NCBI GenBank assembly: GCA_945897475.1
Contig: CAMDFL010000026.1
Span: 1 to 36,790 of the forward strand
Direction of reading: 5' to 3'
DNA length: 36,790 nucleotides
Source of the DNA: Bordetella parapertussis
GTDB taxonomy: Bacteria; Pseudomonadota; Gammaproteobacteria; Burkholderiales; SG8-39
A model generated the notes under the pieces. That model saw nothing but the letters and a program-made list of their open reading frames with translations, made no database searches and was not told the DNA's origin. This document shows positions 1-36,790 of this stretch, one piece after another; position 1 is the stretch's first letter, and every line of letters starts with the position of its first letter. A program made the translations under genes and the position numbers.

Positions 1-394
1 TACGGCGCAACCAGCCACTGACCGTTTCAGACCTGACCGAGTTGGAGCGGATGCTGGTCGAGGCCGGTGGCTCACCAGAGGTCATCAAACTGGCTACCGA
101 GCAGAACCACGGGCTGGGAATCTTTATCCGGTTTTGGTGGGACTCGACAGGGAAACGGCCAAGCAGGCGTTCAGTCAGTTTGTGGTGGGCACCACGGCGA
201 CTGCCAGTCAATTGGAGTTCATTGACCTGATCGTGCAGTACCTGACCGAGAACGGCACCATGGATGCAGCGCGGCTGTATGAGTCACCGTTTACGGACAT
301 CAGTCAGCAGGGACCGGAAGCGGTGTTTCCCGTGGCGAAGGTCACGGAGTTGGTGCGGGTGCTGGATGACATTCGGGAACGGGCAAGGGCTTGA
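1..394 (+). pseudogene. hsdR: type I restriction enzyme R subunit, C-terminal end, frameshifted and cut by window edge
   Basis: The first 131 bases in frame 3 encode a stretch ending in TEQNHGLGIFIR, and frame 2 from base 134 continues with LVGLDRETAKQAFSQF and ends with an LYESPFTDI segment before the TGA at 392-394. Both parts match the C-terminal helical region of HsdR/EcoEI-type R subunits, which contacts the methylase core. The two halves are joined only if one base is missing near position 132 (CGG-TT-TTG), so the reading frame is broken by a one-base deletion or a sequencing error. Motor and nuclease domains lie outside the window. No hsdM or hsdS is seen here. Family call is fairly sure; whether the frameshift is biological is not. 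Confidence 0.7.
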
Positions 395-684
395 CAGTCT
401 CGTGCCGATGCGTATCAAGCTAAATGCTTAAAGCAAACTTTCTGCGATGGTTCAACCGAAGTTTTTGGAAGGCTTTCAGTTCTGGCACTTTGCCAATTTG
501 GATTCCAAAATCAGAGGCTGAAAAAAAGGGTCTGTTAGAGGAAGTCTATGGAAACATAGTGTCTGCACGCTATGCACCCGGCATTCCTGAAATTGAATTG
601 GTAATGAACAAAGGGCAGCACCGTGTTGTTACTGTGGTATCAGCGCCGCGTTGTAATTGCGGCGCCTGGTTGCGGCCTCAATGC
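395..684. other. gene-poor, AT-richer stretch between hsdR end and amidohydrolase
   Basis: About 290 bases lie between the hsdR stop and the 3' end of the minus-strand amidohydrolase. A 106-codon open frame starts at 424 and overlaps the amidohydrolase end antisense. It has no convincing ribosome-binding site and I recognise no family, so I do not call it a gene. A perfect 7-bp inverted repeat (GCGCCGC / GCGGCGC, 643-665, 9-base loop) sits just beyond the amidohydrolase stop. It could be a rho-independent-like stem, but no T-run follows it on the minus strand. Confidence 0.4.
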
Positions 685-1767
685 TCAAGCCGCTTTGGCC
701 AATTGCAGGACATCAATGTCGAAAAGCTTTGCGACGTTGGTTGAGAGAAGCTTGGTTTTGATATCGGCAGGCAGGTGTCCCAGATTTTTTTCGATAAAGC
801 GTTTGGAATTAGGCCAGGTCGAGTTTTGATGCGGGTAGTCGTTGGACCACATGCAGTTGTCCTGGCCCCACCAGCTGAATTCCTGCCCCGCCACCGCATC
901 CCTGAAGAACGTGCCGAAGATCTGATCCTTGTAATATTCGCTGGGATCTTTGCTGATGGGCGGAGGGTTGACTGCGCGGAATCTGCGGTAGTAGTAATCC
1001 CATTGCTGCAGCATGAAGGGCAGCCAGCCGATTTCATTTTCCACGCTGACGATTTTCAAGCCCGGGTGACGCTCCAGTACGCCATAGAAAATAATTTCGA
1101 ACAAGGCGCTGGTGATTTCGGCAATCTTCAGGTTCACACTCGACCGGTAATGTTCCACTCCCCGGGTGTTGAAATAGCTTTTATCCTTGTGATAGCCGTG
1201 GCCGGTGAGAATATGCAGAGTCACCGGCATGTTTAGCGATGCGGAGGCAGCCCAGAATTTATCGTAATGTGCCGAATGAAATGGCAGGTCCGCATGCGGC
1301 GCCTGCCAGATGATTGATCCTTTCATGCCGGCTTTGGCGCAACGTTCCAATTCGCGAACCGCGACATCTACGTCGTAAATGGAGATTGCCGCGATACCGA
1401 CCAGACGCTCTGGCGCCACGCGGATGTAGTCAATCAGCCAGTCGTTGTAGGCGCGAAAGCAGGCTTCCTGCAGCTTTGCATCATCCATGCCGAACACCGG
1501 TAACAGATGCGTGGGGTACAGCACCTCGGCGCTGACACCGTCGGTGCCCATTTCGCTCAGGCGCGCATGGGGGTCGCTGCCGCCCGGGTGCGTCTGAAAT
1601 CCCTCGCCAACCTTGAGCTCGGGAAATTGCGGGGCGGCGTCGCGCATCGATGCGGGCACGCGCTCCTTCAATATCATCGCAGGCTCAATCACGTGCGAGT
1701 CAGCGGAAATTAGAATTTCGTGTTTCGAAAGTATTTCATCCTTCGTGGTATCTGCTATCGTTGACAT
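685..1767 (-). CDS. amidohydrolase family 2 metal-dependent hydrolase/decarboxylase
   Basis: The 360-residue cytosolic protein belongs to the amidohydrolase-2 (ACMSD-like) TIM-barrel group. Residues 20-29 read ISADSHVIEP, the first strand with the family's D/H metal-site positions. A His-rich segment (HILTGHGYHKD) lies mid-protein, and the C-terminal SNDYPHQNSTWP holds the conserved Asp-Tyr-Pro-His found in this family. Members hydrolyse or decarboxylate aromatic and other carboxylated substrates; the substrate here is unknown. The ATG at 1767 is preceded by GGGAGA at good spacing. It is divergent from the Bug gene at 1833 with only 65 bases between, which suggests a shared control region and a possible link between uptake of an organic acid and its breakdown (inference). 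Confidence 0.85.
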   Translation of the reverse strand: MSTIADTTKDEILSKHEILISADSHVIEPAMILKERVPASMRDAAPQFPELKVGEGFQTHPGGSDPHARLSEMGTDGVSAEVLYPTHLLPVFGMDDAKLQEACFRAYNDWLIDYIRVAPERLVGIAAISIYDVDVAVRELERCAKAGMKGSIIWQAPHADLPFHSAHYDKFWAASASLNMPVTLHILTGHGYHKDKSYFNTRGVEHYRSSVNLKIAEITSALFEIIFYGVLERHPGLKIVSVENEIGWLPFMLQQWDYYYRRFRAVNPPPISKDPSEYYKDQIFGTFFRDAVAGQEFSWWGQDNCMWSNDYPHQNSTWPNSKRFIEKNLGHLPADIKTKLLSTNVAKLFDIDVLQLAKAA

Positions 1768-1832
1768 TCAAAGTCTCCCGCGTGATTTTGAAAAAAAACT
1801 TGGCCCGGTAGATTCTAATATGGGAGGGGTTT

Positions 1833-2822
1833 ATGCGTTGGTCTTGGATGTATTGTCATTGCTGCGTGTTACTGGTGACGCTCGCATTGCCGCTAGGGAC
1901 CGGCGCCGCACTTGCCCAATCCGGTGCCTGGCCGACCAAGCCGGTGCGCTTCATCGTGCCCTTCACACCAGGTGGCGCCAACGATTTGTTGCCGCGTATT
2001 TTCGCCGAGCGCTTGCAGGGCCTGGGCCAACCGGTGGTGGTGGAAAACCGGCCCGGCGCCGGCAACAACGTTGGCACCTCGTATGTTGCCAGTCAGCCGG
2101 CGGATGGTCACACCCTGCTGCTTGCGTCAGTGGCTCACGTCGTCAATGTGAATTTCTTCGCCAAACTTTCCTACGATCCTATCAAGGACTTCGCACCGAT
2201 TACTCTGGTGGCGACCATTCCGTTCGTGATGACGGTCAATTCGGCATTAGGTGTGCATTCGCTCAAGGAGCTGATAGCGGTGTTGCGCTCGAAACCTGGT
2301 TCGCCGTATGCCACCGCTGGTATCGGCACCTCGCATCACCTGGGCGCGGAGATGCTGAAAACCCAGACTGGATTAGACCTCACCCATATTCCCTACAAAG
2401 GGGCGGCCGGCATCGTACCCGCGCTACTGGCGAACGAAGTTACCTTCTCGATCGCCTCCATCAGTACGCTGGTGCCACATTTCAAGTCGGGAAAACTGCG
2501 CGCGCTGGCCGTGACCAACAGCGAGCGCACGCAGCTACTGCCCGATGTGCCGACCATGGCCGATGCCGGCGGATTGCCGGGTTATGCGCTGGATGTCTGG
2601 TTCGGCGTGATGGCCCCCGCCGGAACGCCCCGCCCCATCATCGATCGCTTGAATAGCGAGATCAACGCCATCGTGCGTGATCAGAATGTGGTGCGCGAGA
2701 AACTAGCACCGGTCGGCCTGTCGCCAGTCGGCACCACGCCCGAGCGCTATATGGAAGTGTTGAAAGGTGACCTGGCGAAATACATCCGAATTGCCAAGGA
2801 AGCGAATATAAAACCTGAGTAG
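1833..2822 (+). CDS. Bug-family tripartite tricarboxylate transporter substrate-binding protein
   Basis: The 329-residue protein has an N-terminal signal peptide ending near AALAQ (about residue 29). The Bug signature blocks follow: RFIVPFTPGGAND near the start, a VVENRPGAGNN segment, YDPIKDFAPI, IPYKGAAG, GKLRALAVTNS and LPDVPTMADAGG. Bug (TctC) proteins are two-lobed periplasmic receptors for carboxylates and related small molecules. They normally deliver to TctAB permeases or act as sensors. A strong GGGAGGGG lies just upstream of the ATG. No TctA or TctB gene is in the window. Length is normal for the family. The ligand cannot be inferred. Confidence 0.93.
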   Translation: MRWSWMYCHCCVLLVTLALPLGTGAALAQSGAWPTKPVRFIVPFTPGGANDLLPRIFAERLQGLGQPVVVENRPGAGNNVGTSYVASQPADGHTLLLASVAHVVNVNFFAKLSYDPIKDFAPITLVATIPFVMTVNSALGVHSLKELIAVLRSKPGSPYATAGIGTSHHLGAEMLKTQTGLDLTHIPYKGAAGIVPALLANEVTFSIASISTLVPHFKSGKLRALAVTNSERTQLLPDVPTMADAGGLPGYALDVWFGVMAPAGTPRPIIDRLNSEINAIVRDQNVVREKLAPVGLSPVGTTPERYMEVLKGDLAKYIRIAKEANIKPE

Positions 2823-2894
2823 CGACTGCTGCCCCGCGTGCAGATCGAGAATTGCGTCTCAAGCGCTTGGGTGGCCCCTGTCAGGAAGTTGCTT

Positions 2895-3872
2895 CTACTC
2901 CGGCTGAATACCGGTGCGCTTGAACATCACTGCGGCCAGTTCATTGGCTTTGATGAACTGGGCTGCAAATTCCTCCGGCGACGATGGCGATAGTATCTGG
3001 CCGCGTGATTCCAGCTTGGCGCGCGTGGCGGGATCGAGTACTGTTTTGTGAATTGCCGCATTGATCCGCTGCACCGCAGGACGCGGCATGCCCGCCGGCC
3101 CAAGCACCCAGATGCCCCCCTCGAGGTGCTCGTATTGCGGCACCGCTTCGTTGACCGTCGGCACGTCTGGTAGTTCCGCGAATCGCTTTGCGCCGAACAC
3201 CGCGAGCACTTTTATTTTTCCGGCCTTCACCTGGCTCATGATCGGCGCCAGCGGCAATGCGGCCAGCGGGATCTGATTGCCTACCAGATTCACGGTAATC
3301 GGTCCGCCGCCCTTGAACGGGACATGCACCCAGCTGGCGCCAACCAAGCGCGCGATCTCTTCCATGGCGAGGTGAGTGGAACCTGCGACCGCGGTGGTGC
3401 CGTAGGAAAGTTTGCCTGGATTGGCACGGGCGTAGTCGATCAAATCACGCAGCGAATTGGGCGCAAATGCCGCGCTCGCCGCGATGGACAGCAATGTTTC
3501 GGCCGGAGCAATGATAGGCGTGAAGTCTTTCACGGGGTCGTAGGGTAAGTTTCTGGTGGAAAATTTTGACAGGGCGTGTGTGGTGCCGACGGTGAACATG
3601 AAGGTGTATCCATCTGGCGCCGCGCGCGCCACTTGCAGCGCGCCGATCTGTCCTCCGGCGCCGCCGCGATTTTCGATCACGAATGGCTGACCGAGCTCTT
3701 CGCTCGCTTTTGGTGCGATGTCGCGTGTGGCCAGATCTATCGCGCCGCCCGGCTCGTAGGGAACGACTACCCTGAGTGGTTTAACGGGATAGGTCTGGGA
3801 AATAGCCACGTTCGACGCGACGACGCCTAGCATCAGCGCCGCGTAGAGTGTATTGACGGAACCGGTGCTCAT
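2895..3872 (-). CDS. Bug-family substrate-binding protein
   Basis: This is a periplasmic TctC-like receptor with a signal peptide ending near VAISQ and the motifs VVPYEPGGAIDLA, VIENRGGAGG, LPYDPVKDFTPII, VHVPFKGGGP and LPDVPTVNEA. I chose the ATG at 3872 rather than the in-frame ATG four codons earlier (3884), because GGAGG sits five bases before the inner ATG and would lie inside the longer version. That gives 325 residues. The C-terminus ends GIQPE, as in many Bug proteins. It lies downstream of another minus-strand Bug gene (4157-5128) across a 284-base gap that carries a short repeat. Confidence 0.93.
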   Translation of the reverse strand: MSTGSVNTLYAALMLGVVASNVAISQTYPVKPLRVVVPYEPGGAIDLATRDIAPKASEELGQPFVIENRGGAGGQIGALQVARAAPDGYTFMFTVGTTHALSKFSTRNLPYDPVKDFTPIIAPAETLLSIAASAAFAPNSLRDLIDYARANPGKLSYGTTAVAGSTHLAMEEIARLVGASWVHVPFKGGGPITVNLVGNQIPLAALPLAPIMSQVKAGKIKVLAVFGAKRFAELPDVPTVNEAVPQYEHLEGGIWVLGPAGMPRPAVQRINAAIHKTVLDPATRAKLESRGQILSPSSPEEFAAQFIKANELAAVMFKRTGIQPE

Positions 3873-3902
3873 GATCGCCTCCATTTTTGACTCGTCGAAA
3901 TT

Positions 3903-3978
3903 TATTCACCGTATTATTCCACTCATGAATTATTCCCCACGCTGATTATTCCCGACACTTTTTATTCCCCCCATTTCC
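3903..3978. repeat. 16-bp imperfect tandem repeat with TTATTCC core
   Basis: TATTC recurs at 3903, 3915, 3931, 3947 and 3963, the last four exactly 16 bases apart. On the minus strand the core reads GGAATAA. The same string contains the stop codon of the upstream Bug gene (TTGGAATAA at 4157) and recurs once more near 4075. The array sits between two minus-strand Bug genes and upstream of the start at 3872, so it could be a degenerate gene-end duplication or a regulatory array. Only the spacing is certain. Confidence 0.5.
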
Positions 3979-4156
3979 CTTTCGCGGGGAATCCAGCGCA
4001 ATAGCTGCGTCTCGGGAGAAAATTATGAACTTGTGACTTCGATGGCGGGCGATGTGCGTAATTCGTGGATTATTCCAGCTTGAGAGGTCTGACTGTACAA
4101 GTTACAGCTCTGGCCTGGGTGAGCAAGGCATAGTCCGCATTGCTCGAAGCGTATTC

Positions 4157-5128
4157 TTATTCCAACTTCACTCCGGTCTCGCTTAAAATTTTCGCCCAAT
4201 AAGGCGGGGCCAGACGAATGTGATCCGCTGCCTCCTGCGGCGTGCTGGGGGTCATGTCGATGCCAAACGCCGCATATTTGTCGCGCACGCCAGGTGATTT
4301 CAGCATGGCGGTGGTCTCAGTGTTCAGCCGCTCGACGATAGGCCGTGGCAGGCCTGCGGGACCTACCAGACTGAACCACGAAATAATGTCGAATCCTGGC
4401 ACGCCCTGTTCGGCTACGGTTGGCAAATCGGGAAACGATGAGCTGCGCTTGATTCCCGAGACAGCGATCGCCCGTAACTTCCCCGATTTGAAATTCGGAA
4501 TCGAGGTTTGTCCGCCGGAGAACATCACCTGTACCTGGCCGGCCAGAAGATCGGTCATTGCCTGTGCCGTACCCTTGTAGGGCACGTGCACCATGTCGAT
4601 TCCAAAGTGCTTGTTCAGTACTTCGCCGGCAATGTGGTTGCCCGTTCCCTGGCCAAACGAGGCATAGCTCAATTTGCCCCGGTTCGACTTGGCGTAGGCG
4701 ATCAATTCCTGCAAGGAAGTCGCGGGGAGCGAAGGGTGCAACACCAAGTAGTAAGGGACAACGAAAATCATGGTGATAGGCGAAAAATCTTTCACCGGAT
4801 CGTAAGGCAGTTGCTTTTGCGCGAGTGTTGCCAACACCAGTCCTGCTTCGGTGGCGAGCATCAGGGTGTAGCCATCGGACGCTGAACGTGCCACCGCCTC
4901 GCCGGCGATGACCTGGCTGCCGCCGGGACGATTCTCAACCACCACCGTTTGACCCATACGATCGCTGAGGTGCTGGCTTAACAGCCGCGCGAATCCATCG
5001 GCGAGGCCGCCAGGCTGCAGGGGTACGATGAGACGAATGGGCTTGGCGGGGTAGGGTTGTGCATGCGCGGCACCGATGCCAATCATCATTGCGACAATCA
5101 AAATAACCGACGGCATTAGTTTGCTCAT
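4157..5128 (-). CDS. Bug-family substrate-binding protein
   Basis: The 323-residue periplasmic receptor has a signal peptide ending at GAAHAQ, then PIRLIVPLQPGG, VVENRPGGSQ, LPYDPVKDFSPIT, VHVPYKGTAQ, GKLRAIAVSG and FPDLPTVAEQG. The open frame could extend upstream to 5350, but the extra 74 codons lack Bug similarity and would overlap the divergent gene. The ATG at 5128 opens directly onto the signal peptide and is preceded by GGGAG about nine bases away. The 146-base gap to the divergent Bug gene at 5275 must hold both promoters. The ligand is unknown. Confidence 0.93.
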   Translation of the reverse strand: MSKLMPSVILIVAMMIGIGAAHAQPYPAKPIRLIVPLQPGGLADGFARLLSQHLSDRMGQTVVVENRPGGSQVIAGEAVARSASDGYTLMLATEAGLVLATLAQKQLPYDPVKDFSPITMIFVVPYYLVLHPSLPATSLQELIAYAKSNRGKLSYASFGQGTGNHIAGEVLNKHFGIDMVHVPYKGTAQAMTDLLAGQVQVMFSGGQTSIPNFKSGKLRAIAVSGIKRSSSFPDLPTVAEQGVPGFDIISWFSLVGPAGLPRPIVERLNTETTAMLKSPGVRDKYAAFGIDMTPSTPQEAADHIRLAPPYWAKILSETGVKLE

Positions 5129-5274
5129 GCTCAGGCGCTCCCGTGAATGTTGGCGCCAGTGTAGCTGTCTCGGGAAAAAATCGCCGATTGCCCTCATAAT
5201 ACGAGACGCAGTTTCTCGGGCAGCGGTGTGTGCGGAAATTTGCCATAACGATGAATCGGATAAGGAGGCGCGTG

Positions 5275-6240
5275 ATGAAGCGATGCAATTGGTGTCTATT
5301 GGCCATGCTGATATTTTCGACTGCCGCGATGGCGCAGTCCTGGCCGACACCGGGCCGAGAACTTAAAATAGTCGTTGGCTATCCCCCTGGAAGCGGCGCC
5401 GATACCGGCGTACGATTTTTGTCGGCGAAGCTCGCTGAGCTGACTGGTCATCCGGTGATTGTCGAGAATCGCGCAGGCATGATCAGCTCGCTGGGGGCCG
5501 ACGCCGTGGCCAAGGCAAAACCGGATGGTCATACGATCCTGCTCGCATCCGCGAGCTCTTCGCATGCGGCGAATTTGGTTTTGTTCAAGAAATTGCCCTA
5601 CGATCCGGTGAAAGATTTCACCCCGGTAACCACGCTTTACCGCACGACATTCTTTTTGATGGTCAACGCCAAGTCGCCGCACCGCAACGTTGCCGAGCTC
5701 ACCGCGGCGATGCGTGCCGCAGGCAACAAGGCGAGTTACGGTTATGGCAGCCCGCCTGCGCTTGCGTCGGCCGAGTTATATAAGCATCGCTTGGGCCTCC
5801 AAGCGGTCGGCATTTCCTACAAGACCTCGGCTGCGACCCTGCCTGAGATGTACAGCGGCGCGCTTGATTTTCAGTTCATCGACGCCAATTTCGGGACCTC
5901 GCAACTTCGCGCCGGGAAATTACGCGCGCTTGCCATCACCTCCGGTCAGCGCTCCAGTATTCTGGATCTGCCAACCATGGCCGAGTCCGCCAATATTCCT
6001 GGATTCGACATTGCGCCTTGGTGGGGGGTGTTCCTGCCTGCAGGGGCTGCGCAGCCGGTGGTCGCCCGACTGGAGGCTTGGTTCAATCAGATCGTGCAGA
6101 TGGAAGACACACGCAAGTATTGGGCAGGTAACGGATCGGAACCGCTGCCGGGTAATCAAAAATTTCTGGCCGAACTTCTGAGTCAGGAAATTCGTAAATG
6201 GGCTGAGCTGGCAAAGATCGCGAATATTCAGCCTGAGTAG
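5275..6240 (+). CDS. Bug-family substrate-binding protein
   Basis: The 321-residue receptor has a signal peptide ending at AAMAQS, then LKIVVGYPPGSGAD, VIVENRAGM, LPYDPVKDFTPVT, GKLRALAITSGQ and LDLPTMAESA. The usual PYKG block is changed to ISYKTSAA, and the GGxxD of most Bug proteins is GSGAD, so the binding pocket may differ from its neighbours. Start choice: AAGGAGG lies six bases before the ATG at 5275, while the longer in-frame starts at 5230 and 5251 have no such site. It converges on the minus-strand Bug gene across a 42-bp repeat array. Confidence 0.92.
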   Translation: MKRCNWCLLAMLIFSTAAMAQSWPTPGRELKIVVGYPPGSGADTGVRFLSAKLAELTGHPVIVENRAGMISSLGADAVAKAKPDGHTILLASASSSHAANLVLFKKLPYDPVKDFTPVTTLYRTTFFLMVNAKSPHRNVAELTAAMRAAGNKASYGYGSPPALASAELYKHRLGLQAVGISYKTSAATLPEMYSGALDFQFIDANFGTSQLRAGKLRALAITSGQRSSILDLPTMAESANIPGFDIAPWWGVFLPAGAAQPVVARLEAWFNQIVQMEDTRKYWAGNGSEPLPGNQKFLAELLSQEIRKWAELAKIANIQPE

Positions 6241-6282
6241 CGCAGTTTGAAATGCTTGGAAGTTAAAAAAATAACGTACAAG

Positions 6283-6408
6283 ATGTAATAAGAATGGGTG
6301 TTACAACGATAAACTAATCCTGAAATGTAATAAGAATGAGTGTTACGACGATAAACCAATCCTGAAATGTAATAAGAACGATTATTACAAAGGTAAGCTA
6401 ATCCTGTT
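6283..6408. repeat. three exact-period 42-bp tandem copies spanning a stop codon
   Basis: Copies start at 6283, 6325 and 6367, each 42 bases long with a handful of differences. Every copy opens with ATGTAATAAGAA and ends near AATCCTG. Copy 3 runs into the convergent Bug gene, so on the minus strand each copy begins CAGGATT(A/G)G; in copy 3 this is the last Gln, Asp and stop codon of that gene. Copy 3 also holds a perfect inverted repeat GTAATAA (6369-6375) / TTATTAC (6382-6388) with a six-base loop; in copies 1 and 2 it is partly decayed. This looks like an amplified gene end. Confidence 0.85.
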
Positions 6409-7372
6409 GTGGAATACGCGCATCACGAACTATCTGTTGAAACGTAGCGATATCGCGAAGATATCGGGCGGAAAACTGGTCCGGTGTGGTGCTAGGCGGC
6501 TCGAACCCGCCGGCGGCGAGGCGCTCCTGCAAATCGGGCATGGCAAGAACGCGGCTTGTGTCGCGCTGAATCTGGGCAAGGATCTCGCGGGGCATTCCCG
6601 CCGGTGCGTACAAGCCGATGTAGCCTGAGTATTCGAAGCCGGGCAGGCTTTCCGCGATGGTCGGTACGCCGGGAAAAATTGCGGCGCGGGTAAGTTTGGT
6701 CACCCCCAGTGCGCGCAACTTGCCGGACTTGACGTGCGCCACCACCGCCGAGGGCGGCATGATGGCCGCCTGCACCTCATTGGCAAGGAGCGCTGGTATG
6801 GCCTGCGCGTCGCCCTTGTAGGGCACGTGCAGCATATCGATGCCGGCTCGACCTTTTAGCTGTTCGGTGACCAGATGCGGCGCCACGCCGATCCCGGTGG
6901 AGCCATAGGCGATGACGCCCGGCTTCGACTTCGCATACTCAATCAGCGCATTGACGCTGCCTGCCGGTAGTTTCGCATTCACGGCGAGTACCAAATACGA
7001 AGAGGTGAGCTGAGCGACCGGAACGAAGTCCTTGACCGCATCGTAGGGCAGGGTGCGATACAGTGCGGGGCTCAATGCCAGCGCGTTGGAAGTGCCAAGC
7101 ATCGAGTAACCATCTGGGGCCGACTTGGCGATGGCATCGGCGCCAATGTTGCCGCCGGCTCCCGCGCGATTGTCGATCACCACGGAATGCCGCCAAAGCT
7201 CGGAGAGCTTCTGCGCGATCGAGCGGACGCCCGTGTCCACAGCGCCACCCGCAGGGAAGGGCACCACAATGCGCACCGGTTTTTGTGGGTAGCCTTGAGC
7301 GATCGCGAGTGAACTCATCAAGGACAGTAGCGGCGCGCTGACCCACAACATCGACCCTGCAAGTCTTTTCAT
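6398..7372 (-). CDS. Bug-family substrate-binding protein
   Basis: The 324-residue periplasmic receptor has a signal peptide ending at SLAIAQ, then VRIVVPFPAGGAVD, VIDNRAGAGGN, LPYDAVKDFVPVA, LHVPYKGDAQ, GKLRALGVTKL and FPGVPTIAESLP. The ATG at 7372 has GGAG eight bases upstream; the TTG two codons earlier (7378) is too close to that site. The last codons and the stop lie inside the 42-bp tandem repeat. A remnant of another Bug gene (7433-7585) lies directly upstream in the same orientation, which suggests a past tandem Bug pair. Confidence 0.93.
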   Translation of the reverse strand: MKRLAGSMLWVSAPLLSLMSSLAIAQGYPQKPVRIVVPFPAGGAVDTGVRSIAQKLSELWRHSVVIDNRAGAGGNIGADAIAKSAPDGYSMLGTSNALALSPALYRTLPYDAVKDFVPVAQLTSSYLVLAVNAKLPAGSVNALIEYAKSKPGVIAYGSTGIGVAPHLVTEQLKGRAGIDMLHVPYKGDAQAIPALLANEVQAAIMPPSAVVAHVKSGKLRALGVTKLTRAAIFPGVPTIAESLPGFEYSGYIGLYAPAGMPREILAQIQRDTSRVLAMPDLQERLAAGGFEPPSTTPDQFSARYLRDIATFQQIVRDARIPQQD

Positions 7373-7432
7373 TTCCAATTCTCCATCCGTTCCACTGCCA
7401 CCAAAGCCATCCCACCACCAGGATTCAAAGAG

Positions 7433-7585
7433 CTATTGCGGCTGAATGCCAGCTGCTTTGAGAATACGGTCCCACTGCGCGGCTTCCTCCTCTACGATTC
7501 GGGTGAGATCGCGCGAGCCGAGGTTGCTGATTTTCAAGCCGGCTTTCTGGATGGCGGCGGTGGTTTCGGGCAGCGCGATGATCCT
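7433..7585 (-). pseudogene. 3' fragment of a Bug-family gene (last ~50 codons)
   Basis: On the minus strand, the 50 codons before a TAG at 7433-7435 read ALPETTAAIQKAGLKI, then SRDLTRIVEEEAAQWDRIL and finally KAAGIQPQ. This is the typical C-terminal helix of Bug proteins, which often end KAAGI(K/Q)PE or PQ. Going further upstream the frame hits a TGA about two codons later, and the ABC permease stop lies at 7605, so the first ~270 codons are gone. No start codon or ribosome-binding site serves it. It is too short to fold as a receptor and is best read as the relic of a deletion that joined a Bug gene to the ABC operon. Confidence 0.8.
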
Positions 7586-7604
7586 GCGTCATTCGCGCTC
7601 GAAC

Positions 7605-8570
7605 TCAGGCGCGCACTTCCTGTCTCTGAAACGACATATAAGACGCCGAAAACACGATGATCATGGCGGCGACAAGACCGGTCACCTGGGGCCAGATTAG
7701 CAGAAGACTCTGTACGAAGGACAGCGGCGCGCCGGCCACCGCGCCGCGCACCTGGCTTGCGAACACCACGCCGAAGGTGCGGGTCGCCGGTTGCAGGATG
7801 CCTACCACCGCTTCGCCGAACAAAGTGGCGGGCGACAGGCGTGCGAGTGTTTGCTGCAAGCCTATTTGTTGCGGATTGGGGATTCCCAGGAGCAGGGCTA
7901 CTTCGTTGGCGGGATAGACTATCTCGGCGATGAAGCGACCCATCAGCGGCCATAGCAGGCTTAGCAACAGCCACGCGCCAATCGCTGTCATCGCCGAGGT
8001 GGCTGGGGAGCGGCAGGCCACCGAGCACAGCATGGCCAACGACAGCCATACCCCGCCATAGGCCAGGGCGATTATGAGAAACACTACGCCGCGTGCAACC
8101 TCTTCGCCGCTAGGCGGCACACCCAGTCGATACAGGCCACGGCCGATGATCAAGAGCCACAAGCTCACCAGGGCAATGGCGAGTGTGGCCAGGCCGCCGG
8201 CGAACTTGCCCAGCAGCAGCGCATCCCGGTAGATCGGTTGCGCCAGCACTCGGCTCATGGTGCGGCGGTTGAATTCGCCGTTGATGCTGTCGAACCCCAG
8301 GCCAATGGCCATCAAGGGTATGAGAAATGCGAGCACTGAGAGAAACGAGGGCATCGATTCGCGCGCATCGGTAAATAAGCGCAAAAACAAAAAAGGGTCC
8401 GATGCGGTGGTGGTTCGCAGCCCCTGTATCGACATGAACACCGCGCCTATACCGGTGAGAAGTATCAGCCACTGCAGCACCAGCATGCGCGGGCTGCGAA
8501 GGTGGTCGGAGAACTCCTTCGCGAATACGATGCCGCAACCCTTCCAGGGGGAACCGCTACGCCGAGCCAT
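7605..8570 (-). CDS. ABC-2 type transport permease
   Basis: The 321-residue membrane protein has about six hydrophobic segments: near residues 30-50, 95-115, 140-165, 180-205, 215-235 and 290-312. The GLGFDSINGEFNRRTMSRVLAQP stretch, between the second and third segments, is a hallmark of NosY/GldF-like ABC-2 permeases. It would form the channel half of an exporter with the ATPase encoded just upstream. Its ATG at 8570 overlaps the end of the ATPase gene by 14 bases, implying coupled translation. The cargo is unknown; the NEW3 protein encoded first in the operon hints at envelope or sugar-related work. Confidence 0.88.
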   Translation of the reverse strand: MARRSGSPWKGCGIVFAKEFSDHLRSPRMLVLQWLILLTGIGAVFMSIQGLRTTTASDPFLFLRLFTDARESMPSFLSVLAFLIPLMAIGLGFDSINGEFNRRTMSRVLAQPIYRDALLLGKFAGGLATLAIALVSLWLLIIGRGLYRLGVPPSGEEVARGVVFLIIALAYGGVWLSLAMLCSVACRSPATSAMTAIGAWLLLSLLWPLMGRFIAEIVYPANEVALLLGIPNPQQIGLQQTLARLSPATLFGEAVVGILQPATRTFGVVFASQVRGAVAGAPLSFVQSLLLIWPQVTGLVAAMIIVFSASYMSFQRQEVRA

Positions 8571-9513
8571 GCGCTGTGCCCTTTATATTTTCGAAATAAC
8601 GCCGGTAAATTTCGTCAAGACTGGGCTCAATACTCGCGAGGCGAAGTATTGGCGCGCCTGCATTGACCATCGCGCGCGCCACCGCGTCGCGCACATCTTG
8701 CATGGCAAGTACCTTGCAGCGTCCAGGTTCTTCGGTAATAACGCTGCTGACACCCGCAACTGAGCCCAGCAATGTGGCTAGCGCTTTGTTGTCGAGCGTG
8801 GAGTCCACCTGCAATGCGTAACCTCCGCCCAGCACCTGGGCGGCCAGTTCTCGCACGCTGCCTTCGATGGCGATGCGGCCTTTGCTGAACAAGGCAACGC
8901 GATCGCAGATTGCCTGCACCCGATCCAGAATATGCGAGGACAGCATGATCGCCATGCCATCATCGCGAAGCGTTCGGATCATGTCGAGTAGTTCGAAGGT
9001 CGATTGCGGGTCGAGCCCATTGGTTGGTTCATCGAGAATCGCCGCCTGAGCGCCCTTCATCAAGATCTCCGCCAGCCCTAGGCGTTGGCGCATACCCCGC
9101 GAATAGGTCCCCACCTTATGGTCAGCAACATCATCCAAGCGCACCCGCGCGAGTGATTTGCTTATGCGGTCATCAAGTTCACCTGCAGCAATGCCCGCTA
9201 AGCGACCGGTGTAGCGAAGATTGGCGCGCGCGGAGAGGTTGTCATAGAAGCCGACCATGTCGGGGAGGTAAGCCACCCGCTCCTTAACCGTGATGGGATC
9301 GCGCATCGGATCGGCGCCGCACACTGAAATGCTGCCTTCGTTGGCCTCGGTGAGCCCGAGCAGCATCAAAATGGTGGTGGTCTTGCCGGCGCCGTTAGGC
9401 CCGAGCAATCCAAAGATTTCGCCACGATGCACGGTCAAATCAATGCCATCGACAGCGATGGCATTGCCATAGCGCTTTTTCAGCCCGCGCGCCTCGATGA
9501 GGACTTCGCTCAC
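8557..9513 (-). CDS. ABC transporter ATP-binding protein
   Basis: The 318-residue ATPase has Walker A GPNGAGKTT (about residues 38-46), a signature YSRGMRQRLGLAEIL in place of canonical LSGGQ, Walker B AAILDEPTNGLDP and a switch SSHILD. It is of the CcmA/NosF type that pairs with ABC-2 permeases. The C-terminal ~90 residues form the extra domain common to this group. The start is GTG at 9513, six bases after the NEW3 gene stop. No strong ribosome-binding site is visible, so translation may depend on coupling from the gene before. Confidence 0.92.
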   Translation of the reverse strand: MSEVLIEARGLKKRYGNAIAVDGIDLTVHRGEIFGLLGPNGAGKTTTILMLLGLTEANEGSISVCGADPMRDPITVKERVAYLPDMVGFYDNLSARANLRYTGRLAGIAAGELDDRISKSLARVRLDDVADHKVGTYSRGMRQRLGLAEILMKGAQAAILDEPTNGLDPQSTFELLDMIRTLRDDGMAIMLSSHILDRVQAICDRVALFSKGRIAIEGSVRELAAQVLGGGYALQVDSTLDNKALATLLGSVAGVSSVITEEPGRCKVLAMQDVRDAVARAMVNAGAPILRLASIEPSLDEIYRRYFENIKGTAHGSA

Positions 9514-9519
9514 AGCGTT

Positions 9520-10776
9520 TTACCGGCGACCAAAGCGCGCTACCGCGCCCACCGACAGGAGCAGCGCAATGATGATCACCAGAATGCCCGTCATGCCCCA
9601 TAGCGTTGAAGTGGTGACGCTCAAGCGAAACTCCGCCGATGCCGATTCGCTGCCGCTATTGGCGCGCAGTGTCGCCATATAGTCACCCGCGATCGCCTTG
9701 GCGGAGGGCGTGACCAGGGCCTGGATGGACAGTTTCTGGCCGGGTGCGAGCACCGGGATCTGGTTGGGTGTGATCTCGATTTTCCAGTCGCCGGGTGGGC
9801 TGCTGGAGAGTGTCACAGCGGTGGCAGGAGCGGCGCCGGTGTTCTCGATGATGATATTGAGCGGTGTGGCTTTGCCGGCCTCGGCTTCGCCGGAGAGCCG
9901 GCCGTCTTCGGTGGTGATACGTAGCTTGGGTGCTCCAGTGATTTGAATCGCCATCTGCGTCACCGATTGAGCACCTTCAGCCGAGGCGCTCACCATCAAT
10001 GGGTAATCACCGGCCGGGGTGGCGCTGGCCGCCTGGACCTTGACCTTGAGTTCCTTGCTCTGTCCTGCCTCGATGGGGATGGAGCTGATCTCCTGCGAAC
10101 CAAAGCCTTCGGTGAAGCTTGCCGAGAAGCCTTGTGGCGCCTGTGCTGCCAATTTCACCAGGGTGTCCTTGTCGGCTTCATTCACCACAGTGATGGGATA
10201 TTCGAAACTTGTGCTGGCCGAACCGCGTTGTGAGGGCAGCTTCGATTTGATCGACAGCCTCGCAGGTAAGGACTGGCCAATGATGATGTCCAGCGGCAAC
10301 TCGGCGGCGGTATCGCCGCCTTTGGCAGACAGCGTCACGCGCTGGCTGCCTTTTTGCGCTCCGGCGGGCACCTCGATTCGCAATTGCAGCGCGACCGATT
10401 CATTGGTTGCGGGCATCGCTGCCGCGACCGGCACCCCGCCACCCAACACAGTGGCCTTCCAGCCTTGTGGAACGCCGCTGACCGTCAACATGACGCTTTG
10501 CGGTGTCAGGTTGGAGTTCTGCAACTTGATTTTTATGGATGTGGTTTCACCTGCGCGTACCGCCATGGCGGGAAAGTCAGTGGTGAGCCACAGGCCGGAG
10601 GTGGACTTGGGTTCGGCTGCCTGCGCTGTCAATGTCACCGCGGCAAGTGCCGCAACCATTACGAATCTTGAAGCGGCGAATTTTGAAGCGGCGAATTTTG
10701 ACGCGGCAAATTTTGCCGCGCTCAATGCCCGCGCGGAGAACCAGCCAATATTGTCAAAGCATTTATATTTAGTCAC
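9520..10776 (-). CDS. NEW3-domain, membrane-anchored exported protein
   Basis: The 418-residue protein starts with GTG at 10776 behind GGAGG. An N-terminal hydrophobic export signal ends near LTAQA (about residue 54). About three Ig-like NEW3 repeats follow, each with a VRAGETTSIKIKLQN- or APGQKLSIQALVTP-type strand and a GDYP/GDYM turn. One transmembrane helix (about 392-412) and a short RFGRR tail close the protein, so it should face the periplasm from the inner membrane. NEW3 domains are often tied to carbohydrate-active enzymes, and proteins of this build are found with ABC ATPase/ABC-2 permease pairs. It is the first gene of that operon here. Just before the signal's hydrophobic core the repeated AASKF units are unusual. 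Confidence 0.8.
   Translation of the reverse strand: MTKYKCFDNIGWFSARALSAAKFAASKFAASKFAASRFVMVAALAAVTLTAQAAEPKSTSGLWLTTDFPAMAVRAGETTSIKIKLQNSNLTPQSVMLTVSGVPQGWKATVLGGGVPVAAAMPATNESVALQLRIEVPAGAQKGSQRVTLSAKGGDTAAELPLDIIIGQSLPARLSIKSKLPSQRGSASTSFEYPITVVNEADKDTLVKLAAQAPQGFSASFTEGFGSQEISSIPIEAGQSKELKVKVQAASATPAGDYPLMVSASAEGAQSVTQMAIQITGAPKLRITTEDGRLSGEAEAGKATPLNIIIENTGAAPATAVTLSSSPPGDWKIEITPNQIPVLAPGQKLSIQALVTPSAKAIAGDYMATLRANSGSESASAEFRLSVTTSTLWGMTGILVIIIALLLSVGAVARFGRR
10664..10723 (-). repeat. four 15-bp tandem units in the export signal of the NEW3 gene
   Basis: Units begin at 10664, 10679, 10694 and 10709, each a variant of AATTTTGAAGCGGCG. In the protein they give repeated AASKF pentapeptides at about residues 20-37, directly before the hydrophobic core. 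The reading frame is kept because the period is a multiple of three. The added Lys residues lengthen the positively charged n-region of the signal. Confidence 0.85.
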
Positions 10777-10979
10777 TGCTCGAATTCCTCCAGAGGACTG
10801 TCACGCCAAAAAAGCGTATTTTTCAACGCCTTGGTAAAAATATCAGGATATTGCCCGGACCGCTTAGCCTGGCAGGACCGGTTCGAATCGATCCGTGCCG
10901 GAGGCCTATTTGTCAGCCGACCGCGAAGCAGGTGCACCAAAGCTCTCGCTGCGCGGTGGCGCGGTGGCGCATACTATCC

Positions 10980-11021
10980 GATTGGCGCGGCGGGCGGGTA
11001 AGCGAATCCCGTGCGCCAATC
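10980..11021. promoter_or_regulatory. 9-bp perfect inverted repeat upstream of the methyltransferase
   Basis: GATTGGCGC (10980-10988) and its complement GCGCCAATC (11013-11021) flank a 24-base GC-rich centre. The element ends 33 bases before the TTG start at 11055, inside the 278-base divergent region shared with the NEW3 operon. It could be an operator or a 5'-leader hairpin. There is no T-run to make it a terminator. The rest of the divergent region shows no clear element. Confidence 0.4.
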
Positions 11022-11054
11022 TGACATTTTAAAAACAGTGCGAAGGAATATTTT

Positions 11055-11957
11055 TTGAAGAAAATCATGTGCGCGGCGCGGATCATGTTGGCGGCGCTGA
11101 TTGGAGCTCTCGCTGGAACGGTCACTGCGCCCCTTTATGCCCAGGACGAAGCCCCGAAGATCACTGAAGAAACGCCTTACGTACCTTCCCCCGGTATCGT
11201 TGTCGACACCATGCTGCGCATGGCCGATGTGCGCAGCGGCGACTTTCTGATCGATCTGGGTTCGGGCGACGGACGAATCATCATCACCGCGGCCGAGTCG
11301 TTCAATGCGCGTGGCTTTGGCGTTGACTACGATGCGCGACTGGTCAGGCTTGCCAACGAAAATGCCATCAAAGCGGGTGTCGCCGACCGGGCGCGTTTCG
11401 TCGAGCAAAACGTGTTTACGACCGATCTTGCCCAGGCATCGGTGGTGACCATCTATCTGCTGCCGGAGTACAACGCGGTACTCAAGCCCACCTTGCTTGC
11501 GTTGAAACCCGGCACGCGTATCGTCTCGCATGACTATGGCATCGGCGATTGGGAGCCTGACGCGCAGTCAAAAGTCGTGGTTCCGGAAAAGCCGGTCGGC
11601 GTCGACAAGGCGAGTTGGATTTATTACTGGATGGTGCCAGCGAAGGTCGATGGACGTTGGCGCTCGCGTGTGCCCGCTGGTAATGGTAATGGCAGAGGCA
11701 ATGGCGCTGTCGCTCTGGAGCTCAATTTGACGCAGCACTATCAGAAAGTACGAGGGACGGCAAAGATCGGTGCTCGCACCGTTACGCTCGAGCGGCCCTC
11801 GCTGAAGGGAGAGGTGCTGTCGTTTGAACTGACCGATGGCAAGCAGCATCTGCTCTTTGAGGGCCGAATTTCCTCTGGAAAAATCAGCGGCCACTTGCTC
11901 TCAGGCAATAAGAGGCATTCGTGGAGCGCGTTGCGGATTGATGCACCCAAGGTTTGA
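11055..11957 (+). CDS. exported class I SAM-dependent methyltransferase-like protein
   Basis: The 300-residue protein has a clear signal peptide (MKKIMCAARI start, hydrophobic core, cleavage near LYAQ at residue 30). A Rossmann methyltransferase core follows: PYVPSPGIVV (41-50), motif I LIDLGSGDGRI (65-75) and an acidic GVDYD after strand 2. The PYVPxP plus GSGDGR pair resembles the FAM173/ATP-synthase-c lysine methyltransferase group. A NGNGRGNG linker leads to a C-terminal beta-rich domain of about 90 residues that I do not recognise. TTG at 11055 is taken as start because AAGGA lies seven bases before it; the ATG at 11067 is too far from that site. It stands alone, divergent from the NEW3 operon. 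Export of a SAM-dependent enzyme would be odd, so the signal could also be a membrane anchor. Confidence 0.75.
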   Translation: MKKIMCAARIMLAALIGALAGTVTAPLYAQDEAPKITEETPYVPSPGIVVDTMLRMADVRSGDFLIDLGSGDGRIIITAAESFNARGFGVDYDARLVRLANENAIKAGVADRARFVEQNVFTTDLAQASVVTIYLLPEYNAVLKPTLLALKPGTRIVSHDYGIGDWEPDAQSKVVVPEKPVGVDKASWIYYWMVPAKVDGRWRSRVPAGNGNGRGNGAVALELNLTQHYQKVRGTAKIGARTVTLERPSLKGEVLSFELTDGKQHLLFEGRISSGKISGHLLSGNKRHSWSALRIDAPKV

Positions 11958-11965
11958 TCCGTAGC

Positions 11966-11990
11966 AATCAACGCGGGGTAATCAACGCGG
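11966..11990. repeat. short direct duplication AATCAACGCGG, period 14
   Basis: Copies at 11966-11976 and 11980-11990 lie just after the methyltransferase stop codon (11955-11957). They fall in the 58-base gap between that gene and the convergent hflX end. This is one of several small duplications near gene ends in the window. Confidence 0.6.
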
Positions 11991-12015
11991 CGGCAATCGC
12001 CGCATTGCCGGTGAT

Positions 12016-13443
12016 TCACCGATTGAAGCGTTCGCGCAATCGTTTCACCGTCTCCGCTTCGCCACGAATGCGCAGGATTGCGCCTTCGTCATCGGCTTGC
12101 TCATTGAGCACCGTGCAGCTTGAGAAGATCTCCCCCCGCAGCTTTTGCTCCGACCAAGGCAGGAAGATGTCGTCCTCGATGAGGCTTGCCTGGAAGAACG
12201 CGATGATGGCTTCGCGCATTTTTTGAATGTCGGCCGCGCGCCGCGCGCTGATCACGATACTCCCCGGATGGCGCGACTGCAGTTCTGCTTCGTAATCTGC
12301 CTGATTTTTCGCCTCGCCGATCTTCGCGTCCTCGATTTTCGCCTCTCCGATCTGGTCTATCTTGTTGAACACCAGCAAGCGCGGCACCGCTCGTGCGCCG
12401 ATCTCATCGAGAACTTTTTCGGTTACAGCGAGCTGTCGCTCGAAACCCGGATCGCTTGCATCGACGACATGCAGGAGCAGCGAGGCTTCGAGTGCTTCGT
12501 CCAGCGTCGATTTGAATGAAGCGACCAGGCCGTGCGGCAGGTTTTTGATGAATCCGACGGTGTCGCTGAGCAGCACGCGAGGGACGCTCTCGGGATGGAG
12601 TGCACGCACGGTGGTGTCGAGCGTCGCAAAAAGCTTATCAGCGACCAGCACTTCGCTTGCCGTTAGCGCGCGCATCAAGGTGGATTTGCCCGCATTGGTG
12701 TAGCCCACAAGCGCCACTCGCGCCAGCCCCTGGCGCTCCTGGCGCCGCGCACGTTGCGTCCTGCGCTCGATGTCCATCGCATCGAGTTCCTTCTGCAACT
12801 CGGCGATACGGTCTCGGACCTTGCGCCGGTCGGTTTCGCCCAGCGATTCGCCGCCGCCACGACCGCCGACGCCGCTCCTTTGCCGGCCCTGTGGCCCTGC
12901 GGCTTTAGCTGCCTCGCGCAGGCGAGGCGCCATGTAGGACAGGCGCACGATCTCTACCTGCGCAATGGCGGCGCGCGAGCGTGCATGTCGGTGGAAGATT
13001 TCAAGAATGACCATGGTGCGGTCCATCACATCGCAACCGATTTCTTTCTCAAGATTGCGCGCCTGCATCGGGGAGATCTCGTGGTCGACCAGAATGATGT
13101 CAGCTCTGAGCGTTGCCGCCTCTGCTTGTGATTGCAGCGTTTCTTCGGCTGCGCCATCGCTTGCAGGGTCATAGTCCTGCCCGTGCTCGGGATCGCCGTG
13201 CTCAGGATCAAATTCGTTGCGAACGAAACGGCGCATCTCCTGTCTCTTGCCGACGCCGAAGTACGCCGCTGTGTCGAACCTGGCGCGCTTCTGCGTAAAC
13301 CTTCCAACCACCTCGTAGCCCAGCGTTTTCGCAAGTTGGCGCAACTCGCTCAATGAGGCATCGAGCTCGATATCGCTGACGTTTGGCAGTTGCACTGCCG
13401 CCACAATGGCGCGCTTGGGTTTCTCTATGTTTTCATGCATCAT
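12016..13443 (-). CDS. hflX: ribosome-associated GTPase HflX
   Basis: HflX is a GTPase that splits or rescues stalled ribosomes under stress. The 475-residue protein has the N-terminal HflX domain (TAAYFGVGKRQEM near 58-70), the GGRGGGES linker (193-200), a coiled basic helix, and the G domain: G1 GYTNAGKST (247-255), G3 DTVGF (294-298) and G4 NKID (360-363). It is longer than the usual ~370-430 residues because of two low-complexity inserts, an acidic repeat-like DPEHGDPEHG stretch around 79-110 and an IGEAKIEDAKIGEAKN stretch after NKID. Two adjacent ATGs (13443, 13440) are possible and no strong ribosome site is seen. The start lies inside a 72-bp duplication. It is not next to hfq here. 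Confidence 0.95.
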   Translation of the reverse strand: MMHENIEKPKRAIVAAVQLPNVSDIELDASLSELRQLAKTLGYEVVGRFTQKRARFDTAAYFGVGKRQEMRRFVRNEFDPEHGDPEHGQDYDPASDGAAEETLQSQAEAATLRADIILVDHEISPMQARNLEKEIGCDVMDRTMVILEIFHRHARSRAAIAQVEIVRLSYMAPRLREAAKAAGPQGRQRSGVGGRGGGESLGETDRRKVRDRIAELQKELDAMDIERRTQRARRQERQGLARVALVGYTNAGKSTLMRALTASEVLVADKLFATLDTTVRALHPESVPRVLLSDTVGFIKNLPHGLVASFKSTLDEALEASLLLHVVDASDPGFERQLAVTEKVLDEIGARAVPRLLVFNKIDQIGEAKIEDAKIGEAKNQADYEAELQSRHPGSIVISARRAADIQKMREAIIAFFQASLIEDDIFLPWSEQKLRGEIFSSCTVLNEQADDEGAILRIRGEAETVKRLRERFNR

Positions 13444-13581
13444 GGGTTGCGGTGTCTTTCATTCCGTTGATCAGGCGAGGCGATTCAATAACGCTTCTCC
13501 GGCGTTCAGCATCATAGGGCACGGTGTCTTTCATACATTGGATCAGGCGAGGCGATTCAATAGCGCTTCTCCCGCGTTCAG
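13438..13581. repeat. 72-bp tandem duplication spanning the dehydrogenase stop and the hflX start
   Basis: Copy 1 is 13438-13509 and copy 2 is 13510-13581, about 85% alike. Copy 2 holds the last twelve codons and stop of the dehydrogenase gene. Copy 1, on the minus strand, repeats those codons as LNAGEALLNRLA plus TGA, with only third-position or synonymous changes, and then runs into the hflX start codons. Most of the 99-base gap between the genes is therefore a copied gene end. Confidence 0.9.
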
Positions 13582-14442
13582 GCGGCGCACATTTTCCAGC
13601 GCCGCGGCGATGCTTCGCTCCAAGGTCTCCCCGGTCAGCCAGGCTATGTGCGGCGCACATACCACGTTTGGAAGGAGCAGCAAGGGATGATTGGCGGCCA
13701 GTGGTTCACACGAAAAAACATCCAGTCCCGCCGCCGCAATATGTCCGCTTGCTAGCGCTTCAATAAGCGCCCTGTCATCAATCAACCCGCCACGCGCGGT
13801 ATTCACCAGTATCGACCCAGGCTTCATTCTCATCGGATCGAGAAAATTCGCGGTTGCTGGCGTGAGCGGCAAGTGCAGCGATACGATCTGCGAGCGAGCG
13901 ATTAAATCGTCAAAGGATACATTTTTGGCGGAGCGCGACCAGTAGAGCACCTTCGCGCCCATGGCATCGAGTACGCCGTGCAAAATTTTTGGCACGGTGC
14001 CGTAGCCGATCAATCCGACGGTGCGGCCACAGATCTCGCCCAGTTGGTCCTGCATTCGCAAGGCCTCATACCAGCCATCGCTTCTCACCAGGGAATCCAG
14101 CACTGGAAGTCGTCGCAGGCAGGCGAGCATCAGCAACAGTGTCATTTCAGCCACCGCGCGGCTATTGCTTCCTGGCAGATTGCACACCGCGATATCACGC
14201 CGTTTTGCCGCTTCCATATCGATGGTGTTCACGCCAACGCCAATTTTCTGGATCAGTCGCAACCTGGGTGCTCGCGCGATGACCTCCGCGGTCACTGGCT
14301 TCAACACATGCCAGAGGACTTCCATTCCGGGGGCTAGGGCGTCGAACGCCTCCGGGTCGTTTTCCGGGCAAAGCGTCACACCTTGTTCGCGGACTCGATT
14401 GGCAAGGGATTCGGTCCCATCAAAATGAAAAACGATGCTCAT
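13543..14442 (-). CDS. D-2-hydroxyacid dehydrogenase (NAD-binding)
   Basis: This 299-residue cytosolic oxidoreductase of the D-isomer 2-hydroxyacid dehydrogenase family interconverts a 2-oxo acid and a 2-hydroxy acid. The nucleotide site is VGLIGYGTVPKIL; the third glycine of GxGxxG is replaced by Pro, as in some family members. The catalytic trio is present as Arg in NTARGGLID, Glu in DVFSCEP and His in CAPHIAW. The ATG at 14442 overlaps the enolase-like stop in an ATGA, so the two are translationally coupled. The partner genes (kinase, enolase-like) suggest a substrate related to glycerate, hydroxypyruvate or another small hydroxy acid, but this is inference. The 3' end is duplicated downstream. 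Confidence 0.9.
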   Translation of the reverse strand: MSIVFHFDGTESLANRVREQGVTLCPENDPEAFDALAPGMEVLWHVLKPVTAEVIARAPRLRLIQKIGVGVNTIDMEAAKRRDIAVCNLPGSNSRAVAEMTLLLMLACLRRLPVLDSLVRSDGWYEALRMQDQLGEICGRTVGLIGYGTVPKILHGVLDAMGAKVLYWSRSAKNVSFDDLIARSQIVSLHLPLTPATANFLDPMRMKPGSILVNTARGGLIDDRALIEALASGHIAAAGLDVFSCEPLAANHPLLLLPNVVCAPHIAWLTGETLERSIAAALENVRRLNAGEALLNRLA

Positions 14443-15698
14443 TGTGGAAACAATTTTCTCGCTGGATAGGGCATCGCCTTGGCCCCCAGGAACTCCTCTA
14501 TACGAATCGCTTCATTCCACTTGGCCATTCGCTCGGAGCGCGAAAAACTGCCGACCTTCAACTGCTGCACTCCCCAACCGATGGCGAGGTGAACAATGGA
14601 TACGTCTTCGGTTTCCCCTGAGCGGGCCGAGACAATGCCGCGATAGCCGCCTTCGCGTGCCGCGTCCCAGCAGGCAAGGGTCTCGGTAAGAGTGCCGACT
14701 TGATTGGGCTTGAGCAGTACCGTGTTGCAGATTTTCTTCGCCACAGCATCCTTGACGCGTGAGGCCTGCGTGCAGAAGAAATCGTCGCCTACAATTTGTA
14801 TGCGCGCGCCTGCTGCGCGGGTAAAGGCCTCCATGGCGGCGGCATCGTTCTCGGCGAACGGGTCTTCGATCGACACGATGGGGTAGCGCTCAACCCAGCG
14901 CAGCAACATGGCTTGCATCTGTTCTGCGGTGAGGAACCGATTTTCCAATGCCAGGTGATAACGCCCACCTTGATAGAGCTGCGTTGCCGCGATATCCAGG
15001 GCGATGCCCACATCGGTGCCGGGCGTGTAGCCCGCATCGGTAATCGCTGCGACCAGTTCAAGCAATGCTTCTTCGTTTGACTTGAAGGCGGGCCAATAAC
15101 CGCCTTCGTCGGCTACACCATGGCGCATGCCGCGCTTGGCCAGACGCGCCCCGGCCGCGGCGTAGATGTCTGCGGTCCATTGCATGGCCTCATCGAAGCT
15201 TCCGGCTCCGCTGCAGATAATCATGTAGTCCTGAATATCGACGCTGCCTTTAGCATGTGCCCCCCCGCCGAAGATCTGCACCTGTGGAACGGGCAGGGCA
15301 ACGTGGCGCTCGCCCGCCAGATACTTCCATAAGCTCAGGTTCGCGGCGGCTGCGGCGGCTTGCGCGCAGGCAATGGACACCGCGACTATGGCATTGCCGC
15401 CCAAACGACCTCGATCTGGCGTGCCATCGAGTTCGATCATGCATCGATCAATCTGCTCCTGATCCGATGAGTCCATGCCTCTCAACGCCGCGCAAATTTC
15501 GGTGTTGACATTTTTCACCGCGAGTTTTGTATCTATGCACCTGGCTTCTCCAGCCCCGGTCGATGCGCCTGCGGGTGCGATGGCGCGACCGGTTGCGCGC
15601 GTGGCGCCAGCGTCTACCACCGTGACCTCGGCTTCAACGGTTGCCCGACCGCGTGAGTCCCAGACCCGGCGCGCTATTACATTAAGGATTTCTGCCAT
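14439..15698 (-). CDS. enolase-family protein with altered active site
   Basis: The 419-residue protein covers the whole enolase fold. It has the GASTG loop (44-48), His148 in GGAHA, Glu198 in ADEGG, metal ligands Asp235, Glu278 (IEDP) and Asp305 (VGDD), and the lysines Lys330 (LLKPNQ) and Lys381 (QLKVGS). Two positions differ from yeast and E. coli enolases: the Glu of IQEFM (yeast Glu168) is Asp157, and the SHRSGETED block reads SARSGETED, so yeast His373 is Ala358. The metal site and base lysine are kept, so it should be an active alpha-proton-abstracting enzyme, perhaps on a different phosphorylated acid. It is probably not the housekeeping enolase, which usually sits beside pyrG in these bacteria. 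It overlaps the kinase gene by 22 bases and the dehydrogenase by four. Confidence 0.85.
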   Translation of the reverse strand: MAEILNVIARRVWDSRGRATVEAEVTVVDAGATRATGRAIAPAGASTGAGEARCIDTKLAVKNVNTEICAALRGMDSSDQEQIDRCMIELDGTPDRGRLGGNAIVAVSIACAQAAAAAANLSLWKYLAGERHVALPVPQVQIFGGGAHAKGSVDIQDYMIICSGAGSFDEAMQWTADIYAAAGARLAKRGMRHGVADEGGYWPAFKSNEEALLELVAAITDAGYTPGTDVGIALDIAATQLYQGGRYHLALENRFLTAEQMQAMLLRWVERYPIVSIEDPFAENDAAAMEAFTRAAGARIQIVGDDFFCTQASRVKDAVAKKICNTVLLKPNQVGTLTETLACWDAAREGGYRGIVSARSGETEDVSIVHLAIGWGVQQLKVGSFSRSERMAKWNEAIRIEEFLGAKAMPYPARKLFPQ

Positions 15699-16651
15699 GT
15701 CTTTCGAATTTCTATTAGTGATGTTGGTGGATGGACGATAAGCGGTTTGGCGGTGCGCCTGACATGTTCCTGGCCCGAGGCATCCAGATATTCGACCGGT
15801 GATTTCCCATCAACTCGCGCAAGCAGCAACGCGGGCAACAAGGAGGCTGTTCGGCGCTCGACATCCTCGGCCGGATCATATCCCTGCACCATCGCATCAA
15901 AACATTGCAGGAACGAAGCCCTCGCCATTGGCGCCCACAAGCATTTCAGCAACAAATGATTGAGGCAGAAAGCCAGATCGAAGGCGGGATCGCCGTACCA
16001 CGCACACTCCGCGTCGAGAAACACCGGGCCGTCTGGGCTAATCAGGATGTTCTTTGGGCTGACATCGCCATGCACAAGGCAGACTTTGGTGACGGCAGTA
16101 CGCTCGGCCAGTGCCCGCAAAATGCTCGCGAGCTCCGGATGCCGAATGGCCGTCGCAAGCAAATAGGGCTCAATGCGAATGGCATGAAAAATCGCGTCGG
16201 TGGGAAATTGATCAGCGATCTCCTGGCGACCGGCGGTGGCATCGTGAATCGCTCGAAGCGAGCGCCCCACCTCAATGGCGAAGCAGGGGTCGGCGACCCC
16301 TTCGCGCAGCACCGCCTTCCACACAGGGTGGCGCAGAAACGCCATCGCGAACCATCCCTCGCCCAAGGCCAGCAGGCGCGGCACACGCGCCGGGTTCACC
16401 TTTGCTGCGATGCGCAGCCACTCATACTCGTAGCGGTTGCGCAGGATGGGTGCTTCCCAGACGGCGCTCACCTTCAAGCGCGGCAATGCCCGCTTCACGC
16501 ATATCGGCCCGGCTGCCAGGTCGACGCGCCAGATGTCGGAGGACACGCCTCCCGGCAATGGCGCCATGCTGATGTTTTCGTCTGCGCGAGCCAGACCGAG
16601 GCCAATCAGTGCATCAATAATCAGTGCATCACCGATTTGCGTTTTCGACAT
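15677..16651 (-). CDS. APH-type phosphotransferase (small-molecule kinase)
   Basis: The 324-residue kinase is of the aminoglycoside/choline/homoserine kinase-like fold. Brenner's motif is HGDVSPKN (194-201), with catalytic Asp196 and metal-binding Asn201. The second metal Asp is Asp213 in FLDAECAWYGDPAFDLAF. The N-lobe ATP lysine is probably Lys53 in ICVKRAL. Such enzymes phosphorylate hydroxyl groups of small molecules; resistance to aminoglycosides is not implied. Position directly upstream of, and overlapping, an enolase-like gene suggests that its product is the enolase-like enzyme's substrate (inference). AAGG lies eight bases before the ATG. Confidence 0.85.
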   Translation of the reverse strand: MSKTQIGDALIIDALIGLGLARADENISMAPLPGGVSSDIWRVDLAAGPICVKRALPRLKVSAVWEAPILRNRYEYEWLRIAAKVNPARVPRLLALGEGWFAMAFLRHPVWKAVLREGVADPCFAIEVGRSLRAIHDATAGRQEIADQFPTDAIFHAIRIEPYLLATAIRHPELASILRALAERTAVTKVCLVHGDVSPKNILISPDGPVFLDAECAWYGDPAFDLAFCLNHLLLKCLWAPMARASFLQCFDAMVQGYDPAEDVERRTASLLPALLLARVDGKSPVEYLDASGQEHVRRTAKPLIVHPPTSLIEIRKTWQKSLM

Positions 16652-16761
16652 TCAGTCTGCCTTGATGCAGGCGGATTTCAACACGCCTGTTTTCAGTACG
16701 CCGGTGTCGCGCGCCGGATCTTCGCGGCTTAGAAGGTAGCTTGCCATGGGAGCTTGTTATT

Positions 16762-16791
16762 TTTATCCGACCAGCGTTTATCCAACCAGCG
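16762..16791. repeat. 15-bp tandem duplication spanning the hydrolase stop codon
   Basis: TTTATCCGACCAGCG (16762-16776) is followed directly by TTTATCCAACCAGCG (16777-16791). On the minus strand the first-read copy encodes the end of the hydrolase (LVG, stop) and the second copy repeats LVG plus stop in the same frame. A looser 15-base repeat (TTTCAACACGCCTGT / TTTCAGTACGCCGGT) lies at about 16675-16705 in the same gap before the kinase gene. Confidence 0.8.
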
Positions 16792-17617
16792 GGCGCATGA
16801 ATTGCGTGAACGTCTGAACAATCTCGTCTTCATGCTGTGCCCAGTCACCAAGAGCTACCAAAGGCACATCCTGATCGGTTATCGGCAACTGGTGCAGTTT
16901 GCAGCCCGGTATGGCCGCATGCGCGGCGAGCGCGCTGGTCGAGGAATGGGTCTTGTCGTTGCCGGGAATGACGATGGCCGGCACTTTGATGGAATTGAGT
17001 TGCTCATTAGTGACGCCCATTACCGGCAGGTGGACCCCGGCATTGAATTTTGCGAGCCATCGTGTCATCACTTCGATGTATTTCTTCGGGTCCATTTTCA
17101 TCAGGCGGTCTTTATTCGAGGGATTGCCGGCGATGCGCTCCTGGTATTGCTCGGTCGCGCATACCGCCGCCATGCCGCCTTGTTCGGCAGCCTTGATGAA
17201 TTGTCCGTAATAGTTGTCGGGCAGCCGAGCTGCCGCGAAGGCGCCGCCGGTGACGCGCATCAGCAACAGGCCGCGCACCGCTTCGGGGTGACGCAGGTAA
17301 AACAGCATCGAGGTTCGCGCGCCTGATGAGGTGCCGCCAACGAAGGCGGGCAGGGCGCCTTGTTGTTTCAGCAACTCATGCAGGTCGTCTGTCCAGATCT
17401 CCTCTTCGCCATCAACGCCGTCGATCAGAACATCGGAGGCGCCGGTATTGCGGCGGTCGTGCAGCAGCACGCGATAGTTATGCGCGGCAAGCTTGTTGGC
17501 AATCGGCAGCAACTCCTGATGGCCGCGTCGCCCACCGGTGATGAGCGCAACCCAAGGGCCGGCCGAACCGATGATCTGATAGTGAATATTGATTCCGCGG
17601 ATGCTTGCATTTGGCAT
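16778..17617 (-). CDS. alpha/beta hydrolase
   Basis: The 279-residue cytosolic hydrolase has the early RGINIHYQIIGSAGPWVALITGG strand-loop and HDRRNTGASD. The nucleophile elbow is GGTSSGAR (Ser in GxSxG), and a PAIVIPGNDKTHS block probably supplies the acid. The final His is uncertain; QHEDEIV is a candidate and the usual GH segment is absent. AAGGAGAAGTC precedes the ATG at 17617 ideally. It is co-oriented with the kinase/enolase/dehydrogenase genes, 126 bases upstream of the kinase, and divergent from urtA. Esterase, lactonase or C-C hydrolase activity are all possible. Confidence 0.85.
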   Translation of the reverse strand: MPNASIRGINIHYQIIGSAGPWVALITGGRRGHQELLPIANKLAAHNYRVLLHDRRNTGASDVLIDGVDGEEEIWTDDLHELLKQQGALPAFVGGTSSGARTSMLFYLRHPEAVRGLLLMRVTGGAFAAARLPDNYYGQFIKAAEQGGMAAVCATEQYQERIAGNPSNKDRLMKMDPKKYIEVMTRWLAKFNAGVHLPVMGVTNEQLNSIKVPAIVIPGNDKTHSSTSALAAHAAIPGCKLHQLPITDQDVPLVALGDWAQHEDEIVQTFTQFMRPLVG

Positions 17618-17653
17618 GACTTCTCCTTTTTCAAAAAACCCCCCAATGCCTAT

Positions 17654-17667
17654 GGCACGGGCGTGCC
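17654..17667. promoter_or_regulatory. perfect 6-bp inverted repeat in the hydrolase/urtA divergent region
   Basis: GGCACG and CGTGCC are separated by GG, 37 bases upstream of the hydrolase start. It may be an operator or a small stem. It is not a sigma-54 site, because its GC is one base out of register. Confidence 0.35.
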
Positions 17668-17694
17668 TGTTCTTGGTGCTAAATGGATATTTCT

Positions 17695-17711
17695 CGCACC
17701 AAAACGGTGTT
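17695..17711 (+). promoter_or_regulatory. candidate NtrC (NRI) binding site upstream of urtA
   Basis: CGCACCAAAACGGTGTT matches the classic NtrC dyad GCACC-N5-GGTGC, as in the glnA enhancer (TGCACCAAAATGGTGCA), at most positions. Its centre lies about 120 bases upstream of the transcript start expected from the sigma-54 promoter at 17797-17812, a usual enhancer distance. A further GGTGC half-site lies upstream: TTGGTGC at 17673-17679 pairs with GCACCAA at 17696-17702. Binding has not been shown; this is motif matching by eye. Confidence 0.65.
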
Positions 17712-17796
17712 TGCTATTTTTGGTGGAGCATCTTATGAATGGGTTTTGTTCTAAAAATAATATTTGGAACAACAAGTTAAATGATTTTCTTGAGAG

Positions 17797-17812
17797 TGGC
17801 GCGGTCATTGCT
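17797..17812 (+). promoter_or_regulatory. sigma-54 (RpoN) -24/-12 promoter for urt-ure operon
   Basis: TGGCGCGGTCATTGCT fits the consensus TGGCACG-N4-TTGCW with one mismatch. The invariant GG (17798-17799) and GC (17810-17811) are ten bases apart as required. Transcription should begin near 17823, giving a leader of about 70 bases before the urtA ATG. Together with the NtrC-type site it points to nitrogen-limitation control of urea uptake and hydrolysis. Confidence 0.7.
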
Positions 17813-17893
17813 TTGGTTGGTGCTGGTCTCGGAAGTTTGCCTAGCAAGTCGGGCGGCCGGACCCAAAAAAAATTCAACTTTGAGGAGCATCGC

Positions 17894-19168
17894 ATGAACA
17901 GACGCAATTTTGTTAGGGCAATAGGCTTGTCGGCGGCGATCACTGCCTGCTTTGCTTCGCCTTTTGCCTATTCACAGGCGAAGACAGTCAAGGTCGGCAT
18001 TCTGCATTCATTGTCCGGCACCATGGCAATCAGCGAGACGGTGTTAAAGGACGTGGCCTTGATGGCCATCGAAGAGATTAATGCCAAAGGCGGTGTGATG
18101 GGCGCGAAGATCGAGCCGGTGGTGGTCGATCCTGCCTCTAATTGGCCCTTGTTCGCCGAGAAGGCGCGTCAGATGCTCTCCCAGGACAAGGTTGCCGTAA
18201 CCTTCGGTTGCTGGACTTCGGTATCGCGCAAATCGGTGTTGCCGGTATTTGAAGAATTAAACGGCTTGCTGTTCTACCCGGTTCAGTACGAAGGAGAGGA
18301 ACTCTCCAAAAATGTGTTCTACACCGGCGCTGCGCCCAATCAGCAGGCGATCCCGGCGGTCGAGTATTTGATGAGCAAGGATGGTGGCTCAGCCAAGCGC
18401 TTTGTGCTCCTCGGTACCGACTACGTGTATCCGCGCACCACCAACAAGATTCTGCGCGCCTTCCTCAAATCCAAGGGCGTTGCTGACAAGGACATCGAGG
18501 AGAAGTACACCCCCTTCGGCCATGCTGATTATCAAACCATTGTTGCCGATATCAAAAAGTTCTCGGCCGGTGCCAAGACCGCGGTTATCTCCACCATCAA
18601 CGGCGACTCCAACGTCCCCTTCTACAAGGAACTGGGTAACCAGGGTCTGAAGGCGACCAATGTGCCGGTGGTGGCGTTCTCGGTGGGTGAAGAGGAACTG
18701 CGCGGTGTGGATACCAAGCCGCTGGTGGGCCATCTGGCCGCCTGGAACTACTTCATGTCGGTGAAGAACCCGGCCAACGACTCCTTCAAGGCGAAGTGGG
18801 CGGCTTACGCCAAGGCGAAGAAATTGCCAGGCGCGGACAAACCGCTGACCAACGATCCGATGGAGGCCACCTATATCGGCATCTATATGTGGAAGCAAGC
18901 GGTCGAGAAAGCCAAGTCCTTCGATGTGGATAAGGTCATCCCGGCGGTCGGCGGACAAAGCTTCACCTCACCCTCGGGCTTTACCGTGAAGATGGACGAG
19001 AAAAACCACCACCTGCACAAGCCGGTATTGATCGGTGAAATCAAGGCCGACGGCCAGTTCAACGTGGTATGGAAGACCAAGGGCCCGATCAAAGCACAAC
19101 CCTGGAGCCCCTTCATTGCCGGCAACGACAAGAAGAAGGACGAACCTGAGGGCAAGACCAAGATCTGA
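17894..19168 (+). CDS. urtA: urea ABC transporter, periplasmic urea-binding protein
   Basis: UrtA captures urea in the periplasm. The 424-residue protein has a signal peptide with an RRNFVRA twin-arginine-like start and cleavage near AYSQA. The mature part begins KTVKVGILHSLSGTMAISE. The FGCWTSVSRKSVLPVFEELNGLLFYPVQYEGEE block is diagnostic of UrtA, as is the LLGTDYVYPRTTN strand. ATG at 17894 is chosen, as GAGGAG lies six bases upstream; the frame is open much further upstream, but that region contains the promoter elements. It is the first gene of urtABCDE-ureDABCEFG. The C-terminal KKKDEPEGKTKI tail is ordinary for the family. Confidence 0.97.
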   Translation: MNRRNFVRAIGLSAAITACFASPFAYSQAKTVKVGILHSLSGTMAISETVLKDVALMAIEEINAKGGVMGAKIEPVVVDPASNWPLFAEKARQMLSQDKVAVTFGCWTSVSRKSVLPVFEELNGLLFYPVQYEGEELSKNVFYTGAAPNQQAIPAVEYLMSKDGGSAKRFVLLGTDYVYPRTTNKILRAFLKSKGVADKDIEEKYTPFGHADYQTIVADIKKFSAGAKTAVISTINGDSNVPFYKELGNQGLKATNVPVVAFSVGEEELRGVDTKPLVGHLAAWNYFMSVKNPANDSFKAKWAAYAKAKKLPGADKPLTNDPMEATYIGIYMWKQAVEKAKSFDVDKVIPAVGGQSFTSPSGFTVKMDEKNHHLHKPVLIGEIKADGQFNVVWKTKGPIKAQPWSPFIAGNDKKKDEPEGKTKI

Positions 19169-19183
19169 GCGGTAGGATTGAAT

Positions 19184-19249
19184 GGGCGGCGTGTAGCCGC
19201 CCCCGAGGAAGTAAAAGTAAGCAAACAAAGGGTCGTCGCGGCCCTTTGT
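19184..19249 (+). promoter_or_regulatory. two stem-loops in the urtA-urtB gap
   Basis: Stem 1 is GGGCGGC / GCCGCCC (19184-19202, 5-base loop). Stem 2 is ACAAAGGG / CCCTTTGT (19225-19249, 9-base loop). Neither is followed by a T-run. In binding-protein transport operons such stems commonly protect the upstream mRNA or cause partial termination, so that the binding protein is made in excess. That role is inferred here. Confidence 0.6.
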
Positions 19250-19273
19250 ACGAACACACACAGAAAAAAAATA

Positions 19274-20863
19274 ATGCGATTTCTGTTTGCCTTGATTTGC
19301 AGTTTGCTCGCCGGCCCTGCGTTGGCTTTCAATACCGACGCAGTGCGCGCCCTGGCGTTCGGCGATGGCGAAGAACAGGTCGCGGCAATTGCGGCTCTGG
19401 TGGCCGATGGCGATGCGCGTGGCGCGAAGATTCTCGAAGCTCTGGCCGAGGGAGACCTTAAAACCTCGGGCAAACGCATCCTTATCGTGCAAGGCGACAA
19501 GGCAATCGATGCGATCAGCGGCGGGGCCATGGCCTCTGTGCCCGCCGATGCCGAGGACATTGTCGCCAACAATCGTTTGCGTCGTGAACTGGCCGGCGCG
19601 ATTGCGGCGCTCAAGCTGGCATCGATGGATCGTGCTACGCGGCTTGCGGCGGCCAAGGAACTCTCAGATGGCGCCGACGAGGCCATGCTGCCGTTGATCA
19701 AGAAGGCCTTCGACCGGGAAGATGATGCCGCCATCAAGGCCATGCTTGGCATGATCGCCGCGGCCATGGAAATCAAATCCCCGGAGCGTGAGTTTCGTCT
19801 CGCCGCGATTCGCCGTCTGGCGACTTCCAGCAACCCTGATACCAAAACCCTGCTGCTGGGCGTGCTGGAGAAAAAGGACGGTGAATGGGTGGAAGCCGAC
19901 GCGGAGTTGCGCGCCGAAGCCGAAAAAAGCCTGCGAGCTGTCGATGGCCAGTTGGCCTGGGGAGAGCGCGCAGGGCTTACTTTCGCGGGAATCAGCCTGG
20001 GATCCATACTGCTGTTGGCCGCGTTGGGCCTTGCCATTACCTATGGCTTGATGGGCGTCATCAACATGGCGCATGGCGAGATGATCATGATTGGCGCCTA
20101 CACCACCTATATGGTGCAGAACTTTTTCAAATCGAATGCGCCTGGTGCATTTGATTGGTATCTGCTGTGCGCCGTGCCGACCTCATTTTTTGTCGCGGCG
20201 GCGGTCGGCATGATTCTGGAGCGCGGAGTCATCCGATTTCTTTATGGCCGGCCGCTTGAGACCCTGCTTGCAACCTGGGGCATCAGTCTGGTGCTGATCC
20301 AGGGGGTGCGTACCGTGTTTGGCGCGCAAAACGTACAAGTGGAAAACCCGGTCTGGATGTCAGGCGGGGTGAACATATTGACCAACGTGGTGTTGCCCTA
20401 CAGCCGCATCGTCATCATCGCTTTTGTTGCCCTGGTACTAATTGGCATGTGGCTTTTGTTGACACGCACGCGGCTGGGATTGTTCGTTCGGGGCGTCACT
20501 CAGAATCGTGAAATGGCATCGTGCGTCGGGGTTCCCACAGGGTACGTGGATACCATGGCGTTTGGATTGGGCTGCGGAATTGCAGGGCTTGCAGGCTGCG
20601 CCTTATCTCAAATTGGCAATGTTGGCCCAGACCTGGGGCAGTCCTATGTTGTCGATTCGTTCATGGTGGTGGTGCTCGGTGGCGTAGGTCAATTGGCCGG
20701 GACGGTGTATGCGGCGCTTGGATTGGGGTTCGCGAACAAGCTGCTTGAGTCGTGGTCAGGGGCCGTGTTGGCAAAAATTGCGGTTCTTGTTTTCATTATC
20801 ATCTTTATTCAAAAACGTCCGCAAGGCTTGTTTGCCTTGAAGGGCCGCTCGGTAGAGAACTGA
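19274..20863 (+). CDS. urtB: urea ABC transporter permease UrtB
   Basis: The 529-residue inner-membrane permease is of the LivH type. It has a signal-like start (MRFLFALICSLLAGPALA) and a ~220-residue periplasmic HEAT-like region (RLAAAKELSDGADEAMLPLI, FRLAAIRRLATSSNPD), normal for UrtB. The permease domain follows, with LAALGLAITYGLMGVINMAHGEMIMIGAY and the ATPase-contact loop GVTQNREMASCVGV. ATG at 19274 opens the signal sequence; the upstream in-frame codons from 19178 lie in the stem-loop region. The ribosome site is weak. The stop is one base before the urtC ATG. Confidence 0.96.
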   Translation: MRFLFALICSLLAGPALAFNTDAVRALAFGDGEEQVAAIAALVADGDARGAKILEALAEGDLKTSGKRILIVQGDKAIDAISGGAMASVPADAEDIVANNRLRRELAGAIAALKLASMDRATRLAAAKELSDGADEAMLPLIKKAFDREDDAAIKAMLGMIAAAMEIKSPEREFRLAAIRRLATSSNPDTKTLLLGVLEKKDGEWVEADAELRAEAEKSLRAVDGQLAWGERAGLTFAGISLGSILLLAALGLAITYGLMGVINMAHGEMIMIGAYTTYMVQNFFKSNAPGAFDWYLLCAVPTSFFVAAAVGMILERGVIRFLYGRPLETLLATWGISLVLIQGVRTVFGAQNVQVENPVWMSGGVNILTNVVLPYSRIVIIAFVALVLIGMWLLLTRTRLGLFVRGVTQNREMASCVGVPTGYVDTMAFGLGCGIAGLAGCALSQIGNVGPDLGQSYVVDSFMVVVLGGVGQLAGTVYAALGLGFANKLLESWSGAVLAKIAVLVFIIIFIQKRPQGLFALKGRSVEN

Positions 20864-20864
20864 C

Positions 20865-21992
20865 ATGGGTCCTATTTCATCGACCCTTTCCAGGTTATAC
20901 GGGCCGCGCGGCTGGGTAACGCTGGGTATCTGCGCGTTCTTGATTTTTGTATTGGTACCGCTGGGAAATCTTGCTCTACCCGAGGACAGCCCGTTTCATA
21001 TTTCCATCTACTGGGTGACCCTCACTGGCAAGATCATGTGCTATGCGATCGTTGCCCTCGCCATGGATTTGATCTGGGGTTATTGCGGCATTTTGTCCCT
21101 GGGGCACGGACTTTTCTTCGCTCTGGGTGGATACGGCATGGGCATGTATCTCATGCGCCAGATCGGTCGCGAGGGACAATACAAAATGGATATGCCCGAT
21201 TTCATGGTGTTTCTCGATTGGAAGGAATTTCCCTGGCAGTGGTGGAATACCGACCAGTTCTGGTGGGCGATGCTGTTGGTGATTGCGGTGCCAGGCTTGC
21301 TGGCCTACGTGTTTGGTTATTTTGCGTTTCGTTCGCGTATCAAAGGCGTGTATTTCTCCATCATCACTCAAGCGCTCACCTATGCCGCGATGCTGCTTTT
21401 CTTTCGCAATGAAACCGGCTTCGGTGGAAACAACGGTTTCACCGATTTCAAACGCATTCTGGGTTTTGCGATCACCACTCCCGAGACGCGGGTGGCCTTG
21501 TTCGCCATAACCGGCGCGACGCTGATAGGCACCTTGTTAGTGGCTCGCTTCATTGTGACCTCGAAACTCGGTCGGATACTTGCAGCCATTCGCGATGCCG
21601 AGTCGCGCGTGATGTTCTGTGGCTACAACACCGTTAATTACAAGCTTTTTGTCTGGACGCTGTCGGCGGTGATCTGCGGTATTGCAGGTGCTTTATATGT
21701 ACCGCAAGTGGGCATCATCAATCCCGGTGAAATGTCGCCGGCGAATTCGATTGAAATTGCCATCTGGGTGGCTGTGGGCGGTCGCGGCAGTTTGGTGGGG
21801 GCCATCGTCGGCGCCGGCGCGGTGAATGGCGCTAAGAGCTTTTTCACCCAGGCGGCACCTGAATACTGGCTATTTGTATTGGGCTTCGTTTTCATCATCG
21901 TCACGCTTTTCATGCCCAAGGGGATCGTAGGTCTGTATGCACAAGTTTGTAGTCGATTACGCGATAAGTCTGTGAAGGCAGTTGCACAATGA
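20865..21992 (+). CDS. urtC: urea ABC transporter permease UrtC
   Basis: The 375-residue LivM-type inner-membrane permease is the second half of the urea channel. Diagnostic segments are IVALAMDLIWGYCGILSLGHGLFFALGGY, ETGFGGNNGFTDFKRILGF, the ATPase-contact loop AAIRDAESRVMFCGYNTVNYKLFVW, and GGRGSLVGAIVGAGAVNGAKSFF. Its stop overlaps the urtD start as ATGA, so expression is coupled. Length is normal. Confidence 0.96.
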   Translation: MGPISSTLSRLYGPRGWVTLGICAFLIFVLVPLGNLALPEDSPFHISIYWVTLTGKIMCYAIVALAMDLIWGYCGILSLGHGLFFALGGYGMGMYLMRQIGREGQYKMDMPDFMVFLDWKEFPWQWWNTDQFWWAMLLVIAVPGLLAYVFGYFAFRSRIKGVYFSIITQALTYAAMLLFFRNETGFGGNNGFTDFKRILGFAITTPETRVALFAITGATLIGTLLVARFIVTSKLGRILAAIRDAESRVMFCGYNTVNYKLFVWTLSAVICGIAGALYVPQVGIINPGEMSPANSIEIAIWVAVGGRGSLVGAIVGAGAVNGAKSFFTQAAPEYWLFVLGFVFIIVTLFMPKGIVGLYAQVCSRLRDKSVKAVAQ

Positions 21993-22825
21993 ATGCCGCT
22001 TTGAATACCGCTCACAAGGAATTCTCAGGTAGTACACCCGGGGATTTCGCGCCTGCGCGCCGAGTTGGCGAGGGCCTGGACGCCAGCCACGGAGTGGTGC
22101 TTTATCTGGATGACATAACGGTGAGCTTCGATGGCTTTCGCGCCTTGAATAAGCTTTGCCTTGCCATCGATGTGGGTGAGTTGCGCTGCGTCATCGGACC
22201 TAATGGTGCCGGTAAAACCACCATGATGGATGTGATAACCGGCAAGACTCGGGCGGACACGGGGACCGTTTTTTTCGGGCAAACCATCGATCTCAAAGAA
22301 CACACTGAAGCCGAGATTGCCCATCTTGGCATTGGCCGCAAGTTCCAGAAACCCACTATCTTCGAGCATCACAGCGTGTTTGAAAATCTGGAATTGGCGA
22401 TGAAGGCCGATAAGCGGGTAGGACGCTCGCTGTTTGCCCGACTTGATAGCGGACAGCAGGACCGAATCGCCGAAATGATGACGCTGATTCGACTGGCGGA
22501 TTCGGCAGCAAGACAGGCGGGATTGCTTTCTCACGGTCAGAAGCAGTGGTTGGAGATCGGCATGCTGCTCATGCAGGAGCCGCGGCTGTTGCTCCTAGAT
22601 GAGCCGGTCGCCGGCATGAGCGACGAAGAAACCGAGCGTACTGCAGAACTTTTTCTCACTCTCGCCGGCAAACATTCTTTGGTGGTGGTGGAGCATGACA
22701 TGGCCTTTATCGCTCGTATCGCCAGTAAAGTATCAGTGCTGCACGAAGGCAGCATCCTGGCCGAGGGCTCACTCGATCAAGTCAAGTCCGATCCGCGTGT
22801 TGTCGAAGTTTATCTGGGGCGATGA
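21989..22825 (+). CDS. urtD: urea ABC transporter ATPase UrtD
   Basis: The 278-residue LivG-type ATPase has Walker A IGPNGAGKTTMMD, Q-loop region RKFQKPTIFEHHSVFENLELA, signature LLSHGQKQWLEIGMLL (the LSHGQ form typical of UrtD), Walker B LLLLDEPVAGMSDEE and the switch His in VVVEHDM. About 35 extra N-terminal residues precede the first strand, as in many proteobacterial UrtD proteins. It overlaps urtC and urtE by four bases each. Confidence 0.96.
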   Translation: MNAALNTAHKEFSGSTPGDFAPARRVGEGLDASHGVVLYLDDITVSFDGFRALNKLCLAIDVGELRCVIGPNGAGKTTMMDVITGKTRADTGTVFFGQTIDLKEHTEAEIAHLGIGRKFQKPTIFEHHSVFENLELAMKADKRVGRSLFARLDSGQQDRIAEMMTLIRLADSAARQAGLLSHGQKQWLEIGMLLMQEPRLLLLDEPVAGMSDEETERTAELFLTLAGKHSLVVVEHDMAFIARIASKVSVLHEGSILAEGSLDQVKSDPRVVEVYLGR

Positions 22826-23562
22826 GCGTGACCGCGGCCACAGTAAGCGCAACCACAGTGAGCGCAGCCACGCTTCGTGTTTCCGGACTCAATCAATACT
22901 ATGGCGGCAGCCATATTCTGCGCGGTCTCGATTTCGAGATTCCAGCCGGCAAGGTGACGACATTGCTCGGTCGCAATGGCGTGGGAAAAAGTACCCTGCT
23001 GCGCACCCTGATGGGTCTGGTCGCGCCACGTACCGGCGTGATCAAGTTTGGCGATCAGGATCTCACGCGCGCAGCGCCGTATCAGCGGGTGCGCGCCGGC
23101 GTGGGCTATGTGCCGCAGGGCAGGGAGATTTTCGCGCGTCTTACCGTCGAGGAGAATCTGCGTATCGGTCTTGCAACGCAACCCAGCGGCACACAGATAC
23201 CCGAGCGGATTTTCGACATGTTTCCAGTATTGCGGCAGATGATGCAGCGCCGTGGTGGTGATCTATCCGGCGGCCAGCAGCAGCAACTGGCGATTGGACG
23301 CGCCCTGGCCATGGGGCCCAGGCTGCTGATTCTCGATGAACCCACCGAAGGGATACAACCCTCGATCATCCGTGATATTGAACGCGCGATTCGCAGCCTC
23401 TCGTCAACCGGTGAAATGGCCATCTTGCTGGTCGAGCAGTATTACGATTTCGCGCGTTCCCTGGCAGACCATTATCTGGTCATGGAGCGCGGCGAAATTA
23501 TCGCGCGAGGCGCGGGCGTCGATATGGAAAAGGACGGCGTGCTCGAACTGCTCGCAGTATGA
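22822..23562 (+). CDS. urtE: urea ABC transporter ATPase UrtE
   Basis: The 246-residue LivF-type ATPase pairs with UrtD. It has Walker A LLGRNGVGKSTLLRTLMG, GYVPQGREIFARLTVEENL, signature LSGGQQQQLAIGRAL, Walker B LLILDEPTEGIQPS and LVEQYYDFA. The first ~17 residues (TAATVSATTVSAATL) are low-complexity and come from a small repeat in the DNA. The next gene, ureD, begins seven bases after its stop, joining the transport and urease parts in one operon. Confidence 0.96.
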   Translation: MSVTAATVSATTVSAATLRVSGLNQYYGGSHILRGLDFEIPAGKVTTLLGRNGVGKSTLLRTLMGLVAPRTGVIKFGDQDLTRAAPYQRVRAGVGYVPQGREIFARLTVEENLRIGLATQPSGTQIPERIFDMFPVLRQMMQRRGGDLSGGQQQQLAIGRALAMGPRLLILDEPTEGIQPSIIRDIERAIRSLSSTGEMAILLVEQYYDFARSLADHYLVMERGEIIARGAGVDMEKDGVLELLAV

Positions 23563-23569
23563 TTCTGTT

Positions 23570-24412
23570 ATGGACATGGCCGAAAAAATTTCGCAATCGG
23601 GATGGCGTGCCCAACTTGATCTCGAGTTCGAGCGGCGCGAAACACGCAGCGTATTAGCATCAAAGCGTCACGATGGACCGCTGGTGGTGCAGAAAAGTCT
23701 TTATCCCGAAGGCGAGGGCATCTGTCATGCCATTGTGGTTCATCCGCCCGCGGGGATCGCAGGTGGCGATTACCTCGGTCTTTCGGTAGGCGCAGGTGCT
23801 GAATCGCACGCGGTGCTCGCCACGCCTGGCGCAGGCAAGTGGTATCGGTCCTCGGGGGATTGGGCACGCCAGATAATCCGCTTTGAGCTTGGCGCCAATG
23901 CTCGTCTTGAGTGGTTGCCGCAGGAGAGTATTTTTTTTGACGGCGCGCTGGCCGAGTTGCGAACAGATATCCACCTTCGGCCGGGCGCGCGCTATATTGG
24001 CTGGGACATCCTGTGCTTTGGTCGCGGCGGCGCAGCGCAGCGCATGAGGCATGGTCATTGCAAAATGCTGACTCGCGTGACCAGCGACGGAAAGCCTGTG
24101 TTCATCGAACGCGGCGATATTGAAGGCGGCTCGGCGCAATTTGACTCGCCCGTGGCGCTGGGCGGGCACTCGGTATGCGGGACGATGCTGGCGATTGCAT
24201 CGCGCTGCGACAAAGAAATGCTCGCCGCTTGCCGAAAGTATCTACCGGAGCGAGGCGAAGGGGCGGTAAGCTTATTGCCGGGGGTGCTGGTGGCTCGCTA
24301 CCTTGGAGATTCCAGCGAATCGGCAAAGCACTATTTCATGCAACTGCGGCGCGTATTGCGTCCGGCGATAATGGACTGCGAATCCACCGACTTACGTATC
24401 TGGAGCACCTGA
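23570..24412 (+). CDS. ureD: urease accessory protein UreD
   Basis: UreD (UreH) binds apo-urease and, with UreF and UreG, delivers nickel to the active site. The 280-residue protein has SGWRAQLDLEFERR, LVVQKSLYPEGEGICHAIVVHPPAGIAGGD, TPGAGKWYRS and LEWLPQESIFFDGA. All of these are typical. ATG at 23570 follows the urtE stop closely; the ATG two codons later (23576) is also possible. The open frame extends further into urtE, but without UreD similarity. The stop codon begins a 21-base-period duplication running to ureA. Confidence 0.95.
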   Translation: MDMAEKISQSGWRAQLDLEFERRETRSVLASKRHDGPLVVQKSLYPEGEGICHAIVVHPPAGIAGGDYLGLSVGAGAESHAVLATPGAGKWYRSSGDWARQIIRFELGANARLEWLPQESIFFDGALAELRTDIHLRPGARYIGWDILCFGRGGAAQRMRHGHCKMLTRVTSDGKPVFIERGDIEGGSAQFDSPVALGGHSVCGTMLAIASRCDKEMLAACRKYLPERGEGAVSLLPGVLVARYLGDSSESAKHYFMQLRRVLRPAIMDCESTDLRIWST

Positions 24413-24445
24413 CGAAGGCTAGGAAACTCCCCACGAAGGCTAGGA
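24412..24445 (+). repeat. direct repeat ACGAAGGCTAGGA, period 21, at the ureD stop
   Basis: Copies at 24412-24424 and 24433-24445 fill most of the 40-base ureD-ureA gap; the first begins with the last base of the ureD TGA. The second copy carries AGGA about seven bases before the ureA ATG, so it may supply the ureA ribosome-binding site. Confidence 0.75.
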
Positions 24446-24452
24446 CAAAACA

Positions 24453-24755
24453 ATGGAATTGACACCTAGAGAAAAAGACAAACTTCTGATTTTCACCGCT
24501 GCGTTGCTCGCGGAACGGCGCAAGGCGCGCGGTGTGAAGCTTAACTATCCGGAAGCGGTGGCGTTTATTTCCGCGGCCATCATGGAAGGCGCACGCGATG
24601 GCCGCGGTGTCTCGGATTTGATGGGCTGGGGAGCGACGCTGTTGACGCGCGCGGACGTGATGGAAGGTATTGCGGAGATGATCCCTGATATTCAGGTCGA
24701 GGCGACGTTTCCTGATGGGACGAAGCTGGTGACCGTACATCAGCCGATAGTCTAA
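24453..24755 (+). CDS. ureA: urease gamma subunit
   Basis: The 100-residue small structural subunit of urease is fully typical in length and sequence: [45 protein letters not shown]-like [21 protein letters not shown] and PIV at the end. It combines with UreB and UreC in the (alpha-beta-gamma)3 enzyme. A gap of 120 bases to ureB follows, wider than the other gaps in the urease part of the operon. Confidence 0.97.
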
Positions 24756-24769
24756 AAAGCATGCTTTTT
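24754..24769. terminator. A/T-armed palindrome with T-run after ureA (weak)
   Basis: AAAAAGC-AT-GCTTTTT begins inside the ureA stop codon and is followed by two more T residues. It resembles a weak rho-independent stem, but it has little GC and a two-base loop. If active it could reduce ureBC relative to ureA, which would be odd for a complex with equal subunits. The rest of the ureA-ureB gap shows only a good ribosome site (GGAGG) near 24866. Confidence 0.25.
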
Positions 24770-24875
24770 TTACCGCTTATGGAGGGCTTCAGAACAGGCA
24801 GAAAGGGGGTCCCTCTCTCCTCGTTCTCCTTAATTCTATGCGTTAGGGCAGGCTGATTAAATTCGGAGGAAGGCC

Positions 24876-25184
24876 ATGATTCCAGGCGAGATGAGAGTTG
24901 CACCAGGCGATATTGAACTCAATGCAGGCCGCGTTAGCGGGAAAATAGAAGTTACCAATACCGGTGACCGGCCGATACAAGTCGGCTCGCATTATCATTT
25001 TTTTGAAACCAATGAGGCCCTGAAATTCAATCGCGACGCAGCCTACGGATCACGTCTCAATATTGCCGCAGGAACCGCAGTTCGCTTTGAGCCCGGGCAA
25101 ACACGTAGCGTAGAGTTGGTTTCGCTGTCGGGAAATCGGATGGTGTACGGGTTCGCAGGACGGGTCATGGGAGCTTTGGAATGA
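24876..25184 (+). CDS. ureB: urease beta subunit
   Basis: The 102-residue structural subunit reads [19 protein letters not shown], then [39 protein letters not shown] and [12 protein letters not shown], all family hallmarks. ATG at 24876 has GGAGG at suitable spacing. It overlaps ureC by ATGA. Confidence 0.97.
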
Positions 25185-26878
25185 AAATCTCCAGGCAGGC
25201 CTATGCCGAAATGTTCGGTCCCACCACCGGAGATTGCGTTCGTCTTGCTGATACCGATCTCTGGATAAAAGTGGAGAAGGATTACACCGTCTACGGCGAG
25301 GAGGTGAAGTTTGGAGGCGGCAAGGTGATACGCGACGGTATGGGGCAAAGCCAGCGTGTTTCGGCGGAGGTGGCCGACACCGTCATCACCAACGCACTCA
25401 TCATCGATCACTGGGGCATCGTCAAAGCCGATATCGGCCTGAAAGGGGGGCGCATCTGGCAGATCGGCAAGGCCGGCAATCCCGACATACAGCCTGGTGT
25501 CACCATTCCAATCGGCGCAGGCACGGAAATCATCGCAGGCGAAGGCATGATCGTGACCGCAGGCGGTATCGACACGCATATCCACTTCATTTGTCCGCAA
25601 CAGATCGAGGATGCGCTGATGTCAGGCGTTACCACCATGCTGGGCGGCGGAACCGGGCCCGCCACCGGAACCTTTGCGACAACCTGCACGCCGGGTCCCT
25701 GGCATATTCGTTCCATGCTGATGGCGGCCGAGGCCTTTCCCATGAATCTGGGGTTTTTCGGCAAAGGCAATGTGAGTTTGCCCGAACCCCTGCGCGAACA
25801 GGTTCGCGCGGGCGCCATTGGACTCAAGCTTCACGAAGACTGGGGCACCACGCCCGCAGCCATCGACAATTGCCTTAATGTTGCTGACGAAATGGATGTG
25901 CAGGTCGCGATTCACACCGATACCTTGAACGAATCCGGATTTGTTGAAACCACGGTGGCGGCGTTCAAGGGCCGCACTATTCATACGTTTCACACCGAAG
26001 GGGCGGGCGGTGGACACGCACCCGACATCATTAAGGTGGCGGGCGAACCCAATGTGTTGCCATCCTCGACCAATCCCACCCGGCCCTACACGGTGAATAC
26101 CGTGGCCGAACATCTGGACATGCTGATGGTCTGCCATCACCTTGACCCTGCCATCGCTGAGGATGTGGCCTTCGCCGAATCGCGCATCCGCCGCGAGACC
26201 ATAGGCGCGGAGGACATTCTGCACGACCTGGGCGCGTTCTCCATGATGTCCTCGGACTCCCAAGCAATGGGACGGGTTGGCGAGGTCATCATCCGCACCT
26301 GGCAGACGGCGCACAAGATGAAGCAGCAGCGCGGATCGGCTGCGGGTGACCCAGCCGATAACGACAACGCCCGAGTGAAGCGTTATATCGCCAAATACAC
26401 GATAAATCCGGCCATAGCGCACGGCATTTCACACGAGGTGGGATCCATCGAACCGGGAAAATTCGCCGATCTGGTGTTATGGCGGCCGGGATTTTTCGGT
26501 GTCAAACCCTCGTTGATATTGAAAGGGGGCATGATCGCGGCCGCTGCTATGGGCGACCCTAATGCCTCGATTCCCACGCCACAGCCGGTGCATTACCGCA
26601 TGATGTTTGGCGCTTTTGGCAAGGCATTGCAAAATTCTCTGACCTTTGTATCGCAAGCGGCCTTAGAGAGCGAAGCTATCGCCACGCTTGGTCTTGCCCG
26701 GCCATTGATGGCCGTTCGCAATACCCGGCGTATCGGCAAGAAGGACATGGTGCACAATGACTGGTTGCCGCGTCTGGAAGTGGACGCCCAGACCTACCAG
26801 GTGCGCGCCGATGGCGAGTTGCTCGTCTGCGAACCGGCGAAAATTCTACCCATGGCGCAACGTTATTTTCTTTTTTGA
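25181..26878 (+). CDS. ureC: urease alpha (catalytic) subunit
   Basis: UreC hydrolyses urea to ammonia and carbamate at a di-nickel site. The 565-residue protein keeps all expected ligands: His133 and His135 (DTHIHF), the carbamylated Lys216 with His218 (GLKLHEDWG), His245 ([10 protein letters not shown]), His271 ([14 protein letters not shown]), His320 (MVCHHLD, flap) and Asp359 ([11 protein letters not shown]). Start ATG overlaps the ureB stop. Nothing is missing; length is normal. Nothing suggests that it is inactive. Confidence 0.98.
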
Positions 26879-26887
26879 GGTTGGGAA

Positions 26888-27706
26888 ATGATAGAAATTC
26901 GAAAAAAACTGAAAGTGAAACCGGGCGTGTATCAGATCCAGGCCAAGGGCCGGCTCGAGCTGCCCTTCGAGGCCCGCGTCAAATCGCGTTCCAAAGTCAC
27001 GCTGGTTGGCGGAGAAGAAGTCGCTCTGCATCTGCCGCGCGGTGAAGTGCTACGAGGGGGCGATATGTTGGTCGCCTCCGACGGCCGTGTTATCGAGGTG
27101 CATGCCACTGCGGAAAAAGTTCTCGACATCACCTGCGATTCCGCCATCGCCTTGGCCAAGGCTGCCTATCACCTTGGCAATCGCCATGTGGCGGTACAGG
27201 TTGGCGAAGGCTGGTTACGTATCGCGGCGGACCACGTTTTGGAGAATATGCTGATTGGGCTGGGGGCAAAAGTCATAGGCTTACAGGCGGCCTTCGAGCC
27301 GGAACCGGGCGCCTATTCTGGCGATGGCCATGCGCACGATGCTCAGGGCGGAACCATCCATGAATATGGCGAGGCTGCCGATGAAGATGGCCACGTGCAT
27401 GGACCGGATTGCGGCCACGATCATGGTCATGCACAGAATGACAAGCATGAACACGATCACGGCCATGAGCACCAGCACGACCATGGACACGATCACAAGA
27501 AGGTGATTGCCGTCGTAAAGAAGCATGCGCAGAACCACGACCACAATCATGGGCATGACCATAAGCCCGAACACGACCATAAGCATGAGCACGGGCATGA
27601 CGATGAGCCCGAATTGGACCATAAGCAAGAGCACGGTCATGACCATGAAAAAGAGCATGCTCACGACGAGCCGCACTCGCACGGAAAAAAACACAAGCAT
27701 CACTGA
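26888..27706 (+). CDS. ureE: urease nickel metallochaperone UreE with giant His-rich tail
   Basis: UreE carries nickel to the UreDFG-urease complex. Residues 1 to about 144 form the normal two-domain core; [26 protein letters not shown] holds the peptide-binding and metal-binding parts. The remaining ~128 residues are an extreme tail with 39 histidines, mainly HDHGHEH, HEHGHD and KHEHDHG units mixed with Asp, Glu and Lys. The only tail Cys is in PDCGHDHGH. Known His-tailed UreE proteins, such as that of Klebsiella, have about ten His in a short tail, so this one should hold many more metal ions. A nickel store is likely (inference). The DNA repeats CAT/CAC-GAC-like triplets, which points to growth by slippage. 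Confidence 0.95.
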
Positions 27707-27707
27707 T

Positions 27708-28397
27708 ATGCCTGCGAGCTCAGATCTTCGTCTGGTCCGGCTGCTGCAACTGGCTAGTCCAACGCTTCCCGTCGGAGCGTTCAGTTACTCGCAGGGGCTT
27801 GAGGACGCGGTGGAGTCGGGCCTTGTCCATGATGCCGTGAGCGCGAAAGCTTGGATTGCCGACGTGCTTTCATTGTCCGTGGCGCGTGCGGAAGCACCTT
27901 GCTTCTTGCGCCTCGCCTCGGCATGGCAGACATTGGATTGGAATGGGGTACGCAATTGGAACGATGCATTCCTTGCCACCCGCGAAGCGGCCGAATTTCG
28001 GGCGGAAACCGTGCAGATGGGATATTCACTGCGTCGCTTGGTAGCCTCCCTGCCGGGAATTGATGCCGGCCAATTGACGCAACTCGAAGCGCTGGATGAA
28101 CCCTCGTTTCCCTGCGCCTATTCCTTCGCGGCGGTGCAGTGGCAAATCGCGCCTCACGATGCGCTGCTCGCTTATCTCTGGTCGTGGCTTGAAAACCAGG
28201 TGATGGCGGCGCTCAAGACTGTACCGCTGGGTCAAACCGATGGTCAGAGAATATTGCTTGCCTTGAGTGCTTCCCTGTCTGATTTTGTGGATGCCGCCAT
28301 GGCCATGGCCAACGAGGACATCGGCAGCTTCGCGCCCGGATTGGCGCTTGCCTCATGCCGGCACGAGTCGCAGTATTCCCGGCTATTCCGTTCGTGA
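27708..28397 (+). CDS. ureF: urease accessory protein UreF
   Basis: UreF gates GTP use by UreG in the nickel-loading complex. The 229-residue helical protein has [44 protein letters not shown]-like [11 protein letters not shown], and the C-terminal [18 protein letters not shown] that contacts UreD/UreG. The frame opens in ureE, but the ATG at 27708, one base after the ureE stop, starts the conserved part. Confidence 0.95.
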
Positions 28398-28407
28398 AGG
28401 TGGCAGC

Positions 28408-29040
28408 ATGAGCGAACCCCAGGCCCTGCGCCTTGGCATCGGCGGTCCGGTCGGGTCCGGAAAGACCGCCCTTACCCTGCTGCTATGCCGTGCCCTGCGC
28501 GACAAATACAACATCGCCGTCGTGACCAACGATATTTACACCGAGGAAGACGCACAGTTCCTGGTGAGAAATGAAGCCTTGGCGCCAGAGCGCATCATCG
28601 GGGTGGAAACCGGCGGTTGTCCGCATACCGCGATCCGCGAAGACGCTTCGATCAATCTCGAAGCGGTGGCGCGGCTCAATCGGCGCTTTGCGGGCCTTGA
28701 TCTCATCATCATTGAATCCGGTGGCGACAATCTGGCCGCCACCTTCAGCCCGGAGCTCTCGGATTTGACGCTTTATGTGATCGATGTGGCCGCCGGGGAT
28801 AAAATTCCCCGCAAAGGCGGGCCGGGCATCATCAAGTCCGATCTGTTAATCATTAATAAGATTGACCTGGCCCCCATGGTCGGCGCATCGCTGGAGGTCA
28901 TGGACCGCGATGCGAGGGCGATGCGCGGCGAGCGGCCCTTCGTGTTCTCCAATCTCAAGACGGGGCAGGGCCTGGACACTATTATCGGATTCATTGAATC
29001 GGCCGGCATGCTGGCGGCCGGCGTGTCTATTCAATCTTGA
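28408..29040 (+). CDS. ureG: urease GTPase UreG
   Basis: UreG is the SIMIBI GTPase that drives nickel insertion. The 210-residue protein has P-loop GGPVGSGKT (12-20), the metal-binding Cys71-Pro-His73 in [33 protein letters not shown] and the base-specific NKID. ATG at 28408 is preceded by a GAAGGTGG ribosome site and lies ten bases after ureF. It is the last gene of the operon. Its final codons start a 15-base tandem repeat that runs beyond the stop. There is no ureJ or nickel permease gene in the window. Confidence 0.97.
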
Positions 29041-29120
29041 CCTGTTCCGATCTCGACCCATTGGATTAAGGTCCATTCGATTAAGACCCAGTCGATCTTG
29101 CCCTAGTCGATCTTGATTCC
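29030..29120 (+). repeat. six 15/16-bp tandem units starting inside the ureG stop
   Basis: Units begin at 29030, 29045, 29061, 29076, 29091 and 29106, variants of TTCGATCTTGACCCA. The first contains the last ureG codons and its TGA. The last two are the closest pair. The array occupies the first third of the 206-base gap before the SDR gene; the rest (29121-29246) has a GCGATAC-type short repeat (TCGGCGAT twice) and the SDR ribosome site. Confidence 0.8.
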
Positions 29121-29246
29121 GGCCTCTTTGCCAAGTCGGCGATGCCCAAATCGGCGATACTAAAGCCTTCGGACACCTGTCAGTGTTTTGGCCCCAGGCC
29201 ACACGCCGCGCGGGTCAGAGCGACATTATTAACCAAGGAGTACGTC

Positions 29247-29993
29247 ATGGGTCAGTTGGAAGGAAAAGTTGCGATCATCACAGGATCGAACACCGGTATC
29301 GGCAAAGGCATCGCCGAGGTATTCGCCAAGGAAGGCGCCACGGTCGTGATCAATGGCCGCCGCAAGGAGATGATCGATGCGGTGGTAGAGTCGATCAAGG
29401 CCGACGGCGGCAAGGCGATCGCGGTGCAGGCCGATGTCACGAAGGAGCCTGAGGTGATCGCGCTGTTCGAAAAAACCATATCCAGCTTGGGCAAGGTGGA
29501 TATTCTGGTCAACAACGCCGGCGTGGCGACCAATACACCGACTTATAAAATGTCCTTGGCGCAATGGCAGTCGGTGGTGGATGTCAACCTTACCGCCGCC
29601 TTTCTATGCAGTCGCGAGGCCTTTAAGTTCATGATGGATCATGGTGGCGGACGCATCATCAACATCGGCAGTATCTCCGCGCAAACGCCTCGCACCAACT
29701 CCGCGCCCTACGCTGCGACCAAGATGGCCATTGAAGGCCTGACGCGTTCCTTGACTCTGGATGGACGGCCTTTCAACATTGTTTCATCCATCATTCATAC
29801 TGGCCCGACGGCTTCCAACTTCAACGCGGCGCGTGGCGGCCCCGGCCCTGGCAAGACGCCGGCAGACTTCATCATGTACCCGCACGATCTGGGGCGTCTC
29901 GCGACCTTGATGTGCAGCCTGCCCCCGGAGGTGAACCTGTTCTCTTCCATCATCCTGCCCAATCACATGCCCTCCTTCATAGGGCGTGGATAA
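29247..29993 (+). CDS. short-chain dehydrogenase/reductase (SDR)
   Basis: The 248-residue NAD(P)-dependent oxidoreductase has the cofactor motif TGSNTGIGKG (about 14-23), NNAG (strand 4) and the catalytic Ser in NIGSISAQ with Tyr-x3-Lys in YAATK. It is a classical SDR of the FabG-like type. The Arg in VINGRRKEM after strand 2 favours NADP. A tail of PNHMPSFIGRG replaces the usual DGG end. ATG at 29247 has AAGGAG seven bases upstream. It follows the urease operon after a repeat-filled gap, in the same direction as the cupin gene 260 bases later. The substrate is unknown. Confidence 0.9.
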   Translation: MGQLEGKVAIITGSNTGIGKGIAEVFAKEGATVVINGRRKEMIDAVVESIKADGGKAIAVQADVTKEPEVIALFEKTISSLGKVDILVNNAGVATNTPTYKMSLAQWQSVVDVNLTAAFLCSREAFKFMMDHGGGRIINIGSISAQTPRTNSAPYAATKMAIEGLTRSLTLDGRPFNIVSSIIHTGPTASNFNAARGGPGPGKTPADFIMYPHDLGRLATLMCSLPPEVNLFSSIILPNHMPSFIGRG

Positions 29994-30166
29994 AGCGTAA
30001 ATCCGACGACGATCGCGCGCCCTGTCGCCGTATTTGCCGTGTTCTTCAAGGGCGACTGCGGGGCGACCACGAATCGCTCGCGCGCTTCGATAAAAGCCGT
30101 CGGCATTGAACCGGAGTAGCGTCTATCATCGCGTCTGCGCGGGGGATTTGCTGACCAGGTGCGAGA

Positions 30167-30190
30167 AAATTCACGAGGAAATTCACGTAA
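30167..30190. repeat. 12-bp duplication AAATTCACG in the SDR-cupin gap
   Basis: AAATTCACGAGG (30167-30178) and AAATTCACGTAA (30179-30190) are adjacent. An inverted near-copy (AAATTCGTGAG) lies at about 30205-30215. The 260-base gap 29994-30253 holds no gene. The direct and inverted copies could serve as regulator half-sites for the cupin-dehydrogenase pair, but this is speculative. A clear AAAGGAGG precedes the cupin ATG. Confidence 0.45.
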
Positions 30191-30253
30191 ATATTGGCGA
30201 AAAAATTCGTGAGAAAACGCACAAACAATTTTGACCGCTAAAAGGAGGAATTC

Positions 30254-30745
30254 ATGTCCGCTCAATTGAAACCAGAAAGCCCCGCCATAGGAACCGTGAA
30301 GCCGCAGCTATTCAGCTTGAAAACGCCTATGGTGTCCTCGGGAATGATCGATAATTTCGTCTCTGTAACCGATCTCATGAAGGTCTCGATCAAGATTTAT
30401 GCCGAGGGTGGCGAGAATTTTCTGCACACGCATATGACCGAGGATCATTTCTTTGTCATCATCGAGGGCGAGGCGACCTTTCGCGATCCGGAGGATCATG
30501 CCGTTACCTTGACCAAGCAACAAGGCATCATGCTGCCGCGAGGCTGCTACTACATGTTCACCAATACCGGGTCGATACCGCTGGTGATGTTGCGTTGCGC
30601 TGCGACCGCGGTGCAGCCCTGGGTCAAGGACAGCCGCGAATGGTGGCAGGGCGTGAAGGATACGCGCGTACCTAGTCGGGATGGATCTAACATCATCCCC
30701 GGAAAATTCTTTGCCGAGGGCAGCGATTTGCCCGCCACCAAGTAA
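30254..30745 (+). CDS. cupin-domain protein
   Basis: The 163-residue single-cupin protein has GGENFLHTHMTEDHFFVIIEG (about 52-72), giving metal-binding His58 and His60 with Glu63 near. The second cupin motif reads PRGCYYMFTNTG and lacks its usual His. It may be a small dioxygenase, isomerase or binding protein. AAAGGAGG precedes the ATG. The dehydrogenase gene follows 18 bases later, so the two are probably co-transcribed and act on related compounds (inference). Confidence 0.82.
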   Translation: MSAQLKPESPAIGTVKPQLFSLKTPMVSSGMIDNFVSVTDLMKVSIKIYAEGGENFLHTHMTEDHFFVIIEGEATFRDPEDHAVTLTKQQGIMLPRGCYYMFTNTGSIPLVMLRCAATAVQPWVKDSREWWQGVKDTRVPSRDGSNIIPGKFFAEGSDLPATK

Positions 30746-30763
30746 GCCAAGAGGAGCTAAGCC

Positions 30764-31843
30764 ATGTCAGGACCCAAGGTCGATGTCGCCGCGCCGGTGG
30801 ATGAGTCGGGCGCCAGCTACGAGCGCATGAAGCGCGCGGGTATCAATATGAAAATACCCCCTCAGGCGTGGATGGATATGGCCAATATCCGGCGGCGCTA
30901 CGACGTCGTGTTCGATGCCGATAGCGATGCCGCGGCGTGCGCCGCCAACAAATCCATGACGGTGACGCGCAAATCCCTGGCAGACGCGCCGAATCTGCGC
31001 CTGGTGGCGTTTTATACCGTGGGCTACGACAACATCGATCTGGATGCCGCGACCGAGCAAGGCGTGCTGGTGGTACACAGTCCCACCGAATCCAATTGGG
31101 GGGGCGTTGCCGAGGGCACCGTGGCCAATATCCTGACTGTGTTGAAAAAGGCGCGTGAGAAGGATAGCTTCATCAAGGCGGGTGGTTGGCGTGATCGTTC
31201 GCTGCAGGGGCAGTATGTCGGCCCACGTCAGATCGACAATTACCCCGGCCTGACCTTTGGCATTATCGGCCTGGGCCGCATTGGCGGAAGGGTGGCGGAT
31301 CTGCTCGCGCCCTGGCGGATGCGCCTGATCGGCTACGATCCCTACGCGGATGACTCGCTGTTTGTTCATCACAACGTGCATCGCGTTGATCTGGATACGC
31401 TGTTAAAACAGTCGGACGTGGTGACCATCCACTGTAATCTCACCAAAGAAACGCATAAGCTGATTGGTGCCAGCCAGCTTGCCTTGATGAAGAAAACCGC
31501 CTTGCTCGCGAACCACGCGCGCGGCAACATCGTCGACATCGACGCGTTGGCAGACGCACTGGACGCGGATCGCATCGCCGCTGCCATACTCGACGTGCTA
31601 CCCGAGGAGCCGCCCCCTGCGGATCTGCGTTTCCTGAAAATGGGCGACAAGGTGCTGCTCTCGCCGCACATGGTTTCCAACAACGTGGGGAGCGGCCTCG
31701 CCATCGCCGCGCCGTGGGTGGAACAGGCGATCTACGACGCGCTCTCAGGGAAAATCCCCAAACACGTGGTCAACCCGGAGATCATTCCCCGCTGGCTCGA
31801 GCGCTTTGGCGGGAAGGATCTGCTGACGGCGGCCGCGGCGTAG
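30764..31843 (+). CDS. D-2-hydroxyacid dehydrogenase
   Basis: The 359-residue member of the D-isomer family has cofactor motif IIGLGRIGGRVADLL, catalytic Arg in NHARGNIVD, Glu in DVLPEEPP and His in LSPHMVSNN. The first ~45 residues lack a standard strand and are longer than usual. A VTRKSLADAPNLRLVAFYTVGYDNIDL block forms the substrate domain. GAGGAG precedes the ATG. It is only distantly like the other dehydrogenase in this window (13543-14442), so they probably serve different substrates. An antitoxin relic begins immediately after its stop. Confidence 0.9.
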   Translation: MSGPKVDVAAPVDESGASYERMKRAGINMKIPPQAWMDMANIRRRYDVVFDADSDAAACAANKSMTVTRKSLADAPNLRLVAFYTVGYDNIDLDAATEQGVLVVHSPTESNWGGVAEGTVANILTVLKKAREKDSFIKAGGWRDRSLQGQYVGPRQIDNYPGLTFGIIGLGRIGGRVADLLAPWRMRLIGYDPYADDSLFVHHNVHRVDLDTLLKQSDVVTIHCNLTKETHKLIGASQLALMKKTALLANHARGNIVDIDALADALDADRIAAAILDVLPEEPPPADLRFLKMGDKVLLSPHMVSNNVGSGLAIAAPWVEQAIYDALSGKIPKHVVNPEIIPRWLERFGGKDLLTAAAA

Positions 31844-31846
31844 TTC

Positions 31847-32038
31847 CGGCGAATCTCTGGCGTTGCGGTAGGACATAGCCAGACCGTCACTGCGGACACC
31901 GCAGCTCGACTGGCAAAGTACGTTGGGGGCAACGCTGCATCGTGGTTTGTGCTGCAAGCGAACTACGACTTGAAGACGCTGCCCGCTCTACAGAGCATCG
32001 AGCGCGTGGTGCCGGTACGTGAGCTCAGTGAAGCCTAA
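31847..32038 (+). pseudogene. higA: 3' fragment of a HigA-type antitoxin gene
   Basis: In the frame ending at TAA 32036-32038 the sequence reads RRISGVAVGH, then TVTADTAARLAKYVGG, NAASWFVLQANYDL and KTLPALQSIERVVPV. This matches the helix-turn-helix end and C-terminal helices of HigA (VapI/addiction-module antidote) proteins, whose consensus is TADTALRLARYFG...WLNLQ..YDL. The upstream frame is closed by the dehydrogenase stop only four bases before, so the first ~40 residues are lost. No HigB toxin is nearby. It looks like the scar of a lost toxin-antitoxin module joined to the dehydrogenase gene end. Confidence 0.75.
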
Positions 32039-32182
32039 AAGTCAGCGATGATTGCGCCCAATTTTCCAGCTTGATCTTCGAAATTTGCTCAAATTCCCTG
32101 AGTACTACGCCCACGTCCAGGCCGGACTCTTACTGGGGCGGCGACACAAAGGGATGCTGCAAGGCGTGCAAGCATCACGCCG

Positions 32183-32204
32183 ATTTGAGTTTGAAACTTC
32201 AAAT
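32183..32204 (-). terminator. AT-rich hairpin after the MDR gene (weak)
   Basis: Read on the minus strand, ATTTGA-A-GTTT pairs with AAAC-TCAAAT just beyond the MDR stop at 32221. The stem has one bulge and a tight loop, so it could end or pause the transcript only weakly. The rest of 32039-32220 shows no gene I can support. Confidence 0.25.
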
Positions 32205-32220
32205 TGAACCTTGCATCTTT

Positions 32221-33198
32221 TTAACTGACTTTGATCACAATTTTGCCGACCTGTGAATTCGATTCCATGAATTCGCGTGCGCGCGGCAGTTCATCCAATG
32301 AAAACACTTTGTCGACCAGAGGTTTGATTCGGCCATCGGCCAGGAAGGGCAGCATTTCGCGTCGATAAGTCGGCAGCATCGCCGCGCGCTCGTGTATCGG
32401 GCGATGTTTCGCTGAGACGCCAAATAGGTGTAATCGTTTCGAATGCAGGCTCCCCAAGTCAATTTCCGCGCTAAAGGTCTTGTCGAGATAACCGACCGTG
32501 GCAAGGCGACCCTGAAAGGCCATGCATTTGATGCACTCGGCGAATACCGAACCGCCGACATTGTTGACCACCAGATCCGCGCCTTTGCCGCCGGTGGCGT
32601 CGAGGACGGCCGCAGCGAAATCGGGATTGCGCGTCTCGATGCCGATATCCAAGCCTAAGGCTTTCAAGCGATCAAGTTTTGCGCGCGAGCCGGAGGTGCC
32701 GATCACCTTCGCGCCCAAGGCTTTGGCGGTTTGCAGGCAGGCCACGCCAACACCTGCCGAGACGCCTGTAACCAGCAGCCATTCGCCTGCCTTGAGGTGG
32801 CCTTGCGCCATCAGCATGTCGTGTGTGGTCATGAAGGCGATGGGGGCGGCGGCGGCTTCCTCCCAGCTGAGCCGATCGGGGGCCTGATTGGCCAGACGCG
32901 CGTCGAATACTGCGTATTCGGAGTAGGCGCCGCGCGCTGTACCCATGACGCGATCGCCGATTTTCCATCCGCTGACATCCGCGCCTATTGCGTCTACTTC
33001 GCCGGCGCAGTCCGAACCCGCCGGCGCGGCGACAGGTCCGCCGTGCGCCAGCGATGGCGAACTCAAAAACTCTCCACGATTCAGCGACGCTGCCCGTACC
33101 TTGATGCGAATTTCACCGGCTTTGGGTTCGGGAATGGGAATTTCGTGCAGCTGGAGGGTGCTGGGCTGGGTATCGGTTTTCAGAAACCATGACTTCAA
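32221..33198 (-). CDS. zinc-free MDR oxidoreductase, quinone-oxidoreductase-like
   Basis: The 325-residue medium-chain dehydrogenase/reductase has a GroES-like N-terminal domain (VRAASLNRGEFLSS, AGSDCAGEVDAIG, GDRVMGTARGAYSEYAVFDA) and the cofactor loop VTGVSAGVGVACLQTAKALGAKVIGTSGS of NADPH quinone oxidoreductases. The zinc ligands of alcohol dehydrogenases are absent. It ends LPRAREFMESNSQVGKIVIKVS. The start is TTG at 33198, because AGGAG lies seven bases before it and no in-frame ATG is near. It is divergent from the FAH gene across a 389-base repeat-rich gap. Confidence 0.9.
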   Translation of the reverse strand: MKSWFLKTDTQPSTLQLHEIPIPEPKAGEIRIKVRAASLNRGEFLSSPSLAHGGPVAAPAGSDCAGEVDAIGADVSGWKIGDRVMGTARGAYSEYAVFDARLANQAPDRLSWEEAAAAPIAFMTTHDMLMAQGHLKAGEWLLVTGVSAGVGVACLQTAKALGAKVIGTSGSRAKLDRLKALGLDIGIETRNPDFAAAVLDATGGKGADLVVNNVGGSVFAECIKCMAFQGRLATVGYLDKTFSAEIDLGSLHSKRLHLFGVSAKHRPIHERAAMLPTYRREMLPFLADGRIKPLVDKVFSLDELPRAREFMESNSQVGKIVIKVS

Positions 33199-33328
33199 TT
33201 TAATTCTCCTGTTTCAAGATGTGAATCAAGCGGCGTGTATTCTAGTCACTAACGAGGTAAGTGTTGACAGTTCTGGCATAGAACTGTCTGGCATAGAACC
33301 AGGGTTCGGATACGGCCGGCTAAATTGT

Positions 33329-33350
33329 AGGTTTGCGCTTTTGCAAACCT
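33329..33350. promoter_or_regulatory. 8-bp hairpin in the MDR/FAH divergent gap
   Basis: AGGTTTGC and GCAAACCT flank a six-base loop. It lies about 130 bases from the MDR start and 240 from the FAH start. A small direct repeat (CTGGCATAGAAC) is nearby at about 33275-33300. It could be an operator or a remnant element. No transposon gene is present. Confidence 0.4.
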
Positions 33351-33420
33351 GCAGTTTGGCGGGAAAGGTGGCCTCAGTGACAGCCTGTTTGGTTCCGGTT
33401 CTGCCGGCTTAGGGTTAGGA

Positions 33421-33511
33421 CAATCGCGGGCAAGCGAAGACATGCGCGAACAAGCGCGAAGACAAGCGCGAACAAGCGCGAACAAGCGAGAACAATCGCG
33501 AACAATCGTTG
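33421..33511. repeat. about nine imperfect 10-bp units, CAAGCGCGAA type
   Basis: The 91 bases consist of CAATCGCGGG, CAAGCGAAGA, CATGCGCGAA, a 12-base unit, CAAGCGCGAA twice, CAAGCGAGAA, CAATCGCGAA and CAATCGTTGA. The period equals about one DNA turn, so all units face the same side of the helix. It ends about 75 bases before the FAH start in the divergent gap 33199-33587, which holds no gene. Confidence 0.8.
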
Positions 33512-33587
33512 ATTCGCTTGCGGGGAAAGCGCCGCGCGGCTACATTGTCGCCTCTTTGACGGAATTCCATTTAAGTAGGAGAGCAAA

Positions 33588-34535
33588 GTGAAATTGGTGT
33601 TGTTCCAAAACGACGGCAAGGGCGAGATAAATCCAGGCATCCTTACAGATAGAGGCGTGGTCAGTATCGCAAGCGCGGTAAAGCGCGACTACACTCCTCA
33701 ATTGACCATGCAGGGAATCATCGACGATTTTGACAAGCTGCGTCCCAGTTTGGAGAAGTTGGCTAAAGATTCAGCCGCGATACCTCTGGATAAGGTACGT
33801 CTGCGTGCGCCGCTGCCGCGCCCGGGGAAATTTCTTTGCTGCATCGGCAATTACTGGGAACACGCGCAGCGCGAGACCAAGGGTTTGTCGATGTTCCTGA
33901 AAAATCCGGATGCGGTGGTCGGACCTGGCGATACCATTGAATTGCCTGAATTTACCGAGCCATGGGCCTTCATGCATGAGGCGGAGCTGGCCATCGTGAT
34001 CAAGGGTCCGGTCAAGCGTGTCAAGCGCGAGAACTGGCGCGATGCGGTGTTCGGCTATACCGCGATGATCGATGTCACCGCGCGCGGCGAAGGCCGGCGT
34101 ACCTGGCCGGCGATGACTCCGGCGAGCTGGATGGGAAAGTCCTTTGATACCTTCGGGCCGGTTGGCCCTTGCATTACGACTGCCGATGAAATTCCAGAGC
34201 CCAACGATGTCATCGTGCGATTCTGGAACGATGGTCAGTTGCGCCATAATTACAACACCGACGACATGGAGCACCGTGTGCCCGAAATCATTGAGTGGGC
34301 GAGCACCATCATGACGCTCAACTCGGGCGACCTGATTGCTTGCGGCACCAATCACGAAGGCCTGGGCATGGTGCAGGATGGCGAAACCGTTGAAATCGAG
34401 ATTCAGGGAATCGGCAAGATGGCGCTGAAAGTGAACGATCCGCTCAAGCGCAAGTGGGATCGTGGCGTCTACATGGGCGTGGATTCCACCAACCCGGAAG
34501 CGGTCAAACGCCATCGGCCGAAAACAGCGGCTTGA
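33588..34535 (+). CDS. fumarylacetoacetate hydrolase (FAH) family protein
   Basis: The 315-residue enzyme has an N-terminal strand region (MKLVLFQNDGKGEINPGIL) and a FAH C-terminal domain. Metal ligands come from FMHEAELAIVIKG (Glu) and MIDVTARGEGR (Asp), and CIGNYWEHAQRE and GKSFDTFGPVGPCITTAD surround the site. FAH enzymes cleave C-C bonds, decarboxylate or isomerise 2-oxo or 1,3-diketo acids. GTG at 33588 has AGGAG upstream. The ThDP enzyme follows 107 bases later in the same direction, so the two may act in one catabolic path (inference). Confidence 0.9.
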   Translation: MKLVLFQNDGKGEINPGILTDRGVVSIASAVKRDYTPQLTMQGIIDDFDKLRPSLEKLAKDSAAIPLDKVRLRAPLPRPGKFLCCIGNYWEHAQRETKGLSMFLKNPDAVVGPGDTIELPEFTEPWAFMHEAELAIVIKGPVKRVKRENWRDAVFGYTAMIDVTARGEGRRTWPAMTPASWMGKSFDTFGPVGPCITTADEIPEPNDVIVRFWNDGQLRHNYNTDDMEHRVPEIIEWASTIMTLNSGDLIACGTNHEGLGMVQDGETVEIEIQGIGKMALKVNDPLKRKWDRGVYMGVDSTNPEAVKRHRPKTAA

Positions 34536-34642
34536 ATTTATCGCGTAATCCATTCCAATTTGAGTATTAAAATTGAGCAATTTGGCATGTCAGTAATTGG
34601 CATTGACCAATTAAAGTTTGACTTATATATAAAGGATTTGTT

Positions 34643-36289
34643 ATGAAAGGTGCCGCAGTTGTCGCGGAAATTCTCAAGCGCGAGGGGGTCACGGACCTGC
34701 CTTGCTATCCCCGAAATGCAATTATCGAACCCGCAGCCGAACTGGGTATCAGGCCTTACATCGTGCGCCAGGAGCGCACCGGAATGCACATGGCCGATGC
34801 CATCAGCCGCGTCACCAGTCGGCAGAAAATCGGCGTGTTTGCCATGCAGCAGGGCCCGGGGACTGAGAATGCCTATGGCGCCGTCGCCCAGGCCTATGCG
34901 GAGTCGGTTCCCTTGCTGGTTCTGCCGATGGGCCACGCGCGCCGCGCCGCGCAGATCGCGCCCAATTTCAGCGCCATGCTGCAAATGCGCGGAATATCCA
35001 AGACGGTTGAGCAGGTGACTTTTGCGGATGACATTCCTAACGCCATGCGGCGCGCTTTCACGCAACTCCGCAATGGCCGGCCGCGTCCTTGCATCGTGGA
35101 GTTGCCGATGGATGTATTGGCTGAGGAATTCACCGGCAACATAGACTATCAACCGGTGCTGACCTCGCGTAGCGCGCCCGACCCCGCAGTGGTGCCCAAG
35201 GCTGCTGCCGCCATGATCGATGCCAAGCGCCTGGTGATCTACGCAGGCCAGGGCATTCACTATGGAAGAGCCTGGAAGCAACTGAAGGAACTGGCCGAGT
35301 TGCTGGCCGCGCCGGTGGTCACAACCTATGCGGGTAAGAGCAGCTTCCCCGAGAATCATCCTCTGTCATTGGGTTCGGGCGGCGCTTCATTCTCCAAGCA
35401 AGCCTATGATTTCGTCGAGAACGCCGATTTGATCTTTGGCGCCGGCTGCTCGTTTACGCAAACACCGTTTGCAATCAACATGCCACGCGGCAAGCGCTAC
35501 ATCCACGCCACCTGGGATATGGCCGAGGTCAACAAAAACCTGCCCACGGAAATGGCCCTGGTTGGTGATCTGGATTTGACGCTCGATGCCTTGGTGGCCG
35601 AAGTCAAAGACCGTCTGAAAGGCAAGGCGCGCGATGCCGGGCCTGTCGCAAAAGAAATCAAAACTATCCGCGATGCTTGGCTCGCCGAGTGGATGCCCGA
35701 ACTCACTTCGAACGATGTGCCGATTTCACCCTACCGCGTGATTTGGGATCTGCTGCATACCTTGGATGTACCCAACACCATCGTCACCCACGACTCGGGC
35801 TCGCCACGCAACCAGATCGTGCCGTTCTGGCAGTCGACCGAGCCGATGAGCTACATCGGCTGGGGCAAGTCCACGCAACTCGGGTATGGCCTTGGCCTCG
35901 CCATGGGCGCCAAAATCGCGAAGCCTGAGAAAACCTGCGTGAACTTCTGGGGCGATGCGGCATTTGGCCACACCGGCATGGATTTCGAGACCTGCGTTCG
36001 CGACAACATTCCGATTCTGTCTATCTTGGTCAACAACAATTGCATGGCGGCGGAACTGAACGTCATGACGAGTTCGACCGAGAAATACCGCTCGACCGAT
36101 ATCTCTGGCAACTACTCGGACCTGGCAAAGGCCTTAGGCGGCTACAGCGAGCGAATCACCAACCCGGCCGAAATCGTCGCGGCGATCAAGCGCGGCGTGG
36201 CGAAAACCAAGGAAGGCAAGGCGGTGCTGCTGGAATTCATGACCAAGAAGGAGACGCGCTCGAGTATCTATGGACGCAGTGGCGGCTAG
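34643..36289 (+). CDS. thiamine-diphosphate enzyme, acetolactate-synthase-like
   Basis: The 548-residue protein has the three ThDP domains. The N-terminal Pyr domain carries the cofactor-activating Glu44 in VRQERTGMHMADA. The central domain includes RLVIYAGQGIHYGRAWKQL. The C-terminal PP domain has the metal motif GDAAFGHTGMDFETCVRDNIPILSILVNNN (GDA at about 437-439, third-position Ala instead of Gly). Such enzymes decarboxylate or ligate 2-oxo acids (acetolactate synthase, benzoylformate decarboxylase, sulfopyruvate or oxalyl-CoA types). AAAGGA precedes the ATG. No regulatory small subunit follows, which argues against biosynthetic acetolactate synthase. The substrate is open. Confidence 0.88.
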   Translation: MKGAAVVAEILKREGVTDLPCYPRNAIIEPAAELGIRPYIVRQERTGMHMADAISRVTSRQKIGVFAMQQGPGTENAYGAVAQAYAESVPLLVLPMGHARRAAQIAPNFSAMLQMRGISKTVEQVTFADDIPNAMRRAFTQLRNGRPRPCIVELPMDVLAEEFTGNIDYQPVLTSRSAPDPAVVPKAAAAMIDAKRLVIYAGQGIHYGRAWKQLKELAELLAAPVVTTYAGKSSFPENHPLSLGSGGASFSKQAYDFVENADLIFGAGCSFTQTPFAINMPRGKRYIHATWDMAEVNKNLPTEMALVGDLDLTLDALVAEVKDRLKGKARDAGPVAKEIKTIRDAWLAEWMPELTSNDVPISPYRVIWDLLHTLDVPNTIVTHDSGSPRNQIVPFWQSTEPMSYIGWGKSTQLGYGLGLAMGAKIAKPEKTCVNFWGDAAFGHTGMDFETCVRDNIPILSILVNNNCMAAELNVMTSSTEKYRSTDISGNYSDLAKALGGYSERITNPAEIVAAIKRGVAKTKEGKAVLLEFMTKKETRSSIYGRSGG

Positions 36290-36301
36290 GGCTTCTCCTT
36301 G

Positions 36302-36427
36302 CCATTAGACCGCTCTGATACTCTGCTAGACCGCGCTGATACTCTATTAGACCGCTCTGATACTACATTAGAGCGCTCTGATACTACATTAGAGCGCTCT
36401 GATACTCTGCTAGACCGCTCTGACACT
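36302..36427. repeat. six exact-period 21-bp tandem units after the ThDP gene
   Basis: Units start at 36302, 36323, 36344, 36365, 36386 and 36407 and share TTAGACCGCTCTGATACT with a few changes; a seventh partial unit fades at 36428-36440. In units 4 and 5 one base change makes AGAGCGCTCT, a perfect 10-bp palindrome. The array starts 12 bases after the ThDP stop. The minus-strand frame through it gives SERSNVV-type heptads, but there is no sign that it is translated. Confidence 0.88.
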
Positions 36428-36481
36428 CCACTATGCGCTAAGTCATTGTAGCCAGCACCATGTAAGCCGAGGAGACCAATC

Positions 36482-36790
36482 ATGCCCAGAGAACTAATCG
36501 ATATGGAGGGTCTTGCGAGCCCAGCCGTGCAGGCCTTGAAGGATTTGCAAACGCCAGCGGGATTGCCGTTTTCGATCAACAAAATGGAGGTGGTCTTCGA
36601 AGGCCGCCGACGCGCAGGTTCGCAGGTCTCCGTCGAGTTTCTCGATCCGGATGGCCACACGCTGGAACTGTTCTGGGCGATGGATCAGGTGGGTAGCGAC
36701 GCTCGAATTCGTCCACCGGAGGAATGGCGGCAGCAAAGCTCATTTCAGGGCGCGATCGCTAATGCACCGCCTGGACAGGACACCACATTG
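36482..36790 (+). CDS. VOC (glyoxalase/bleomycin-resistance fold) protein, lacking its N-terminal half, cut by window end
   Basis: The frame opens with MPRELIDMEGLASPAVQAL, continues FSINKMEVVFEGRRRAGSQ and VSVEFLDPDGHTLELFWAMD, then RPPEEWR, and runs off the window. The FLDPDGHTLELFW strand with its metal-binding Glu is the last third of a VOC domain, so the first beta-alpha-beta-beta-beta module that should precede it is missing. Upstream is only the 21-bp repeat. GAGGAG sits eight bases before this ATG, so it might still be translated. It may be a 5'-truncated gene whose front was lost where the repeat now lies. Confidence 0.65.
   Translation, partial: MPRELIDMEGLASPAVQALKDLQTPAGLPFSINKMEVVFEGRRRAGSQVSVEFLDPDGHTLELFWAMDQVGSDARIRPPEEWRQQSSFQGAIANAPPGQDTTL

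Follow-up and report, generated by a model that had tools for sequence, protein, structure and literature searches.

The glycerate segment of the serine cycle consists of hydroxypyruvate reductase, a glycerate 2-kinase (DUF4147/MOFRL), enolase and PEP carboxylase, and the gene set described here would follow the same order of reaction types, with a D-2-hydroxyacid dehydrogenase (D-2-HADH) as the first enzyme and a PEP carboxylase gene adjacent in rhizobial sets. The set differs from this segment in that its kinase is of the APH type and not DUF4147, and that the C3 side of its enolase is altered; moreover, the genome under study also has an enolase and a kinase of the ordinary type. Another enolase homologue, carboxyphosphonoenolpyruvate synthase of phosphinothricin biosynthesis, has been recruited to a different reaction at C3 of PEP, but it is biosynthetic.

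The enolase-family protein of the set, hereafter ENO', has in common with enolase itself (TIGR01060; PF00113 + PF03952) the fold (TM about 0.9), the metal ligands, the phosphate-binding residues, both lysines and E211 (yeast numbering). It departs from enolase in always bearing the E168D and H373A replacements, in mostly having Trp215 and in a G to A change near E211, as well as in having its own kinase partner, occupying a separate tree branch and coexisting with a canonical enolase. Catalysis by enolase depends on a lysine for abstraction of the alpha-proton and on a glutamate for removal of the C3 hydroxyl; in the Mycobacterium tuberculosis enolase, E163 and E204 are active-site residues (PMC10619443), which we equate with E168 and E211 of the yeast enzyme. 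No description of the set or of its combination of families was found in the open-access literature (most subscription journals and preprints lay outside the scope), in line with the initial annotation, which knew no named pathway of this composition. Its novelty is provisional, the set being apparently a conserved enzyme unit without earlier description.

Organization of the Locus

The window, i.e., the whole analysed stretch of 36,790 nucleotides, carries three genes arranged head to tail on the minus strand in the 5' to 3' order KIN, ENO', DH. Their coordinates confirmed the overlaps of 22 and 4 bases reported in the initial annotation, and their Pfam domains confirmed the three enzyme families. 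The features are as follows:

16778..17617, minus strand: alpha/beta hydrolase gene, 5' of KIN (Pfam Hydrolase_4, 3.6e-08), outside the conserved unit
16651-15677, minus strand: KIN, APH-type kinase, 324 aa (Pfam APH, 4.7e-17)
15677..15698, minus strand: KIN/ENO' overlap, 22 bases
15698-14439, minus strand: ENO', enolase-family protein, 419 aa (Pfam Enolase_C, 1.7e-86; Enolase_N, 3.8e-35)
15228..15230, minus strand: ENO' D157 codon, matching yeast E168; Asp replaces Glu throughout the subfamily
15093..15095, minus strand: ENO' W202 codon (yeast A215 position), Trp in most ENO', otherwise Ser/Ala/Gly
14625..14627, minus strand: ENO' A358 codon, matching yeast H373; Ala replaces His throughout the subfamily
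14439..14442, minus strand: ENO'/DH overlap, 4 bases
14442-13543, minus strand: DH, D-2-hydroxyacid dehydrogenase, 299 aa (Pfam 2-Hacid_dh_C, 7.2e-45; 2-Hacid_dh, 2.4e-26)

The 22-base KIN/ENO' overlap recurs in locus L003, and a similar overlap occurs in other close relatives. An Rfam scan of the 10-20 kb region gave no match.

Conservation of the KIN-ENO' Pair

A scan of GTDB genomes for ENO' provided 80 loci (54-72% identity). In 59 of the 80, KIN lies less than 100 bp 5' of ENO' on the same strand, and in a further 12 the two genes are 0.9-6.7 kb apart in the same cluster, i.e., they are linked in 71 of the 71 loci holding both genes within the fetched stretch. The remaining nine are truncated by the end of the contig or locus: five have no more than 250 bases of sequence before ENO', and the other four, all from Streptomyces, have a flank of about 7 kb; in other Streptomyces loci KIN is located about 6 kb from ENO'. 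The results showed that the association of KIN and ENO' is not due to chance.

The co-occurrence extends far beyond close relatives: the pair was found in Alpha-, Beta- and Gammaproteobacteria, Actinomycetota, Acidobacteriota, Planctomycetota and Bacteroidota, and among archaea in haloarchaea. Plasmid records bearing the pair come from Rhizobium, Cupriavidus, Rhodococcus, Sphingobium, Paracoccus, Roseibium, Azospirillum, Methylobacterium, Persicobacter (Bacteroidota) and Embleya, and from the archaea Haladaptatus and Halomarina. KIN is generally rare (7 of 299 Pseudomonadota genomes; 3 of 185 genomes of the class), but within the family of the window it is present in 38 of 61 genomes, and there 30 of 41 KIN matches have an enolase-family match at most 700 bp away on the same contig.

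The constant pair is KIN and ENO', DH being less constant. The proposal of a three-gene set thus held for the kinase and the enolase-like gene, but D-2-HADHs, belonging to several subfamilies, were near the pair in 41 of the 80 loci, and roughly half of the loci lack DH in the immediate vicinity. Elsewhere the pair is accompanied by ApbA/PanE or IlvC-like proteins, so that keto-acid reductases of three unrelated families occur beside KIN-ENO', which supports the view that a 2-keto acid is reduced before KIN acts. The alpha/beta hydrolase had been suggested to release the starting acid; the gene is real, but no conserved homologue was found beside ENO' in the 80 loci (the sole match had 23 bits), and we therefore excluded it from the set.

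Features of ENO', KIN and DH

ENO' scores 436 bits against TIGR01060 (enolase; cutoff 300). Its structure model, for which sequences of the window and of genome loci were used, has a pLDDT of 87.7 and TM values of 0.92-0.94 to most of the top solved enolases. The active site is altered, just as initially annotated: D157 stands for yeast E168, and A358 for H373. Both replacements were present in 99 of 99 ENO' sequences across phyla and domains, whereas canonical enolases retain Glu168 and His373 (9/9 and a further 29/29; 38/38 altogether). Additional ENO' loci, partly from genomes already counted, display the same D/A pattern. The metal ligands D246/E295/D320 are kept, along with S39, H159, E211, K345, K396, R374 and S375. 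Position 215 is Trp in most ENO', and the residue two positions before E211 is Ala in place of the Gly of canonical enolase.

We take H373, judging by the yeast structures, to lie in the same C3-side region as E168. Because of the published mechanism and the active-site role of E163/E204 (PMC10619443), E168D is placed on the C3 side, and the two changes therefore surround the C3 leaving group. By comparison of residues, the C1-C2 side of the ENO' active site looks unaltered. ENO' is predicted to be a 2-phospho-2-hydroxyacid lyase, which probably handles an acid other than that of ordinary enolase.

In the phylogenetic tree, which included no canonical archaeal chromosomal enolase, the canonical enolases form one strongly supported clade separate from all ENO'; the branch of the Enterobacter protein, which is very divergent, is long. 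The haloarchaeal ENO' clusters with actinobacterial ENO'. One genome of the window's genus (G310), in which KIN was not found, has an ENO' relative devoid of E211, K396 and H159, as if its activity had perhaps become dispensable once KIN was absent.

The kinase residues of KIN are intact (K53 as the nucleotide Lys, H194-G195-D196 and N201 of the HGDxxxxN loop, D213 as the metal Asp), and these residues are invariant across 18 bacterial and archaeal proteins. The HGDxxxxN loop and the metal-binding Asp are common to KIN and the APH-family kinases acting on methylthioribose, thiamine, homoserine or antibiotics, but KIN bears its own C-terminal signature, LAR(V/I)DGKSPVEY, which marks a distinct APH subfamily, and the curated models stay far below cutoff: the best NCBIfam model, MTRK, gave 40 bits against a cutoff of 275, and no characterised subfamily was matched. 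The closest chains of solved structures are weak matches by sequence. KIN is predicted to be an (R)-2-hydroxyacid 2-kinase.

In DH, the catalytic R217/E246/H265 are intact and invariant in 10 relatives. Its NAD-binding motif reads GYGTVP, so that compared to GxGxxG the first two glycines are kept and the third is Pro, in the window and in near relatives. DH is predicted to be an NAD-dependent keto-acid reductase supplying KIN.

Genomic Context

The initial annotation had considered that ENO' might have normal 2-phosphoglycerate (2-PG) activity in a genome missing a housekeeping enolase; the window's genome, however, contains a separate canonical enolase. It also has a gene of the MOFRL glycerate 2-kinase type elsewhere, a type present in 54 of the 61 family genomes, so the ordinary glycerate route is apparently present beside the set.

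The neighbours of the pair vary widely, from aromatic-type dioxygenase to sugar-acid and one-carbon genes, and a single substrate is therefore not evident. FAA hydrolases recur beside ENO' in several lineages. In Streptomyces, Burkholderia and relatives, Rhizobium and partly Sphingobium, a homoprotocatechuate-dioxygenase-like VOC enzyme lies near the set, together with a Zn-alcohol dehydrogenase, a CMD protein, a cupin and LacI. Paracoccus and Roseibium have tripartite-tricarboxylate, TRAP or sugar ABC transporters, SDRs and LacI as neighbours, and haloarchaea have mandelate-racemase-type dehydratases, aldolases and an IlvC-like reductase. A PEP carboxylase with intact motifs adjoins DH and KIN on Rhizobium plasmids and does so in two further genomes as well; no such gene was found next to the set in the window. 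A formate-THF ligase gene is located beside KIN-ENO' in four genomes belonging to the family of the window; some of the four have corrinoid methyl-transfer genes, and one has formate dehydrogenase and a succinate/malate-type CoA ligase. Methyl-transfer and formaldehyde-handling genes are near some copies of the set. A few Ramlibacter loci contain TauE-like genes, the sole sulfite-handling type seen to recur.

A Halorubrum plasmid carries a D-2-HADH, an enolase in which L159 and E373 replace the two histidines H159 and H373, and a gene of the DUF4147 glycerate-kinase family. Judging by its gene content, we regard this set as a partly non-homologous version of the same logic.

Proposed Pathway and Alternative Explanations

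On balance, we favour the view that KIN and ENO' carry out an ATP-dependent two-step elimination on a glycerate analogue, usually fed by a keto-acid reductase. A 2-keto acid, which may be supplied by upstream FAA hydrolases or aldolases, would be reduced to an (R)-2-hydroxy acid by DH (elsewhere by ApbA/PanE or IlvC-like enzymes), and KIN would then phosphorylate the 2-hydroxyl at the expense of ATP. The resulting 2-phospho-acid would be held by ENO' through the unchanged metal and phosphate sites of enolase, where K330 (yeast K345) would abstract the C2 proton and the C3 group would be expelled, yielding PEP or a PEP substituted at C3. The substrate would be a glycerate analogue differing at C3 (an extra substituent or another neutral leaving group), and not 2-PG. 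The acidic D157 and E198 near C3 would favour a neutral or cationic leaving group and disfavour a sulfonate or phosphate.

This scheme, proceeding from keto acid through 2-hydroxyacid and 2-phospho-acid to elimination, was outlined in the initial annotation and stands as the best reading; a hydroxy-acid pathway is plausible, and we infer each reaction, its stereochemistry and the substrate class from the gene set, conservation, residues and context. Its support comprises the linkage of the pair, the invariant D/A pattern, the kept catalytic residues, the tree separation and the coexisting enolase and MOFRL gene, along with the three reductase families, the Halorubrum version, the rhizobial PEP carboxylase and the losses in G310.

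The main rival is a plain route in which D-glycerate is formed from hydroxypyruvate by reduction, with KIN serving as an alternative glycerate 2-kinase and ENO' as a dedicated isozyme for 2-PG itself, as in the lower serine cycle, since the PEP carboxylase and formate-THF contexts fit a serine-cycle-like flow to PEP. Hydroxypyruvate reductase indeed belongs to the D-2-HADH family, and the PEP carboxylase adjoining DH-KIN in rhizobia, the corrinoid/THF genes with formate-THF ligase (in one genome also with formate dehydrogenase and the CoA ligase) and the DUF4147 variant in Halorubrum could equally serve a path from hydroxypyruvate through 2-PG to PEP. We nevertheless hold this route to be rather unlikely, because the invariance of E168D/H373A (99/99) is hard to reconcile with 2-PG as the substrate, and a canonical enolase and a MOFRL glycerate kinase are present in the same genomes. 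The effect of the two replacements on 2-PG activity is judged here by what is generally known of enolase mutants.

APH kinases as a class take many substrates, and the weak matches of KIN to solved chains would leave room for its acting on a 3-hydroxyl, a carboxylate or an amine instead of the 2-hydroxyl, with the chemistry of ENO' unlike that of enolase. This is improbable, given that ENO' retains the phosphate-binding Arg/Ser, H159 and both lysines of enolase, which point to a 2-phospho-acid, and that a DUF4147 gene fills the kinase place in the Halorubrum version. Least probable, we believe, is a catalytically dead or moonlighting ENO' with KIN working alone: two active-site residues are altered, some KIN relatives (family f1) have no adjoining ENO', and the ENO' relative of G310 lacks catalytic residues, but the other catalytic and metal residues are retained throughout the subfamily and the linkage to KIN is nearly complete in the testable loci.

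Two particular substrates were considered and set aside. A sulfolactate route with sulfite elimination was dropped as the lead because a sulfonate would be repelled by the two acidic residues that remain on the C3 side, and because the TauE-like genes were the only sulfite-handling ones seen to recur. L-2-phosphoglycerate was rejected since none of K345, K396 and E211 has been lost and the compared positions revealed no new base.

Within the favoured two-step elimination, a more specific and quite speculative idea, to which we give little weight, is that ENO' is a new lyase in which the group lost on formation of PEP is not water but, for instance, ammonia, or methanol in the case of 3-O-methyl-2-phosphoglycerate, or else that it forms C3-substituted PEPs. 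The methyl-transfer and formaldehyde-handling genes near some copies fit such a non-water elimination, which, if true, would provide an energy-conserving entry into central metabolism common to bacteria and archaea.

If the two-step elimination is true, a new elimination would be added to the enolase repertoire, together with a pathway that occurs in aromatic, sugar-acid and one-carbon gene clusters. The KIN partner offers a testable link, as the product of KIN should be the substrate of ENO'. ENO' passes annotation as a glycolytic enolase, far above the curated cutoff, so that a probable second function is hidden in a well-known family, and metabolic models are cautioned against treating these genes as glycolytic. 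Annotation rules name ENO' phosphopyruvate hydratase. In S. coelicolor, SCO7638 is presumably a second enolase gene.

On plasmid pE20191216 of Enterobacter chuandaensis, an unannotated enolase-like protein adjoins a relative of the APH-type kinase KIN. It carries D168 (yeast enolase numbering), with E211 replaced by K and H373 by G. As the locus also encodes a D-2-hydroxyacid dehydrogenase (D-2-HADH), an aminotransferase, a haem-oxygenase-like enzyme, an M14 peptidase and an MFS protein, it looks like a biosynthetic cluster employing the kinase/enolase-like/D-2-HADH trio. The Halorubrum plasmid enolase is altered (Leu159, E373) and adjoined by a gene of the DUF4147 glycerate-kinase family; with two D-2-HADHs and sugar-acid dehydratases there, the set is apparently a convergent version. 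The two enolase genes of the Burkholderia cenocepacia plasmid, which lie near each other and a pyrophosphatase gene, have the canonical residues E168/H373.

Plasmid loci
L085, 7193-14872: KIN relative and enolase-like protein cluster (pE20191216)
L114, 149-9643: altered enolase and DUF4147 gene region (Halorubrum)
L113, 5983-10374: two enolase genes and pyrophosphatase gene (B. cenocepacia, conjugative)

In G310, a genome of the window's own genus, KIN was searched for and not found, though a protein like ENO′, the enolase-family partner, is present (L175, 7978-9303). This protein has lost E211, K396 and H159, and we read it as decayed or repurposed. Lower-scoring KIN-like kinases with no adjoining ENO′ (G317, G301:C18, G338:C13, G327, G339, G318:C165) are possibly a sister subfamily.

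Formate-THF ligase and TctCBA adjoin KIN-ENO′ in loci L159, L162, L163 and L170, some adding a UroD-type methyltransferase, corrinoid protein, methyl-THF methyltransferase, activase, DUF1638 and a PhyH-like oxygenase; these surroundings may represent a demethylation island.

Past the urea/urease genes, the window holds another group of the same partner families (29142-36289), possibly connected in function and completed by an SDR, a cupin and a Zn-ADH:
30764-31843: additional D-2-HADH
33588-34535: FAA hydrolase
34643-36289: TPP enzyme
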